NCBI GenBank assembly: GCA_029834535.1
Contig: JAQMWT010000246.1
Coordinates: forward strand, 21,672 to 85,671
DNA: 64,000 bases
Direction: 5' to 3'
Source: Chrysophaeum taylorii
Lineage: Eukaryota > Sar > Pelagophyceae > Pelagomonadales > Pelagomonadaceae
Part shown: positions 1 to 64,000 of the stretch, one piece after another
Layout: each line of letters opens with the position of its first letter
Numbering within the stretch: position 1 is the first letter of the stretch
Program-made: the position numbers and the translations under genes
Notes under the pieces: generated by a model
What the model was told of the DNA's origin: nothing
The model's input: the letters and a program-made list of their open reading frames with translations, nothing else
Database searches by the model: none

Positions 1-703
1 CGTGCATCTCCGGCACCGCATGCCAGGCTGCCTCGACGTCGTACGGCAACTGACCGCAAAGTTTCTCCCAAACCTCGGCCGCCACGTCCGCTTCCGCATC
101 TGCTCGCTTCCTACCTTGTAATATATCCTTCCATCTCGTCTCGCGGACGCCGGGGTCGGCGGGCGTATGTGCGATGCGAAGTGCGAGCACTTCTAAATCC
201 ATAACGCCAAGCTTTGATCCACCGGAATTTGTTTTGGGTTTTAAAGCTAAGGCGTCCGAGCATGGCACCCCAGTCGCCGCCGAGTTGCGGGGGGCAGGCG
301 ACGAGAGCAGACGGCCGTGGCCCGGGCGCAAGCCTCAACGCTGCGAGCCACGAGCGGAACGAGAGGACGGAGCAACTGCTGCGGAAAGCGGAACGGACGA
401 AGACGTCGGCAGCGTGCGAGAGCACACCATCCAGCTGGGCTGGGTCGACCCCTGGACGCGTCACAGCCAGTTTGTCACGCCGTGCATGATTCGTTGAGTT
501 CCTGCGCGACCTTGCACAGACGAAACGAGGGAACGCCGTGCGCGACGTGTGTTCTCGCAAGGAAGACGCCATTCGACCAATCCATCGCGAGAGGAGGCAA
601 CCCAGAGAACATGCGGCGAGGGTGACAGCACGAGTAAGTGCAGGGGACGATGCATCGTCGGAGCCGAGTAGACGAAGTGGCCGGAGCGTGGAGACGGCGG
701 GTG
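1..703. other. No supported gene
   Basis: Only short overlapping frames on both strands, none with a recognisable domain. The stretch lies downstream of the stop codon of the minus-strand EF-hand gene, so its right part probably holds that gene's 3' UTR. I see no repeat or RNA gene here. Confidence 0.4.
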
Positions 704-3700
704 CTATCTCGAATTTTGGAGCCTGGGAAGCTTCTCGCGTCTGCGGCGAGGCGCTTGTTGGCGCAGCTCGCGCGCCCGAATGCGAGCGGCTCGCTTGGGC
801 TGGACGATCTTGAGGAGTTTAAACGTGTCATGGTCGAACTTGGTCATGAGGCCGAGGTGTCTTCGAAGCCGCTTGAGCTTAAGCTCCTCCCCGCGGAGCT
901 CTCTCTCGGCCTCCTTGTTCGCAAGCCGCCCCCGCTCTTGCGCCCGGCGCTCGGCTTGGAGTTTGGCCTCCTTGGCGTGCCGGATTGCCTCCGGGCTAGG
1001 GGGCGGGAAGGTCCCAGCCAGCTCGATACCGACTTGTACGATCTGGAGTTCGTCCGCATCGAGCTTAATCTCATCGCCGTCATCGTCGTTGTCGACTGTG
1101 TGGCCTGCCAGCAGCTTGACGCGCGTCTCGTTGAGGCGGTTGAGCTGCGCACGCGCGGTCGCGCCGAGACTCGCGTACGTCGCAACACACGACTCGTAGA
1201 GGCGACGGCGGTGGGCTTCGTCGGCGTCGTCACTCGGCTCGCCAATCTCCCAGAGGATGTGGGCTTCGTTGGAAAGGACGATACCATACGCGAGCGCAAC
1301 GTCGTCGTGGCGGCACATCTCGATTTGCGGTGCCGGAGGGGGTGGGTCAAGCGACATCGAGGCTGCTGCGTGGCGTTCGCCCCGCACCTTCTCGAGAAGC
1401 CGCTGCAATGTCCTGCTGTGTACGGTCCGCTCGTGCTCGAGTTCATCATTGTCTAAACGGGTGTCTCGGGCCTCTGCAAGCTGTAGCACAAGCTCGGCCT
1501 CTTCGGTCGCCTGGTTGTGGTCATGCTGCGCTCGGCGCGCTACCGCAGCAGCTGTCGCACGGTCCCAGGTAAGGCACGCGCGAGCATACTCGGCGTAGAG
1601 CGCAGTGCTTGCCGCAGCGTCTGCAAGGAGTCTGTCGCGAAGCGCCTCCACCATGACCTGTCGCGCAAGCGTGGCATGTTTTAGCGCCTCCTGTAGCTGC
1701 AAGGTAGACGTGGTAGCCCGGCCGCGGTCGGCGAACAGGACGGCAAGATTGCCAACGGAAACGGCATACGCCGCCGACATGGACCGCCGCACCTTTCGGT
1801 GCGCTACGAGCGTACTCCAGTGTTCCTCGGCCTCGAGTTGCTGGCGGTCGGCAGTAGCGTCAGCTTCTCCGGCGAGGCGTGCGATACCGACAAGGGCGCG
1901 TCGCGCGGCCCGCGCGCCGAGTCGATACAGCCTCGCCTCCTCGGTGATCGCCTCGTGTTCGCGAGTTAGCGCCGCATTCTTTGCCTGCTCTGCGGCCTCG
2001 GCCGCTTCGTCGGCAATGCGTTGGCGCTCCGCCCGGATTTTTTCATGCGCGCTCCGCAATAGATCGCGCGCCGCCTCGTGCTTGGTCGCCGCAACCGCAC
2101 GTAACACAGACGCCTCGCCCAAGCCCGCCGGGAGGAGCCGGGATAGGTCGACGGTATCAAGCGCGTTCTCGGTCTCGAACAGCGTGGTGACCGTCCGGTT
2201 GCCAACGCCGATGGCTTGCGGCCCCCGCAGCAGGGCCCGCGCAGCGTCGTATGATCGCACGGCGTGCGCGAGCGCGAGGTACGAGCACCGCTCTAATGTG
2301 CGTTCGTGTGCGACGAGTTCGCGGATGCGAAAGCCACGGCGCTCCTCAAGATTCTGCCGCACACGTCGCGGGAGCACATTCGTCGACAGCTCGAAGTCGA
2401 GCGTGTGAAGGTCATGGCGCAGCCAGGCCATGCGTGCGACGATGCCCTTCGGCGCAGGGCCAGGTTTGGCTGCGTGCGCCTCGGCCTCGACCGCCTCTCG
2501 TTTCTCCGTCGTCAAAGGATCCGCTCCGCTGGTGCTCGGGCGTTCCTCGGATTCCGGAAGAAACAACATGAGCATATTCTCCAAATAATGTTGTTGTTGC
2601 TTATTGGTGGCTGACGCGCCGAACGGGTCTTTGAAGAGATCGTGGGCTATTTCCTTCGAGGACTCAGAGGCGTCAGGCTCGGGTTGGTACATGCGCCAAC
2701 GGTCACCGAAAAAGTCGGCGAGGGCGGAACGAGCAGTGGGAATGAATCCCCGATCTTCGTCGGCAAGCGAAGTTCGCAAGCCCTGAAACGTCGAGAAGAA
2801 CCAAGCAGGTGTGACAAGCCAAGCTGGGGGCTGGGCGAACAGGTCGGAAGCGCGGCGGCATCCATAGTCGACGAAAAACCCCTTGACAAAGCGAAGCGCA
2901 AAGGTCGCGAGGTCCAGTAAAGTCTCCCGGGCTGCCGAGGGCGTCGTCGGTGAGAGGATTCTGGCAATAGGCGACCGCGCAGCCCCGCGGATACCACGGC
3001 TCATCCCGAGCACGGCATGCTCTAATTGCGAGGCGACGTCGGCATCGAGGTCGACGCTCATTGAGATGATGGCCTCAAGTACGTCGTCCAGCGAGCCGAC
3101 GCCGAGCTCGGCAGCGTCGTGGCCGAGGTATCCTCGATTCTCGTAGTGCGCCAAGACTCCGCGCTCGCTGATGCCGAGGACGCGCTGGGCAACGTGGGTC
3201 TTGGCCTCCTGCTTGGCGTGGAGCTTCGAATCAGCCACAATTTTCCGGTACTCAGCGGCGTCCGGTGGCGGAGGCTTGCCGAGGGCGCGTGACAGGCTCG
3301 CAAACTCGAGGTAGTCAAGCGAACCATCTTCGTCGCGGTCGAAGCGGTGGAACACTCGCCTCGCGACACGCTTGCCAAACTCGCTCAGTTCGCCATAGCC
3401 GACCCGAGCAGCCTTTCGCGCGAGGATCGTTCGCAGTCGCAAGCGCGCCTCGCCACCACCCTGGTCGCCTGCTTTGTTGCCGGGCGCTAAGGCACCCATT
3501 GATGAAAAACCCAGAGATTCAAGCGCGTCTCGCAGGGCCTTGGGAGCTAGAGTGGCCACGTCGTGCATCGATGCGAGCACCGATTTTCGCGTCGCACGGC
3601 GCCAAGCGCGAAAGCTCGTCGGCTCTGCCTCGTCTGGGTTGAACTCATCAAGCTGCGGGCCATACATTCGTGCGGGCATATCGTATGACTCGGCACTCAG

Positions 3701-5926
3701 CCGCATAAGTTCGGCCATGCTTTTTCCAAGTTCCACGACTACGCTTGCCTTACCCAGTAGCATCGACGGCCTCGCGTTCTCTGGCAGCGCCGCCTCCACC
3801 TCCTCAAGCGGATCGCTTTTGAAAAGTAGCTGCACCCGCACTATCACGGGCTCCTTGTTTTCCTTGTTGCCTTTCTTTTTTACGTTGACGACGTCGCATC
3901 GCACGCGATCGAAGACAGCGTAATCCCGAGGTACCACGCTCGCTGCAGCCTCGATCTCGCGCGCGAGCTTCTCCAGCTCGCTTGGCGTCGCCGTTTCTCG
4001 CGCAACGAAATCCACCCAGAGCACCGTCGACATATCATCCGATTCTTGTGCTGCCGCGTCGCGAACTCTTCGGACGTCGTCAAGGGCCAATAACGCCGAC
4101 GCCGTCGCATCGCGCCGTGTCGATGCCAGCAAGTCCTCAGCCAGTTGCTCGCGTGCAGGAACGTCCTCAAAATCATGCACTCGACGTGCATCAGGCGTCT
4201 GCGTCGCCGTTACTTTGATCTTCGTCTGCGCACTAGGTATTCGCGTGCCGATGGCGAGCGCAACCGTACCTGCCGCGGGGGCGGATGCCTCGGGAGACGA
4301 TTGGCGAGGTTGCCACTGCCTGCAGACCGATACGCGTGCGGCGATAGCATCACGCGCCGCTGTCGCCATCTGACGCACGTCGGCAACGCAGCGGCGAAGC
4401 GCGTCCACGTACTCGAGCAGCGCGAGATGGGGCTTGCTTGCTTGCGAATTCGCCCGATGACTCCGCGTGTACCACCACTCCAACACATCCGCGAGTGTGT
4501 ACTCACCAGAAGACGTGTGTGGGATTTCTCTCAAGGCCTTGGTTGCCTCGTCGTCGGGTACGAGCACCGCGAGTGGCTCAAAAAGGTCCTCGAAGGTGTC
4601 GAGGTCCAGGTGGGCTCGGCCCTCATGGTCTTGGGGCAGCGTCTTCCAGAACGTAGAGATGGCGACAACATCTGCGCTCGCCACAGCTCGGGATGACGTG
4701 TCTTCCCTGAAGCCGCGTACCTTTGTTCTGGCGCGTTGCCGGAAGACGTCATCATACTGCACCTTGGTGGCGCAGGCTCCCGGAACCGCGCCGCACTCTT
4801 GCATCCGAGTTCGCCTCGCGCGCCGTTCGAGCTGCGCATTCAGCTTGGCCCGGACGATGTCTTCGTCCGAGGTATCGTCGCCGACCAATCGGAGGTTCTC
4901 CCGCGATATGGAGACTTGGTGTCTGTTGGACGTTGTGGTCGTCTTCGAGTCATCGCCGTCGATAGCCGGTGAGGCCGCTACCATCTCGTTGGCATCGGTT
5001 TTCTCGAGTCCGCGGCGATCGCGCGCGCGACCTTGCTCTCTGGGTCCGCCGCTCAACAACGCGGTCTTGGCAGCACGGTCGGCTTCGCGCCGCGCTCTGG
5101 CGGCCGCCTTAGCCTGCTCGTCGCCGATGGACTCTTCTTCTTCCTCGTCCGACGACGGCTCGTCGTAGAGCTGGCGCATCGTGCAAAGCAATGCGCGCTT
5201 CGCGTCGCCGCCCCGCTCCTGCTCGTAGGCGCGCGAGTCGGCTGCCGACCGCTCGCGCTCTTCCTCGATCTCGTCGAGCCGAGCGTCGATGTTCGCAAGC
5301 TCCAGCAATAACTTACCCTGTTGCTTGTAGAGGTCCTCAACATCGGCGAGCGACGTGCGTTCGAGGCTCGTCAAAAACCGTCGACACCTCTCGTCCGCTT
5401 TCAAAAAGAAGAGGAACGCGGTCAAGTCGATGAAGCCCCGGTCGATGTCGTCGTCGCCACTCTCGTTCTTGTCCGCGACGAGGCGCTGAGAGAACGCTGC
5501 TTCAACGACCGCGGTGACGACCTCGAGCGGCGGTGCAGCGATTTGCTTGATCCGTGCAACCCCGCGGCACACGCCGTGGATGAGCAGCGTCAGCTCGGCG
5601 CGATTCAGTCGGCCGTCGCCGTCGAAATCCATCAAGCCAAAGATGAACGTAATTTTTGACTCTTCGCGGTCTGCGCAGCAGAGCGCAATGGCGCCCCATA
5701 TGTCGATCGCTGCGACGCGGCCGCGACGGCCAGGGTCGAAGTACGCGAAATGCCGACAGCCCACCTCGGGGGCCAAGCAAAGGGCACGCGAGAAGGCGTC
5801 GCGAGTCACAAACGTTTCGCCTTCGCGCGAGAACTTTGCGTAAGACACCTCGACCTTCGCGACCGTCAGCTCGAGATAGCGCTGCAGCTCGAACGGGACG
5901 AAACCGCTCGAATACTTGGCCCCCAT
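704..5926 (-). CDS. Giant EF-hand protein, possibly N-myristoylated
   Basis: A single open frame of about 1,740 residues. I start it at the second Met (codon 5924-5926) because it begins MGAKYS, which fits the N-myristoylation consensus (Gly2, Ser6); the frame also has a Met six codons upstream. An EF-hand calcium loop (DFDGDGRLNRAE) lies near residue 105 and a second (DRDEDGSLDYLE) near residue 865. The section between has an acidic low-complexity part and no domain I recognise. The C-terminal third is Ala/Arg/Glu-rich and strongly helical, TPR-like or coiled coil, ending in a basic tail. Calcium-responsive membrane association is an inference from the two EF-hands and the lipidation motif. 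Coding is certain from length; function is unknown. Frame-preserving short introns, as seen in the DUF3638 gene of this window, could be hidden in it. Confidence 0.85.
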   Translation of the reverse strand: MGAKYSSGFVPFELQRYLELTVAKVEVSYAKFSREGETFVTRDAFSRALCLAPEVGCRHFAYFDPGRRGRVAAIDIWGAIALCCADREESKITFIFGLMDFDGDGRLNRAELTLLIHGVCRGVARIKQIAAPPLEVVTAVVEAAFSQRLVADKNESGDDDIDRGFIDLTAFLFFLKADERCRRFLTSLERTSLADVEDLYKQQGKLLLELANIDARLDEIEEERERSAADSRAYEQERGGDAKRALLCTMRQLYDEPSSDEEEEESIGDEQAKAAARARREADRAAKTALLSGGPREQGRARDRRGLEKTDANEMVAASPAIDGDDSKTTTTSNRHQVSISRENLRLVGDDTSDEDIVRAKLNAQLERRARRTRMQECGAVPGACATKVQYDDVFRQRARTKVRGFREDTSSRAVASADVVAISTFWKTLPQDHEGRAHLDLDTFEDLFEPLAVLVPDDEATKALREIPHTSSGEYTLADVLEWWYTRSHRANSQASKPHLALLEYVDALRRCVADVRQMATAARDAIAARVSVCRQWQPRQSSPEASAPAAGTVALAIGTRIPSAQTKIKVTATQTPDARRVHDFEDVPAREQLAEDLLASTRRDATASALLALDDVRRVRDAAAQESDDMSTVLWVDFVARETATPSELEKLAREIEAAASVVPRDYAVFDRVRCDVVNVKKKGNKENKEPVIVRVQLLFKSDPLEEVEAALPENARPSMLLGKASVVVELGKSMAELMRLSAESYDMPARMYGPQLDEFNPDEAEPTSFRAWRRATRKSVLASMHDVATLAPKALRDALESLGFSSMGALAPGNKAGDQGGGEARLRLRTILARKAARVGYGELSEFGKRVARRVFHRFDRDEDGSLDYLEFASLSRALGKPPPPDAAEYRKIVADSKLHAKQEAKTHVAQRVLGISERGVLAHYENRGYLGHDAAELGVGSLDDVLEAIISMSVDLDADVASQLEHAVLGMSRGIRGAARSPIARILSPTTPSAARETLLDLATFALRFVKGFFVDYGCRRASDLFAQPPAWLVTPAWFFSTFQGLRTSLADEDRGFIPTARSALADFFGDRWRMYQPEPDASESSKEIAHDLFKDPFGASATNKQQQHYLENMLMLFLPESEERPSTSGADPLTTEKREAVEAEAHAAKPGPAPKGIVARMAWLRHDLHTLDFELSTNVLPRRVRQNLEERRGFRIRELVAHERTLERCSYLALAHAVRSYDAARALLRGPQAIGVGNRTVTTLFETENALDTVDLSRLLPAGLGEASVLRAVAATKHEAARDLLRSAHEKIRAERQRIADEAAEAAEQAKNAALTREHEAITEEARLYRLGARAARRALVGIARLAGEADATADRQQLEAEEHWSTLVAHRKVRRSMSAAYAVSVGNLAVLFADRGRATTSTLQLQEALKHATLARQVMVEALRDRLLADAAASTALYAEYARACLTWDRATAAAVARRAQHDHNQATEEAELVLQLAEARDTRLDNDELEHERTVHSRTLQRLLEKVRGERHAAASMSLDPPPPAPQIEMCRHDDVALAYGIVLSNEAHILWEIGEPSDDADEAHRRRLYESCVATYASLGATARAQLNRLNETRVKLLAGHTVDNDDDGDEIKLDADELQIVQVGIELAGTFPPPSPEAIRHAKEAKLQAERRAQERGRLANKEAERELRGEELKLKRLRRHLGLMTKFDHDTFKLLKIVQPKRAARIRARELRQQAPRRRREKLPRLQNSR

Positions 5927-6503
5927 TTTGTAATAATCACACACTCCTCCTCTGTTCGTCCGTTGGAGAAATCTTCAACTTGTTGCGCGGTTCCCGACAG
6001 ACACGAGATGTGTGGACTCTACCGTCCGTCCGTTGAAGAAATCTTCAACTTGTTGCGCGATGATGCTCGGCAAGATGTGTTCCGACTTGCACATCGCAAC
6101 GTCACAACATCAACTACACGACGCCTGTATTTATGATTCTCGGGAGAGGGATGTGTCCGTTGAATTCGTGAAATAATCGACGTTCTAGGAGTAGTGGTGT
6201 GGCGGCGAAACCACCCACCACCAGCAGATCTCGTCGGTAGGACGCACGCCTGCCCCCCCCTCGACGACGAGCGCAACACCTGGGGGGAGGCTCGGTCGAC
6301 GTCTGGCTGGGCGGATGATGGATTCGTTTGGGTGGAGTTCAACGGCGTATCCTGTGGAAGAATCTCGGTGTCAGAACATCAACTTGGTTTTGAACTATAA
6401 AGTCAACATCATTTATCGGGCCGTTAGAGAAGAATGAGGGATGTGTCCGTTAGATTCGGCAGCGCCAGTTGTGTTCCCGTGGTTGGCGCGCATCAAACAA
6501 AAG
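5927..6503. promoter_or_regulatory. Divergent intergenic region with repeated motifs
   Basis: This 577-bp region separates two divergent start codons, so it should contain both promoters. It holds a 22-bp direct repeat (GAAATCTTCAACTTGTTGCG core) at about 5969-5990 and 6037-6058, and a second repeated word (GGGATGTGTCCGTT) at about 6147 and 6437. No TATA box is convincing. Regulatory use of the repeats is inference. Confidence 0.4.
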
Positions 6504-8709
6504 ATGATTATCTTAGTTTGGTCGCTGATCATCGGTACGGGGTCCGCCGGGTGTCCCCACCTCGGGCGCAAGTTGGGCGAGGCCTGGAAGCCGCTCCGAG
6601 TCGACCTCGAGACGTAAGGTGTTGTGCGTCTCTGTTGTGAATTGAGTGTTGTCGTCTAGGCTCGCCGACGACGCAAAGTACTCCGACGTCGCGCACGAGT
6701 TCGAAGGGACGCTGTCGGCGGAGGGCCTGATCGCGGTCGACATCCCGGAGTTTTCATCTTTACGCTCGGCGGCGCTGACCCAGGCGCGGGCGTGCATCGC
6801 GGACAATTTTGTCGAAGAAATTTTCGAAGACGGGACGACGCGAAGGTCTATCGCGTCGTCGGTGTCCCCGGGGCTCGAAGCGCAGCCTTTGAACTGCGAC
6901 GTCGAGGAGTTCCGGGCCAAGGTCCTCGACGTGGTCGAGATCTTCGCCAACCGGTTCTCATCTGTCTACGACCTCGAGAGCTCGAAGATCTTAAGATCCG
7001 AGAAGGCGGGCAAATCCTACGACACGGTCGTCGACGTCCTCGAGCACGGCGAGCATCTGGAGCATTTCCACGTCTACTCGCGTGACGACGGCGAGGATGC
7101 TGATGTCATGAAAAAGAAGAATACGCTCGAGTTCCACACCGATCAGGGCTTGTTTATCGCGTTCGTGCCGCCTTTGAACTCGAAGGACGACTCGCCGGTC
7201 GCGACGTTCAGCGTCGAGCTCCGGAGCGGCGCCCGAGTCGCGGCACCGATCGAAGATCCCGAGTACAAAGACTCGTTGTTTTTCATGTTGGGGGACGGGG
7301 TCGAGCAGTTCATCAACGAGAATCTGGGCGGCTCGGGGCCAGCGCTCCGCTCTTGCCCTCACGCCCTCGAGATGCGAGGCGGCGACCGCGTCTGGTACGG
7401 CCTGATGGTGCTGCCCCCGGCCGACGCCGTGAGCCCGCTGCACGGCCTGACGTACGCCAGGCTCCGCGACCTCGCAATCGACGGTGGGAGCAGCGTTGAG
7501 GGGACGGTCTCGATGGGATGCTCGCGCGACCTGTACGCGCGCGAGCTCGCCGCCTCGTCGTGCGGCGAGGACCAGCTCTTCTGCTGGGTGCGGTGCATGG
7601 ATCTCTTCGACCATTCGGGCGAGCCCGTGTCGGCGGACATTTGCGAGGAGAAGGGGTACGCGTACTTCAACTGCACCGATCCCGCCGGCCAGGTCTCGGA
7701 CGGCAACGAACACGGCGATTTTTACCCGGCGTGCACCGACTACCAGCACCAGACGCCGGTGCCGACGATTTCTCCTGCCGACGAGACCGTCTGCGGCGAC
7801 GCATTCGACGAGCAAGTAGCCCTCGACGACGCGGCGTACGCGTCCAGGGTGACCATGGAGTACGCTGGCCCGGCCTGGGATCCCCTCGAGACGCCAATTT
7901 TCGCCGGCTACCTCTACTGGTCGATCAACGGCGATCAGATCGACTTCAAACAATCGTACCCAGGGCGCATCGGGTGGTTCTCCACCGGCATCTCGAACCC
8001 GGGCGGCGATAAAAACGGTATGAACGGCGCGAACATCGTGATGGGTATCCCGTACCACGACGTCGAGGTAGCCACCTACAGGATTGACGACGATAATTCG
8101 GCTTTTAGATGGTGGAACGAACCCACGACCAGCAGCAGCGACATGACGCTCGCCACGCTCGACATGGACGCCAACGAGTGCGTCACCTCGATGACCTACA
8201 GCATTTCGATGTTCAACGCCAACGTTTCCTTCGACTTGTCAGCAGGCGCCTGTAACATCCTCATATGGGGCGTCTCGACCGACACTCAAATTCGCTACGA
8301 TCCGAACTTTCTTCAGGGCGGCTACCACGAGGTCCGCGGTCACCTCGCCATCGATTTCACACAGTCGGACGGCACCTGCGGCGGTACAACCACGCCAGTC
8401 GACGACGACGAGACACCCGCGCCAGTCGACGACGAGACGACCGAGCCGGTCGAAGAGGTGGACGACGCGGCCTCCTCGTCCTCGTCGAAGAAGAAGAAGA
8501 AGAGCAGCAGCAGCGCCAAAGGTCTCGTTGCCATCATCGTCATCGTCGTCGTCGTCTTTGTTCTTCTCATCGCCGCCGGAGGGTTCTGCTGCTTCCGCAA
8601 GAAGCGCTCCGATGCCGCCGCGGGCGATGCCAAATTCGAAACGGTCAAGGCGATCTCCGCGGAGGATTCCAAGGAGACAGAAGGCATCGCCAAGAAAGAA
8701 GGCGTCTAG
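6504..8709 (+). CDS. Secreted 2OG-Fe(II) oxygenase-like / DOMON membrane protein
   Basis: Two exons, 6504-6613 and 6660-8709, join across a 46-nt GTAAGG...TAG intron in matching phase to give about 719 residues. Exon 1 supplies the only ATG and a signal peptide (MIILVWSLIIGTGSAG, hydrophobic, small residues at the cleavage site). Residues about 40-290 look like a 2-oxoglutarate/Fe(II) dioxygenase fold: an H-x-D pair in EFHTDQG near residue 194 and a possible distal His near 269 followed by an Arg. A Cys-rich linker follows (about 305-380). Residues about 400-575 match a DOMON domain, a beta-sandwich that often binds haem or sugar. Then come Asp/Glu/Pro repeats, a Ser/Lys run, one membrane helix (about 657-680) and a short cytoplasmic tail. 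This predicts a type I membrane protein with its enzyme domain outside the cytosol. The oxygenase assignment rests on few motifs; the DOMON and topology calls are firmer. Confidence 0.8.
6614..6659 (+). other. 46-nt intron of the DOMON gene
   Basis: GTAAGG donor and CTAG acceptor. Removing it joins the signal-peptide exon to the long frame in phase 2. Without it the long frame has no ATG. Confidence 0.75.
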
Positions 8710-10389
8710 GATTTGAGTCGTCGTCGTCTTCTTCTTCGCAGGGCTGTCTTTACCGCGAACAACTTTATCAAGCACTCCCGCCAGCCGCTCGCGATGTTGT
8801 GCCTGCCAATCTCGTGTCTTCTTAATTACGATTGGTGCACGAAATCTGTATCACGTCCATGGCTATTTTGCAAAACTCTTCTGTCTGTCTGTTTTCCACA
8901 CAGCTGTCTCCGTGACCATTTGCGATTCCGCCACTTTTATCACCGTTCATCATTTGGCGTTGGCACACCACCGTTCATCATTTGGCGTTGGCACACCAGC
9001 GGAAAGCTTCGTGCCAGTTTCGTTCTTTGAGAACTGTGTCTTGTCAAACTCACACGCGCAAAATCCGGAAGGAATTCCGCCGCCAAGTACGCGCTCCTTC
9101 GCAGTCACACTGGCGATTTCCAACAAACGACGCCGCTTTGAGGTTTGTTGTGGGAAGCATGTGGCTTCCTCGTGTTGTGAGGCCGGCCCACAATTAATAA
9201 GCTAGATATACGCCTAATCGTGGGCTTTTCCTCGCTACGCTGCACCTACCTAGGTAGGATCGAAAACAAAGAAGCTCAAAACATCACGGCGGCGACTTCG
9301 TAAAAAAACGAGCTGAGGGTAAGGCAGAAGCAGATCGCAACAAATGGTGAGGCCGGAGAAGAACGGGAGGGAAGGTGCAATCAAAACTGGCAGAAGAAAG
9401 AGAAAAATAGCATATAGGTCGGCGAAGAAGCAGGATCATGGGATGAGGAGGGCGATACAGAAATGAGGTGGGGTGGTGCCGGGGGGTGGTGGAGAGAGCA
9501 GCAAAGGAACCCGGAAGACACTTCAGCATCATGAGCGGACACTCCTTGGGGGGGGGGGCGACCCGGAGGGCAGCACGCGGGTCTGCCCGCAAGACACACG
9601 CGTCCTGCCGCTGGACGCACGTGCGACGGCCACTGTGCTGACGTCCTGCTGAGCGCGGGCGGCCGAGGTTGGGCTTTCCAAGACGGTGACGTGGCTACAG
9701 GGTAAGATGCCGCAGCACAAGCGAACCTCCACCAGTAAAGATGATAAAAGCGCCGTCAGCGCCATCCGCAAGTGAAAAAGCAGAAGAACGTCGCGTGTCC
9801 GTGAATCGAGCACAAAGGAAATGTGACGGCAAACTAACTTCAGACCTCTCCCGAGCAATGGAGAGCCAGGCCGGACCGGCAGGAGCCGGTCCAGTATCAC
9901 AGAGGATAATCACACCACAGTTGAAGGGGATGTCGAAGACGTCCCGCCGCCACAATGATGCGAACAACTCTTCCTTCTTCTCGTCGCGTCGCAGGCCGCG
10001 GACGTTTTGGTCCACCAACAATCGACCCGTCCGTCGCGTTTTGCCCAACCGAGCGAACCCCATCCCAGCGCGGACTTTCCGGGTGCTAACCGGCCAGCCC
10101 GGGAAGCGAGCAGGCACCGTCTGAGTCCGGGACGACCGGGGCCGCCGCAGGGAGCAAGCGTGTTAGGCGCCGTCCTCCGTCGCGACCATACGGTTCGCGT
10201 TTAGAAATGTGACGAGAGAAAAAGAAACGGGTAGTCAACAAGTCCCACAACGCTGTTCTCGCAATACACGATGATGAAGCAGCAAAGTAGCCTCATAACT
10301 ATGTCGCACCGTCGTCAAAGTTGGATGTAGGCGCGCGAGTATGTGACGCGACTCGGAAGAACCAGAGCGATATTATCTGCAGGTGCGAC
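8710..10389. other. Gene-poor spacer with a 28-bp tandem duplication
   Basis: No frame here has a recognisable domain. A perfect 28-bp tandem duplication lies at 8942-8969 and 8970-8997. A G9 run sits near 9550. The start of the stretch should hold the 3' UTR of the DOMON gene. Confidence 0.45.
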
Positions 10390-11300
10390 CAGGCATGACA
10401 AACCCCCAGGCAGCAAAACGATGCCTGGTGGCTCTTTGCGCCACGAGAACCTCAATATGCGCGGCGCTAACCATTAAGGACCTACACGGGCCCACGAAAG
10501 ATTTTTCGAACAAAGGAGACGGACGGCTACAATATGCATGAAGACGCGCAGCCCAATCAAAAAGTCGACGCCGCTGGAAGGCGACAAACTTGCGCCGGCC
10601 TCGAAAGAAAATCGTGCAAGATGGGTCATTCGTGCCCAACCCATACCGAGCACGCGCCACGAGGCCATCGGCAAGATGCTGGAGGGACTCGACAGGGCTT
10701 TATTGGGCAGAGGATTTGCGGCGTTCGGGGTTATCGCGGAACGCGAGGTCCATAAGCCAAAATGCACCGCAAGGTGCGGAGTTAAGTGCGCAAGGTCATC
10801 CCGAATATCACAGAATTAAGAAGCATGCGTTGCAAGAGTCTGCAAAGTGCGATCAAAGCGCCCTTCTGGTCAAGAACAGCGTCCACTGGTAGCCGATATA
10901 AAAGATCGCGAAGTGACCAAAGCTCAGCTGGTCGGCATAGATGTCCATATGACCTCAGCGCAATACGCGGAAAGAGTCCCTGGGCCGGGAGTGACTCGCA
11001 CATTCACGGACGGTGTAGAAGCGCAGGTTGAAAGGATCGTTTCTAGCATCAGCAGCGCCAACCCTCAGCCCTGGGTCGCTGGCCACAAAGAGACTGTCTG
11101 GGGCGCGGTTGGCGATCACAGAGACAATTCGCAGGACAAAGCTCGGCCAGCGCAGTAAAGCCGAGCGGCGAAAGTCGCTTGGTAGGTGTCCGACCTGAGG
11201 TCCGGGGGAGAGTGGGTCGCGGGCGGCTCAGCTCAGCAATGGGCGTGTGACGGCGGCAATGGAAACAAGCAACCTCGTCCCGCATCGCATTTCCCGTGGA
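10390..11300 (-). pseudogene. Decayed retroelement-like fragment, copy 1
   Basis: Read on the minus strand, this is recognisably the same sequence as 46805-47640 on the plus strand. Shared peptide pieces include LWSLRD followed by a basic-hydrophobic stretch, then LD(Q/K)KGA and IFGM. Frames are broken by stops and shifts in both copies. The pattern of a conserved YR/SYR, an Ala-rich helix and an LDxKGAV strand resembles the RNase H part of a reverse transcriptase element, but that identification is weak. I treat it as a relic of a dispersed mobile element. Confidence 0.5.
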
Positions 11301-11812
11301 ACTCGCCAAAGGGCTGGTAGCATTTACGGGGAGGCAGTATATACCGATCCGAGCGATCGTTATGGCCGTAGCAACAGGGGGAACTACGCAGTAGGATCCA
11401 AATCACAAAATCACAAGTCAATTCATACCAAAGATCGCCGCAAAGCCTTCTGGGTCAAACGGCTTTAGTTTTCACGAGCCCAAAATTGAACGCGGGTGTG
11501 TCTTTTGCTGCCCGTGACGCCGAGGGTACGACCCTCATACCAAACGCTCATACCAAACGCCTCACACAACGAGCGTTGTCACAATCCGTGTCCTGCACCT
11601 CAACCGCGCCGTTTTATAATGGGTGTTCTGCCTCAGCTTGGTAGGGTGGGAGCAGCACAGACAACTTGCGATTGGGACATGCGAGCAGCGTTGGCACTCT
11701 ACTGTGATCATTGATAGTTCCGGGCGTAGTGCTTTGTGGGCTTCAAGATCTTACCGCACTCGTGCAGTGCCACAAGAAATCTATCAGATATCGCTAATCG
11801 TCTCTTACCGTC

Positions 11813-11868
<56 letters not shown>

Positions 11869-12275
11869 TGAAATAGAATGGTACCTGTTATTGTAAAAAC
11901 CTTGACGGATTTTTATCAGACGAACGAACGTACCGCGGCAACGAACCGGCCATCCCGACCTTTTAAGGGCGCGAATAGACGCCCCCTGAAGGTCTTTCGA
12001 GGCCCTAATCAGCGGGGGCCAAGCGGCGGGGCCGGTCGTCCGATTAGTTGGTCGCGAAGTTGGTCACTTTCAGGGTGCTGTCAAGGAGTGTCGTCTTTAC
12101 TTTGACGGTTATCAGACGAAGACCACCACGGACCCCCACGTACCCCCGGCCACCGGAGCTTCTGCCGAGCTGTGCTATGCCTAAGGGCGGACATTCTGGG
12201 CGCCCAAATGAGGTAAGTTGGATGAGCTGGTGGGGTAGCCTAGGACGTAGAGGCTGTCGAGTTGGTGTTTGGAGC
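11301..12275. other. Spacer with a (GAAA)n microsatellite
   Basis: No gene supported. A long GAAA tetranucleotide array occupies about 11814-11868. The remainder has only short shadow frames. Confidence 0.5.
11814..11868 (+). repeat. (GAAA)n microsatellite
   Basis: About 13 perfect tandem copies of GAAA, read directly. Confidence 0.95.
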
Positions 12276-13061
12276 TTAAACGAGGGAGAGAGGCACCCGA
12301 TGGGCGCTGGAGGCGTGCTTTGACTTGGCAACGAGCTCGTCGGCTTTGGTTTCGAGCGTGAAGGCATCTAGATCGTCGGGCTTCTTCTTCTTCTTCTTCT
12401 TGGGTGGTTGTGCGGGCTCTTTCGCGCTACCGGGGCGAATTTCGCACGAAGACTTTCGGGGAGGTTGGATTTTCATGCCAAACTGCTTTTCGAGGTGTCT
12501 GATCAGGGAAATCTTGTCCGCCTCGGGGTTCGTGTAGCTTCCGAAGTTGTAGGTTGCGAGCATTTCCTTGATCTTCTTCGCCGAGTAGTAGCCTTTGATC
12601 GCGGAGACGCCCGACTTCAGGAACGAGAGCTGCGTCTTCTCCTGCGAGTTGGCGGCGCCAGTTCCTGCCTGGAGGTCGACAGAAGTCAGGTGCGCGCCGC
12701 CGGTGATGAGGGCATCGGCGTCCGGGTCGGCGGCCAGGTCGGCAACGGCGGGTTCGCGAAACGATGGGAAGAGCGTCAGCGTCGAAGACTTCAGAGTGAT
12801 CGAAAGGCTGGCCGATTGCGCCTTGCACGTGCGTCTTGATCACCTTCACGACCCCTTCTTGATCTCGATAGCCTTCTTCCTGACAGCGTCATAGCAGATG
12901 CCCGCCAACGCTGGGTTCTCGGCCGTAGCTTGCTCAAAAGCACGCGTGACCGGACCTCCGGTGGCCGCCACACGCACCGCTACCTTGCCGACGAGTGTCG
13001 ACTTGGCGCACCTCCCCAGGTCCGGCAATTCGGTGGCTGCTATTGTCAAAAAAGCAACCAT
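12276..13061 (-). CDS. Unknown small Lys-rich protein, two exons
   Basis: Exon 1 is 12853-13061 and exon 2 is 12276-12807; a 45-nt GTCGTG...CCAG intron (12808-12852) joins them in matching phase to give 246 residues. The N-terminal half is Ala-rich and starts MVAFLTIAATELPDLG; the middle contains TSVDLQAGTGAANSQ, a Lys/Tyr-rich helix (KSGVSAIKGYYSAKKIKE) and a conserved-looking NFGSYTNPEADK segment. A run of seven lysines and an acidic/basic tail follow, which suggests a nuclear or nucleic-acid-binding role, but this is inference. I do not recognise the family. It is head-to-head with the TPR-like gene at 13182, with 120 bp between start codons. The matching phase and intron size make the gene model credible. 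Confidence 0.65.
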
Positions 13062-13181
13062 CGTCCACTCGTCTGATCATCCGTCAAAGTTTTTCAGCCG
13101 TCAAAGTTTTTATTACAATAACAGGTATCGGTTTCTTTCTAAAAGTCGTATCCGTTTTCTATTTTCTATTTCTATGTGGCC

Positions 13182-14342
13182 ATGCCGTTTTCACTGTTCG
13201 ACAGCGCGAGCCCCTTTCCACCGCTCGTGGCGATGCCAGAGCTCGGGGCGACATTGGTTTCCGAGCAGCCGACGCAGGCGGAGAAGGCCGGCGATGATCT
13301 GGCGCGCATCCTTTATGCGCGGCAACGGCTCCTGCTGCAGATTCGCGTCAAGCCCGCATTGCGCCCTGTCGCCACGCGAGCGGTCGCGGTCGCGCGGCGT
13401 CGAAAGGCCAAGCGAAAGCAGAAATGCGGCAGGTTGCGCGACGAATTTCGACGCGACGACGGACCATCATTGCGGAACGGGCACCGGATGTACGCGCTGT
13501 GCGGCGACGACGTATCCATCGGCGACGGATGCTCGTGGGCACGCGTCTTGTTGGCTGTCGTGCTCGCCATTGCTGGTACATTCGTAGTCTTGAGGCTCGG
13601 CAGGGCAAGCGCGCCGAACTCAAGCATCCCCGACGTGCACTTGCGGGCCTGTATCAAGCTGCACCATCGTGGGTTGCTGGCTGAGGCGGTCGCGGAGTGC
13701 CAGGTCGCGGAGGAGGGTTTTACCGCACAAAACAGTAGCTTAGTCGCCTCCGCCCGCAACAGCCTCGGCCTAGTTCTTTATGACATCGGCCGAATCGGCG
13801 ATGCCATTAAAGTTCAGACTCTTGCAGCCACCGCAGACCCGGAACACTATGCAGTGACGTTGGCGATGTTCCGCGTGACCTGGCTCGTGACTAACCTTCT
13901 CACGCGCTGCCTCGTGCCACTCGGCATCGAGGTCGGCTTCATTGGCCCGACACTTGCGCACGATGGGAGCGCTCGCCTCGTCTACAATGGCGTCGGCACC
14001 ACCACTAGCCTCGAACGCGCCCTCGCGCAGCCTGCCATCGAGGCCTGCGAAAAGTTGCATCCGTGTCGAGCGGCATTAGAGGACTCGATCATGAATGTGT
14101 TGGATGGTCAATCCCCCAATTCTGGCGCTGTACCTCTCGGCTCCGATGCAGCCCTCCACCTCGAAAACGAGTTTGTCCACATCATCGAGGTCTTCTTTCG
14201 CCGCCGCCCACGCAATCCCGACGGTTCGCCTGCCACTCCCAATTCCATTATCGATTTTTGCGAGGTCACTGTTCTTCGTTTTCTTGCTGTTCTCCACAAC
14301 GACCGCGCTACCGTAGAGGACCGCTATGTCCTCCCCAAATAA
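13182..14342 (+). CDS. TPR-like single-pass membrane protein
   Basis: I start at the first ATG (13182), giving 386 residues. The N-terminal ~125 residues are basic and Arg/Lys-rich. One membrane helix (about residues 122-142, RVLLAVVLAIAGTFVVLRLG) follows. After it, residues about 155-230 form a helix-turn-helix pattern with the spacing of tetratricopeptide repeats (A-Q-N-x-LG-L-x-Y-x-G-R-x-x-A motif). The C-terminal part is helical with no family I can name. A cytosolic basic N-terminus and a protein-binding domain on the other side, or the reverse, are both possible. No intron is needed. Confidence 0.65.
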   Translation: MPFSLFDSASPFPPLVAMPELGATLVSEQPTQAEKAGDDLARILYARQRLLLQIRVKPALRPVATRAVAVARRRKAKRKQKCGRLRDEFRRDDGPSLRNGHRMYALCGDDVSIGDGCSWARVLLAVVLAIAGTFVVLRLGRASAPNSSIPDVHLRACIKLHHRGLLAEAVAECQVAEEGFTAQNSSLVASARNSLGLVLYDIGRIGDAIKVQTLAATADPEHYAVTLAMFRVTWLVTNLLTRCLVPLGIEVGFIGPTLAHDGSARLVYNGVGTTTSLERALAQPAIEACEKLHPCRAALEDSIMNVLDGQSPNSGAVPLGSDAALHLENEFVHIIEVFFRRRPRNPDGSPATPNSIIDFCEVTVLRFLAVLHNDRATVEDRYVLPK

Positions 14343-15446
14343 TTATTCCTCCGCGATCATCCGTTCTGGATCTTTGAGCCTGCGAGTTGCTTACCACAAT
14401 GATAATTAATTTGCCGAAATCCCGCGTGACAATGGGGAAGACAGACGCGGACAGAGGAGAAGTTTAATTTGCCGTAGTGAACGCAGCTTCTGCTGTGAGT
14501 CTTTGCGCCGAGGTCGACGTCAAAAACGCCAAATCCAACTTAATCCGAGCGACGGACGGACCGAAGCCGCCGTATTGAAGAGCACAAAGGGACCTCGGGG
14601 GCTAATTCGGGTATAAAACAAGCCGCTTTATCGGAACGTCGAGCGGTGTATAACTAGATAGCATCGCGCTCGCGAGGCATTGAAGCATCTCGCCGGCTGT
14701 TCTGATCGCGGTTTACGAGACAACTTCGGAATTGGAATCACCGCTCATGACCAGGATGACCCATTGCTGTTTCTCCAGAATGCTATCCTCCTCGGCGCCA
14801 GCTCAACTACCGCGAGGTCGCTGCGCGCGGCGGCAGGGGAAGAAAACCAAACAGGCCGGGGAAGGGAGTGAGGTGGGCGCTCCGACGTTCAAACAAAGGC
14901 TGTCGAGTGTAGTTGGGCGTGGCTAGTTCAAATTTCGACGCGTACGACACCTGTATACACACCCCGGAAGCCCCGAAGAAAGACCAGCTCCATTTTTAGT
15001 TCGAGTCATAATTGGCGCGCAAGTTCATCATGATGCATTTCAGCCTACCAAGCTTGGACTGTGCAAATCGTGACGTAACTGCGCCCCCGTTATGGTACAT
15101 GCTCTGCTGCTTTCCTGAATTGCTCTGCGTGCGGTTTCCACGCATTCTCAGCGTCAATCATCGTGTAACCGTCAAGTTCGCAGATATGTGCCGAAGCTGC
15201 GGCTTTGAACTCGGGCTTGGACCCCCTGAGGACATCGTGCTCGGCGCTCTGCGACGCACTGCAAGGCTAGAAGCTAAGCGACGAACTGCAGCGCTTGGAG
15301 CTGAGCCGAGGAATAGTGCTACTTTCATCAAGCTGATTTACTTTAGCCCGGGCAAATGGGCTAGCCTACTTTCCTACGTTAATTTCCGCGAGGATCGTAA
15401 GGGAGAGAGTATAGTGGATGTAGGAGCGTCGATTTCACAGTGCCCC
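14343..15446. other. Spacer, nothing recognised
   Basis: This region lies between convergent genes. Short frames only, no domain, no clear repeat. It presumably contains the 3' UTRs of the TPR-like and GOLD genes. Confidence 0.4.
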
Positions 15447-16193
15447 TTAAAGGGGCGAACTTGCATCGTCGTCTGGGGAGTGATGGAGATCCGTGAGGTT
15501 CAATATTTTGATAGGCGGTGGGTCGATGACAAGGGACGGAGGTCTAGGAGGCGGTGGCAGGACCGTCGAAAAGTTGAAGATGACAGTAGTCGCGCGAAAT
15601 CTGGCCTGGGTGTTGTCGAAGCTTGCGATGACCTGGCACTGAGCGTCGGCAGTCCAGTCGCCGGAGACGGCGAGGCCCTGACGGTGATTGTATCGTTCGA
15701 TAAGGTCTTCTTCCACGGCGCCGCCGCTGACCATAGTCCGTCGTCTCAACGAGAATCCCATGCCGCCATTGTTAACCACGAGAAACTGCCAATGCAGCGA
15801 GGCACCTTTTTGGAGCACGAAACTCTGCGTGTGGGCGGTGCGTCGCGGCACGGCTATGGTCTCACTTCCAGCACACAACAATACGAACTCGTCTCGCTCC
15901 ATTGCGGCTTCTTCAACGCGAGCACCACTCGGGTACGTGGACACTGTCCCTCTGAACCATACCACCCCGCTTTGCGCAACTTGGCACAATTTTTCATTTA
16001 CCGACCGCAAACGTCCAATAATGCTTTTAGCGGCGTCCTCGCCCCCTTTGGCGGTTTGGACTGGCAGCTCGGTCGTGCCGCCGACCCTCGGCGTCGACGA
16101 GGGCGTCGAAATCGGGGTGCAATCTACAGACTCGAGATCCAACATCACGGTCTGTTGCACAGATGCTTTATTGCATTTTGAGAGATGTTCCAT
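15447..16193 (-). CDS. GOLD-domain protein
   Basis: An open frame of 248 residues. The segment from about residue 115 to 215 fits the GOLD (Golgi dynamics) beta-sandwich: a LHWQF strand, an N-x-G-M-G-F-S-L turn, a conserved R-Y, a G-x-W, and the F-D-N-T-x-A closing motif. GOLD domains occur in p24 cargo receptors and in Sec14-like lipid carriers and mediate protein contacts in membrane traffic. No signal peptide or membrane helix is visible, so this is not a p24 protein; a cytosolic GOLD adaptor is more likely. The C-terminus is proline-rich then acidic. A longer 389-residue frame on the opposite strand (15012-16181) has no recognisable motif and is treated as a shadow. Confidence 0.7.
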   Translation of the reverse strand: MEHLSKCNKASVQQTVMLDLESVDCTPISTPSSTPRVGGTTELPVQTAKGGEDAAKSIIGRLRSVNEKLCQVAQSGVVWFRGTVSTYPSGARVEEAAMERDEFVLLCAGSETIAVPRRTAHTQSFVLQKGASLHWQFLVVNNGGMGFSLRRRTMVSGGAVEEDLIERYNHRQGLAVSGDWTADAQCQVIASFDNTQARFRATTVIFNFSTVLPPPPRPPSLVIDPPPIKILNLTDLHHSPDDDASSPL

Positions 16194-16269
16194 GGGACAT
16201 CAGGACCGTATCAATTAGAAGTATCCGATTTCGGGGGGGGGTGGCAGACTACTGTCAGACGCACCACGA
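16194..16269. other. Short spacer before MITE
   Basis: Contains a G9 run near 16234. Ends with the 5-bp sequence CACGA that is repeated on the other side of the MITE. Confidence 0.5.
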
Positions 16270-16530
16270 CCAGGGTCGGATAAGAAAGTTCGTACGAGCC
16301 GTTAACTATGCTTCAGTTTGTACTAAGACATACTCAACGGATCGCTGAGCTATGTTCATTTGTACTCAAGCAGTATGTGCCGCCACCCCGCGAGATCGTC
16401 GCGATGGAACTAGTCCCCATAGTGAAGTCGGCATCCTTTCGTCCCCTCACGCAAAAAAAGGAAAAAGCCCGCGCGTTGTAGGACCCGTCGTTGCGGCGCG
16501 GGCTAGTCTCGTTTTCTTATCCGACCCTGG
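16270..16530 (+). mobile_element. MITE, copy 1, with 15-bp terminal inverted repeats
   Basis: The core 16273-16527 is 255 bp and begins GGGTCGGATAAGAAA and ends with its exact reverse complement. In this copy the inversion extends by three more bases (CCA/TGG). It is flanked by CACGA at 16265-16269 and 16531-16535, a 5-bp target duplication. A second 255-bp copy lies at 32150-32404 and differs at about three positions by my count. There is no coding capacity, so it must be moved by an unlinked transposase. The superfamily is not clear from these ends. Confidence 0.9.
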
Positions 16531-16937
16531 CACGACGAAAACCGAATTCTCCGTTCATCCGCCATCCAATGGTTAGGCGTCATGATGATGCAATTGGAGT
16601 TGTCGCCCAGTCGTAATCATGACGAGATCTGTCGTGCTGTGCGCCAGCTCAATCCCACATTTGCTGGAGAATCGAGCACCTAACAGGCGCAGATATGGCG
16701 GACGCTCGCTGGTCTTCTGACCAGGTTCGGGATGCCGCGTCGTTACAACGTCAATGCGACGAAGCGATATGTTGCACAGTCTCGAATAGAGTCAGCGTAT
16801 GCAGATGAAGCGGCGCTCCCGACCGTCGCACTGCGAGTGTTCGAGGCGCATCATCTCGTCAAGCATTTTGCCCCGAGCGTTTATTGTCTTGGAGTTAGTA
16901 AAGTTCTGTTTGATTGTTCGTGTGTGAAAGTCGGCAT
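16531..16937. other. Spacer with a word shared with 27.5 kb
   Basis: No gene. The segment at about 16545-16590 resembles 27522-27568 (shared core TCTCCGTTCATC then AATGG and GGGCGTCA-like words), so a low-copy repeat is likely. Confidence 0.4.
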
Positions 16938-17130
16938 CGCTCGGCGGTAGTGCAACATCGAGGACACCAGTGCTCGCCGGGCGCAAGCTCCGTGGTGAGT
17001 GCGAGTCTCACAAATTCAATAAATCGCTTCTATGCATGAGAGTGCCATAGATACCAACGGCTAATAAGCTGGTAAGAACCGATCCTACACCAGAGTCTTG
17101 ATCTTAGCCAAAAGAGGCCGAAAAAGGACT
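16938..17130 (-). ncRNA. U2 spliceosomal snRNA-like gene
   Basis: On the minus strand, TCGGCC is followed by CTCTTTTGGCTAAGATCAAG, which is the highly conserved U2 5' region that folds into stem I and pairs with U6. About 8 nt further is TGTAGGATC, matching the branch-site-recognition segment (usually TGTAGTATC). Next come GGTTCTTACCAG and a stem II-like CTTATTAGC...TTGGTA, then an AT-rich ATTTATTG possible Sm site, and near the 3' end ATGTTGCACTACC, similar to the stem-loop IV word of U2. The total of about 190 nt is the normal U2 length. Departures are a longer stem I loop, an insertion before the recognition segment, and GUAGGA in place of GUAGUA. It may be a divergent functional gene or a pseudogene. 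End points are approximate. Confidence 0.65.
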
Positions 17131-18451
17131 CTGTCCTGCATCCGTTGTGAGGATTAGCGAACTCAAATTCTAAGAAAACGGGTGACCGACCGAGTCGAAA
17201 TAACAAGGTTTCGTTGCCGGACGTTTTCTACTTCTACGATGGTGCCGACCTCTCCGACTTGAAAGACGTTCGTGGACCTCTCACTTCTTCGACCTCTCCG
17301 ACTTGAAAGACGTTCGTGCTTGCTTTCGGTGCTTTTTTTGACTTCAAGTTTTCGCCCCTTCTTCAAAATACGTCTTCGCTCGAGAAGAAAGAAAACGATC
17401 AAAAACGTCGATCCCGCCATCCTCCACGGTGCTTTCTAACCGATGTTGTCTTCGATGGGCTATGCCAGACCTGGAAACACCAAAGAATTAAAGTTTCAAC
17501 CCTCCTTCTGCGCCTTGCTACTCCCTCACCCAACACCTTGGCGAACTTGCCATCTCCCTCGATTCTCCTTTCCGTCACGTCCGAAAAACACCCTGCGCGC
17601 GGTTTTTGCATTGACTCCCGCCTTGCGAACGCCTCCTTCGCCTAACTCCGCGCTGGTTTGTTAGACCAAAACCCGTTTGTGGTGACACAGTCGCACATGT
17701 CTCTAAGAAATTCAAGGGAGCCTCCTACATGCCACCAAGCCGACAACGGAGCCCGAGGCAGCTGCTGCCTTGGGTCCACCGGCCCCTGCAGAAACAAAAG
17801 AAGCTCTCCAAAACGAGTGATAGGGGTCTTTCTTTCTGCCTGGTCGATCAAGAGAGAGCGCGTGTTCTTGAAACGCGGTGTGGAACTGGTTGAAAGAAAT
17901 AACGGAATACCCAGCAAGGGTATACAATTTGTAACAAAAGACTTGGACGAATTTTTTCATCCGGTAATAAAGGAGGGTGCGGCCACGCTGCATGACTTGG
18001 AGGAGCCGCAGGCGCGGATGCAACTTGGACGCGGATAGACGCAGACAAAGCTAGACGTCAGACACGTACGGGCTCCCACCACGAGCAGATGCGGATATCC
18101 ATCTAAACATGGATGACCAACGGACGTGGACAATGATGCTCTGCGGATGCGGCGTAAAATGTCCGCGAGGTTCCCTGTCGCCTGTTCTAAAAAGCGCGAA
18201 AGTAGGATGCTATCGATGCTGGCTCCCGTAAGCAGAGAACTTCTTGAACACGGTTTTTTCCATGGTGGGTGGGTGGGTGGGTGGGTATCAGCTCGTCGGA
18301 CGACGCGACGAGGGGGCGCAAAACAAGGGATTCAAAAGTACAAAGAAGAACACCATGAAGAGGAAAGGGATGAAGATGAGGCATATACGCGGTCTGCAGT
18401 CCATTGCAGCCGGCAGGGGGTGGGCGTCCGCAGGGTCATGCATTGGATTCT
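17131..18451. other. Spacer with a duplicated 29-bp word
   Basis: CGACCTCTCCGACTTGAAAG plus the following ACGTTCGTG occurs twice, at about 17248 and 17289. A (GGTG)n stretch lies near 18267. Several short frames exist on both strands but none has a recognisable domain. The right end should hold the 3' UTR of the DUF3638 gene. Confidence 0.45.
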
Positions 18452-21400
18452 TCAAAAGTCCTCGCAGACACGCTCGAGGGTGCTTCGAGGCAGCAAGTGT
18501 GCTCGGTCTCGGTTCTTGGCGATGTCGGGGGCCGCTCGTTTTGCTTCGAAGCTCAGCAAGAGCTTTTGCAAGGCGCTCTCTGCCTTGGGGTCGAACATTG
18601 TGTCGCCGGAAAAGAGAAGAACTGCCGTTCGGGCTTTGACGGGAAGCTCTGGGCCCGTCGTCGGGGGCAACTGCATGGTGACGGCATTCGACGACCTCAA
18701 GTCTGGAAGATTGCAAAAGCGAGGCGCACCCGTCAGAGAAGATGTGTGATATAGCTCGAGAATTTTGTCTGCCTCTCGTTCCGAAACGAGGAGGAGCTCG
18801 CCGCTACTGAATGCCAAAACGACGTCGACTAGACGCAGATAGAGATCGAGGCAGTGGTGGTCTTGGACCGTCGACATGAAATTGTGCGTCACAAAGACGT
18901 CGGGGGGGAAGCTGATCTCGACGCTCAGAGTCTCCCGAACGGCATCGTCGAGTCGCTGGGTTGTCGGCAAGTCGACGGGCGACGCAGCTCGCAGAACCAA
19001 CTCGTATTCCCAGTGCTCCTCGGCGGTCGGAATTCGGCTTGGGAGCTGGCGCTCGACTTCTTCCTCTTTCTCGCGCTCGATTTCGAGCTCCCTCTCGCAC
19101 TCTTCGTCGCACCCGACGTTGCAACTGCTCGTCTCCACGTCCCGGCCAAACCGCTCGCCGCACTCGGCGATTTCTCGCATAACAAGTTCGTTCTTCTCGC
19201 TGAGCGGCTCGGGACACAAATTGCGGAATCTGGTTTGCGACCTCACCATTTCGGCGTGCATTGTCGTCCGATGTTTCGCGTGAGGATAAAGTTCTTCCAG
19301 AGAGTGAGGATCGGGCAACAGCCGAACATTTGGGTGGTCTTGCGTGCAGCAGAAGTGCGAACCCTGCGTAGCCCACTCGAGCAATCCTTCCTTGAGACTC
19401 TCCGTCGTGTTCTCCATAACCCAACCCAGCAGTCGCGCCGTCGCACCACCACCACCAATTTTTGTGAACTTGGCAGCGACTTCTTGCGTCGTGACGAAGC
19501 GAATGCTCTGACCACGGTCGAGTTGCCGCATGCGACCGGCAGCCTGCATGAGCTTGTCTTTGCGCATGCCTGGCCCGACGGTGAGCGTGGCTACGGCGTC
19601 GGGAGCCAACTTCATGTCGGCGCCACGGCACCGGCTCTCGTCGAAGTAGACGAACGCCCGGCTCTCGGGAATCGGAGACGTCGCCAGAGGCCACTCCCGG
19701 TCCCCGCTTCGTACGAGCCACGAATTTTCCTCGAAGAACACGACACCTTCGAGAGACGACGACGACGACGACGACGACGATCCAACTTGATTTTGTTGTA
19801 GTTCCAGGAGCTCGAGGATCTTGAGCGCGACTTGGCGATTCGTGAAGCCAGCCATGAGCGCCCCGGCATCGATCAGCGCGACCGTCTGGTGCGCCACGGC
19901 GTGCTCGAGCACGCTTTCGGCGACGGGCTGGCCTACGGTGCTCAACGAATCGTTATGGAAGATAAGCGACACCATTTTCCCGTCTGTAGCGCGCAGGCTC
20001 TCCACGTTGGGCACGCCCTGCTTGACGTGACAGGGGAGAAGAAGTTTGTTGTCGCTCGTCCCTGAGAAGCCTATGACTCGATTCGATGGGTTGTCAGAGA
20101 GGTCCCAGGCGTTGGCCATTATCTGGTACGGAAACTGCTTGGTCTCCACGGGGAAGACACAGTTGTTGAGCCAAAAATTGATCGCTCGCATGTTGTAGCG
20201 GTAGATCTTGACGAGCACGTCGAATTGGGACGCGTTGTCGAGGTCTATCTTGGAGACGTCGTCGAGCTTGCCGCTCTCCTCCTGTGTCATACCAACGTAA
20301 CTCAGCTTGAACCACCCCTTATTGTACTCGTCGCGCTGCGCCGTAGGCGCGAGCGTAAGGAGCTTTCGAAAAGCCTCCTTGACGTCATCAGGTTTGAGAC
20401 CTGTCGCGTAATACGCGAGAACCGTGCGGCAAATCTGAACGTCCGGGTGAGCGTACTCGGCGCGATCAGATGGAGTATCGCACGCTCGGAATGGCACCGC
20501 GACCCTCCTCCGACGTCGATCAATTCCATAGTCTACTCGACATCGTTTGACCAAGCTGCTCTCGAGGAGTCCATAAGCGAGCATACCCCGAAGCGTGAGA
20601 AGCTGGTCGAGCAGGGACTCGAATTGCTGCTGCGACAAGTTTTGAGTCACGGTGCGCAACTTTGCAACGTCAAAGTTCTCGACGTCTGTCACGAAACTCA
20701 TGATGGCATCCAGGTCGTCGTCATTGTGTCGTACTTTCTCAAAGTTACGAATCGAATACGGTAAAGGAGGTTCGAACATGTCTCGCGCCAAACGGTCGCA
20801 GAGCCACTTTTTTCCACCACCACCACCACCACCACCACCACCACCAGTATCGGAGAGGAGGCGGATCTGATCGAAGCCACCAGGGTGCTTGGACACGATC
20901 CTCTCGGCGATGATACCCATCGCTTCGGCCTCGGGAGCGAGAAGCAGGACTTTCATCAACAACTCCTCGACAATTGTCCACCGCGCATCTCCCGCTGGCA
21001 ATCTTTGTTGCGCCTTCATGGCATAGACGAGATGGTACTTGTGGGAAAGAATCTCGTCGCTCTCGTCCAGAATGTCGAAGTATTCCAGGTCTTTCTCGAG
21101 CCTACTAAGAGACTCGAGGACCTCGCGTTGTTCCCCGGGAGGATCTGTCGCGTGCCACAGCTCAATCCATTTCAAGCGAAGCGAGAGACGGTGCTCAGGT
21201 GCGACGCACACTGCGCCCCGCCGATCGCGAACGCGCTCGAGCGCGTGGTACATGAGCCGCGCTTGCTTCTCCGTCACCTTGACGTCGCGGTGAAAAGGAA
21301 GCAGAGCAAGCGCGACGTTCAAGAGACCTCCGGTCAACGTCTTGTGCAAGTATGCGAAGGCCTCGCCGATCAGCTGCGAGAGAAAATGCAATCGAACCAG

Positions 21401-24400
21401 AACGTGAGGCATCTTGCTGAGCTCGAGGACGAGCATCGGCAGTATGACGCGGGTCTTGCCTTCGCCTATACGTGCAGTTATCTCTCTTCGACGATAATTG
21501 TACACTTTACCCATGTTGAGCTGGGCGACAGATCCGTGATTGGCGATGAGATCCATTGCGACCGAGACTTGAATGCCGCGAATTCTGAGCCTCTGTTCGA
21601 CCTCGAACACGAGCCATTCTGGCTGCGTTCTCGGGTTCCATTCGCGGCGCTCTGTCAGGACTTCGCGGAGTTCGTGCTGCAATTTGGCTTCGTCTCGCGA
21701 CGCGCACGCGCTCGCAAGTCGCTCTAACGTGTCCTCCAACTCGCAGAGCTCGAGCCATGTAAGAATACGACGATGGATGATGTCGAGGACTCCTGCGCGG
21801 CAGACATCAAGAAAGAAAAATGGAAATGAAAGCTGCAACATTTTATTCGTGAACGCTGGTCGACTTGCGAGACGACAAAAACCGATTGAAGGTGAGAAGG
21901 CTTTTTGGGTCGAGCGCGGCAAGAGCGAGGTCGCGGATGCTAACTCTTGGGACGAAATTCGCTGCGCGTCGCATGATGTAACTCGTCGCGCTCCAACTCG
22001 TCGATGGCGGAACGCTGTCCAGGACGGCGACCAGGCCCGACTCGACGCGGCGTCGTAATTTGGAGACAAATATGCGCAACGCCACTAGGTCGTCCAGCGA
22101 AGTATTTTCGAACTCGAGGGGCCGTGACTTTTGATACAACTCCCAGCTGTGGCGCAACTCGGTCATCATGTGATTGGCGAGAGCGGAATCCTCGTCGTTG
22201 AGGTCAAACGGGAATACCGTTGCCGCCATGTTGTGCGGTGTCACTTTTTTCGCGCATTCGGCGATGCTGCGCAGCCTCCCGAGAGCAAGGACGTAGTCCT
22301 GTTGGACGTCGGCTGCGGCGGATATTCCTCCATTGCCGTCGTCGATTGAACCTTCGGAGCTCTGGCGGCGCAGGCGCTTGTCGTGACACCACTCGAAGCC
22401 ACCCATCAACGAGCTTTCTTCGTCCGGGCGCAAGTACATGCGAGGGCTCAGCTCTCCAGCGCATTTCCGAGTTTCGTACGCCGTAAGGGCGTCTTTGTGG
22501 TCCAGCGGCTGCCTCTTCTCGGCGGCGGTTGGATGGAGGAAGTGAAGATCCGTGGACGCTTGGAGCAAGTCGCTGCATACGAGGCGCAACGTCGGCGTGC
22601 GCGTCGAAAATGACGCCACAGACCTTAGCTGCTTGTATTCGTTGTTATCGAGCGGACGGTTGAGCCACGAACGTCGAGCTAGCTGCACCGCCATCTCAGC
22701 ACCCGTCAGCTTCGAGCTTGCTTCGGGCACGCGCGTCGCGGTCGCCGCAAAGATGGCCGCAAGCTGGTACCTGCTTTCGACTGTTGGAGCTTGGAGTTCC
22801 TTGAACCGCGGGTGCACGTCGTACGCGTGGTATCGTCGTTTATCATCGCACGTCTCGTCTTCCCTGATAGAAACTGCGCTGTCCGTCTTGACGACCTCGC
22901 CACAAGGCACGAGGACTTTCAACAACAATTCAGAAAATGAAGAAGAAGAAGAAGAAGAAGATTTCTCCAGCACGAGGTATTGCGTAAAGGTGCCCATCGT
23001 GCACGAGATTTGTTGGTCTATGGAAAGGAAGTATCCCTCGTACGTTTTTGAATGGATCTTACTGTCGTCGTCGACCTCGAAAGAAACTCCGAATCTCGGC
23101 ATTTCTAGAAGAAGATTTCCGGATTCCGCAGACAGATAGACGTGCAGCTCTTCATTCGGTTCGAACTTGCGAAGCACGGCGAGCTCCGCAGCATCGTCGG
23201 GAAGGAGAACGAGGCGATCCATACTGCCGAGGTCCAACGAGACCCACGAAGGCGAGCGTTGCCGTTCGCGCGGCACGCGATAACCGAACCACGTGCTGTC
23301 TCGTTCATATCTTACTTTGAACCATGACATGTGTTCTTTTTTGAACAAGAACTGCGTGGCGCGGTCTGAATAGGTCTTGGGTCGGAGGAGGACGACACCA
23401 CGATCGCGGCAAAGCCAGTGGCTGTGCTTCTCTTGAAGCCGCGCGGGCAGATCGCGAGCCACAGTGCTTTCGAGGAGCTCGAGGGTGATATTGTCGCGGA
23501 TCTCGCGGACGAGGAGTTGGTCACTATTTGGCAAGGCTAAGAATTTGTAGTGGGCACCCCTTGCAACGCTCGTAGTTTCAAGCCAGCCGCTCGCAGCTTT
23601 CGTAACTTCGAAGTTGCGATTCCCAAACGTACGGCGATACAACGGGTGCGTGCGAATGCTGTCGGGCAGTTGTCGAGGAGGCAAACCATCGTACAGGGCG
23701 GTGCCCGTCAGCACGTTTACGCTGAACAGATGTCGGCCATCTCTCGAAATCGCCTCGTAACATCCTGCTTGCGGCGCGTTGCGTTCATCTTTCACGCTCT
23801 TCCATGCCAAATTCTCGTCCTGCGTTTGTTGCGTGAAAATCAACCCGAGAGCATTTGTGAGGAGATTGCTGTCGACGGCCGACTGCAGCCCGGCAACCCA
23901 GCGCGATGCCATGACGTAATTCGAGATCATGGAAAGCTCGAGCAACTCGTCGTCGTTGTCATCGAAGAGCCGCGTATAGCAAGCTAAGAGCGAGAGCTCG
24001 ACGAGCATCGCCGCGTCCTCGTCATTTATGGGTCTTAGCCGGGTGTGCAGCATCCCGTACGTGTAGAAACGACACCGCTTAGCGCGGTCATCGCAGTCTT
24101 GAGCCCACCGACGAGCACTCGCGACGAGTCTTCCAGCAATTTCGCGCGTCGGAATATGATATTGGGAGGCGTAATCTGCGATCTCCCCAACGGTCCCAAG
24201 TACGGCATGATCGCGCGGCTTGTCGCTCAGCTCTTGTTCGAGTTTGTCAAGGACCCCATGAAGCGCGGGCCACGCTCCGTACAATTCGTCGCGCTTCCAC
24301 TTGAGAGTTGCTTCGTTTTGCTGTGTGACGTCGATCTCGCCGATCTGATACAAGACGTGACGAGTCAGGCATCGAACCACTTTGTTGTCAAGAGGAAGCA

Positions 24401-27200
24401 ACTTGTCATGCAGGAAGCTGATCAACCTGCGTAGTTGTAGGATTGGAAAGGCTCGTAGACCACCGCACGCTAGAAACACGTCTCTCGACAAGTTCTTTGG
24501 CTTGGAATCCAGCTTGGCTAGCGGGACGTTACCCCTGCGAGGATCCGCCTCGTCAACGGTATATTGCGCGGCCATCCACTGCATCGTGGCATACTCCGAA
24601 GGCAGTTCTTCCGTCAGGTGTTGCACGGTCGCGCGGAAGTCGACCGGCGCGAATGGGTTGAAGTAGTAACCACGCACGTCAAGCGGAAAGTCGCCGCCAT
24701 TCCAGTAGACTCGCCTCCCGATAGTGTTTGGATGCCATACGCCATCGCTTTTACGATGGTAATTCCGGACGTTCGGCAATGAAATCTGGTCTGCTTTGGG
24801 AATCTTGTCAGAAAATGCCAGTCGAAGTTTTGTTGTTACGACCTTGGCCGCCCGGTCCGAACGAGACCGATAATAACACTGCCACAAGCCCACTGGATCC
24901 TCTTCAGAAATCGCACCTCGCACAGGACTAATGTCGTCTTCGGTAAACTTTTTATTGTCTTGGGGCAAGAGCATCTGCTGAGCTACAAAGCTGAGTCTCG
25001 AGAGTGCTTGGAGCTCGTCTGGCAAGAACATGAAAAAGAGGACTTCCAGCGCCGCATCCCCTTCCTCCGGAAGTGGCTGGTAAACTGGGCTCGGCGGCTT
25101 TTCGGTGACTTTGATTTCTCGCTTCTTCGCTGAAACCCTACGGAGAGCCTCACCCGCCTGTTCATTCGCTGCGCACCACTCCCAAGTCAAATACCTCCGA
25201 GAACCAATCCAATCGTATTGTGTCGTCCGGTTGAGTTCGGCCCGCGCTTGATGCTCGTCCCACTCCAGACGTCGAAGCTCCTCGTCAAGGGCTTGTAGGT
25301 CTTGCTTTTTTTTTTGCACCTGACTCCAGTGCTTTTCTTGTCGAGCACGAGCATCAGCCTGCTCTTGAGACCAGACGCGCATGATAGTCTCGCTCTCACG
25401 GGCGAAGCTCCTCGCAAAATGTAGCGTCGCGTCATTTTCACGCAACGAAAACACTGGAGGAGCTCGATGATGATGAGCTTGGATATAACGGGCAACGCTT
25501 CGTGCTGCTTCAACAGCGCGTTTGTCCGAGAGAACCAAGTGGCGGAGGTCTTGGAAATCGAGCGCCATCCTATAGTCGTTGATCGTTTGGTGACCACGCG
25601 TCGGTTCGCTAGAGACGCGGTCGTAAACGAGGCAAAAAGCGATCCAGACGACGAGGAGCTCGCGACTTCTAATCTCCACAATCATGCGCCCGACTTTGTC
25701 ACTCGCGTCCCGAACAAATGCGGCAACTATATTCCGATACCGATCCACGACAGCCTCAATGTCGCCGGGTGCACTATCGTCATCATCATACGATCCATGA
25801 AGACGCTTGGCACGTTCAAACATAAGGTTCTCGACTGTCGCCATCGCAAACTGCGACTTCCAGTGAGCCAACTCATTGAATGCGCGATGACCAAGCCAGG
25901 TCGCGACAGATGATAAGCGTTCGTCGTCACTGAGACAAGGCAATGGTTTCAAGTTCTTGAGCGCCTCTTTTCTGAGCTCCGCCATTGTAGGCACTTTGGT
26001 CGATGCCTCTCCCGCATTTTCCGGACACTCGAGTCGCGGATTTCGCCACGTCGTCGTCGTCGTTGTCGTCTGCAAGGAGAGAGGCGGGATTTGGTAGCTG
26101 CGCGCGAGAGCAAGCGAAGCATTGATAGTGGTCGTGTCCACTAGGTGGCGCACGACGCAGCAACGAGCCGCGAATAGTTCCATATCGGGGAAATCGTTGT
26201 CGGCTAGGGGTTCGGCACGTAGCGCGGTCACCTCCAACATGCGCATGACGATGTCCGGGTCCGCGTGGCGCGCGCGCTCCGTGCACCACAACAGAAACTG
26301 CGCGAAAACGAGGTCGAAAAAGGTCACGTGGTGTTCGACGACGGCCGCCGTCGCGAAGAACGCAGTATGGCGCGCGCGCCCGCCCGTATGCAAGCCGACG
26401 TCCGTAAAGCCGCCGCGCGGTTGCGTGTTGGTAGTGTTGCGGATCGCGTCCGTGAAGATCGCTTCGATCATCGCGGGTGTTTTTTGGTGGCCTTGGTCGC
26501 TCACCCCAGCGCGGCGCATGTCTCCTGTTCGCGCCTGGGCTCGCGCGAGACTGGCGCTCGCTCGACTCTTAACCTCGTCGTACTCGTCTATGTCAACGGT
26601 TCCCAAAAAAAGAACCTCGCTGGACCCAGGCATGGACGTGTATTCCCACGAATTGGCGCCGCTATGGTCCCGAAACGCCCAATTGTCCAGACACAAGAGG
26701 TTTAAGTGGCGCCTGTCGACGGGCGCGTCCGTCACCAAGACGCAACATCCGTATTGAAGATACCACTCGACGCACCCTCGGGTGTTGAGGGTGGCGGCGG
26801 CCGACTGGATCTTCGAAAGTTCTTTTTCCTTGGGTTGCCACGCCCAATCCGAGATTGCGTTTGAGAAGTCCTGCCAAAGGCGGCAGTAGTCGGAGACGTT
26901 CGATTGGTCGTCGCTCGGAGAACGGCCGTCGAAACCGAAAATGCCGTGCAGAAGCGCGACATTTACCTTCTTTTCCGGTATCGATTCACGAACGACCGTG
27001 ATGCGCGACGCTGGCCGCAGCGACGCGGCCAGCGTCGCCTCGTCGTCAACAAGAACGTTGCCGTCGCCAACGAGGTAAAGCTCCTCGGTCGGGGGAACTC
27101 CCCAAGCTCGACGCGCCTCCTCTTTGGCGCTGCGCACGCTCATCTCGGCGTCGACGCCAAACACACGCCCTCCCAAGGCTACAAGTTCGTGCTTGCTCAT
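18452..27200 (-). CDS. DUF3638/DUF3645 giant protein with N-terminal ubiquitin-like region
   Basis: Three exons, 21869-27200, 21511-21792 and 18452-21465, join in phase to about 2,875 residues, the size usual for this family. The N-terminus (about residues 5-80) has the strand-helix-strand pattern of a ubiquitin-like domain. The last third carries the DUF3638/DUF3645 signature: LNMG-GEGKT (P-loop-like, restored only when a 45-nt intron is removed), V-R-LHFLSQL, LPFHRDVK, then IDAGALMAGFTN, FDESRCRGADMKL and GPGMRKDKLMQAAGRMRQL. These last motifs resemble a helicase-like core. A Glu-rich coiled segment and a hydrophobic tail close the protein. Family members are often labelled putative ubiquitin hydrolases, but the function is not established. 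Microsatellites encode Ser runs and an 11-Gly run near 20830. An alternative start is six codons upstream (27218). Confidence 0.88.
21466..21510 (-). other. 45-nt frame-preserving intron in the DUF3638 gene
   Basis: GTAAAG donor and ATAG acceptor. It is a multiple of three without stops, so the frame stays open if it is retained; removal turns an interrupted NMG...GEGKT into the continuous P-loop-like motif NMGEGKT of the family. Confidence 0.85.
21793..21868 (-). other. 76-nt GC-AG intron linking the two DUF3638 frames
   Basis: The upstream frame stops at 21843 and the downstream frame continues the family. A GCAAGT donor, the best non-GT donor consensus, and a CGCAG acceptor after a pyrimidine-rich tract join them in phase 1. 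GT donors nearby give a wrong phase. Confidence 0.6.
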
Positions 27201-27218
27201 CCTTATCAACCAGTCCAA

Positions 27219-27637
27219 CTCGAATCTTCTGTGCTCTTCTTTCTTTTAGGGTCTTTAGTTAAAGGTCGAGACCGCCAAATTCGTACTAATAAGAGCTCAG
27301 ATAAGAGTGAAGGGTGTTCATTGAGGGTCGACTATTCCGAAATGTTCTGCGCTCTTCTTTCATTAAGCGTCGACCATTCCTAAATCTTCTGGACGTTGCA
27401 GTTGCACCTGCGTATCATGACGTAGTGTGTTCGACACGCACAGATCCGTTTGAACGGTCATGAGCCGAACGGCTCAAATTGGCAAGAAAAGTGTCCGATT
27501 GCGTGAGGAGGGGTACTACGAGATTCGACTTCTCCGTTCATCAGCTGTCGAATGGCTGGGCGTCAGCGCTCCTAGGGCATTCAAATCAAACAGCTAGGCG
27601 ACATAGCGAAGTGTAGTAGTGTTAGGAGGGGGCGGGG
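27219..27637. other. Promoter region and spacer
   Basis: Upstream of the DUF3638 gene. The words GCTCTTCTTTC near 27232 and 27350 and GGGTCGAC-like motifs are repeated. The part at 27522-27568 resembles 16545-16590. No gene is seen. Confidence 0.4.
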
Positions 27638-29167
27638 TCAGCCCGTGACGGGCTGCGCAGACACGAAGCGGTGGACATCGTGGCAATGTTCCCCGAACTT
27701 CTTTGCCAATGAGCGTTGCCTGCTTCTCTGTTGGCGTTCGAAGTCAGCGACGCGCCTGTCCAGGATGACTTTGTCCCGCAGGAAAGGCGTCCTGAGGACG
27801 CGGAGGTGGTTGGGAGGTGGGGGGGTCCAATCCCTCGCGATCTTGATGAAGGGCAAGGGCGTAGGCACGGTTCCTGGGCGACGCGTCGTCGTCGCCGACC
27901 ATAGATGGCTCCTGGGTGACGCGCTTCGGAGCGGCGGTTCGCCCCGGGGCACACGAGGCGCGGACCCGGGTATTCGCTCTTCGGCACTTCTCCTTGATGC
28001 TGGCATGCTGGTGGAGGGGCGATGATGATTCGCGAGCACCGACGGTAGCAGCAAGACGTCGTCGATCCCGCTCGAGACCGCAGAAGGTGCGCTGAGTTCG
28101 ACCACGCAAGAATTAGTCGCTTGGGACCGCGCCCACCAGGACGCGAGGAGCGACTTGAGTGCCTCGGGCTTCACGGGCTTGCTCAGCAACGACGACAATT
28201 CGTCTGTTGCCGGTGATGATGGCGCGCCGTCGCGGCTCGCGTTCATCGTGTCGCCAAGCGCACTGACGTGCGAGGTGGTGGCAGGCCGAGGAGTGTTTCT
28301 TGAAGGTGGGCGCGTCTTTACACTGGTGTCCACCGAGCGCGGTGGCTTTCGCAGTACTCTGCGATGTCGCCGTCGCCCGTAATCCCCGTCGTCGTCGTCA
28401 CTATAGTCGGGAGTCGCGCAGGCCTTGCGCGTCTCTAAGTGGACATCTTCCCTGGAGACCGAGGTCTTGCCGAGGGACAGGCGGTTGGCGGCGGCCTGCT
28501 GCGGGTGCGCCCGATCCGACTCGCGCTTGATTGACTCGCGCAAGCGCAACAAAGATTCCCGCTTGTCCTCATCGGGCGTCGATGATTGTTGCTGCAGAAT
28601 GTCGACCAAGTCCAATCTCTGCGTGAACCCCCGACATAGCGTGAAGGTGTGCGGCGCCGATTTGTCGGCAAGTTTGCGGCGCTGCTGGGCGAGCTCGCTC
28701 CAGATAGCGAAGGTGGTGCTCAAACAGAGCGATTCGCCGCTCGTCGCGAACAAGTTCGCGCAGGGATTGTTCGTCTCGGGGGGTTCGATCACCTGGAGCG
28801 AGCCCAGGAGCTGGTCACAGCGCGACTGACAAGATACGGTGATCCAGGAGTAGAAGCAATGCATCAAGATTCGTTCATTTTCGTCGAGCGCGGCCGTGCT
28901 GATGTGCAACTGACCGCACTTTGGTCGCAGCGTGCCGCAGTCACGGCGCGTCGCCAAGAATGCGCAGTGGCACAGGGCACTTTGGGCGACCCATTCGCGC
29001 TGGATGTCGGCTTCTTGATACCGGCCGAAGACCACCGCGTATATAGCGGCAATCTCATCGAGTCGTTCCAACGCCGCATCGGCGTCTTTGTCGCGCGTGT
29101 CGATGCTCAGCCGCGCGTCGATCAGCGCCTCTTGAAACTGAGACGAGGAGGGCGGCCATGTGATCAT
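27638..29167 (-). CDS. Unknown Ser/Arg-rich protein
   Basis: A long frame of about 509 residues when started at MITWPPSS (codon 29165-29167); the frame is open a little further upstream. The N-terminal 200 residues are mostly helical with several Cys and Trp residues and contain IYAVVFGRYQEADIQREW. The rest is low complexity: Asp-rich (DDDDGDYG), Arg/Ser/Pro-rich and basic to the end. I recognise no domain. It lies 122 bp downstream of the ADF/cofilin stop codon on the same strand. Length and the codon-third G/C bias support coding; function unknown. Confidence 0.6.
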   Translation of the reverse strand: MITWPPSSSQFQEALIDARLSIDTRDKDADAALERLDEIAAIYAVVFGRYQEADIQREWVAQSALCHCAFLATRRDCGTLRPKCGQLHISTAALDENERILMHCFYSWITVSCQSRCDQLLGSLQVIEPPETNNPCANLFATSGESLCLSTTFAIWSELAQQRRKLADKSAPHTFTLCRGFTQRLDLVDILQQQSSTPDEDKRESLLRLRESIKRESDRAHPQQAAANRLSLGKTSVSREDVHLETRKACATPDYSDDDDGDYGRRRHRRVLRKPPRSVDTSVKTRPPSRNTPRPATTSHVSALGDTMNASRDGAPSSPATDELSSLLSKPVKPEALKSLLASWWARSQATNSCVVELSAPSAVSSGIDDVLLLPSVLANHHRPSTSMPASRRSAEERIPGSAPRVPRGEPPLRSASPRSHLWSATTTRRPGTVPTPLPFIKIARDWTPPPPNHLRVLRTPFLRDKVILDRRVADFERQQRSRQRSLAKKFGEHCHDVHRFVSAQPVTG

Positions 29168-29288
29168 CGTTTGCCCGCGCCGAAAGTGGTGGTGGCCTGG
29201 GCGGTTATTAGAAAGATACAATCTACGACAAAAGAGCTCGCTCCATGGGTTAGTGTTAATAGTAAGGTTCCGCGAGAGGTTTTAGTGG

Positions 29289-29953
29289 CTAGAAGTCGTC
29301 GTCCCCAAACTCCTGGTCCTCCTCTTCCTCGGGCTCGCCAGTGACCATAGATTCGACTTCGGCGCTGCGCGGGAATCATCATCGTCATCGTCGTGATCAT
29401 ATATACGAGGAGGCGGGCAGGCGGACGCACGGCGTGCGGCACAAGAGGTCGAGGACGCCGGTGAAGACTTCGCGAACCTAGAGACGTGAGAGTCAGCAAG
29501 GCGAGTGCGAGCGCTATGATTCACGTGGGACTTGGCTTGGGTATAGGCCATCTTAGAGTAGGGTGTCGCGTTCGGCGGAAACCACGAAATGAAGTAAAGC
29601 CTGGAGAAGAAAAAGTGAAAGCTCGGCGAAGTCGCTGCTCGCTGGACTCACTTGTTGGTAGGGCGGCCGTCGTACGTCGTAAACTCGTGGTCGTAGATCG
29701 CGTAGCGCGAGTCGTTCTCAGGGAGCGCAACCTTGAGGTCTTTGAGGGTGGCCTCGCGGGGCCCGATGATCTCGGGTATCACGGCTTCCGTATCGGGGTC
29801 GATGCGGTACACGAGAAATCGGTGCTTTCGTCGAATCTTGAGGAGTTGGAAGACCTTTTCGCATTCGGGGTCCACGCTCCCAGCGAGCGACTTGTTGGCG
29901 AACGTCGCTTGCTCCCCACCCGTCTTGAGATGGTTTTCCGACGGCGCGGACAT
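29289..29953 (-). CDS. ADF/cofilin
   Basis: Four exons (29652-29953, 29525-29600, 29407-29477, 29289-29364) separated by introns of 51, 47 and 42 nt, all phase-consistent, encode about 174 residues. The family actin-depolymerising fold is clear: KHRFLVYRID (strand 2), a charged turn, LPENDSRYAIYDHEF (near-universal in ADF), then KLYFISWFPPNATPYSKMAY, which is the central actin-binding strand-helix region. The C-terminus (GEPEEEDQEFGDDDF) is unusually acidic and longer than in standard cofilins. The protein severs and depolymerises actin filaments. Exon 3-4 boundaries are less certain than the first two. Its start codon is 105 bp from the divergent RPL10 start. Confidence 0.88.
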
Positions 29954-30058
29954 GATGTGATCCTTATCCCAAACCCGGTTTTAGGGTAAGCATGAATCCC
30001 GAAGAACGAGAGAACGGTTCGATCAACGTTCCACGTCGCTGAAAGAAAGAAAGAAAGA
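29954..30058. promoter_or_regulatory. Shared ADF/RPL10 bidirectional promoter
   Basis: Only 105 bp separate two divergent start codons, so promoters and both 5' UTRs must overlap here. A short GAAA repeat directly precedes the RPL10 ATG. TTTTAGGGTAAGC near 29978 is a possible element; no TATA box is seen. Confidence 0.55.
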
Positions 30059-30727
30059 ATGGGTCGTCGTCCCGCGCGGTGCTCTCGGTTCCAGAAGAAC
30101 AAGCCTTACATCAAGAGTCGGTACTGCCGCGGCGTCCCCGACGCGAAGATTCGCATCTTCGACTGCGGGAACAAAAAAGCGTCCGTGGACCAGTTTCCGT
30201 TCGTCGCGCACCTGGTATCGGACGAGAAGGAGCAGATCTCCTCGAACGCGCTCGAGGCCGCCCGCGTCGCGTGCAACAAGTACCTCATCAAGAACTGCGG
30301 TAAGGAAGCGTATCACATTCGCACGCGCGTCCACCCGTTCCACGTGATCCGTCAGAATAAGATGTTGAGTTGTGCGGGCGCCGATCGCCTGTCGTCGGGC
30401 ATGCGGCACTCTTACGGTAAGCCGATGGAGCGCGCAGCGCGCGTCTCGATCGGTCAAGCGGTGTTGTCCGTCCGCGCCAAGGACGCCAACGCGGATGCGG
30501 TCATCGTGGCGCTCCGTCGCGCCAAGTTCAAGTTTCCCGGGCGTCAGAAGATTTTGCGCTCCGCCAAGTGGGGTTTTACCAAATTCGAGCGCGAGACTTA
30601 CGTCAAGGGTCGCCAGGAAAAGTGGCTCGAGGCGGCGGGCTCGGCCGTTAAGTGCATCCCACAGAAGGGCCGCATCGGCGCGTCCCAGGATGTTCGCTAC
30701 ATCAATACCCATGTCCACATGGACTAG
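30059..30727 (+). CDS. RPL10: Large ribosomal subunit protein uL16 (RPL10/QM)
   Basis: An intronless frame of 222 residues, full length for RPL10. It begins [20 protein letters not shown] and contains the conserved [22 protein letters not shown] region and [13 protein letters not shown] segment of the family (here [16 protein letters not shown]). The protein joins the 60S subunit last in the cytoplasm and shapes the peptidyl-transferase and tRNA-binding region. The start is fixed by the family N-terminus. It neighbours RLP24, another 60S factor, on the same strand. Confidence 0.98.
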
Positions 30728-31019
30728 CTCCTATCCGATACGTCATGAACGACACACCTGCCTGCTTCTGCTCCTCTTCTGGCGCGGTCCTATCGCCCTC
30801 TAGGAAGTACGCCGGGAAGGCCCGAAAATTACTAAGAAGAATTTAATATATCGTGCCCCGCCATTCAAGCAGCAGCCCTCACATCAAAACTCGCCAAAAC
30901 CCTCAAGCCCCATAGTCGTCGTCGACCTATAAAAAAAAAACTCAATCAAACCCCTGTAGCGGTGGACAAGGACACTCCAACGGACTACTCTTCAACGGGA
31001 CGATAAGCCTCCTGGCGAT
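30728..31019. promoter_or_regulatory. RPL10 3' UTR and RLP24 promoter
   Basis: Contains a TATAAAAA-like run near 30928, about 90 bp before the RLP24 start, within an A9 tract. No gene is seen. Confidence 0.4.
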
Positions 31020-31541
31020 ATGTGAGCGACCGAGGCGTGCTATCATCTCACGCGTTTGCGCAGGCGCATCGGGAAGTGTTTCTTCTGTTCTTCGCCCGTC
31101 TACCCCGGGCATGGAATCGCGTTCGTTCGTAACGACGCGAAAACGTTTCAGTTCTGTCGGTCCAAGTGCCACAAGAACTTTATTCTCAAGCGCAACCCGC
31201 GCAAGGTCCGATGGACCAAGGCCTTCCGCAAGGTCCACGGCAAGGAGATGACGGTCGATACGACCTTCGAAATGGAGAAGCGAAGAAACCGACCAATCAA
31301 GTACGACCGCGACCTCGTGGGCACGACGCTGCGCGCGATGCAACGCGCGGGCGAAGTTCAGGAGAAGCGCGCTGCGCTCCACTACAAGAACCGCATGGCC
31401 CAGCACAAGCTCAAGGCCACCGAGAGGGCGCGCGTCGAGATCAAGGACACGGTCGATCTCGCCGCGCCGCTGGACCGGGAGCGCGAGACTCAGGAGGTTA
31501 CGATGCGGGACACCCAGCGGCAGACCGTCAGGGCCGAATAA
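31020..31541 (+). CDS. RLP24: Ribosome biogenesis protein RLP24
   Basis: The coding part is 31020-31021 joined to 31064-31541, giving 159 residues. The start codon itself is split: AT before a 42-nt GTGAGC...GCAG intron and G after it, yielding [18 protein letters not shown], which matches the invariant N-terminus of the RLP24/eL24 family. Without splicing the only ATG there reads ATG-TGA. The zinc-binding CxxC...CxxxC set (CFFC and CRSKC) is intact. The basic middle ([19 protein letters not shown]) identifies RLP24 rather than ribosomal eL24, as does the length and the Glu-rich helical tail. RLP24 holds the eL24 site on nuclear pre-60S particles and recruits the AAA-ATPase that removes it. 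Confidence 0.93.
31022..31063 (+). other. 42-nt intron inside the RLP24 start codon
   Basis: GTGAGC donor and TTTGCGCAG acceptor with a pyrimidine-containing 3' part. It interrupts the ATG after its second base. Confidence 0.85.
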
Positions 31542-31722
31542 GAAGAAAAAGAAGAGAGGATGCCGTGGTCTTCTTATTCTTCCAGCAGCTCTCGGGTCTC
31601 GCTGAGGGGTGCTGATTTCGGCGGATTGGAGCGAGGTGTTGTTAGTGACCGCCCTCCGTTTGAAGAGCGTGTCGGTGTTATTATAGTCCTTACTACTAAT
31701 CGGCAGATGTTTGTCTGTCTGT

Positions 31723-31961
31723 CTGTCTGTTTGTTTGTCTTTAAAGGTCGACTGCTAAGAGGGGGGTGTGTGTGGAGGGCATGAAGGATGTGGGTGGTTT
31801 TGTGCGGGAGGAGGGATGTGCCTGACGGGCGGAGATAAGTAGCAGTCTGTTTGTTTGTCTTTAAAGGGCGACTGCTAAGAGGGGGGTGTGTGTGGGGGGC
31901 ATGAAGGATGTGGGTGGTTTTGGGGGGTAGGAGGGATGTGCCTGACGGGCGGAGATATGTA
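31723..31961 (+). repeat. Two tandem ~120-bp dispersed-repeat units
   Basis: Two near-identical units run from about 31723 and 31847. Each has TTTGTTTGTCTTTAAAG, GCGACTGCTAAGAGGGGGGT and ends GTGCCTGACGGGCGGAGATA. Related inverted copies lie at about 41205-41300 and 53330-53450. A (GTCT)n tract precedes the first unit. The LTR retrotransposon starts right after the second unit. Confidence 0.85.
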
Positions 31962-32552
31962 TGGCGGCACAGAAAAACCTTCCCGACCCCGGGTGACAAA
32001 GGGGGTACTTACCGACTCGTCCTAGACCTCACTGAACGAGGAAAACACGGACTCGGGGTCGGGTATGCTCGCCACTCACCTTGCTCACGCTCACCAAGCC
32101 TCTCAACAAGATGGAGAGATGGAATATGATAGCAAGGATACTAGTATTAGGGTCGGATAAGAAAGTTCGTACGAGCCGTTAACTATGTTTCAGTTTGTAC
32201 TAAGACATACTCAACGGATCGCTGAGCTATGTTCATTTGTACTCAAGCAGTATGTGCCGCCACGCCGCGAGATCGTCGCGATGGAACTAGTCCCCATAGT
32301 GAAGTCGGCATCCTTTCGTCCCCTCACGCAAAAAAAGGAAAAAGCCCACGCGTTGTAGGACCCGTCGTTGCGGCGCGGGCTAGTCTCGTTTTCTTATCCG
32401 ACCCTATTACTACTACAAGAACACAGCAAGAATGCTTCTCACAAGAGAGAGGTATGATGTCACTAAGAAGATAGGGAAAGGTGTCCCGTTGAACGGGTAT
32501 CAAGCATCGAGAGAGAGAGGGTAAGCCTTAGAGATCAGGAGTTGCCACCACA
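31962..32552 (-). repeat. 3' LTR with nested MITE
   Basis: Matches 40821-41131 once the MITE and its TATTA duplication are removed; there is also a ~22-bp difference near 32098-32120. The ends read TGGCGGC...CCACA on the plus strand, so TG...CA in element orientation. Confidence 0.9.
32150..32404 (+). mobile_element. MITE, copy 2, inserted in the LTR
   Basis: 255 bp with 15-bp terminal inverted repeats (GGGTCGGATAAGAAA). It is flanked by TATTA at 32145-32149 and 32405-32409. The other LTR has GATACTACAAGAACAC at the equivalent place, that is, the empty site. Confidence 0.95.
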
Positions 32553-32582
32553 AGACTCCCCTGGTGAGAACACGAGCTGCCC

Positions 32583-33080
32583 TCAGCGAGTCCGGCGAGA
32601 AGCACGAGCCTGGGCTGAATGAGCGTCTCGGGAACGAATCTTCTTGTAGACACGTTCAACGACAGGTTCAGGAACGCGTCCACCACGCAAAGTGAACTTA
32701 GGAATCAACACATCGATCTCATGCAGGTCGAAGTCGGTGACACAAGGAGTGGAACTGTTGTTGACCTTGGTCTTGTCGGTGAAACTGCGACCGTCCACGT
32801 CCTTGTATTCCGGCTTAAGCTCGCGAGTAGAGAGATGTGAAGTAGGCTTGTAATAAGAAACTTTGTCATGGGGACCGAGATCAGCATAGAAATGCAGAGC
32901 GACTCGATCATTCACAAAATCATAGAGTTCATAAACTTCAGCGACATAAATCTTCTTTCGCCAATCGGACCGTTTATTATCCGGAATCCGAAAGATAACG
33001 AACTTACCATGCTTGTAATCATCCCGAAAGGTCTCCTTGGGCTTGGGCACAGCTCGATCGACCACTGGAGAAACCATCAC
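32583..33080 (-). CDS. Retrotransposon C-terminal extension after integrase
   Basis: An open frame of about 165 residues following the integrase GPY/F-like segment on the same strand. It contains HGKFVIFRIPDNKRSDWRKK and YVAEVYELYDFVNDRVALHF, a beta-rich pattern reminiscent of chromo/Tudor-like barrels found at the C-terminus of some gypsy integrases, followed by a basic tail. The domain identity is a guess. It is probably the end of pol, separated from the main frame by a stop or frameshift. Confidence 0.5.
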   Translation of the reverse strand: MMVSPVVDRAVPKPKETFRDDYKHGKFVIFRIPDNKRSDWRKKIYVAEVYELYDFVNDRVALHFYADLGPHDKVSYYKPTSHLSTRELKPEYKDVDGRSFTDKTKVNNSSTPCVTDFDLHEIDVLIPKFTLRGGRVPEPVVERVYKKIRSRDAHSAQARASRRTR

Positions 33081-33143
33081 AGGGGTGATCTGGCTAACAT
33101 GAACACAACGGCGTTCGGGAGGAGAATCAAGAGACTCAATCCT

Positions 33144-33434
33144 TTAAGTGACCGGGGACAAGCGATCCAAAATAACGAATGGACCGCGCCATTCCGGTCG
33201 AAGCTTGTTCTGAAAAAAAGGGATGTAGAGCAGAACATGTGAACCTTCTTCATACTCCACATCGACAAGGCCCGCATTATAGGCGAGACGTTGTTTAAGA
33301 AGAGCCTTCTCGAGAGCTTCGTTCACCGTAGCGGTATAGAACTTCAGCCTCTCGCGAGTCTCTGCCACAACATCGGAGCGAGTTTTCGGCAGGCGGCGGA
33401 CATCAAGATCCATGATCGTGTAATCGGTTGGCAA
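33144..33434 (-). pseudogene. Integrase C-terminal (GPY/F-like) segment
   Basis: About 96 residues with a helical YTATVNEALEKALLKQRLAY part and the RPEWRGPFVILDRLSP motif, which fits the GPY/F module of gypsy integrases. Its frame differs from the neighbouring integrase pieces, so pol is interrupted here. Confidence 0.7.
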
Positions 33435-33439
33435 TAAAG

Positions 33440-33769
33440 GCTACCGGTTAAGACGAAGCATGAAAGGTGAGATTTGAGTCCCCGGAATAAACTTACGATT
33501 GTAACAGAAAGCAATGTACTCCGCGAATTCGGGCCATTCCGTGATCTTGCGGTTTTAAAGGCACGCACGGAGGAAAGCCTTGATAAAGCGGTTGACCCTT
33601 TCAGCAGGATTAGCCTGAGCATGATACGGAATCGTGGTACAATACCGAACATTGAAAAGATGACAAAACTCTTCCATCAACTTGTTGACGAACTCTTTCC
33701 CATTGTCGGTACGAATCCTCTGAGGTAGATAACCTTTGAGTAATATATTCGCGACAAAAGACTCGAGGA
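33440..33769 (-). pseudogene. Integrase catalytic core, second half
   Basis: In one minus frame, RIRTDNGKEF carries the second catalytic Asp and PYHAQANPAERVNRFIKAF the Glu of the D,D(35)E triad. A stop codon follows (after ...FLRACL), near 33556. Together with the first half at 33770-34150 this makes a complete but frame-broken catalytic core. Confidence 0.75.
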
Positions 33770-35152
33770 TTACTCGAGGATTGACTCAGCAGTCTTATGG
33801 TGTAGTGCGTCAAGAATCAAGAAATGAGAAAATGGATCAAAAAAGACGATGAGATATGTCTCGGGACCAGCACTGGGCAAAGGTCCAAACAAATCCATAC
33901 AAAGGACGACACAATCACCATCATACACCGGTTGCTGAAGCAGACCTGCTCGCTTTGGTTCAGGCGTACGAGCTTTCTTGCACACTATGCAACCAGCAAT
34001 GTAAGCACCCACCTCATTAGACATATGGGGCCACCAAAAACGTTCAAGTATCGACTGCACTGTACTTTGACGACCCATATGACCACCGTTGAGAGGTGTG
34101 TCATGGTACAATCGGATGATGCGCGTCCGTAAAGTTCGGGGTGCGACTATCATCGGGTGCAAGTCGGGTGCGGCACGGTAGAGAACTCCTTTCACCACTT
34201 GATAGCGATAATTGGCTCCGTACCGACGAAGAGAATGGCCCTGAGCCACGCGATAACGAATGTCCTCGCAAGTAGCATCAGTGATCTGCTCTTTGGCTAT
34301 CTCTTCCAAAGTCAAATTATCCGGAATCTTGTCGATGTACTCTTGGTAATCATCGGCATCACGGAAAATACTAGGCTGGGTCTGCAGTCGTTGCTTCTGA
34401 CGTTGTTTCGTAGCATGAGACGTGACCAATTGCATCGGATCATCGAGGTCTTCTTTCTCTTCCTCCACAGGCAACTCAGTCGTAACAAACGACAGAATGA
34501 CATGGCACCCAGGTAAAGGTACTCCTTCATCATCAACAGAACGAGGGAGTTCTTGGCACACTAGATACGCGTGGTTCAAGGGTTCACCAAACTCGTCCGT
34601 CTCGATGACATGATCTATAGGATTGCGAGAGAGACAGTCAGGGATGCTCATTCCCGGCGACTTCCCTGGCTTGTAACCCAATTCAGGATCAAAATTGGCG
34701 AGCCGCATCGCCCATCGAGCCAACTGCCCAGACGAGTGCTTCGCCTTTCGTAAATACGTCAAGTTGCGATGATCTGTTTCAAGGATCGTCTTGTGACCTT
34801 CAATATAAGAGTGGAAATGCTCAAGAGAAAGAATAACTGCCAGTAGCTCTAGCCGGCGAGGCTCATAGTTCCGCATCTCTTTCGGCACAGCTCGGCTCCA
34901 ATACTCAATTACTCGTTCCTCTCGTGTCACCTTGCCGGTTTCGTCCTTGATTTCCACGAGCTGAAAAAGATACGCACCCAGACCATCCTTGGAAGCATCC
35001 GAGCGGATCTGAAAAGGAAGATCGTAGTCAGGATGATAAACTCCACGAGAATCCACCAAAGCTTCGATGATCTGTGGCCCATGCCTTTTGGCACTCAGGC
35101 GCCCACTCAAACTTAGCGCCTTCAAGACACAATCGCCTAAGCGGCTCCACAA
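33770..35152 (-). CDS. Retrotransposon RNase H and integrase N-terminal part
   Basis: About 460 residues. The first half is RNase H of the gypsy type: IRSDASKDGLGAYLFQ (first Asp), RRLELLAVILSLEHF (Glu), TDHRNLTYL (Asp). An acidic linker follows. The second half is the integrase zinc finger (H near HDTPLNGGHMG, C-x2-C in GCIVCKKAR) and the start of the catalytic core with VLCMDLFGPLP. The first ~40 residues after the nominal start are frame noise; the true pol frame from RT enters by a shift near 35150-35190. Confidence 0.85.
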   Translation of the reverse strand: MWSRLGDCVLKALSLSGRLSAKRHGPQIIEALVDSRGVYHPDYDLPFQIRSDASKDGLGAYLFQLVEIKDETGKVTREERVIEYWSRAVPKEMRNYEPRRLELLAVILSLEHFHSYIEGHKTILETDHRNLTYLRKAKHSSGQLARWAMRLANFDPELGYKPGKSPGMSIPDCLSRNPIDHVIETDEFGEPLNHAYLVCQELPRSVDDEGVPLPGCHVILSFVTTELPVEEEKEDLDDPMQLVTSHATKQRQKQRLQTQPSIFRDADDYQEYIDKIPDNLTLEEIAKEQITDATCEDIRYRVAQGHSLRRYGANYRYQVVKGVLYRAAPDLHPMIVAPRTLRTRIIRLYHDTPLNGGHMGRQSTVQSILERFWWPHMSNEVGAYIAGCIVCKKARTPEPKRAGLLQQPVYDGDCVVLCMDLFGPLPSAGPETYLIVFFDPFSHFLILDALHHKTAESILE

Positions 35153-35191
35153 TCTTCGAATAATGCTTCACATATCGGCGGCAATAGTTGC

Positions 35192-36445
35192 TCATACCAA
35201 TGAAAGATCGAATCTGGGTCTTCGGGGACGTTTGGGCAACGTACCGGGAATCGGCATCTGCTGCAACGCTTCTAACGTCTTGGGATTCGGCTTCAAGCCT
35301 TCCGGAGTCGAAATATGTCCCAAAAACTCGATTTCATCCTTGAGGAGGTGGAACTTCGAAGTTCGTCCACTATATCCTCGCTGTGCTAAATGGCACAACA
35401 CTTCAATCAAAACTTGTAAATGTCGATGGAGTTCATCCGATCCCATCATAATATCGTCGACAAACGCGACCAAGTCCTTATACATCCATGTGGACAAATC
35501 GCTAGCCATCTGCTTACAAAAGAGAGCTCCTGCTGTTTTTACTCCTAGAGGCAAGCGCAAGAAACTATGGGCTCCAAGTGGACTAACCATCGTAACAGCG
35601 TCCTGAGCAGCGGCGTCCAAACGTAAGTTATGATAACCCCATCGAATATCAATGCACGTCCGCCAACGGCGCATGGCAAGAAAAGCCAAAGCATCATCTT
35701 GACGAATATTCGGCCAACTGTCATTGACCAGCTGATCATTGAGCTGACGCAAGTCAACTGCAGCACGAAAAGCATTCGACGTCCCGGCCTCGGCTCCCTT
35801 CTTAGGCAGCATCAGTACAGGAAATCCCCACGGAGAGTTCGCCGGTCGGATGACTCCATCGCGACACCACTCAGTGATCTGCTTTCTGAGACACTCGAGC
35901 TTTGCTGGCGTCAACCTATAAGGCGTCATCTTGATCGGTCGTGGGTTTGCGTCTTTAAAGCGTAGAGAAACCGGTGGCGAGTCCACGGGTCTCATAATCG
36001 GATCAAAGAAAGCCCACGCGTATTGCACGCAGTGGCTCAACATCATCTTCGCATCATCATCCAGATGCGGGTTGTCGGGAATTCCTAGATCTCGAACAAC
36101 CTTTTCAACTTCTTCCTTCGTCGGAATTACGACTTTCATCGCATCATTGTCCTTGACGTGCTCGGGAATCTGCGGTAACGGTACACCGTCCGCATCGCGC
36201 GGCGCATCCTTCCATGGCACATCGAACTTTTCTTCGTATTTGAACCTCACCTCAGGGTGGCTCTTATTGATCTTTTCACCTTTGACGCGCACATTCGGCT
36301 CGCTCCTTACTTTCGGCTCCTGTTCAGGTTCAGGATCCGGCGGAACGTCCACTTTTGATTGTCGGGGGGGGCAGCAGAAAAAGCATGAGCCGTCCCCGGC
36401 GCATCTGTTGGAAGCGGAAGCATAGGAACTTCTGGCGGTTCCCAT
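35192..36445 (-). CDS. Retrotransposon reverse transcriptase
   Basis: About 390 residues of gypsy-type RT after the frame entry. Visible motifs are DGVIRPANSPWGFPVLMLPK, FRAAVDLRQLND, DIRWGYHNLRL, LPLGVKTAGALF, and the catalytic box LVAFVDDIMMGS, then FLGHISTPEGLKPNP. Both Asp of VDD are intact. The first ~25 residues of the frame overlap the methyltransferase ORF; the shift between them coincides with a run of eight G (plus strand) at 36364-36371, so it may be an indel, a sequencing artefact or programmed frameshifting. Confidence 0.92.
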   Translation of the reverse strand: MGTARSSYASASNRCAGDGSCFFCCPPRQSKVDVPPDPEPEQEPKVRSEPNVRVKGEKINKSHPEVRFKYEEKFDVPWKDAPRDADGVPLPQIPEHVKDNDAMKVVIPTKEEVEKVVRDLGIPDNPHLDDDAKMMLSHCVQYAWAFFDPIMRPVDSPPVSLRFKDANPRPIKMTPYRLTPAKLECLRKQITEWCRDGVIRPANSPWGFPVLMLPKKGAEAGTSNAFRAAVDLRQLNDQLVNDSWPNIRQDDALAFLAMRRWRTCIDIRWGYHNLRLDAAAQDAVTMVSPLGAHSFLRLPLGVKTAGALFCKQMASDLSTWMYKDLVAFVDDIMMGSDELHRHLQVLIEVLCHLAQRGYSGRTSKFHLLKDEIEFLGHISTPEGLKPNPKTLEALQQMPIPGTLPKRPRRPRFDLSLV

Positions 36446-38112
36446 TTAGTGGGATCCTGGAGATCATCCTTTGACACCCACTTAACGACACGAGTACGCG
36501 TATTTAACAGCGGAATCTCTACGTGACGAAAGGTGGTGTCGGAGATTCGCAAATACTGCTCAAAGGATCGATCTGTCGGGCTCAACGCGGTCGGCAGGAC
36601 TTCACCACTTTGGCGGAAACCTCTGGTCACGGAGTTGTGCAGATCGACTGCTAAAATCGCAAGAGTATCTGGAGGGACGACAGACGCTAAATGTTTGAAC
36701 GAATCTGTCTTAGACAAGCTAGCCCAATCATGATCCACCGGCATCGTGAGCAACTCGGCCGTCATCTTGAGAGTCAAAGGCTGAGTGTCCGAGCGATGCG
36801 GTCCCAAACGAAGAGGAACTCGCGTAACGGTGTAAGCCGTATCTGTTGCTTCTCGGGACGAGCCAAGATTATTCAGCTGGAGCAGGTGGCGTTCATGAGC
36901 ATAACCTAAAGCTGCAGCAAATTTTTGTTGCATGTTCACACATGTCTTCGGAGCCTCTTGCAAGTGCAGTGGGTGACTGGAAACCAACAATCGCACGCGA
37001 GAGCTCATCAGAGTGGGCGTGATATCATGAAAATTGACGACGTACACGTAAGGGTGTAAGCGCGCTATATACGAAATAATGGACGCCTCCTGTTCAATCA
37101 GCCACATCATGAAGCCAGCCATTTTGCACAGCTTCATCGTCCAGTTAGTGGCCGTAACACCCCTGCCAACATCTCTGGATGTCAAGTTGCAGAGTGCTGA
37201 ATGAACGCAGGGCGGAGACGCTATACACATCGACGATGACCATTCCGCTTCAGGCAAATAAGCCTTGATCAACCGGAGGGTCGAGTCATATCGTCCACAG
37301 AGCGTGTGCTGGACCACAGGTATCTTCGGAAAATTCTTCTGATGAACCTTGTTGGCAGCTGTTGACGAGTCAAGAGCAAGGACGACTCGAAACGACGTCC
37401 CGCACAACTCGTTCGCTCGTTGCAGTCCTAAAGTACTTCCTCCGGCGCCGCTGAAGAGCATCACAACCTTGCGATACGTGATCGGCACCCAGTGGACCTT
37501 TTCAAACCTTCGGCGAATCTCGCATTCTGTAACTTCTCGGCATTTCTTTTCCTCCTCGTCAGTTCGTCGGTCGAAATCGTCGTTACCGAGCGATTCTTGA
37601 CGAGAATTCTTCTTCTTATCGGCAGAAGGAGACGCCTTCTGCACTGAGCTCAAAAGCATCGGTTCGGGAGCCGCATTGCCTTGAGTAAGATGGCTTGCGA
37701 CCGAAACAGTGAATGATAGGTTAGCCTTGTTAGATTCGGCTTCACCATCCTTCGTTAAATCGTCGACCGTCTCAGCATTCAGCTCGTCATCAAAACGAAC
37801 AATATCGCCCAAAGCAAGGACTTCACCTTGAGTGATCACGGTCGGCACATCCTGGGTAGAGGATATCGCCACTCGAGCTGCGAACTTATCATGATCCTCA
37901 GGAGAAGAACACATTCCTTCGACTACCCCGAGTTGCTCGTACCCAGAAGACGTAGCAACGAAAACTTGCCCAGTTTCCACGGGCTCTGAAAGAGCGACTG
38001 GCACGCAGTAGGTGCGCCCAGGCTCGACCTTCATCGTGCGCGCAGCATATGCTATCACTTCATAGGCATCGCTGTTCAAACTTTGAGAAGGCGTAACTGG
38101 AGGGACTCCCAA
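36307..38112 (-). CDS. C5-cytosine DNA methyltransferase domain within pol
   Basis: An uninterrupted frame of about 600 residues. The first ~200 residues are the post-protease linker, with a beta-rich segment then a charged low-complexity part. From about residue 215 a complete C5 methyltransferase is visible: motif I VMLFSGAGGSTLGLQRA (AdoMet binding), motif II ALDSSTAANKVHQKNFP, motif IV SPPCVHSALCN with the catalytic PPC, motif VI WLIEQ (ENV replaced by EQE but the Glu kept), motif VIII SSRVRLLVSS (RxR), motif IX LKMTAELLTMPVDHDW and motif X SVVPPDTLAILAVDL. The target-recognition part between VIII and IX is short (about 70 residues). It lies between protease and RT, on the same strand. 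Related captures are known from a few algal and dinoflagellate retrotransposons; this looks like another. Confidence 0.82.
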   Translation of the reverse strand: MGVPPVTPSQSLNSDAYEVIAYAARTMKVEPGRTYCVPVALSEPVETGQVFVATSSGYEQLGVVEGMCSSPEDHDKFAARVAISSTQDVPTVITQGEVLALGDIVRFDDELNAETVDDLTKDGEAESNKANLSFTVSVASHLTQGNAAPEPMLLSSVQKASPSADKKKNSRQESLGNDDFDRRTDEEEKKCREVTECEIRRRFEKVHWVPITYRKVVMLFSGAGGSTLGLQRANELCGTSFRVVLALDSSTAANKVHQKNFPKIPVVQHTLCGRYDSTLRLIKAYLPEAEWSSSMCIASPPCVHSALCNLTSRDVGRGVTATNWTMKLCKMAGFMMWLIEQEASIISYIARLHPYVYVVNFHDITPTLMSSRVRLLVSSHPLHLQEAPKTCVNMQQKFAAALGYAHERHLLQLNNLGSSREATDTAYTVTRVPLRLGPHRSDTQPLTLKMTAELLTMPVDHDWASLSKTDSFKHLASVVPPDTLAILAVDLHNSVTRGFRQSGEVLPTALSPTDRSFEQYLRISDTTFRHVEIPLLNTRTRVVKWVSKDDLQDPTKWEPPEVPMLPLPTDAPGTAHAFSAAPPDNQKWTFRRILNLNRSRK

Positions 38113-38843
38113 GTCGTCGAAGCTCCCGCTCGTTTCGGCGGTGGACGCTGGAGGTCTTCAATCTTGCACAAGCGAGCGTAGACTCGGTTCTCAACTGTGT
38201 TCAGGCTTTGTTGCATCGCATGGTGCTGTTGCCCATAAACCTGAACTACCACGGGATTGCTCTCGTCATAAGTTGTTCTGAACGTCAAAATCGGAGAATC
38301 TACTCGTCGATCCTGCACCTTTAACTTCTTGCGCCCGTAAGCGACTTGTGAGCGTAGAAACACAATGCGATTTCGCGGGTAGTCCACTATGGCTCCAAAC
38401 ACCCGAATATCGCGCGCTCCCAGCAAAGATAGATGATTAGTATCGGCCACAATAGCAACAACTGGAACGGCTACGTCGTCCGCAAGCGCAATCCGCAATG
38501 CAATCCATTTGTGGATAGTCGTTTTGTTCAATCCTGATCCATACAAAGTGCGATCGACTGGAAGATCGCCCCGGTCAAGGATGATGCTATCCTTTTCCAG
38601 TTTTTCAACCATCCCACGACAAATATAAGAGACATCAGCCATTCCATCCACGCCTAAAGTCGTTGCAAACATCGGCCCGTCTCGTCGTCTATAAATGTGA
38701 CCAACTATAAACGTAAGGGTACCAGGGTCCAGGCAACCGATGGTGATGAGATCTTGCTCGATCTTTTCCCCATCGCTCGGCGACAGTGCAGTGTGATGAC
38801 ATCGTATCTCCGGTTTCGCATCGCCCGGTATCTGCATCGTCAC
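38076..38843 (-). CDS. Retropepsin-like protease region
   Basis: An open frame of about 255 residues. The middle shows an aspartic-protease pattern: LGVDGMADVSYI at the place of the usual DTGA(D)xS active site, and later LLGARDIRVFGAIVDYPRNRIVF, which fits the I-L-G-x-D and flap-to-end part of retropepsins. The active-site triplet is DGM rather than DTG/DSG, so activity is doubtful in this copy. The frame shifts near 38130 into the methyltransferase ORF (EDLQRPP, then SFDDLGVPPVTP in the next frame). Confidence 0.65.
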   Translation of the reverse strand: MTMQIPGDAKPEIRCHHTALSPSDGEKIEQDLITIGCLDPGTLTFIVGHIYRRRDGPMFATTLGVDGMADVSYICRGMVEKLEKDSIILDRGDLPVDRTLYGSGLNKTTIHKWIALRIALADDVAVPVVAIVADTNHLSLLGARDIRVFGAIVDYPRNRIVFLRSQVAYGRKKLKVQDRRVDSPILTFRTTYDESNPVVVQVYGQQHHAMQQSLNTVENRVYARLCKIEDLQRPPPKRAGASTTWESLQLRLLKV

Positions 38844-38864
38844 CGCTGCTATATCTGGCGTTCT

Positions 38865-40387
38865 TCATCTCGCCGTTGAATCTATATTGGCGCTCGCCGC
38901 TTCGGCTGCTTCCTCATTCCCCAATTTCGCTGACAACAAGTTCGGACACTTCTCAATCGGAGGCACATATATCTCCTCCTTTATCTCTTCTGGTAATCGT
39001 CGTTTCTCGTCCATCAAATCGGACATTCCCGTCAACTTCTCCTCCATCGGCGCCGCTGTGGTCTGCTCTGCTGCGACCAAAACTGTATCGGCTAGAACAT
39101 CGGCTAAAACGGCTAAAACGGTCTCGGGGGGGGGCGTAGGAAAAGAAGACGTCGTCCCCGACGTCAACTCAAAGGTCTAACGTCATCATCGTGAACTGCC
39201 CTGCAAGACATGTACATTGACGAATGGGGGGACACTGGAACCTGCGGCATGGGTTCGTCGGTCTCCGAACCTGAGTCTTCCCAGTAGTGCGGAGAATCCC
39301 AAGTAGCATCTGACATTGCTTCCACATACGATGTAGAAGGCCACCGAACGATCCGAGCGTTGGTGGTATGTTGCTCCTGTTGCAAACGATGGCTGTCGTC
39401 ACAGCGACATCGGCAACATCATCGGAGACTCCGGCAGGGCGCGCCGTCGGGTAAAAGACAACCCCCGACATTGGCGGCGCGTCGCATAAAGATTGGAACG
39501 CGAAAGTTGCGCTCGAATGTCCCGAACTATCCTGATATCTGCCTCCGTCATACTCGTCATCATAATGTCGATGACGTCGGCGCCGGCGCGAATTGCGACT
39601 AGAGCTCCGGTGACGGCAAGGACTCGGGCTGCTTTGAGCAGTATGGGCTTTTCGATCAGGGCTCTGGCTTCGATGTCGGCGCGACGATCGTCTAGAAGGC
39701 GATCGTCCGTCTCGCTGTCGTGTAGAAAACGACGTAGTATCCTTGATGCCTCTGACCTCGCTCACCATGGTCGCCATTGTGGTTCCAAGATCGGTGAGGG
39801 CCATTTGAAATTCATTAGAAGGCTCCGATCCGTGCGTGGCGTTCGCATGAGATGCATCATCACGCTTCGTCCAATCGGACCGCGATATGGGCTGCTTCTT
39901 CTGCTTACGAATTCGCTTCCACATCGCACAGTAGTAACGATCCGGATCGCGGTTGCAAACTACGCGACTTCCGTGTTCATCTTCATCATGGGTGGTCCAG
40001 AAGAACCCACAATGCGGGCACGTTCTCTTGCCCCACAAAAAAAGGATCTCGTAAGATCAGCGGATCCGTATTCCCAGACGATTTATCCGCATCTTGCTTG
40101 GCTTGACGCTCAGCTAATAGTTCATTTTCGCGACGTCTCCGCTCGAGGTCTTCACGAAGTCGACTTCGAGCTGAAGATCCGCGCTAAATGGTAACACGCT
40201 CGCCACGGTCCGGAGTCGTTGGACTCAACGGCGAAAAAATAGCAGTATCCGGAGGCACGTCAGGGGGCAAGTCAGCAACGTCGACTGCCTCGGCCTCTCT
40301 TAATTCACCTTCCTGGCGGCCTATCTCAGGGGCGGCGGGAAGAACTGGAGGAGATTCTCCCTCACGCACGTCTGCGTTTATCTCCAT
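38865..40387 (-). pseudogene. Retrotransposon gag region, fragmented
   Basis: Three frames on the minus strand: an acidic Pro-rich start (40184-40387, MEINADVREGESPP), a basic section with CPHCGFFW...VVC and RS-rich repeats (39169-40038), and an acidic Pro/Thr/Ala segment (38865-39167). The Cys/His cluster and Arg/Ser-rich region suggest nucleic-acid binding as in nucleocapsid. No classical CCHC knuckle is intact. Identification rests mainly on position between the 5' LTR and the protease. Confidence 0.5.
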
Positions 40388-40820
40388 ACTGTATCAAATA
40401 TCGATCAAGAATCTCGAAACACGTCCGGATCCGATCACTCGAAATAATTCATGTTGATTCCAACAACGCTATCTGTCGCTGTAAACACAGCACTCGCGGA
40501 ATTCCAATCCGCTGGCAATTCAAAAATGCCCGTGGGTAGCGATCCCACTCGCTAAACAGCTTCCACCGTTCAGCTATACCAAAATCAATTCCCGGGAGAA
40601 TGCGCTGCGATTTCCAACTCGCACGCGTGTTCGTCGTCACTCGGATCGTACGAACACAAACAACGTTCAAGTATATTCTCAACGCAAACCGGTCCACTGG
40701 AACTCCGTGTGCTTGATCAGGGCGCACGTACAAATCCGGACCACGTAATACAATACGTACGGTAGCACTCGCTCGTCGGCGACCGATGTAGTCGCACGAT
40801 CTCGTGTACTCCACTACGTA

Positions 40821-41131
40821 TGGCGGCACAGAAAAACCTTCCCGACCCCCGGGTGACAAAGGGGGTACTCACCGACTCGTCCTAGACCTCACTGAACGAG
40901 GAAAACACGGACTCGGGGTCGGGTATGCTCGCCACACACCTTGCTCACGCTCACCAAGCTATATGATAGCAAGGATACTACAAGAACACAACAAGAATTT
41001 CGAAAGAATGCTTCTCACAAGAGAGAGAGGTATGATGTCACTAAGAAGATAGGGAAAGGTGTCCCGTTGAACGGGTATCAAGCCTCGACACAGAGAGGGT
41101 AAGCCTTAGCGATCAGGAGTTGCTGCCACAA
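40821..41131 (-). repeat. 5' LTR of the retrotransposon
   Basis: 311 bp, the MITE-free counterpart of 31962-32552. Confidence 0.9.
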
Positions 41132-41138
41132 TATGTAT

Positions 41139-41510
41139 GCGGCGGGGCCCGTCCTCTCTTCGCCTGCCCCACGACTCGGCGATGACCCCGACTAGGTCCC
41201 GCGTACTTATCTCCGCCCGTCAGGCACATCCCTCCTACCCCACAAACCCACCCACATCCTTCATGCGCCCCCCACACACCCCCCTCTTAGCAGTCGACAT
41301 TTACAGACAAACCCTCACCGCCCTCACCCGTGTCGCCGCCTCGGGAACCCCACCCAGGCCGCCCGATCCCTGCAGGACGTCACCCTTCGTCGCACATACG
41401 TCTGGCGGCAGCATGCGTACGACCTACGGGCGGGGCCCGTCCTCTCTTCGCCTGCCCCACGACTCGGCGATGACCCCGACTAGGTCCCGGTAGGTCGTAC
41501 GCATGCTGCG
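41139..41510. repeat. Composite repeat with a 66-bp direct and a 20-bp inverted repeat
   Basis: GGGGCCCGTCCTCTCTTCGC... is present at about 41142-41201 and again at 41431-41490. Between them lie an inverted copy of the 31.7-kb unit (about 41205-41300) and a CCTCGGGAACCCCACCCAGG segment. The second copy is bracketed by a perfect 20-bp inverted repeat (41408-41427 and 41490-41509). The same pieces recur inverted at 56920-57125. Confidence 0.8.
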
Positions 41511-41558
41511 GTGAGGGTTTGTCCCCCGATTCAGGGTAAGGATCAGGTATTCGCGCGA

Positions 41559-42112
41559 GCCAGACATTGATCCTCCTGGAAGCCGTCTACGGCGACCTCG
41601 CAGAATATTTTCACGACCCGCGGCGGCTCTTTCAGCGCGCCATTCTCACGCCCCGTCGAAACGATGTCGTCGATGCTGACAACGCGCGCATGACCGCGGC
41701 CTTTCCCGGAGACGAGGCGTCGGAGTTCTTTTCGGCCGACTAGGTTGGGTGGGAAGACGACGCCTCGCTCTTTACAGTCGAGTTTTCAACTCCCTGACAA
41801 CCAACGGCATGCTGACTTTGATCGCGAGCCTAAAGTCTTCGCAACCTGGACCCGTCGCACGGCCACTGCAATGGTACCAGATACATGATCGATCGTGTCG
41901 TGTCACCGAGGCTCCTCCAACCTGTATCCCTTAAGGCCCGCCGACGCCAAACGATCAACAAGAGCCAGGGCCAGACGCCCCGCGAGGTCGGCGTCCTCTT
42001 GCCCAAGTCCGTCTTCTGTCACGTTCAGCTCTACGTGGTTCTCTGTCGATCGGCAACCCCGAGGATATGCTCTTCTGAGTCGACGACTCCACCCTGCCCC
42101 AAACGTGCTGCG
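41559..42112 (+). pseudogene. Helitron/PIF1-type helicase C-terminal relic
   Basis: Fragments in shifting plus frames match the end of a PIF1-like helicase: LFQRAILTPRRNDVVDADN, then MTAAFPGDEASEFFSAD, FFNSLTTNGM, and the SF1 motif TINKSQGQTPREVGV followed by SVFCHVQLYV. These are in the family order but need at least two frame changes. Helitrons carry this helicase fused to a Rep nuclease, which I do not see here. Confidence 0.75.
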
Positions 42113-42147
42113 CAATACCGATAAGCCCCCTCCCGACGTCTATACGC

Positions 42148-42453
42148 GCACTATAGGTGAACTTACTGGGACCAGGTGAACTTACTGGGTTTGAGATTGG
42201 GACTAGGTGAATGTAGTGACCAGGTGAACTTACTGGGACCAGGTGAGCTTACTGGGGGTTTTAGAGTAAACTCAAAGGATAGCGGCGTGTGCGGATCGAA
42301 GCAGCTTAGATTGGCGGAGGCGAGAGCGACGAGCTCGAAGGAGTGGGCGTGAGCACGAGTGGGTTTACGCCGAACTTACTGGGGTTAGAGATTTGGACTA
42401 GGTGAACTTACTGACCAGTTGAACTTATATGAAACGTACTGGGATTCCTTGAA
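42148..42453 (+). repeat. Degenerate minisatellite (AGGTGAACTTACTGGG)
   Basis: Irregular tandem copies of a GACCAGGTGAACTTACTGGG-like unit, some with a GTTTGAGATTGGGACTAGG spacer. The same unit resumes at 44536-44595, on the other side of the TIR-bounded block. Confidence 0.85.
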
Positions 42454-44531
42454 TGAAAATTCCGCCTCTCGACCAAAAGTTCCGCCGCAGGTGGACCCTT
42501 ACCCTTCTCGTACACGGTTACCCCGATAACGGTCCACGGCCTTACACCCATATCGTCCACACGGTCCACCAGAGGTGATGGCGGAAGTTAGGAGTAGCGG
42601 CTCTCCCTCGTTTGCTAACTACTCCTGAGGAGAGACACCTTTAGGCGGAAGAGGTCCTCTGCCTTTTAGCTGCGCGGTCGTTCTCGGATCTGGAGGCCGT
42701 GCGAAAGTCGCCGAAGGTTGTTTGGGTTGGGGAGGCTGTGCGAAAGTCGGCGAAGGTTTGGGGAGTGGCCAGAATGCGCAAGTTGCGAGAAGGGTCCTTG
42801 AGTTTGTAGAGCTAGTCGAGGCGGTCCGAGATCCAGTTCGTCCCGAACTCGGGGGCAAAGGAGGAGGGAGAACCGCGGCTGAGCAGAGACACTATAGGAA
42901 GTGGTCCTCTGCCTTTTGGCTGCGCGGGCGTTCTCCGACCGGGAGGCCGCGCGAAAGTCCGCGAAGTTATGGGGAGTGGCCACAATGCGCAAGTTGTGAG
43001 GAGGGTCCTTGAGTTTGTAGAGCTGGTCGAGCCGGTCCGAGATCCAGTTCATCCCGAACTCCTGGTCGAGGTTCTTGGAAAGGAGAGTATTGGGTAGTTT
43101 GAAGCCGGAGTTGGGGTGGTGTTTGCGGTAGGCGCAGAAGGCGTCTTGGAGGCGCTCGACAATGAGTCGACCGAGGAAAGCGACTTGAGCGCGTTGTGCT
43201 CCGCGCTCCACCGTCGAGTCCACGAAGCTCAAGCGCTCGTCATCTTGTCGAACCAATCGACATCTTGTCGAACCAATCAACAACCAAAGCTGCACGCCTC
43301 TCGTCCCTGGGCGAGAGGTTCAGGGGATGGGCGTTCTTTCGGCGCTTGAAATCGAGGTAGTAGTCGATAGCGACGATGCCTTTGAACGTCTCCACCGGCG
43401 TCGGAGCTCGAGCTTCGGCGCGGCAAGGCGGGAGGATGCGCGCAGTCGCCGGCGCGGGCGCAGTAGCGGGCGCAGTCGCAGCTGGCACCAGGGGTTGCAA
43501 CACATTGCGGAAGTAATCGGCACTGATGCACGAGACGGAGAGGAAGACACGGGCGGCCTTGCCGTCGCCGGAGCGGAAGCCTCAGCCGCAGCCGAGGTCA
43601 TAGCTGGTCCCGGGGTTTCTCCCTGCATCGAGGACGAAATTGGCCCCAACGCAGGAGACGGAGACGAAGTCGCAGGAAGCACCGGTGGTGGTGAAGGAGC
43701 CTCAGGTACTTGCCACAGACTCACAAAGGGCGGCAGAGGGTCGAGCTCCTCTTCTGCAGTGAAGGAAGCAGATGACAGGGCGGCGACTGGAGGCGACGGG
43801 GTGGCTGGGGCGGCGATGATGCCGAGGCTGGGTCGCACGAGAGCTAGTAGCTGGTGAAACACCGACCGGAGTCCGCGCACCTCCGCCCGAAGCTCCACTA
43901 GTTCCGCTTTGAACGCAGGAGGCGGCGCGTTGGCCGGGATCCACCGCCCAGTCAGTTGGAGGTTGTCTTATTTAAAGCGAGCTTGGAGCGCCCGGCTCCA
44001 GGCGACGAGGACCTCGTGAGCATTTGCCACTCCGCCAAAGAAGGTAGCGTCGTAATGGCCCCGCATCTTCGTGATGACCGACGATGCCTGCCCCGCCCGC
44101 TCGCGCTGCTCGTACCAGAGGACAAGAGTCGCGAAGATGGTCTCGGTCATCGGCCAGAACGACCCAGCTGGCAGGAATTCGGCCGGACTCGAACTGTCGA
44201 GTTGGAGCAGGTCGATGACCATGCGGCGGAGCCTTGCCCCTGTTCACGGGCCCCTCGGACTTGTACACGTTGGCCAGATAGTGGGCGAGCTCCTGGTACA
44301 GCTCTCTACTGCAGGCTCGCCTCGTCCAACGAATCCCAAGACGGCATCCCTTTTTCCCGCTAGAAACGCGTCCACGATTCGCTTCGTATTGTTTCGTTTG
44401 GCGACCGTGCCGTCCGAACCGCTAGCAGAGCCGATGGCGCCAGACATCTTCGCGTAGAGTCCCCCCCCGCTTCCTTGTCGGTGGACCCCCTCTCGTTTAT
44501 AGTCATTCTAACGGACGCGGCGGAATTTTCA
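42454..44531. mobile_element. 2.1-kb unit with 13-bp terminal inverted repeats
   Basis: TGAAAATTCCGCC at 42454-42466 is the exact reverse complement of 44519-44531. The unit interrupts a minisatellite that continues on both sides, which is the expected look of an insertion. It encloses minus-strand coding fragments of an unknown protein. No target duplication is evident and the subterminal regions are only weakly similar, so the transposon call is tentative. Confidence 0.5.
42666..44447 (-). pseudogene. Unknown protein inside the TIR unit, broken frames
   Basis: Minus-strand pieces in order: an N-terminal part (44244-44447, MSGAIGSASG), a helical part with MVIDLLQLDSSSPAEF and WPMTETIFATLVLWYEQRER (43968-44222), a Pro/Ala-rich linker (43320-43898), and a C-terminal part with DYYLDFKRRKNAHPLNLSPR, then VERLQDAFCAYRKHHPNSGF and QEFGMNWISDRLDQLYKLKD. 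Frame changes separate the pieces; one coincides with a 21-bp tandem duplication (about 43239-43280). About 200 bp of the C-terminal end is duplicated (about 42652-42860 and 42895-43070). I do not recognise the family. It could be the transposase or a passenger gene. Confidence 0.45.
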
Positions 44532-44535
44532 GGTT

Positions 44536-44600
44536 TGTGGGACTAGGTTGAACTTACTGGGGTTAGAGATTGGGACTAGGTGAACTTACTGGCCTGCACT
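44536..44600 (+). repeat. Minisatellite remainder
   Basis: Two copies of the GACTAGGTTGAACTTACTGG-type unit, equivalent to those at 42148-42453. Confidence 0.8.
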
Positions 44601-44635
44601 TGTAATAACCCTTAACTAATTGGTGTCAACGGTTC

Positions 44636-46651
44636 ATGCCTTCCGAAGAGGCGCTAGAGCTCGATGTCGTGGTGCCGGTGCCGAAGAGGCAGGTTGCTGC
44701 CCGGCGGCATCGAGTCGACGTAGCCCGGTACCTGAGTAGCGATTTTCCAAAGTCGAAATGGCTCTTCAAGCCGACCGAGACGGATTTGCTCAAGCCCGCG
44801 GCGTCGGTCGTAGCGAATCTCGAGTCGGTGACGCGCGTCGCGCGGCGGCCTCGTCGCCCCCGCCGTCGGCGTCTGGTTTCGCGGGCTCCGGCGGCTGCGG
44901 GCGACGAGGTCTCGTACGGTTCGACCTTCGTTGACTCGGTCGCCGAGCGCGCCGGACTCGCCGCCGTCGAGGCGGCGGGCAACGCCATCGCCGATACCGA
45001 GAAACGCGCGCCAGAGATGGTGGCTCCAATGCCCGAAGATGAACCGGATGTTGAGCCAATCCGGGCATCGACTTTCGCGTGGCAACAAAAGCTCAAGGCG
45101 AAGGGAATGCGCCCGAGTCAGGCGCGATCGCCTCGCCTCGCGCGCGAATCCCCCGTGGTGCGACGGCGCCTCGGCGAATTGCAGCTCCTCGACGCGCACC
45201 CCGTACGGGGCTCCAAGGCCCTCGAGGACCGGATCGCCGCGAAAAGAGAGCTCCTTCAGGTTCAGTTTGCTACTGTCAGCCGAGACGAGACGGCTCGAGG
45301 CACGACGACCGAGGACGACGAGATGGTGGAGATCGAGGTGCTCCCTGCCGTTCCCACCGTGAGCACTTATGCACATTGGCCGCCTGGAGCGGTCGCGACG
45401 CCAACTAAGCAGCAGGCGCCGGACCGCGCGGCCGCGTGGCAGGCGCACCGCGAATTGGTCGCGCGTCGCAAGCTCGACGTCGATCGATGCAAACAGGCGC
45501 GCCTCGAGAAGATCGTGGCCTCGTCGAGCTTGACGCGCGAAGAGCGATACGCTCGTTCAACGCTCGCAGCGGCCTGGCTGACGGCGCTCCACCTCGCGGC
45601 AAGCATGCACATGTTTGCTCACTTCGAAGCTCGGCCGGTTCGGCGCAGAGAGTCTCTTATCATCATTTCTAATGAAAAAGCCGCCGCGGGAGCCGACTTG
45701 ACCCCCGAGGAGGAACGCGCCGCAATGATCTTGGGCACCTTTTGCTTGAATTGGCGGCGGCTCAAGCTGCGGCACGCGTTTGAGCGCGGCACGTGCAGAG
45801 TCCGTCGCTTCGTGAAGTGGTGGATCTTTCACCGCCGACTCGCCAAATGGCGATCGCGGCGGCGAGAGGCGCTGAAAATCATCAGATTCTGTCTCCTTCT
45901 TTTGAACCACTCTGGCGCGAGAATGCGGAGCGCGATAAGTGTGTATCGTAGAGCGATCGAGACGTGTCAAATATTCATCAGGGATCTCGTCGCCGCGCGA
46001 CGCCAACGCTTCGAAGCCCTCAAGCGCGTGTGGCTCTACATGGAACGGGCGTTGTTCCACCCAACATCGCCCCAACTGTTTGCGAAGATGGGCGCGTCCT
46101 GTCCCAAGCACGTCGGCCCTTTGCTCGTGTCAACCGTTGCGAATATTCGCGTACGGAAGCAACCCTTCCGGTTGTACGGCAAGGATGCGTTCTGGCGCGT
46201 CACAGGCGATGCGAGAATGCGCGCGCTCCGAGGCATTTTCCGAACCGCAGTGGAAGCACATCGTCAGGACCTTGAGGCCTTTGCGCGCGATCAGGAAAAC
46301 GCGGGAAAGGTGAAACACTTTGCGCTAGCCGACGCGCGTCGATTCATGACCGACAACATCACGACCGAGGATTTTGTGGCGCTCGCCGACCACAAGCTCC
46401 GTCCCATTTTCTGCTTGTTCACCAAGAGCCCGCCGTTGATTTTCGATGCGCTCCAGGATCTCTACAAAAAACGACACGAGCGACGTCAAAAGTTTGACCC
46501 CAGTTACGACAGGGAGCTCCTTAGGCAGGTCGACACCCTCTTAGCGGCTTCGTCTGCACCCCAGGCATCGCGTAGTACCAGTAGTCTTTCTAGCGGGGCC
46601 AACATCCCAGCCACGCCGAGTCGGGCACAGATGAAGGCTCCTTTATCCTGA
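44636..46651 (+). CDS. Unknown 671-residue Arg-rich helical protein
   Basis: A clean open frame from ATG 44636. The N-terminal ~300 residues are low complexity and basic/acidic, with an Arg/Pro-rich stretch near residue 70. Residues about 300-640 are predicted helical, rich in Arg, Trp and Ala, with IQ-like spacing in WLTALHLAASMHMFAHF and repeated W-R/K pairs (FVKWWIFHRRLAKWRSRRRE). The C-terminus is Ser/Thr-rich. I recognise no domain. Such Arg/Trp-rich helical proteins occur in cytoskeletal and ciliary sets of protists, but nothing here proves that. The ATG follows the minisatellite by about 35 bp, so its promoter would lie in repeat DNA. Confidence 0.75.
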   Translation: MPSEEALELDVVVPVPKRQVAARRHRVDVARYLSSDFPKSKWLFKPTETDLLKPAASVVANLESVTRVARRPRRPRRRRLVSRAPAAAGDEVSYGSTFVDSVAERAGLAAVEAAGNAIADTEKRAPEMVAPMPEDEPDVEPIRASTFAWQQKLKAKGMRPSQARSPRLARESPVVRRRLGELQLLDAHPVRGSKALEDRIAAKRELLQVQFATVSRDETARGTTTEDDEMVEIEVLPAVPTVSTYAHWPPGAVATPTKQQAPDRAAAWQAHRELVARRKLDVDRCKQARLEKIVASSSLTREERYARSTLAAAWLTALHLAASMHMFAHFEARPVRRRESLIIISNEKAAAGADLTPEEERAAMILGTFCLNWRRLKLRHAFERGTCRVRRFVKWWIFHRRLAKWRSRRREALKIIRFCLLLLNHSGARMRSAISVYRRAIETCQIFIRDLVAARRQRFEALKRVWLYMERALFHPTSPQLFAKMGASCPKHVGPLLVSTVANIRVRKQPFRLYGKDAFWRVTGDARMRALRGIFRTAVEAHRQDLEAFARDQENAGKVKHFALADARRFMTDNITTEDFVALADHKLRPIFCLFTKSPPLIFDALQDLYKKRHERRQKFDPSYDRELLRQVDTLLAASSAPQASRSTSSLSSGANIPATPSRAQMKAPLS

Positions 46652-46804
46652 GTTAGCGTAGTCATATAGTGTAGCTCATACGCTAGTGTGTAGCTCAAAA
46701 GCTAGTACAGTATGGTATGCGTCGCCTTCCCGTGAAACGCCGCCGCTCGCAAGTTTAATCGGGAATCTTTCTCTTACCCATTAAGGCTACGATTAAGCCC
46801 CGCT
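46652..46804. other. Short spacer
   Basis: Contains a TAGTGTAGCTCATACGCTAG-type short tandem near 46668. No gene. Confidence 0.4.
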
Positions 46805-47640
46805 GCGATGCGTAACAAAATTACTTGTTTCCATACCCGCCGCAGCACATTCATACCTGCATCCCATGCCCCCCACTCCCTCCGGACCTCGGTTCGGGCA
46901 CCTATCCCCGCGACTGTCGCCGCCCGGTTTCTTACGCGGGCCACGCCTCGTTGTTCTGCGCGTGTTTTTGCGCGTGATGCTCGACCGCCCGCCGATCATC
47001 TCTACGTGACCAGCGATGGAAATGTGTGCAGACGTGAGGGTCGGGTTGCTGTGGCCATTTTCGACCCATCACCTCGCGCCTCTACACTAAATCTTTGGCT
47101 TTGCGGGTCACTCCCGGCCCTGGAACTCTATCTGCGTATCGTGTTAAGGTCATGGGCATCTATGCCGCGCAAGCTACACTTTGGTCTCTTCGTGATGTAC
47201 TACCTCGCTTTCCCGTGAAAGTTGCCCTTGACAAGAAAGGCGCTGTGCTCGTACATCTGGCCTCTCGCAGCGCGTACGAGTCACATCCGGCGATATTTGG
47301 GATGAGATTCCGCACTTCACTCCGCGCCTAGCAGCACGTTTGGTTCATTTTACTTCGAGCGGGTGCGTGGCCACCCCGAACACGGCAAATCCTCCCCGAA
47401 CGCCGCAAATCCTCTTCCTAGTTCACCTTTGTCGAGTCTCTCCAACATCTCGCTGATGACCTTGCTGCGCGGATGACCCTCCTTGCACGAATTTCTGCCA
47501 TGACCGGCGTTGGTTTGTCACTTTCCAGCGGTGCCGTCTGTTTGATGGGGTTTGCTCCACTTTGCTGACGCAGCTTGGCGTTGCGCGCCTTCATGCATCT
47601 GAGCTTGCGGATGTCGATCCTTTCTCTTGCTATACCGGAT
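46805..47640 (+). pseudogene. Decayed retroelement-like fragment, copy 2
   Basis: The plus-strand counterpart of 10390-11300. The best frame (47095-47331) reads TPGPGTLSAYRVKVMGIYAA, then LWSLRDVLPRFPVKVALDKK. A YR-containing helix followed by a short strand ending in LDKKGAV suggests an RNase H fold of a retroelement. Upstream, MRNKITCFHTRRSTF corresponds to MRDEVACFHCRRHTP in copy 1. Stops and shifts show decay. Confidence 0.5.
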
Positions 47641-48904
47641 ATCTTTTGTCGGCCAGTGCAAGTCATTCATGACGCGTGACATGCAGGTTAAGTTCCTCAC
47701 GGCGCAATAATTTACCACCCGACAGCGCTCTGCTACCTGTGGGTTTGTTGTCCCTCATCACACGTGGCGCTGTTGTCGCCGCCCTGGTTCTTCGAGGTCG
47801 CTTCACCATTTTCTGACTACATGGGCTTCACATGACTGGTCGACTTTCCGTCTTTCTGTTTCCCAAACTCCCCTTACTCTAGATTTACGACCGCGACGTT
47901 CGTCTGCTCTTCCCTTTGCATATGGTGGCACCGACACTGCTTGATATATATATGTGTGTACATAGGCTGGCATTGGCAGTGCTTATAGCTTCGTGCGCGG
48001 TCGTTTGCCGGCGGAGCTTATTGACATCCTTGTTGCCTGTGACGTTGATACTGATGACGTGTTGTTACCTTGTATTCTCGTAACATTTGCCGCCTCGTCC
48101 GGACCAAATTATGGCGGCCTTTTTAGAAGGTCTGGCATCATGCTGCGACCATCTCCTAGCGTCGTGTTGTAGTGTCTTTCTTCATAACCACGCCTGCCGC
48201 TACTCTCTCTGTTTCTTTTCTTTTCCTTTGAACTCTTCTAGGGTTACTTGCGTCACCTCTTTTTGCCCAACTCCCTTCCACCTCTACAGCCCTCCCTTGT
48301 GTTCTTCTTCCTTGTTTCCCTCTGCTATCATCCAATATGGCACTTTGAGCCTGGGAGTCGCAAACCATGATAAGAGTAATATGGTGTCGATTTCATGGTT
48401 AACCTTGTTAACTTGCCAAAAAAAAAACTACTAGTACCTTCGTCACATTCCTAGAAACCTAAACACTGTAAATACTACTATGTAAAATTGTGGTACGAAG
48501 TAAATTACACGTCCTTCGAGTTTCTTGCCACAATAATATTTATAGAATGTTTAGTTCCTGCTTGTCTTTCGTCGCAGACTCGGATCAGGAGCTGATATAA
48601 AACCATGTCACCGCCCTCAACTACGCTGCCTCTTCAGGCCTCTATCCCCAGCAGTACGTCCACTGAGCTCCGTCGCACGTTCGTCCAGCGACAGGAAGAG
48701 TTCAACCTGCGGCCTCCACTCTCCTCTCTGCTCGTCGCCCCCCCTTGGCTCCTGGCAGCTTGGTCTAAGCTCACCCGGGTGCCCGCCTCCGAGGCCCTCT
48801 GCCTCTGCCGAGTGGGAGAGTCTTGTAATGCAAAATCATTTTAACGATGCTCGCAATTTTTTATCTTCCTTCGGGCAACTGGTATCTTTTGGGCAGTGCT
48901 AGAG
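47641..48904. other. Gene-poor spacer
   Basis: AT-richer than its surroundings, with pyrimidine-rich blocks and an A10 run near 48418. Short frames only. A small frame at 48605-48844 has no recognisable domain. Confidence 0.4.
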
Positions 48905-49375
48905 GCGCTCACGTCGCCGAGCGATGAGATCAGACGCCTCAAGTTGGGCGTATCGTTTGGACGCCTCAGACAATCCGCGGAGATATGTCACTTGCTCATA
49001 CGGCTGCGGCCGCTCAAGTCGCCTACGGCCTGCACAAGCTTCATCAACGCATTCAGGAGGACCTGCCAGTCACACAAGGCTCTCGAACCGCTCGATGAGA
49101 TGCGGCAACGTACGCTCGAGTCAGACATGAGAACGGACAGTACAGCGATCTCGGAGTGGTAAGGGGAAGGAGGCACTCGCCCTGCTCGACGAGTTGGACA
49201 ATAACACGTGCCGTCGAGCCCGATGGAATCACCGGTAACGCTGCGATCTCGGCTATTGGGAAGGGCAAAGACTTTATCGAGGCGCTCATGCTTCTCGACG
49301 AGGTGCGACAACGCGACCGTCTCGAGCCAAACGTGATCATCTACGGCGCCGCAATAGAGGCTCGGGTTGTAAGTC
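48905..49375 (+). pseudogene. PPR-repeat gene fragment
   Basis: Three partial pentatricopeptide repeats in changing frames: TSFINAFRRTCQSHKALEPL then DEMRQRT; GKGKEALALLDELDNN; and the best one, NAAISAIGKGKDFIEALMLL followed by DEVRQRDRLEPNVIIYGAAI. The 35-residue spacing and the P-N-x-I-x-Y-x-x-x-I pattern are typical of PPR proteins, which bind organellar RNA. At least two frame changes and the absence of further repeats mark a relic. Confidence 0.7.
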
Positions 49376-52300
49376 AAAAAAAAAAAACAATGTACCCAAA
49401 ACGTGCGCGGTTGTCGATGTCAATGATAAAAAAATATTGCGAGGCTGTTCATAACGACGTCGACGGGACCATTTGAAGTGCCCAACAACTGCATCGAGGC
49501 ATCGAAGAACGTCACAAGGAGACACAGACGTGCAGCGCGCAACACACGAAGAATCTCCCACACAATTGAAAGCTACCGAGGCCAAAAAAGCCGAGATGTG
49601 AACGATCTAGTCTCAGGTTCTGACGTTGCCCGTCAAAATATCCACGACAAGAAAATACCCGTCATCGCATGATATTCATAAAGACAAGCGTAAGCTCTTC
49701 GATTTCGCAGCGCATGGACAGCACCAGCACGAGGACGCAGAATGACTATGGAAAGAATGTATAAACGTGACGCCAAACAATGCGAAATGATCAACGTATG
49801 TTTGCTTGATCATCGCGTGCCGATTGTCAGGGATGTCGAGGCCGCCTGGAAATGCCTTGCCCATCTCCGCTTTCGTGAGCCTGAACCCTTCCTTCCAGTG
49901 CGCCTTTTGCAAACACAGCCATGACCGCACGGTGCCCAGAATGAAAATCTGCAAAAGCTCGTGAGCGCGGCGACGCTACAGGTGTGCGCGACAATTGGCT
50001 GCGGACCACTGTCGACGAGCACCATCTCCTGCACTCGATAGTTATACGAAGAGAAGGCACGATCGTGCAAGTCTCGCACGAGCGCCTCGTTTCATGCCTC
50101 CATCACCTCCGCGTCATCTCACTTCTCGGTCATTTTCGATCCGTGCACCGGATTTTTCTGACGTACTCGTGCTTTTCTTCGGGTCGGTGACGGTGGGCCC
50201 ACTCGTCATGGATATCTTCCTCCACCATCAACATCAATAACTTCTTAGGTCTCCATGACTTTTATGAACAGTAGAAGCCCCATCTCTGCGGCAAAAAAAC
50301 AAACAAGCTAGACTTGTCTTTTTTTGCGCCCAGGAGAGAAGTGAACTGGTAGTTGTTTGGCGAATGTTAGTCGGGCCGATTGGCAATCGTCCCAGCGGTA
50401 GGCAAAGCTACCGTCAAAAAGGCGTCGCCTTAATCGGCGTCGTCAAGGTCGTCGCTGACGGCTACGGATCGACGGGTATAGGAGCTTGGGTCGCCATTTC
50501 GCCTTCGTCGAAATCGAAGGTCTGGGGCGGCATGTCTTTGTTGTCATCCACACTTCGTGGGTCGCGAGGATCTATTCGCTTCGTCGACTTGCGTGACTGA
50601 CGCAACTGCGGCTTTGTCCCAGGCTTCGAGCTTTTTGAGGTACTACTCGGTGTAGGTCCGTAGCTTTCTGTACGGCTTTGCCCTGCGACTAAGTAACGAC
50701 GTCCAACTTCATGTTAGGTGTGCTGGGCAGATCTCCAAGCTCCTCGGTGAGTGGGTGAGCTCGATTTGCATCGCCGCTGGTTCCGAAATCTGATGAGGGA
50801 ACGTGCCTCGGATATGTGCGTAAGACCGGCTCTTCTGGCTCCCTACTGCGGCCTTTTTTTTGTGTCTCTCACTGCGCCATGTTTGTCTTCAACCGCGAAA
50901 CGCGTGATGATGAAGAGAAGGAGCGAGACTCCAAGACAGCAGACCGCCGCGAAGACGGAGGAGTCATGAACCGTCAGAAAAAAGGATGGGGCTCAAGCCA
51001 AATGGATGGGGCTCAAGCCACGGCCTTCAGACGGACTGTCCATATGACACGCCCGAAATCGTCGCAATCTCGAGGCCGAGTAGCGGGGCTGTGTAAAGCA
51101 GAACATGTGCCATATTTGCACGCACTTACGACGAGCTCATGAACCGAAGAATAGCGTAAAATACAGTAATATCCCGGCCCACCTCATCTGCCGGGAAAAA
51201 AAGAGTTCGGTGATTATGCAGTTGCTAGAGGTCTCAAACACCAAGGCGGCGCCTCGACGTGAGCTGGGATGGCACTCGTGGGCCGAAGACCAGGAGCTGG
51301 GATGGTGTCGCGAGGCCGTTGCCGTAGTTGGCCCCGAATTGAGATAGGGGTAGTTGCTCGACGTCAAACGCGTGTCTTCGAAGGAGATATTTTGACCGTG
51401 TCATCGGAGCCTGAACGCACGAACTTTGCCGATGGAGGAGTTCTAGTTTGAGCCTGTGGTGACGAAGAACTTGTCGTCAGTCCGATAGCCGCTGTCGTTG
51501 TCAACAGGTTCATCATGACCGGAAACGCCCGCTCACAAAGTCCACACAATTCCCAATCAAGGGAGTAACACATCCCAAAGCTGGTAGCGCGCAGGTTTGA
51601 CCGAATCATCGACGGGTGGCCTCGAAAATAAGACTTTCGACTTTTGGAAATGGTTGATGGAGATCGAGACAGCTTGCCGTTTGTGTACGTTTATACGACT
51701 ACGTTCATTCTTGGCCAGCGCGAGCATTTAAGGCCGCTTTACGTGAGCTCACCCCGACAATCGGCCTCTTCGATCGCGATGGAGTATTCAAAGGAGCCGA
51801 TTCTCTCTGGCGCGTTCAACAACATGATCCGCGCTGCCGAGCCCGCCGTCAATGGCAACGGTCCATATGAGGCCTATCGCCAGAACGTCAACATTGTGTA
51901 CTGTGTCAAAGTTCTTCTTCTTCGGCCGCCGCTAGCCCTTAGGAAAAAATCACCTTTCGTATTCACTGCCGTTTGCCGAGAAAAAAACACCTCTAACACT
52001 CTCGCAGTCGGCTATTATTCATTTAAGACCGTGACGAGGCGCTGTACGAAGAAATGAAAATAAAGGAGCGCTACGTCATATGCACGTTGTTTTTGTGTTC
52101 CTTCTTCGCTGTATTATTATAATGCGAATGAGAACCACGAGAAACAAAGGCACGTGTCTTAAAATGTTCTGGCAACAAATTAAATTTCGTGTTGAAAATT
52201 TTCCTGCACAACGGACTATTATTCTCTCTGGCCTCCCCGAGACGCGGCGATGTCCAGTGGCGCTCGGCCGCAGTGAGGCAGGCGGTCCTGAGGATTGGTG

Positions 52301-52417
52301 GGGAATCCTCTTCGCTTGTAGATCATGGGACGCAGCCTCACTGCTGCGAAGCTCGTGGTCACGAGAAGGAAAGTCGAAGAAAGGCGAATATTATTATTAT
52401 TATTAATCCACCAGGGA
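49376..52417. other. Long gene-poor stretch
   Basis: Short frames on both strands without recognisable domains. A plus-strand frame at 51644-52057 contains MEYSKEPILSGAFNNMIRAA and, after a possible intron, DEALYEEMKIKERYV; it could be a small or broken gene but I cannot name it. A short duplication (GGGGCTCAAGCCAAATGGAT) lies near 50989-51020, and an (ATT)n tract near 52388-52405. Confidence 0.4.
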
Positions 52418-53218
52418 TCATCGGGAAATACTAGACGTAGTCGTAATCGATGAGGCAGTAGTTTGCGCCAAGGAAGGCCTCAGGGATCCAGCATGGGAAT
52501 TCTGAAATCGGCCAGGTAGTCTTGCCAGTTTGCCCCGGCAGAGTAAAATGCTCAGAGTAAACAGGCACACGCAGAAGGCGAGGATGAAGGCAACGATAGC
52601 AAGCACGAGTCCGATGACTTTAGTTGAAAGGCCGAAGCGCTTTTTTTTCACCTTGGAGTTTCCAGCGAGGGAAGTCGGGGGCGACGATAATAAGTTGGCA
52701 CCGGTAAGAGCCGTGCCTTCACCAGTCGGAGTGTCGGTTGGCGTCGACGTCGGGTTTGGAACGGGAATTCGCGTGGGCGGGATGCTTGGGCTCGGCGTCC
52801 GTACCGGAGTCGTGGGATTTGCCGACGGATTCATCGTCGGGTTTGGCGTCGGTTTTTGCGTCGGTCTTGGCGTCGGTTTTGGCGTCGGTTTTGGCGTCGG
52901 GCGAGCTCTCGGGCGAGCTGTCGGGCGAGCTGTCGGGCGCGGCGTCGGTGTGGGACCCGACGTGGGAGAAGCCGTCGGACCAGCTGTGGGGTCGGTCGTT
53001 GGGTCCCATGTGGGTGAAGAAGTCGGATCCGGGAAGGTTGGCCCCGATGTGGGGAAGTATGCCGGGCTCGGAATGGGCAGGTTCGATGTCGGGTGTGGGG
53101 TGGGATTGTATCGTGTCGGGCCCAGCGTTGGGCGGTAGATCGTGGGGCCCGTCGTTGGACGATACGTTGGGGTGGCAACGCACACGACGGCGACCAAATG
53201 CGCGATGTCAGTCGCCAT
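52418..53218 (-). CDS. Secreted PT-repeat membrane protein, paralogue 1
   Basis: I start at MATDIAHLVAVVCVA (codon 53216-53218), a short signal peptide; the frame continues upstream only through repeat DNA. The ectodomain is a stalk of P-T repeats with x variable (YRPTTGPTIYRPTLGPTRY, then PTPKPTPKPTPRPTQ), likely heavily O-glycosylated. One membrane helix (VIGLVLAIVAFILAFCVCLF) precedes a short tail with RGKLARLPGRFQNS. The reading frame at the end is uncertain: a neighbouring frame ends in WIPEAFLGANYCLIDYDYV and could be the real tail if a small intron or indel exists near 52515. It is tandem with, and clearly paralogous to, the gene at 53484-54431. Cell-surface role inferred from topology. 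Confidence 0.7.
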   Translation of the reverse strand: MATDIAHLVAVVCVATPTYRPTTGPTIYRPTLGPTRYNPTPHPTSNLPIPSPAYFPTSGPTFPDPTSSPTWDPTTDPTAGPTASPTSGPTPTPRPTARPTARPRARPTPKPTPKPTPRPTQKPTPNPTMNPSANPTTPVRTPSPSIPPTRIPVPNPTSTPTDTPTGEGTALTGANLLSSPPTSLAGNSKVKKKRFGLSTKVIGLVLAIVAFILAFCVCLFTLSILLCRGKLARLPGRFQNSHAGSLRPSLAQTTASSITTTSSISR

Positions 53219-53329
53219 CAACTTCTGACATCCGAGAGTGTGGCAGCAACATAGGGCATGACGCCACGGATCACGTTTTTTAATAACCCTCCTTCCCAGA
53301 CTCGGATTAAATTGTACAGCTGGGACAAC

Positions 53330-53450
53330 CCGCCGCGTACTTGTCTCCGCCCGCCCGTCAGGCACATCCCTCATACCCCACAAACCCACCCACACCCTTC
53401 ATGCACACACCCCCCTCTTAGCAGTCGACATTTAAAGACAGACAACCTCC
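53330..53450 (-). repeat. Dispersed-repeat unit, another copy
   Basis: On the minus strand this matches the 31.7-kb unit: TCTTTAAATGTCGACTGCTA, AGAGGGGGGTGT, and GTGCCTGACGGGCGG. It lies between the two PT-repeat genes. Confidence 0.85.
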
Positions 53451-53483
53451 GCGCACACTTAGTAGGTCGGGATGTCCAGGGCG

Positions 53484-54431
53484 TCAGCGCGAGAGATAAT
53501 CCGGAATCGAAATCGCATAGATGTCGGGTGGAAGTCGGGATTTTCGCAATTCGGCTTTTTGGACTTCGGATTTTTGGAAATGGCCGGACCCTCGAGCCAG
53601 TTTGCCCTGGCAGCAGTTGCAGTAGGCAAAACACGCAGCCAGAGTAAGCATCAAGACGGTGAGGACGATTGCCAAGACAACGATCACGATGATGATGAAC
53701 CTAATCGACGAGCGATTGCGGTTGTTCTTCGCGCTAGTCTCCGAGGCAGGGGACTTGAGGATCGGGTCGCCGCCATACGGCAAAGAACCACCGGCACCTG
53801 TCGCGGGGGCGGCTGGTGCGGAAGGCTCAAAAGTGACTTCTGCCGTCGGTCTCTTTACAGGGTTTTGCGTGGGCAAGCTGGTCGGGTGGAGCGTCGGCTC
53901 TGACGTCGTCGGCTCTGACGTCGTCGGCTCTGACGTCGTCGGGCGCGAAGACGGGACAGCAGACGGGTTATTCGTCGGACGCGGTGTCGGTTTCGGCGTG
54001 GGACCCGGCGTTGGGTGCGGGGTCGGACGAGGTTTGGGTACCGGCGTGGGGCTCAGCGAAGGAGAAGGTGTCGGGCGCCGGGTGGGTCTCGGCGAGGGTC
54101 TTGGCGAGGGTCGCGGCGTGGGTTCCCACGTGGGGGAACAACTCGGATCAGGAAGGCTAGGTTTCGACGTGGGGACGTAGGTCGGTCTCGGAGTCGTTGG
54201 GTTTGGACTAGGTTCATAACGCGTCGATCCGGGCGTCGGCCGATATAACGTGGGAAGAGATGTTGGGCGATACTCCTGGGCGGCAGCGCCACGGCCGATA
54301 ATAGCAAGGACTACACAACACAGGAACGCGAAAGATCGTCGGCGAGACGAGGGTTGTGGTCGGCCACGACTGGTGGAATTGTAGCAGCGAGTGCCCGGCG
54401 GCTGCTGGAGGAGGGACCACACTGAGAACAT
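53484..54431 (-). CDS. Secreted PT-repeat membrane protein, paralogue 2
   Basis: About 315 residues. A long N-terminal region leads to a hydrophobic signal (FAFLCCVVLAIIGRGAAA, cleavage before QEYRPT). The stalk starts YRPTSLPTLYRPTPGSTRYE, aligned with paralogue 1, and continues with PRPSPRPSPRPTRRPTPSPS and three TSEPT repeats. A Gly/Ala-rich segment leads to one membrane helix (IIIVIVVLAIVLTVLMLTLA) and a tail with QGKLARGSGHFQKS, shared with paralogue 1. The two genes arose by tandem duplication; conserved parts are the first ~30 ectodomain residues and the juxtamembrane tail. Such stalk proteins are common in stramenopile algae. Confidence 0.75.
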   Translation of the reverse strand: MFSVWSLLQQPPGTRCYNSTSRGRPQPSSRRRSFAFLCCVVLAIIGRGAAAQEYRPTSLPTLYRPTPGSTRYEPSPNPTTPRPTYVPTSKPSLPDPSCSPTWEPTPRPSPRPSPRPTRRPTPSPSLSPTPVPKPRPTPHPTPGPTPKPTPRPTNNPSAVPSSRPTTSEPTTSEPTTSEPTLHPTSLPTQNPVKRPTAEVTFEPSAPAAPATGAGGSLPYGGDPILKSPASETSAKNNRNRSSIRFIIIVIVVLAIVLTVLMLTLAACFAYCNCCQGKLARGSGHFQKSEVQKAELRKSRLPPDIYAISIPDYLSR

Positions 54432-55843
54432 ATTGTGGCATTTGCATATGGGGTAGCCTTAACGGCAGCTGTGATACTTGAAGTCTGACGACCCAGTTCT
54501 CTCGTCGTGTCCAAACTAATTCAGAATCAAGAATAACTGATGGGTTCCCACGAACGTCACCACAGCCCACGAACAACAACGTCACCACAGCTACGAACCA
54601 GGAGAAAATTTCGAAGGCGAGTGGCTCTTATTTCTGTGGCTCTTTTTGAACAAGGGTACAACGAAAAAAAGAAGGAACGAAGGAACTCCGAGTGTCTGAC
54701 GACACCCCGCGCGTCTGTCGCTATCAGTTCTGCCTGCTTTTCGAGACGATCCTCATCATCAAGGACGTGGTGGAGGCGATGGGCGTGGGGGAAGCGATCT
54801 TTCAGCACCACCTCGCAACTCTTGTTTATTACCCCACCCCGCAAAGCAATGCCCGCCATCAGAAGCGCGAGGATGCAGTTTACTAAAAAATCGCCGTTGC
54901 ACCTGTGTAGTCAGGTGGCTGATGCCCCACCATGGGGTATCCCTCTCTCTCTCTCTCTCTCGAGAGAGAGAGAGAGATAGATAGATAGATAGATAGTCAC
55001 CGCGGAATTATTAGTACCAGGCAGAATGCAGCCGTGACTTTCAATGTTTCATGACCCGGCAGCCTTGCTTGCCGGCGGCGATATTGTCAAGCAGCTGCAG
55101 CGTCGGCATATATCGGATCCTTGTGTGTGTGTTGGTGGACCAACGATCGGGCTAGGCCTCAACTTCGCGGAGCCTCAAAGAACTCCTCGAAAATATGTTG
55201 TGCGTTGATGATTTGGAGGTCTGGAACGAGGACTCGCGGCGTCTGCGGGCGCTGAGTTACCAGGTGCATGGGACCAGCAGCATGCATTGGACGCTGACTC
55301 AGGGGGTGGGCGGATTTCAAATGACAGGCAAAGGTGCAGTCGGTTCGCGGAAGCCGTCGCCTCCAAACTGTGGCCAGCAGAGATGTAGTCAACCGAGTCT
55401 TGGGCATTCGCACTCGGCGAGGTCGTCGAGAAGCGGCGGTATTTCTCGCGAAAGAGAACGCGTTCCTGTTATGTAGACACGCGCGTCGAAGGAACTATCG
55501 ACCCCTCGACGTTGGCAAGCCAGAGCAGGAGGCAGAGCAGGAGCGCCAGAACTCGCTGACCTTAAAATGGAGCGATGTCACTGTCATCACCATCGTCGGG
55601 AAGTTCGTCGGGTGCCATGCCGTCACAGGATCAAGGATGCAGAACGGCCTCTAAGATAAGTTGACTTTCTGATGACGTGTCATGTTGAGTTATGACGGAG
55701 CTGAATGCGTTACATCATCTATAGAGCTCTAGCTCTCTAGTCTAGAATTCTTATTATTAGTGCTACAACAAATAAACTGTCTTTATTACTGTCCAACTAA
55801 TAATAATAATAATAATAATACTAATACTAAGACTATTACACTA
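54432..55843. other. Spacer with microsatellites
   Basis: (CT)n/(GA)n inverted tract at about 54942-54976 followed by (GATA)n to 54998; (AAT)n at about 55799-55821. Small frames near 54557-54886 and 55195-55654 have no domain I recognise. Confidence 0.45.
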
Positions 55844-56896
55844 TTAGAATTGCGCTTTGGAAGAGCCGAGGCGGCCTCTTTTTTTTCGTTTCGCCGCGGC
55901 ATGTTTCGCGTCTGCCACATTTATTGAGGAGGGGTCGAAGTATTGGATATCCGATGATGCACTCTGGTCGCCCGCCCCTCGAAGCAAGAAGAATGCGGCG
56001 GGCTGGTTATAAGGGCAGTCGGGGTTGAGGATGCCGAGGCGGAGGTAGAGGTCGCGGAGTCCCAATGCGAAGAGAGGGGCGTTGTAGGGCTGGAAGTTGA
56101 TGATGGGAGAGGCCGTCCTCGAAGTCCGCGCGAGCCAAGCGAGGAGCTCCTGGCCCTCGCCCGAGGTTTGTTCGGGCCCGTAGAGGAAGTCGTTGCCCGG
56201 ATGGGCGCGCGTCCAGTTGGCGGCGAGTCGGCGGAAGCAGTCCATATGGAGGTCGTAAAGCGCGGCAGTGTCCGAGGCGTTCAAGCGGCGGCACGGCGCA
56301 TAGAGCGGCATCATGAGGGGGTTGTAGATGTCGTGGATGACGACGGGCGTCGCGCGTGCGACGGGCGCGAGGATGCGTCGCGTGTACATCTTGGCAAACG
56401 CGTTCATGTGGAGCGCGTCGATGAATATCAGGTCGAAATCACCGAGGTCCAGGTTGGTGACGTCGGCGCGCGTGAAAGTCCAGCGATCGCGGTGCTCAGA
56501 GATGATACCGTCGACAACGTTTTGAAGATCGTACGACTCTAGTCGTCCGTAATCGTTGCGCGCGAGCGCCGAGAGAAGCCATCGCGTCGAATAGCCACAG
56601 AGTGCGCCGACCTCGAGGACGCGGCGCGGCTTGGAGACTCGGACGAGGAGGTATAGCATCGCCGCTTCGATCTCTCCAAGCGTGCCGTGACAGACTCGCC
56701 GCGACGAATATTCCTTCGCCAACGCCATCTCCTCCTTCAATTCCGGCGCGTACCGTCGGACGAGCGCGCCGTAGTGCGTCAACAGGCGTTCCGCGTCGCG
56801 CGGCTCCTGAACATCGTAGTGCCGATGCGTCGCTGGGAAGAAGAAGACTGGCTCGCCGCCGCAAACCCACAACAACAACAACAACAACATAAACAC
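55844..56896 (-). CDS. Secreted class I SAM-dependent methyltransferase
   Basis: An intronless frame of 350 residues. A Leu-rich signal peptide (MFMLLLLLLWVCGG) starts it. The Rossmann methyltransferase follows: motif I RRVLEVGALCGYSTRWLL near residue 92, an acidic second-strand end (LESYDLQNV), DFDLIFIDALHMNAF (strand 4, with Asp-Ala-x-His as in O-methyltransferase-like family 24), and TPVVIHDIYNP. The C-terminal part is unusual and has Tyr/Pro-rich NFQPYNAPLFALGLRDLYLR. The tail is basic. The substrate is unknown; export to the secretory pathway suggests a sugar, lipid or extracellular small molecule rather than nucleic acid. Confidence 0.82.
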   Translation of the reverse strand: MFMLLLLLLWVCGGEPVFFFPATHRHYDVQEPRDAERLLTHYGALVRRYAPELKEEMALAKEYSSRRVCHGTLGEIEAAMLYLLVRVSKPRRVLEVGALCGYSTRWLLSALARNDYGRLESYDLQNVVDGIISEHRDRWTFTRADVTNLDLGDFDLIFIDALHMNAFAKMYTRRILAPVARATPVVIHDIYNPLMMPLYAPCRRLNASDTAALYDLHMDCFRRLAANWTRAHPGNDFLYGPEQTSGEGQELLAWLARTSRTASPIINFQPYNAPLFALGLRDLYLRLGILNPDCPYNQPAAFFLLRGAGDQSASSDIQYFDPSSINVADAKHAAAKRKKRGRLGSSKAQF

Positions 56897-56919
56897 GAAC
56901 AGCCAGGGTTTTTCAAGGT

Positions 56920-57130
56920 CGGCTGTTGAGAAGGCGGGGTTGTGTTGAGAGACGTGCGGGGTATCCAGGGGCTGGGGGTAGAGACGTCAGAAGGACGGTC
57001 GGGGTCACCGGCGAGGCGCGGGGCAGGCGAAGAGAGGGCGGTCGTGCGCATGCCGCCGGTACGTATGCGCGACGAAGTGCGACGTCCTACTTGGCGGCCT
57101 GGGTGTGGCTGCCCGAGGCGGCAAGGTAAG
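56920..57130 (-). repeat. Diverged copy of the 41.2-kb composite repeat
   Basis: On the minus strand, CCTCGGGCAGCCACACCCAG, then CCGCCCTCTCTTCGCCTGCCCC and TCTCAACAGCCGACCTT follow the same order as at 41.2-41.5 kb, with clear divergence. Confidence 0.6.
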
Positions 57131-57147
57131 AGTTTTCTTAAAAAATA

Positions 57148-58200
57148 TTAATGGTCGTCGACTGGTATGAGGGGGAGGGTGTCGGCGAAGGCGATGTTGT
57201 TGGCGAGGATGTAGAGATCCGGGGTATCCTTGTCCTCGGTGAGATCGAAGGCGGAGCCTGTTTGGCCGGAGTGGGTTGTGGCGCTGGGGTTTTGGAGGAG
57301 GTCCGTGATGACGTGGTGTTTTGACTCGTCCCAGACCGCGAGCTCGGCGAGACGAGAGCCCGTCGGATCTTTGTCGAGAGCAAAGTTGAGCCAGAGGAGA
57401 CGCTCCTTGAGGGCCTCGAGGGGGCCCGCGGAGCCGTGGACGCCGTTGTCGGTGTTGTCGGGGGGTTCTTTGAGACCCAGGGATTCGTAGTTTGCGAGGA
57501 TTTTCGCGCGGAGCGACTGGTCGTCGGCCTCGGTCGGATTAGTGGTGCCGACGACGGTTCTTCTGAATTGGGCCCAGGAGAGGCGCTTCGGGTCGAAGGC
57601 AACCACAAAGAGGCGCACCGTCGCATCGTCCCTCGTGAACTTGTCGCGGAGCGCGGGGTAAAAACCGTCGACCACAAACAAGTCCGGTTCGGGCTCGTCG
57701 TCGAAGTCCTCGCCGCCGCCCTTGAGCCGCGCGACGTACGCCCCCGGCGCGATCTTGAGCTTGGTCGCCGGCTGCCACATGTTGAAGAGATCTCGCGGGG
57801 TGACGTCGAGGTGCTGGGCGCAGTCGGCAGCGTTGAGGACGGCTCCGGCGGCGATGGCGGCATCCCACTCCGACGAGAAGACCTGTTTGAACTTTTCCTT
57901 GGTCTCGTCGCCGACGGGCAGGTCCGCGGGCTTGACTGTCATGGCATTTTTTGCGATCTCGGCATAATGCTGGTCAACGAGCCCGGCCTGGGCAATTTTT
58001 TGCCCGCCCATATCACTCTCGCCAAGGATGGTCACGCGGCGAGACAGTTCGGTGCGGACCAGCTCGATGCACTCGGGGGTGTGGGCGTGGGGCTTGATGA
58101 AGACGAGCGCCACGTTCGCGCGCACCATCACCTCGTGCGGCACGCGCTCCTCGGGTGCCTTGAGTTCGCTGCCGTCGGGCATGCTGCAGGTCCCGCCCAT
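57148..58200 (-). CDS. NDP kinase-like protein with large insertions and acylation motif
   Basis: Started at codon 58198-58200, giving about 350 residues that begin MGGTCS: Gly2/Ser6 fits N-myristoylation and Cys5 palmitoylation. The nucleoside diphosphate kinase core is split. The first part is VALVFIKPHAHTPECIELVR (Lys of IKP binds phosphate). The second, near residue 240-300, is QFRRTVVGTTNPTEAD (family RxxxGxTNPxxA), then SLRAKI and NGVHGSAGPLEALKE, where the His is the phosphorylated catalytic residue (family N-x-x-H-G-S-D). Between them lie about 170 extra residues. The standard enzyme is ~150 residues. It should transfer gamma-phosphate between nucleotides at a membrane, but the insertion could alter that. 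Divergent from the Tat-SF1-like gene, with 78 bp between start codons. Confidence 0.78.
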   Translation of the reverse strand: MGGTCSMPDGSELKAPEERVPHEVMVRANVALVFIKPHAHTPECIELVRTELSRRVTILGESDMGGQKIAQAGLVDQHYAEIAKNAMTVKPADLPVGDETKEKFKQVFSSEWDAAIAAGAVLNAADCAQHLDVTPRDLFNMWQPATKLKIAPGAYVARLKGGGEDFDDEPEPDLFVVDGFYPALRDKFTRDDATVRLFVVAFDPKRLSWAQFRRTVVGTTNPTEADDQSLRAKILANYESLGLKEPPDNTDNGVHGSAGPLEALKERLLWLNFALDKDPTGSRLAELAVWDESKHHVITDLLQNPSATTHSGQTGSAFDLTEDKDTPDLYILANNIAFADTLPLIPVDDH

Positions 58201-58278
58201 TTTTTGGGCGTTACCACCACCAACTAAAACAATAACCCTCGACCTTTTGGATAAAAAAACCCTGTCAAGGAGTCGAAT
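58201..58278. promoter_or_regulatory. Bidirectional promoter between NDPK-like and Tat-SF1-like genes
   Basis: The entire intergenic space between two ATGs is 78 bp and is AT-richer (ATAAAAAAACCC near 58250) than both coding sides. Confidence 0.6.
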
Positions 58279-59721
58279 ATGGTGAAGCGGAGCATGTTCG
58301 ACGTGGGGCCGGACGGAGAGCACAAGCAGCACGAGTCGGTGGTGAGCGCGATGGCGGTGGCCAAGGCGCTCGCCGAGCAGCAGCAGCAGCAGCAGCAGCA
58401 GGGTTTTTGTAGTGCGGTGGCGAGCACCCCCCGGTCAGGGTCGGGCGTGCTGGCGGCGGACCGCGAGCGGGCGATGCGTGCCCTCGAGCGGAACCTCGAG
58501 ATCGTCGCGCAGAAAGAAGAGGATTTCGACGACGAGGAGCCTTCCCGGGTCTCCTTCTCCAGCAAGGTTGAGAAGTTTCCCCAGAAAACGCGCGCGGGGA
58601 TCGGCGCCAAAGGCGCGAGCAAGGGCGCGGCGCCGCAGCAACAAAATTCGGAGAACGCGAGCTGCTACGTGAGCGGTCTTCCCGTCGAAGCTGCGACCGA
58701 AGCGGCGCTCCAAGTCCTGTTCTCTCCCTACGGGCGCGTCAAGCGCGTCAAGGTCTACGTCGATAACTTGACGGATCTGCCCAAGGGCGACGCGCTCGTC
58801 ACGTTTGCCAAACCCGGATCAGTCGGCGCCGCCGTCGCCAAGCTCGACGGCTACGAGGTCGCAAAGGGAGCACCTCTCAAGGTCTCCCAAGCCACCTTCC
58901 ACAGCGATAGCGCTCTGGCGGGCGGCGCGATCGCGAAACCGAGCGACGACGACTGGCCGGCCGATCCTTCGGGCTTGCCCGCCGCGTGCCGCGCGGCCCT
59001 CAAACCGGTCGTCCTCCTGCGCCACCTCTACGACCCCGCCCAGTGCAAGCAGAGGCCCGGCCGGGATTTCCTCGACGAGCTCGAAGCCGAGATCGCCGCC
59101 GAGTGCGCCAAGTTTGGGTCCGTTTCCGGCGTCCACGCCCCCAAGGCCTCCGCGTTCGAGGGGGCCGTCGCCGTCACCTTCGACACCCTCAAAGCTGCGG
59201 AACTCTGCGCGTGTGCGATGACGGGTCGCTGGTTTGACAACGTCCAGATCGTCGTCGAACGATTAGGCAACTGGGACGACGATCTCGTCGCGAACAACAA
59301 CCCTCGACCCAAAGTCGGACGCCTCGCCCCCGACCTCGCCCCCGACTCGGCGACGGTCGCCCTCGTGAGAAACGCCTACACCGACGACGAGCTCGCGCAG
59401 GGGGGGGAGCGGTTCCTCCCCGACCTCGAGGCCGAGATGCGCTCCGAGTGCCTAAAGTATGGCGACGTTCTCTCTCTAGCGACCCGTCCGTCGGACCCCG
59501 CCTTAGCTGGCACCGTCGTCGTCGCCTTCGCCGATCCCCAGGGCTTCGAGAGATGTCGCGCTGACCTCGACGGCCGCTGGTTCGATTACCGCCGACTAAA
59601 GGTCGAGAAGTACGACCCTCCGCCGCCTCCTGCCGAAGATCCGCGGCTCGACGATTTCTTCCGAGACCTCTCCGAGACAACAACAACAACAACAACAACA
59701 GCAGCGGCAACAGTGGCCTAA
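58279..59721 (+). CDS. Tat-SF1/CUS2-like splicing factor with two UHM domains
   Basis: An intronless frame of 480 residues. A polyGln tract (about residues 35-42) follows a short N-terminus. An RRM spans about 128-208: CYVSGL (RNP2) and KGDALVTF (RNP1). Then come two U2AF-homology-motif RRMs, at about 245-332 and 355-450. Each has the long acidic helix A (DFLDELEAEIAAECAKFG; FLPDLEAEMRSECLKYG) and the R-x-F loop (GRWFDNVQI; GRWFDYRRL) that grips Trp-containing ligands such as SF3B1. The tail encodes eight Thr then Ala, from a trinucleotide repeat. Tat-SF1/CUS2 has one RRM and one UHM; a second UHM is unusual. Expected role: U2 snRNP assembly at the branch site. Confidence 0.85.
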   Translation: MVKRSMFDVGPDGEHKQHESVVSAMAVAKALAEQQQQQQQQGFCSAVASTPRSGSGVLAADRERAMRALERNLEIVAQKEEDFDDEEPSRVSFSSKVEKFPQKTRAGIGAKGASKGAAPQQQNSENASCYVSGLPVEAATEAALQVLFSPYGRVKRVKVYVDNLTDLPKGDALVTFAKPGSVGAAVAKLDGYEVAKGAPLKVSQATFHSDSALAGGAIAKPSDDDWPADPSGLPAACRAALKPVVLLRHLYDPAQCKQRPGRDFLDELEAEIAAECAKFGSVSGVHAPKASAFEGAVAVTFDTLKAAELCACAMTGRWFDNVQIVVERLGNWDDDLVANNNPRPKVGRLAPDLAPDSATVALVRNAYTDDELAQGGERFLPDLEAEMRSECLKYGDVLSLATRPSDPALAGTVVVAFADPQGFERCRADLDGRWFDYRRLKVEKYDPPPPPAEDPRLDDFFRDLSETTTTTTTTAAATVA

Positions 59722-59796
59722 AAACAACGAGCGTCCCCTAATAATCCTGGTTCGACGAAGAATCGGAGGGATCATTCGGAGGGCTCATCGGAGGGA

Positions 59797-60444
59797 TCAT
59801 TCGGAGGGCTCCCCGATGAGCTTGTGGTAATCGGCGATGCGGTCTTTGACCCAGAGACGCCGGTCATCGAGGTTTGGGGGAAGCTGGCGACCGGACCAGC
59901 GGGTTGCGGCCTCGACATCCCCGCGCTTCATATGGCACAAGCAGATACCCGAAGCGGCTCCAAAGTGGTGTGGTTTGAGCCGCAGGACCTCCTCGCACAG
60001 CTCGACGCTGTCGTCGTAGCGGCCCTGCAGATAGAGCACCGTGGCGAGCCTGTTCTTGGGCTCGGCCCAATCTGGGTTCTGCGCGCTGAGGGCCTCGGCG
60101 AGTTTGATGGCGCTCGGCCAATACTCGACGCCGCCGCCAATCCACGCGTCCACCTTGCTGAGCTGGTCCAAGTTCTTCGTCCCACGTTCGGTGTACCACG
60201 CTTTCCACAACCCGGCGATCGCCGACCGGGGGTCCTCGTCTCCCAGCTGCTCTATCAGAGCGAGTTCGTTCTCCACCTGTCGCCGCTTCGTGCCGCTCAT
60301 CGTCCGCCCTCCCGCGCTCTCGCTCAGCCGCATCGCGCGTTCGAGCGCCCGTCGCGACTCTTCGACGCCATCCATCGACATCGCAACTTGCAGCCCCGCG
60401 GCCGGCAGCGCCCCGAGGATGAACAACAACCACGCCATCGTCAT
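59797..60444 (-). CDS. Secretory TPR-repeat protein
   Basis: I start at MTMAWLLFILGALPAAG (codon 60442-60444), a signal peptide, for about 215 residues; the frame is open further upstream without support. After a charged helical part (ALERAMRLSES, RRQVENELALIEQ) there is a WYTERGTKNLDQLSKVDAWI segment and TPR-type helices (NPDWAEPKNRLATVLYLQGR, YDDSVELCEEVLRLKPHHFG). This TPR arrangement is seen in organelle-targeted algal proteins. Localisation could be the ER lumen, or the plastid if the leader is bipartite. The gene converges with the Tat-SF1-like gene, 75 bp apart, over a short imperfect repeat of GGAGGGATCATTCGGAGGGC. Confidence 0.75.
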   Translation of the reverse strand: MTMAWLLFILGALPAAGLQVAMSMDGVEESRRALERAMRLSESAGGRTMSGTKRRQVENELALIEQLGDEDPRSAIAGLWKAWYTERGTKNLDQLSKVDAWIGGGVEYWPSAIKLAEALSAQNPDWAEPKNRLATVLYLQGRYDDSVELCEEVLRLKPHHFGAASGICLCHMKRGDVEAATRWSGRQLPPNLDDRRLWVKDRIADYHKLIGEPSE

Positions 60445-60801
60445 AATATCTTTGAATCGAAACCCTAGTTGATTTATCACGGTGGGCTGTCGAGACGACG
60501 CACCAGAGTGCGGGCGGCGAGAGACGACGCATTCGTTTCCCCCTCGAGCACACATGCGAGACGCAGCTCGAGGTTCTTTAGAAGGACGAGTGACTGCCAT
60601 CACAGGGACGACGACGACGACGGGAAGCTCGGCCTGGCCCCGAAATCATCGCCAGTTTCGTCCCGCCATCAGGGCCCGTGTCGTGCGCGTGGCCTCACGC
60701 CACGAAGCGGAAGGACCTTTGTCGTCCGTCCGTCCGTCCGTCCGTCCGTCCGTCCGTCCGTTCGCGCCACAATATCATTCCATGGGAAGAAGTAAGAAAC
60801 A
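60445..60801. other. Spacer with (CCGT)n
   Basis: A perfect CCGT array of about nine units at 60724-60760. It separates the TPR gene's start from the RPB7 stop codon. No gene. Confidence 0.7.
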
Positions 60802-61468
60802 TCAGTACGAGAAGCCCATGGAGATAAGGCCGAGATAATCGTCCTTGATGGTGCCGACGGCCGTCTGCGGAGAACCTCACAAAAACTCAGCGGCCGCTCA
60901 CGATGGACTGGCTATCGCAGGTGACACCCAGGAGCCTTAGCCGGACGACGCACTTCTGCTTGATCTCGACCTCGCGATCCTCGGATATCCACGACTCGAC
61001 GTCGGGGTCGTAGCCTTCTTGCAAGTCGGGCGGCATGGCCTGCAGAGGCGTCTCATTTTCGAATCTCGCGAGTTCTTTCTACATGTCGCGAGACGAATAT
61101 GGTGAGAGGCCCGGCCTCGGTGAAGAAACCGATCTCGTTTACTTGAGTCACGACGGCATCGACGACTTCGTTCTTGAAGGGTCGCATGAGAATCGCCGAG
61201 TAGCGCGCGTTGACAGACACAAACCCCGAATCGTACTCGACGACCCCCGTGTCGATGTCCTCGTTCTTCAGCTCCATAACGGCGATGACATAGCCCTCGC
61301 GCCCGAGACACTTTCCCTCGACGCTTTTGACGATCTCGTCCTTGATGTAGGTGCGCATGCGCGGCCCAAAGTACTCGGGCGCGAGGTGCATCGAGTACTC
61401 GAGGTCGGTTTTCTGCAGATCGTCTTTCTGTTCAACGTTGGTTCTTGACTCACGAAGAAGAAGACCAT
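60802..61468 (-). CDS. RPB7: RNA polymerase II subunit RPB7
   Basis: Four exons (61454-61468, 61083-61412, 60902-61039, 60802-60864) with introns of 41, 43 and 37 nt, all in phase, give 181 residues. The first exon is only five codons, MVFFF. The product then reads the family in order: LEYSMHLAPEYFGPRMRTYI, an SHS2-type N-terminal part with CLGREGYVIAVMEL, ILMRPFKNEVVDAVVTQVNE, GFFTEAGPLTIFVSRH, MPPDLQEGYDP, a DREVEIKQ OB-fold part and VGTIKDDYLGLISMGFSY. RPB7 pairs with RPB4 as the stalk of RNA polymerase II and binds nascent RNA. A longer minus frame through 61919 is a shadow. Divergent from the MED18-like gene. Confidence 0.95.
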
Positions 61469-61544
61469 CTTCGCCGCGCGACGACGACGTGAGCTCACTG
61501 CTCACACCTCTTCGCTCACAACGGTACGTTAATTCGAATTCCGC
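61469..61544. promoter_or_regulatory. RPB7/MED18-like bidirectional promoter
   Basis: 76 bp between two divergent ATGs. It contains AACGGTACGTTAATTCGAAT. No TATA box. Confidence 0.6.
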
Positions 61545-62287
61545 ATGGAAGAAGTCGAGGCATGGGTCTCGGCGACCTGCAGTCGCGCGAACCTGCCCGA
61601 GGTGTTGTTGACGCTGCGGATGCTCTGCGAGCCCGGGTACACGGTCATGTTCTACTGCGAGGAGCACGTCCTCGTGGAGGGCGAAGGACTTGTCGCCCGG
61701 GGGCAGACGACGAGAGGCCGTCCGCCGTACGTCTGGCGTCTCCGAAATGAGGCATCGGCCCCCATGGTCGAGGACGGCGACTACGACCACGCTCGCCGCG
61801 AGTTGGACGAGCCCCTGCACAAGCTCGCGACGCGGCCGAAGACGCGCTCTGTGATTGTCGAGCGCGCCGTCGGTCGCCGAGTCCAGGCTGCCAAGGGCAG
61901 ACGCCTCAGGCTCCGCCACCGCATCACGAGCGCCTACGCCTTTGCCAACGGCACCGATTTCTTCGACCGCTGCGGCCTCCGCGCCGAAGCGTGAGCCTTT
62001 CTTTTGTCGCGACGACGCAGTACGCCGCCCCCCCCAGCGCCGGGCGAACCGTGTTCGGGCGACGCTACGCCCACTTCATGGGGGTCGTCGCCCAGGTTTC
62101 CACCGATTCCCAACGTCCCAAAGACGCTGAGGTCTCTGTCGAGTTCTTCGCCCTCGTCCCTGAGAGCAAGGAGGAGCGCAACGTAGGAGACAACGTCTTA
62201 ATTTTTTGTTGTCCTGCCTCCTCGACCGTCACACGTCGCCGCTCTCTCTAGGTCGCAACACGTCCGAAGTGCCACCTTGATGAATGA
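61545..62287 (+). CDS. Mediator subunit 18-like protein
   Basis: Three exons (61545-61990, 62038-62182, 62252-62287), introns of 47 and 69 nt in phase, give 208 residues, the length of human MED18. The pattern fits MED18 loosely: an N-terminal beta strand and helix with LLTLRMLCE, a PPYVWRLRN strand, and a C-terminal FFDRCGLRAEA, then GRRYAHFMGVVAQV and AEVSVEFFALVPES, which corresponds to the MGF...strand...VEL.V.AP region of that family. I see no diagnostic residue, so the assignment is tentative. MED18 sits in the Mediator head near the polymerase RPB4/7 stalk. The neighbouring divergent gene is RPB7. Confidence 0.5.
61991..62037 (+). other. 47-nt intron of the MED18-like gene
   Basis: GTGAGC donor, acceptor CCCCCAG. 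The exon 1 frame stops immediately after the donor (GTGA), so splicing is needed. Confidence 0.7.
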
Positions 62288-62502
62288 ATGAATGACTCCC
62301 GCATCACCGCTGCCGCAGGCGTGGAGCGGCTCGTCGAGTCTGTTGCCAAGTGGCTTGTCTTTACTTAGACTCTGTCGCCGCCGCCGCCGCAGCCAGCCGC
62401 CAGTTTCTTCATGTCTCCTTTTGATGTGGCGTGGTGAGTGGACACAAAAAATTGGAAGAGGGTCGAGTCGTTGGCTACTACTACTACTACTCGAAAAGGA
62501 GG
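62288..62502. promoter_or_regulatory. GME upstream region
   Basis: 215 bp between the MED18-like stop codon and the epimerase ATG. Contains CCGCCGCCGCCGCAG near 62380 and a (CTA)n tract near 62475, immediately before the start codon. No gene. Confidence 0.4.
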
Positions 62503-63641
62503 ATGTCGTCGTACCCGATCGAAGTCGCGGCCGGTTCGACCGCCGAGGGCAAGATAAAGGTCGCCGTCGGGGGTGGCGGCGGGTTCATCGGCTCCTGGTG
62601 CGTCTGGTGCTCGCTCGCAAGAGAGTGTTGGACGATCATAGGCTCGCGTTGGATCTGAAAAAGAAAGGGTACTATGTTATTTGCGCCGACTGGAAACGGA
62701 ACGAGTTCATGGAGGTGGCCGAGTTTTGCGACGAGTTCCACCTCGCCGACCTCCGCGTTTTGGCCAACTGCGTTCGCGTGTGCGAGGGGTGTCGCGACGC
62801 GTACAACCTCGCGGCCGACATGGGTGGCATGGGCTTCATAAAATCAAACGAATCGGTGCTCATGTTCAACAACACCATGATCTCCTTTAATATGCTCGAG
62901 GCCGCGCGGTTGAGGGGCGTCAAGCGATACTTTTACTCGTCTTCGGCGTGCGTTTACAACGACGACCTCCAGCTGGATCCGGAAAACCCCGGCCTCAAGG
63001 AGCCAGACGCGTGGCCCGCCAAGCCCCAGGACACCTACGGCCTCGAGAAACTGTATGCCGAAGAGATGGGAATGACCTACGGCCGCGATTTCGGGATTAA
63101 GTTCCGGTGCGCGCGGTTCCACAACGTCTACGGTCCGCGCGGCACGTGGAAGGGCGGCCGGGAAAAAGCTCCCGCTGCATTCTGCCGCAAAGCCGTGTGC
63201 GCCGAGACCGAGTTCGAGCTCTGGGGCGACGGAAAGCAAACGCGTTCCTTCATGTACATCGACGACTGCGTCGACGGCGTTCAGCGCATCATGGAAAGCG
63301 ATTGCGAAATACCTCTCAATCTAGGCAGCGACGAAATGATCGACATGAACGCCTTTGCCAACCTCGCTCTCAGCTTTGAGAACAAGACCCACATCCCCAT
63401 CAAGCACATCCCAGGACCGGAAGGAGTCCGGGGCCGCAACTCGGACAACACCATGATCAAGGAAAAGCTCGGCTGGGCGCCCTCCATCCCCGTCGAGGAC
63501 GGCCTCAAGAAGACCTACTTCTGGATCAAGGAACAAGTCGAGAAGGAAAAGGCGGCGGGGAAAGACGTCTCGGCCCTCGCAACCTCGGAGATCGTAGTCC
63601 AGGATACCCACGACCTCGACAAGCTAGCCGGCTGTGCCTAG
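62503..63641 (+). CDS. GME: GDP-mannose 3,5-epimerase
   Basis: Two exons, 62503-62597 and 62642-63641, with a 44-nt GTGCGT...ATAG intron, give 364 residues, normal length. It is an extended SDR enzyme: NAD-binding VAVGGGGGFIGS, then DLKKKGYYVICADWKRNEF, the family's NLAADMGGMGFIKSNESV, catalytic SSSACVY and Y-x-x-x-K in TYGLEKL, the GRFHN-like RCARFHNVYGPRGTWKGGRE substrate part, WGDGKQTRSF and GPEGVRGRNSDN. It makes GDP-L-galactose from GDP-D-mannose, for ascorbate and cell-wall/polysaccharide synthesis in plants and algae. The start is chosen because the N-terminus precedes the Rossmann motif by the normal distance and the earlier frame from 62292 is unsupported. Confidence 0.96.
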
Positions 63642-64000
63642 GCCGCTGCTTCCGTCGTCCGTCGTCCTCTCCCTCCAACAAGCTCCTCTCTCGGTGCCCC
63701 TTCTTTCTGCAACTTAACCCTCGTCCTCGTCGCGGCCCCCATGTGCCCCTCTCTTGTGCTCTTCGAGCTCGGAAAATTATGCTCGTGGACCACCCACCAC
63801 CTACCCGGCTCCGAAGTCTCAGTCGGCGCACGCGACGCGATCTTGCCCAATGTCGGACCGCCTAACAAACTCCCTCGCCCTCCCTGAGGCGAATATCCTT
63901 CTAACAATAGTGCTACTACATCCCGACATACATATATAGCAGAATGAAGACGGTCTAGCGCAGCGTGTTTTAACCACCACCTGCCGAACCACCACCTGCT
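63642..64000. other. GME 3' region, no further gene
   Basis: Contains a duplicated ACCACCACCTGC word at the right edge (63974 and 63989). No frame with a recognisable domain. Confidence 0.5.

What the first reader, a model, noticed from the sequence alone, without database searches (positions are those of the whole stretch)
36307..38112. LTR retrotransposon with its own C5-cytosine methyltransferase
Between the protease and RT of a Ty3/gypsy element lies an uninterrupted frame with the C5 methyltransferase motifs in order: FSGAGG (I), PPC (IV), WLIEQ (VI, ENV changed), SSRVR (VIII), MTAELLTMP (IX) and SVVPPDTLA (X). The catalytic Cys, Glu and RxR are kept. Capture of DNA methyltransferases by retrotransposons is known in a few algae and dinoflagellates (established); whether this element is an independent capture is open. 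It could methylate its own copies to escape or use host silencing (inference).
Basis: partly seen in the sequence, partly recalled or inferred. Interest (0 to 1): 0.88.

Follow-up and report, generated by a model that had tools for sequence, protein, structure and literature searches.

The report
Retrotransposon carrying its own DNA methyltransferase
A jumping gene of a photosynthetic alga carries, inside its own enzyme polyprotein, a cytosine-methyltransferase domain that selection has kept, and a different class of jumping gene in the same genome carries another one.

Summary
Frame 36307-38112 (-) of a decayed Ty3/gypsy LTR element holds a divergent C5-cytosine methyltransferase (MT) domain between protease and RT; PF00145 scores 24.4 bits, cut-off 22. 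It is no chance insertion: capped searches of the 70.8-Mb genome list over 100 MT matches for families A (window) plus B (80% identical core) and over 100 for C (40%), with motifs I, IV, VIII, IX and X kept and the motif VI Glu kept. One B copy is an uninterrupted frame of 3,000+ residues. In the A-B pair compared, the MT core is more constrained (pN/pS 0.17) than both flanking linkers (0.35-0.37). A Ty1/copia lineage in the same genome carries an MT with no detectable relation to it. The host looks like a chlorophyll-a/c alga; the only other C5 methyltransferases the capped scan showed are DNMT2 and DNMT5. Precedents exist in dinoflagellates and charophytes; this adds a lineage and MTs not assignable here to Dnmt3. 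Family A copies show no excess C-to-T at CpG, so lasting CpG self-methylation is not supported, though CpG is mildly lower in some families than in host DNA. Likely it methylates the element's cDNA or RNA; untested.

The parts
41131..41137 (-). target-site duplication TACATAT, 5' side
   Evidence: 7 bp if the LTR is taken as TG...CA
40821..41130 (-). 5' LTR, about 310 bp
39169..40038 (-). gag-like ORF (remnant)
   Evidence: no Pfam match; named by its position before the protease
38076..38843 (-). aspartyl-protease-like ORF (LLGARDIRVFGAIVDY region; motif recognised from recall)
   Evidence: no Pfam match
36307..38112 (-). ORF with post-protease segment, linker, C5-methyltransferase domain and linker
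36600..37500 (-). methyltransferase core, motifs I to X
37438..37455 (-). motif I FSGAGG (SAM binding)
37207..37218 (-). motif IV SPPC (catalytic Cys)
   Evidence: Cys in 30 of 30 loci L001-L030
37087..37101 (-). motif VI LIEQE (Glu kept, ENV changed)
   Evidence: first Glu in 29 of 30 loci
36991..37008 (-). motif VIII MSSRVR (RxR)
   Evidence: RxR in 29 of 30 loci
36739..36765 (-). motif IX MTAELLTMP
36664..36684 (-). motif X SVVPPDT
35192..36445 (-). reverse transcriptase ORF (PF00078)
33770..35152 (-). RNase H and integrase zinc-binding ORF (PF17917, PF17919, PF17921)
32583..33080 (-). integrase C-terminal remnant
   Evidence: compared by eye with the end of the L061 frame
31962..32552 (-). 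3' LTR, carrying a MITE-like insert about 32148-32406
   Evidence: LTR pieces 97.8% (139 nt) and 90.2% (143 nt) identical to the 5' LTR
31955..31961 (-). target-site duplication TACATAT, 3' side

Best explanation
A Ty3/gypsy LTR retrotransposon lineage of what looks like a chlorophyll-a/c alga captured a C5-type methyltransferase domain long ago, before its families A, B and C split, and has kept it between protease and RT. The element makes it as part of its polyprotein (shown as one open frame in a B copy). Inferred: the protease frees it, it is packaged with RT and integrase, and with S-adenosylmethionine it methylates cytosines of the new cDNA (or the RNA template) during replication. The mark would be short-lived or rare enough not to leave clear CpG decay, and would help the cDNA pass as self or settle chromatin at the new site. 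Shown: domain, motifs, place, copy number, purifying selection. Inferred: catalysis, substrate, timing, benefit.
For: PF00145 and PHROG matches. Uninterrupted frame of 3,000 residues across the stretch read (L061; 3063 aa), gag to integrase with the MT inside. MT directly upstream of RT in at least 63 of 100 family A/B RT matches, 54 of the 63 at 78-233 nt (MT rows), and in at least 35 of 73 gypsy-type RT matches taken. Motifs kept between families only about 40% identical. A (L002) against B (L061): dN/dS 0.085 (bootstrap 0.058-0.127) for the MT core and 0.036 for RT; pN/pS 0.166 in the core against 0.353 and 0.369 in the two flanking linkers. Published SymbioDIRS and KnitGypsy DNMTs sit in Pol, are under purifying selection, and two SymbioDIRS enzymes methylate CG in yeast (PMC5890265).
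Against: No methylation or expression data. Motif VI is EQE in A, B and L063 and EEE in L069, not ENV, and the residue after the catalytic Cys is V or I, not Q, so activity is not certain. In family A, CpG C-to-T singletons (45 of 395 sites) are no more frequent than at CpA (38 of 339), CpC (28 of 263) or CpT (39 of 291), and CpG observed/expected stays above 1 (mean 1.18 in 29 A loci). 37 of 100 A/B RT rows had no listed MT; of the two looked at, one had a decayed MT (L072) and one had gag-region sequence where the MT should be (L071). In the published yeast test KnitGypsy-Dnmt3 and SymbioLINE enzymes gave no methylation, called inconclusive there. The single-sequence structure model was useless (pLDDT 31).
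Confidence: 0.5

Rival explanations
1. The enzyme acts on RNA: the element's genomic RNA or its tRNA primer, in the manner of DNMT2, and not on DNA.
For: The three best of 5 PDB hits of the window ORF are DNMT2-type (E 0.11 to 0.2, weak; the other two hits are unrelated). hhalign of the gypsy MT alignment with the host DNMT2 gives probability 46 (E 2e-4) over motifs I-VI, against 0.1 with the host DNMT5 piece. An RNA target would explain the missing C-to-T excess at CpG. PMC5890265 raises RNA methylation for SymbioLINE.
Against: The family C domain has a cytosine-specific methyltransferase (8yf3) as its only PDB hit (E 0.17), so the DNMT2 likeness is not stable across families. The profile of A1 finds nothing. 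The CFT tripeptide of DNMT2 (recalled) reads AYT or AFT in the gypsy MTs, by eye.
Confidence: 0.15
2. The MT marks new insertions so that the host DNMT5 keeps them methylated: the element silences itself or its neighbours to limit harm to the host.
For: Host has DNMT5 with an SNF2 domain; no DNMT1 or DNMT3 recognised in the PF00145 scan. DNMT5a loss in a diatom lowers CG methylation and goes with overexpression of young TEs (PMC9998398, passages). CpG observed/expected is lower and TpG and CpA higher in A, C and copia loci (CpG means 1.18, 1.03, 1.06; TpG 1.02, 1.19, 1.13) than in six host loci (1.31; 0.85) and 12 window tiles (1.27; 0.93), the direction expected of mild CpG decay.
Against: The one B locus does not show it (CpG 1.34, TpG 0.80). 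C-to-T singletons show no CpG excess in family A nor, with few usable sites, in copia (12 of 44 CpG against 20 of 75 other sites). One search scored 123 of 474 candidates and does not join exons, so other host DNMTs may be missed.
Confidence: 0.15
3. The domain is a passenger or a SAM- or nucleic-acid-binding scaffold that no longer transfers methyl groups.
For: ENV replaced by EQE, PCQ replaced by PC[VI]; no Pfam match outside the motif I region in the window copy.
Against: Cys, first Glu and RxR are kept in 30, 29 and 29 of 30 family A loci (these 30 are the best-scoring of 74 matches, so biased to good ones) and in L061, L063 and L069; constraint above that of the linkers.
Confidence: 0.12
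4. The MT is an anti-viral or counter-defence tool that acts on other DNA in the cell.
For: Proposed in general terms for retrotransposon accessory domains (PMC6338049, passages).
Against: Nothing in the loci read points to a foreign target.
Confidence: 0.05

Closest known systems
KnitGypsy-Dnmt3 of Klebsormidium nitens (PMC5890265)
   Same: Gypsy-type Pol with a C5 methyltransferase in frame, conserved key residues, purifying selection
   Different: That one is Dnmt3-related, in a charophyte, with repeats arranged as in DIRS; here no DNMT3 match, ordinary LTRs in the window copy, MT between protease and RT, another host lineage. Copy numbers were not compared
SymbioDIRS-Dnmt3 and SymbioLINE-Dnmt of Symbiodinium (PMC5890265)
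   Same: Hundreds of retrotransposon-borne DNMTs of more than one class in one algal genome; an orphan DNMT group (SymbioLINE) beside Dnmt3; host genes of the DNMT5 and DNMT2 families
   Different: LINE and DIRS, not LTR gypsy and copia; the paper says Symbiodinium Copia lacks a DNMT; SymbioLINE shows CG depletion, while here mean CpG stays above expectation in the families read
DNMT3 in LTR Copia and DIRS elements (one sentence in PMC12344493)
   Same: Copia-borne C5 methyltransferase, credited there to the 2018 paper on streptophytes and dinoflagellates
   Different: Described there as DNMT3; the copia MT here (L062) is not assigned to DNMT3 by anything run here. The 2018 paper itself calls the charophyte element Gypsy
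Host DNMT2 (L031) and DNMT5 (L068) of the same genome
   Same: Same Pfam family PF00145
   Different: Pfam matched over nearly its whole length and a standard ENV motif; not in an element; the gypsy MT aligns weakly with DNMT2 and not with DNMT5

Membership tests
C5 cytosine methyltransferase (PF00145) | profile match over the curated cut-off | tested here: met
   window ORF 24.4 bits against 22; family C 35.1 and copia MT 32.1; host DNMT2 69.6
C5 cytosine methyltransferase (PF00145) | motif I F.G.GG and motif IV PC with catalytic Cys | tested here: met
C5 cytosine methyltransferase (PF00145) | motif VI ENV | tested here: not met
   EQE in A, B and L063, EEE in L069; the Glu is kept. The copia MT has EN in 28 of 28 loci
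C5 cytosine methyltransferase (PF00145) | motif VIII RxR, motifs IX and X | tested here: met
   conserved across A, B and C; no significant outside match to these motifs in the window copy, and only a 1.3-bit alignment for C
C5 cytosine methyltransferase (PF00145) | fold | tested here: inconclusive
   single-sequence AlphaFold model pLDDT 31
C5 cytosine methyltransferase (PF00145) | methyl transfer activity | not testable with these tools
   needs protein
Ty3/gypsy LTR retrotransposon | LTRs with target-site duplication | tested here: met
Ty3/gypsy LTR retrotransposon | order protease, RT, RNase H, integrase | tested here: met
   Pfam; full frame in L061; protease by recalled motif only
Ty3/gypsy LTR retrotransposon | primer-binding site and polypurine tract | not tested
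   not looked for systematically
Retrotransposon-borne DNMT (de Mendoza et al. 2018) | DNMT in frame within an element ORF, in many copies | tested here: met
Retrotransposon-borne DNMT (de Mendoza et al. [quoted passage not shown]
   A against B 0.085; A against C 0.19 with dS saturated; two C copies, L063 against L069, 0.227 (0.123-0.387)
KnitGypsy-Dnmt3 / SymbioDIRS-Dnmt3 | DNMT belongs to the Dnmt3 clade | tested here: inconclusive
   no DNMT3 chain among PDB matches at E up to 1 (one search matched nothing); no tree with outside references built
DNMT2-type RNA methyltransferase | clear sequence placement with DNMT2 | tested here: inconclusive
   weak only

The most novel reading that the evidence does not exclude
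In this alga the only cytosine methyltransferases beside maintenance-type DNMT5 and the tRNA enzyme DNMT2 are carried by retrotransposons, in two LTR superfamilies that captured unrelated enzymes. The elements, not the host, would then supply the genome's de novo C5 methylation, which DNMT5 merely copies.
Probability: 0.12. Interest if true: 0.92.

Novelty: new variant of a known kind. Interest (0 to 1): 0.72.

Why it matters
Retrotransposons that carry the very enzyme class used to silence them are known from two algal lineages. A further lineage, with gypsy families that kept the enzyme through deep divergence and an apparently separate capture in copia in the same genome, makes convergent capture look like a pattern. 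The genome is small and the (capped) scan showed no host DNMT1 or DNMT3, so what a transposon-borne methyltransferase does for the element, and whether it seeds methylation that DNMT5 keeps, could be tested directly by native methylation calls over many copies.

Tried and rejected
Chance motif string: rejected by PF00145 and PHROGs matches, copy number and selection. One-off insertion: rejected by 131 listed core matches (A and B together). Retrocopy of a host gene: rejected, because the domain lies inside the element polyprotein frame. CpG-decay footprint: tested by private changes, no excess; by composition a mild shift in A, C and copia loci and none in the one B locus. Relatives in viral contigs, prokaryote genomes, phages and plasmids: none, except a 27.5% identity match of the copia MT to one phage (two records, E 1e-3). 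Structure of the window MT alone: useless model, so no fold search was run. One search used a wrong frame for L061 and its figures are void; one search replaces it.

Limits of counts: genome searches score only the best candidates (73 of 1429; 131 of 1013; 120 of 1050; 108 of 951; 86 of 726; 123 of 474; 100 of 1472), so absences are not shown. The best-scoring loci were fetched, so residue counts lean to well-kept copies. Some contigs look like allelic pairs (C10/C297, C25/C521), which inflates counts a little; L028 was dropped from the mutation and composition counts for that reason (29 of 30 loci used). In one search, 73 rows of the gypsy-type class were taken by eye from the listed rows of the 152 RT matches. 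In one search, 100 of 101 rows were used (the second C423 fragment left out). In the copia locus set, L047 is the same copy as L062.
Full report
What was checked. The frame is on the minus strand, 601 codons without a stop. Pfam finds DNA_methylase over its cut-off, PHROGs finds DNA methyltransferase, and NCBIfam dcm is seen only far below its cut-off. Around it on the same strand lie a gag-like ORF and a protease-like ORF (both without a Pfam match, named by place and recalled motif), then RT, RNase H and integrase zinc-binding domains, bounded by LTRs of about 310 bp with the duplicated target TACATAT. The 3' LTR carries a MITE-like insert. The pieces of the window copy are in three frames, so this copy is decayed.

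The genome. The window lies in an unnamed assembly of 70.8 Mb in 697 contigs. It encodes many light-harvesting proteins (84 matches). The one tested has an FCP chain as its best PDB match and other fucoxanthin-type or light-harvesting chains next, with peridinin-type dinoflagellate antennae lower. I infer a chlorophyll-c alga, ochrophyte or haptophyte; the species is not known. In the PF00145 scan (123 of 474 candidates scored) the two best matches are host genes: DNMT2 (L031; PDB DNMT2 E 4e-39) and DNMT5 with an SNF2 domain (L068). The C260 and C57 matches are family C elements. The other rows fall by eye into three classes by profile span; of these, the 28 loci L033-L060 were verified as the copia type.

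Copies. Family A is the window's own, family B is 80% identical in the MT core and family C 38-40%. Listed matches: 74 rows with the whole ORF, 131 with the A core (A and B together, 80-100% identical), 120 with the B core (overlapping the former), 119 rows from 108 scored candidates with the C core (identity down to 65%). L061 (family B, contig C5) is a single frame of 3,000 residues across the fetched stretch, without a stop, reported as 3063 aa. In L063 (family C) the MT again lies between a protease-like region and RT.

Linkage. Of 100 family A/B RT matches, 63 have a listed MT match within 1.5 kb upstream, 54 of them at 78-233 nt. The other 37 are not shown to lack it, because the lists are capped. 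Two were read: C130 has a decayed MT (L072), and C105 has gag-region sequence where the MT should be (L071), so MT-deleted derivatives exist. A wider count over gypsy-type RT matches gave 35 of 73.

Selection. Catalytic Cys is kept in 30 of 30, the motif VI Glu in 29 of 30 and RxR in 29 of 30 family A loci (these are the 30 best-scoring of 74). A (L002) against B (L061): MT core dN/dS 0.085 (bootstrap 0.058-0.127), RT 0.036; A against C 0.19 with dS saturated; two C copies against each other 0.227; window copy against L002 0.065. In a segment comparison of the same A-B pair pN/pS is 0.466 in the stretch before the ORF, 0.388 in the post-protease segment, 0.353 in the linker before the MT, 0.166 in the MT core, 0.369 in the linker after it, 0.129 in the pre-RT part and 0.040 in the RT core. 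So the domain itself, not just the frame, is under constraint, though less than RT. This rests on one pair of copies.

A second capture. A Ty1/copia lineage (L062) has a 1,939-residue frame with a protease-like start (recalled motif), the MT, an integrase match below its cut-off, and RVT_2 over its cut-off. Its MT has PCQ in 28 of 28 loci and EN of motif VI in 28 of 28; some of these loci have stops or gaps elsewhere in the motifs. It is present in 97 rows from 86 scored candidates. hhalign of the gypsy MT alignment with it gives probability 0.1, so the two captures look separate, or are too old to relate; no tree was built.

Footprint of methylation. In 29 family A loci, single-copy C-to-T changes occur at 45 of 395 CpG sites, 38 of 339 CpA, 28 of 263 CpC and 39 of 291 CpT (unrefined count; repeat with slightly wider columns, same result). 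In copia, with few usable sites, 12 of 44 CpG, 6 of 26 CpA, 7 of 28 CpC and 7 of 21 CpT. Mean CpG observed/expected is 1.18 in 29 A loci, 1.03 in 3 C loci, 1.06 in 28 copia loci and 1.34 in the one B locus, against 1.31 in 6 host loci and 1.27 in 12 window tiles outside the element; TpG and CpA are raised in A, C and copia relative to host DNA and TpG is not in B. So mean CpG stays above expectation, recent changes show no CpG bias, and a mild older CpG loss in some families is possible but has other explanations, such as different codon and base make-up. This speaks against permanent heavy self-methylation at CpG, fits transient or RNA methylation, and does not exclude methylation with good repair: DNMT5 is tied to heavy linker methylation in the pelagophyte Aureococcus and others (PMC9998398, passages).

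Literature. PMC5890265 (parts 1-4 of 7 read; passages) reports SymbioLINE-Dnmt, two SymbioDIRS-Dnmt3 forms and KnitGypsy-Dnmt3, says Symbiodinium Copia lacks a DNMT, and shows de novo CG methylation in yeast for the SymbioDIRS enzymes only. PMC12344493 (passages) speaks of DNMT3 in LTR Copia and DIRS in streptophytes and dinoflagellates. PMC6338049 (passages) groups adenine and cytosine methylase elements and names stramenopiles without saying which kind. PMC12477816 (passages) reports a different, N4/N6-type methyltransferase in a brown-algal DNA transposon. PMC3145265 (passages) reports DNMT5 in Aureococcus. I saw no report of a gypsy- or copia-borne C5 methyltransferase in an ochrophyte or haptophyte in the listings of searches (10 of 48 listed; 15 of 94 listed); these cover open-licence PubMed Central papers only, and most listed papers were not opened.

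Verdict. A real, selected, multi-copy accessory methyltransferase domain of LTR retrotransposons: a new variant of a known kind. The enzyme's substrate and purpose are open.

Noticed in passing
L062 (G000:C96:61500-70000), L033-L060: A Ty1/copia lineage in the same genome carries its own C5-methyltransferase domain between a protease-like region and integrase, with PCQ and EN kept in 28 of 28 loci.
   Followed up: partly
L063, L069, L070 and L033-L060: Family C and copia loci have lower CpG and higher TpG and CpA than host DNA (CpG 1.03 and 1.06 against 1.27-1.31), while the one B locus does not.
   Followed up: partly
window 32148-32406: MITE-like insert with terminal inverted repeats TAGGGTCGGATAAG inside the 3' LTR of the element.
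   Followed up: partly
window 31733-31961 and 41204-41312: A repeat of about 109 nt (92.7% identical) flanks the element in inverted orientation, with two tandem copies on the left side.
   Followed up: no
window 36307-36445 and L002: In the window copy and L002 the MT frame and RT frame overlap in different frames, while L061 has one frame through; whether this is a subfamily mutation or a programmed frameshift is not known.
   Followed up: no
G000:C696: One contig has eight RVT_1 matches including the four best listed in the genome, as would be expected of group II intron ORFs in an organelle genome; that reading is inference.
   Followed up: no
L068 (G000:C621:13000-21500): Host DNMT5 gene, methyltransferase plus SNF2.
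   Followed up: yes
G000:C10/C297 and C25/C521: Pairs of contigs give matches at nearly the same coordinates, probably uncollapsed alleles.
   Followed up: no
window 30059-30727 and 31056-31541: Ribosomal proteins uL16 (L10) and eL24 as uninterrupted ORFs close to the element.
   Followed up: partly
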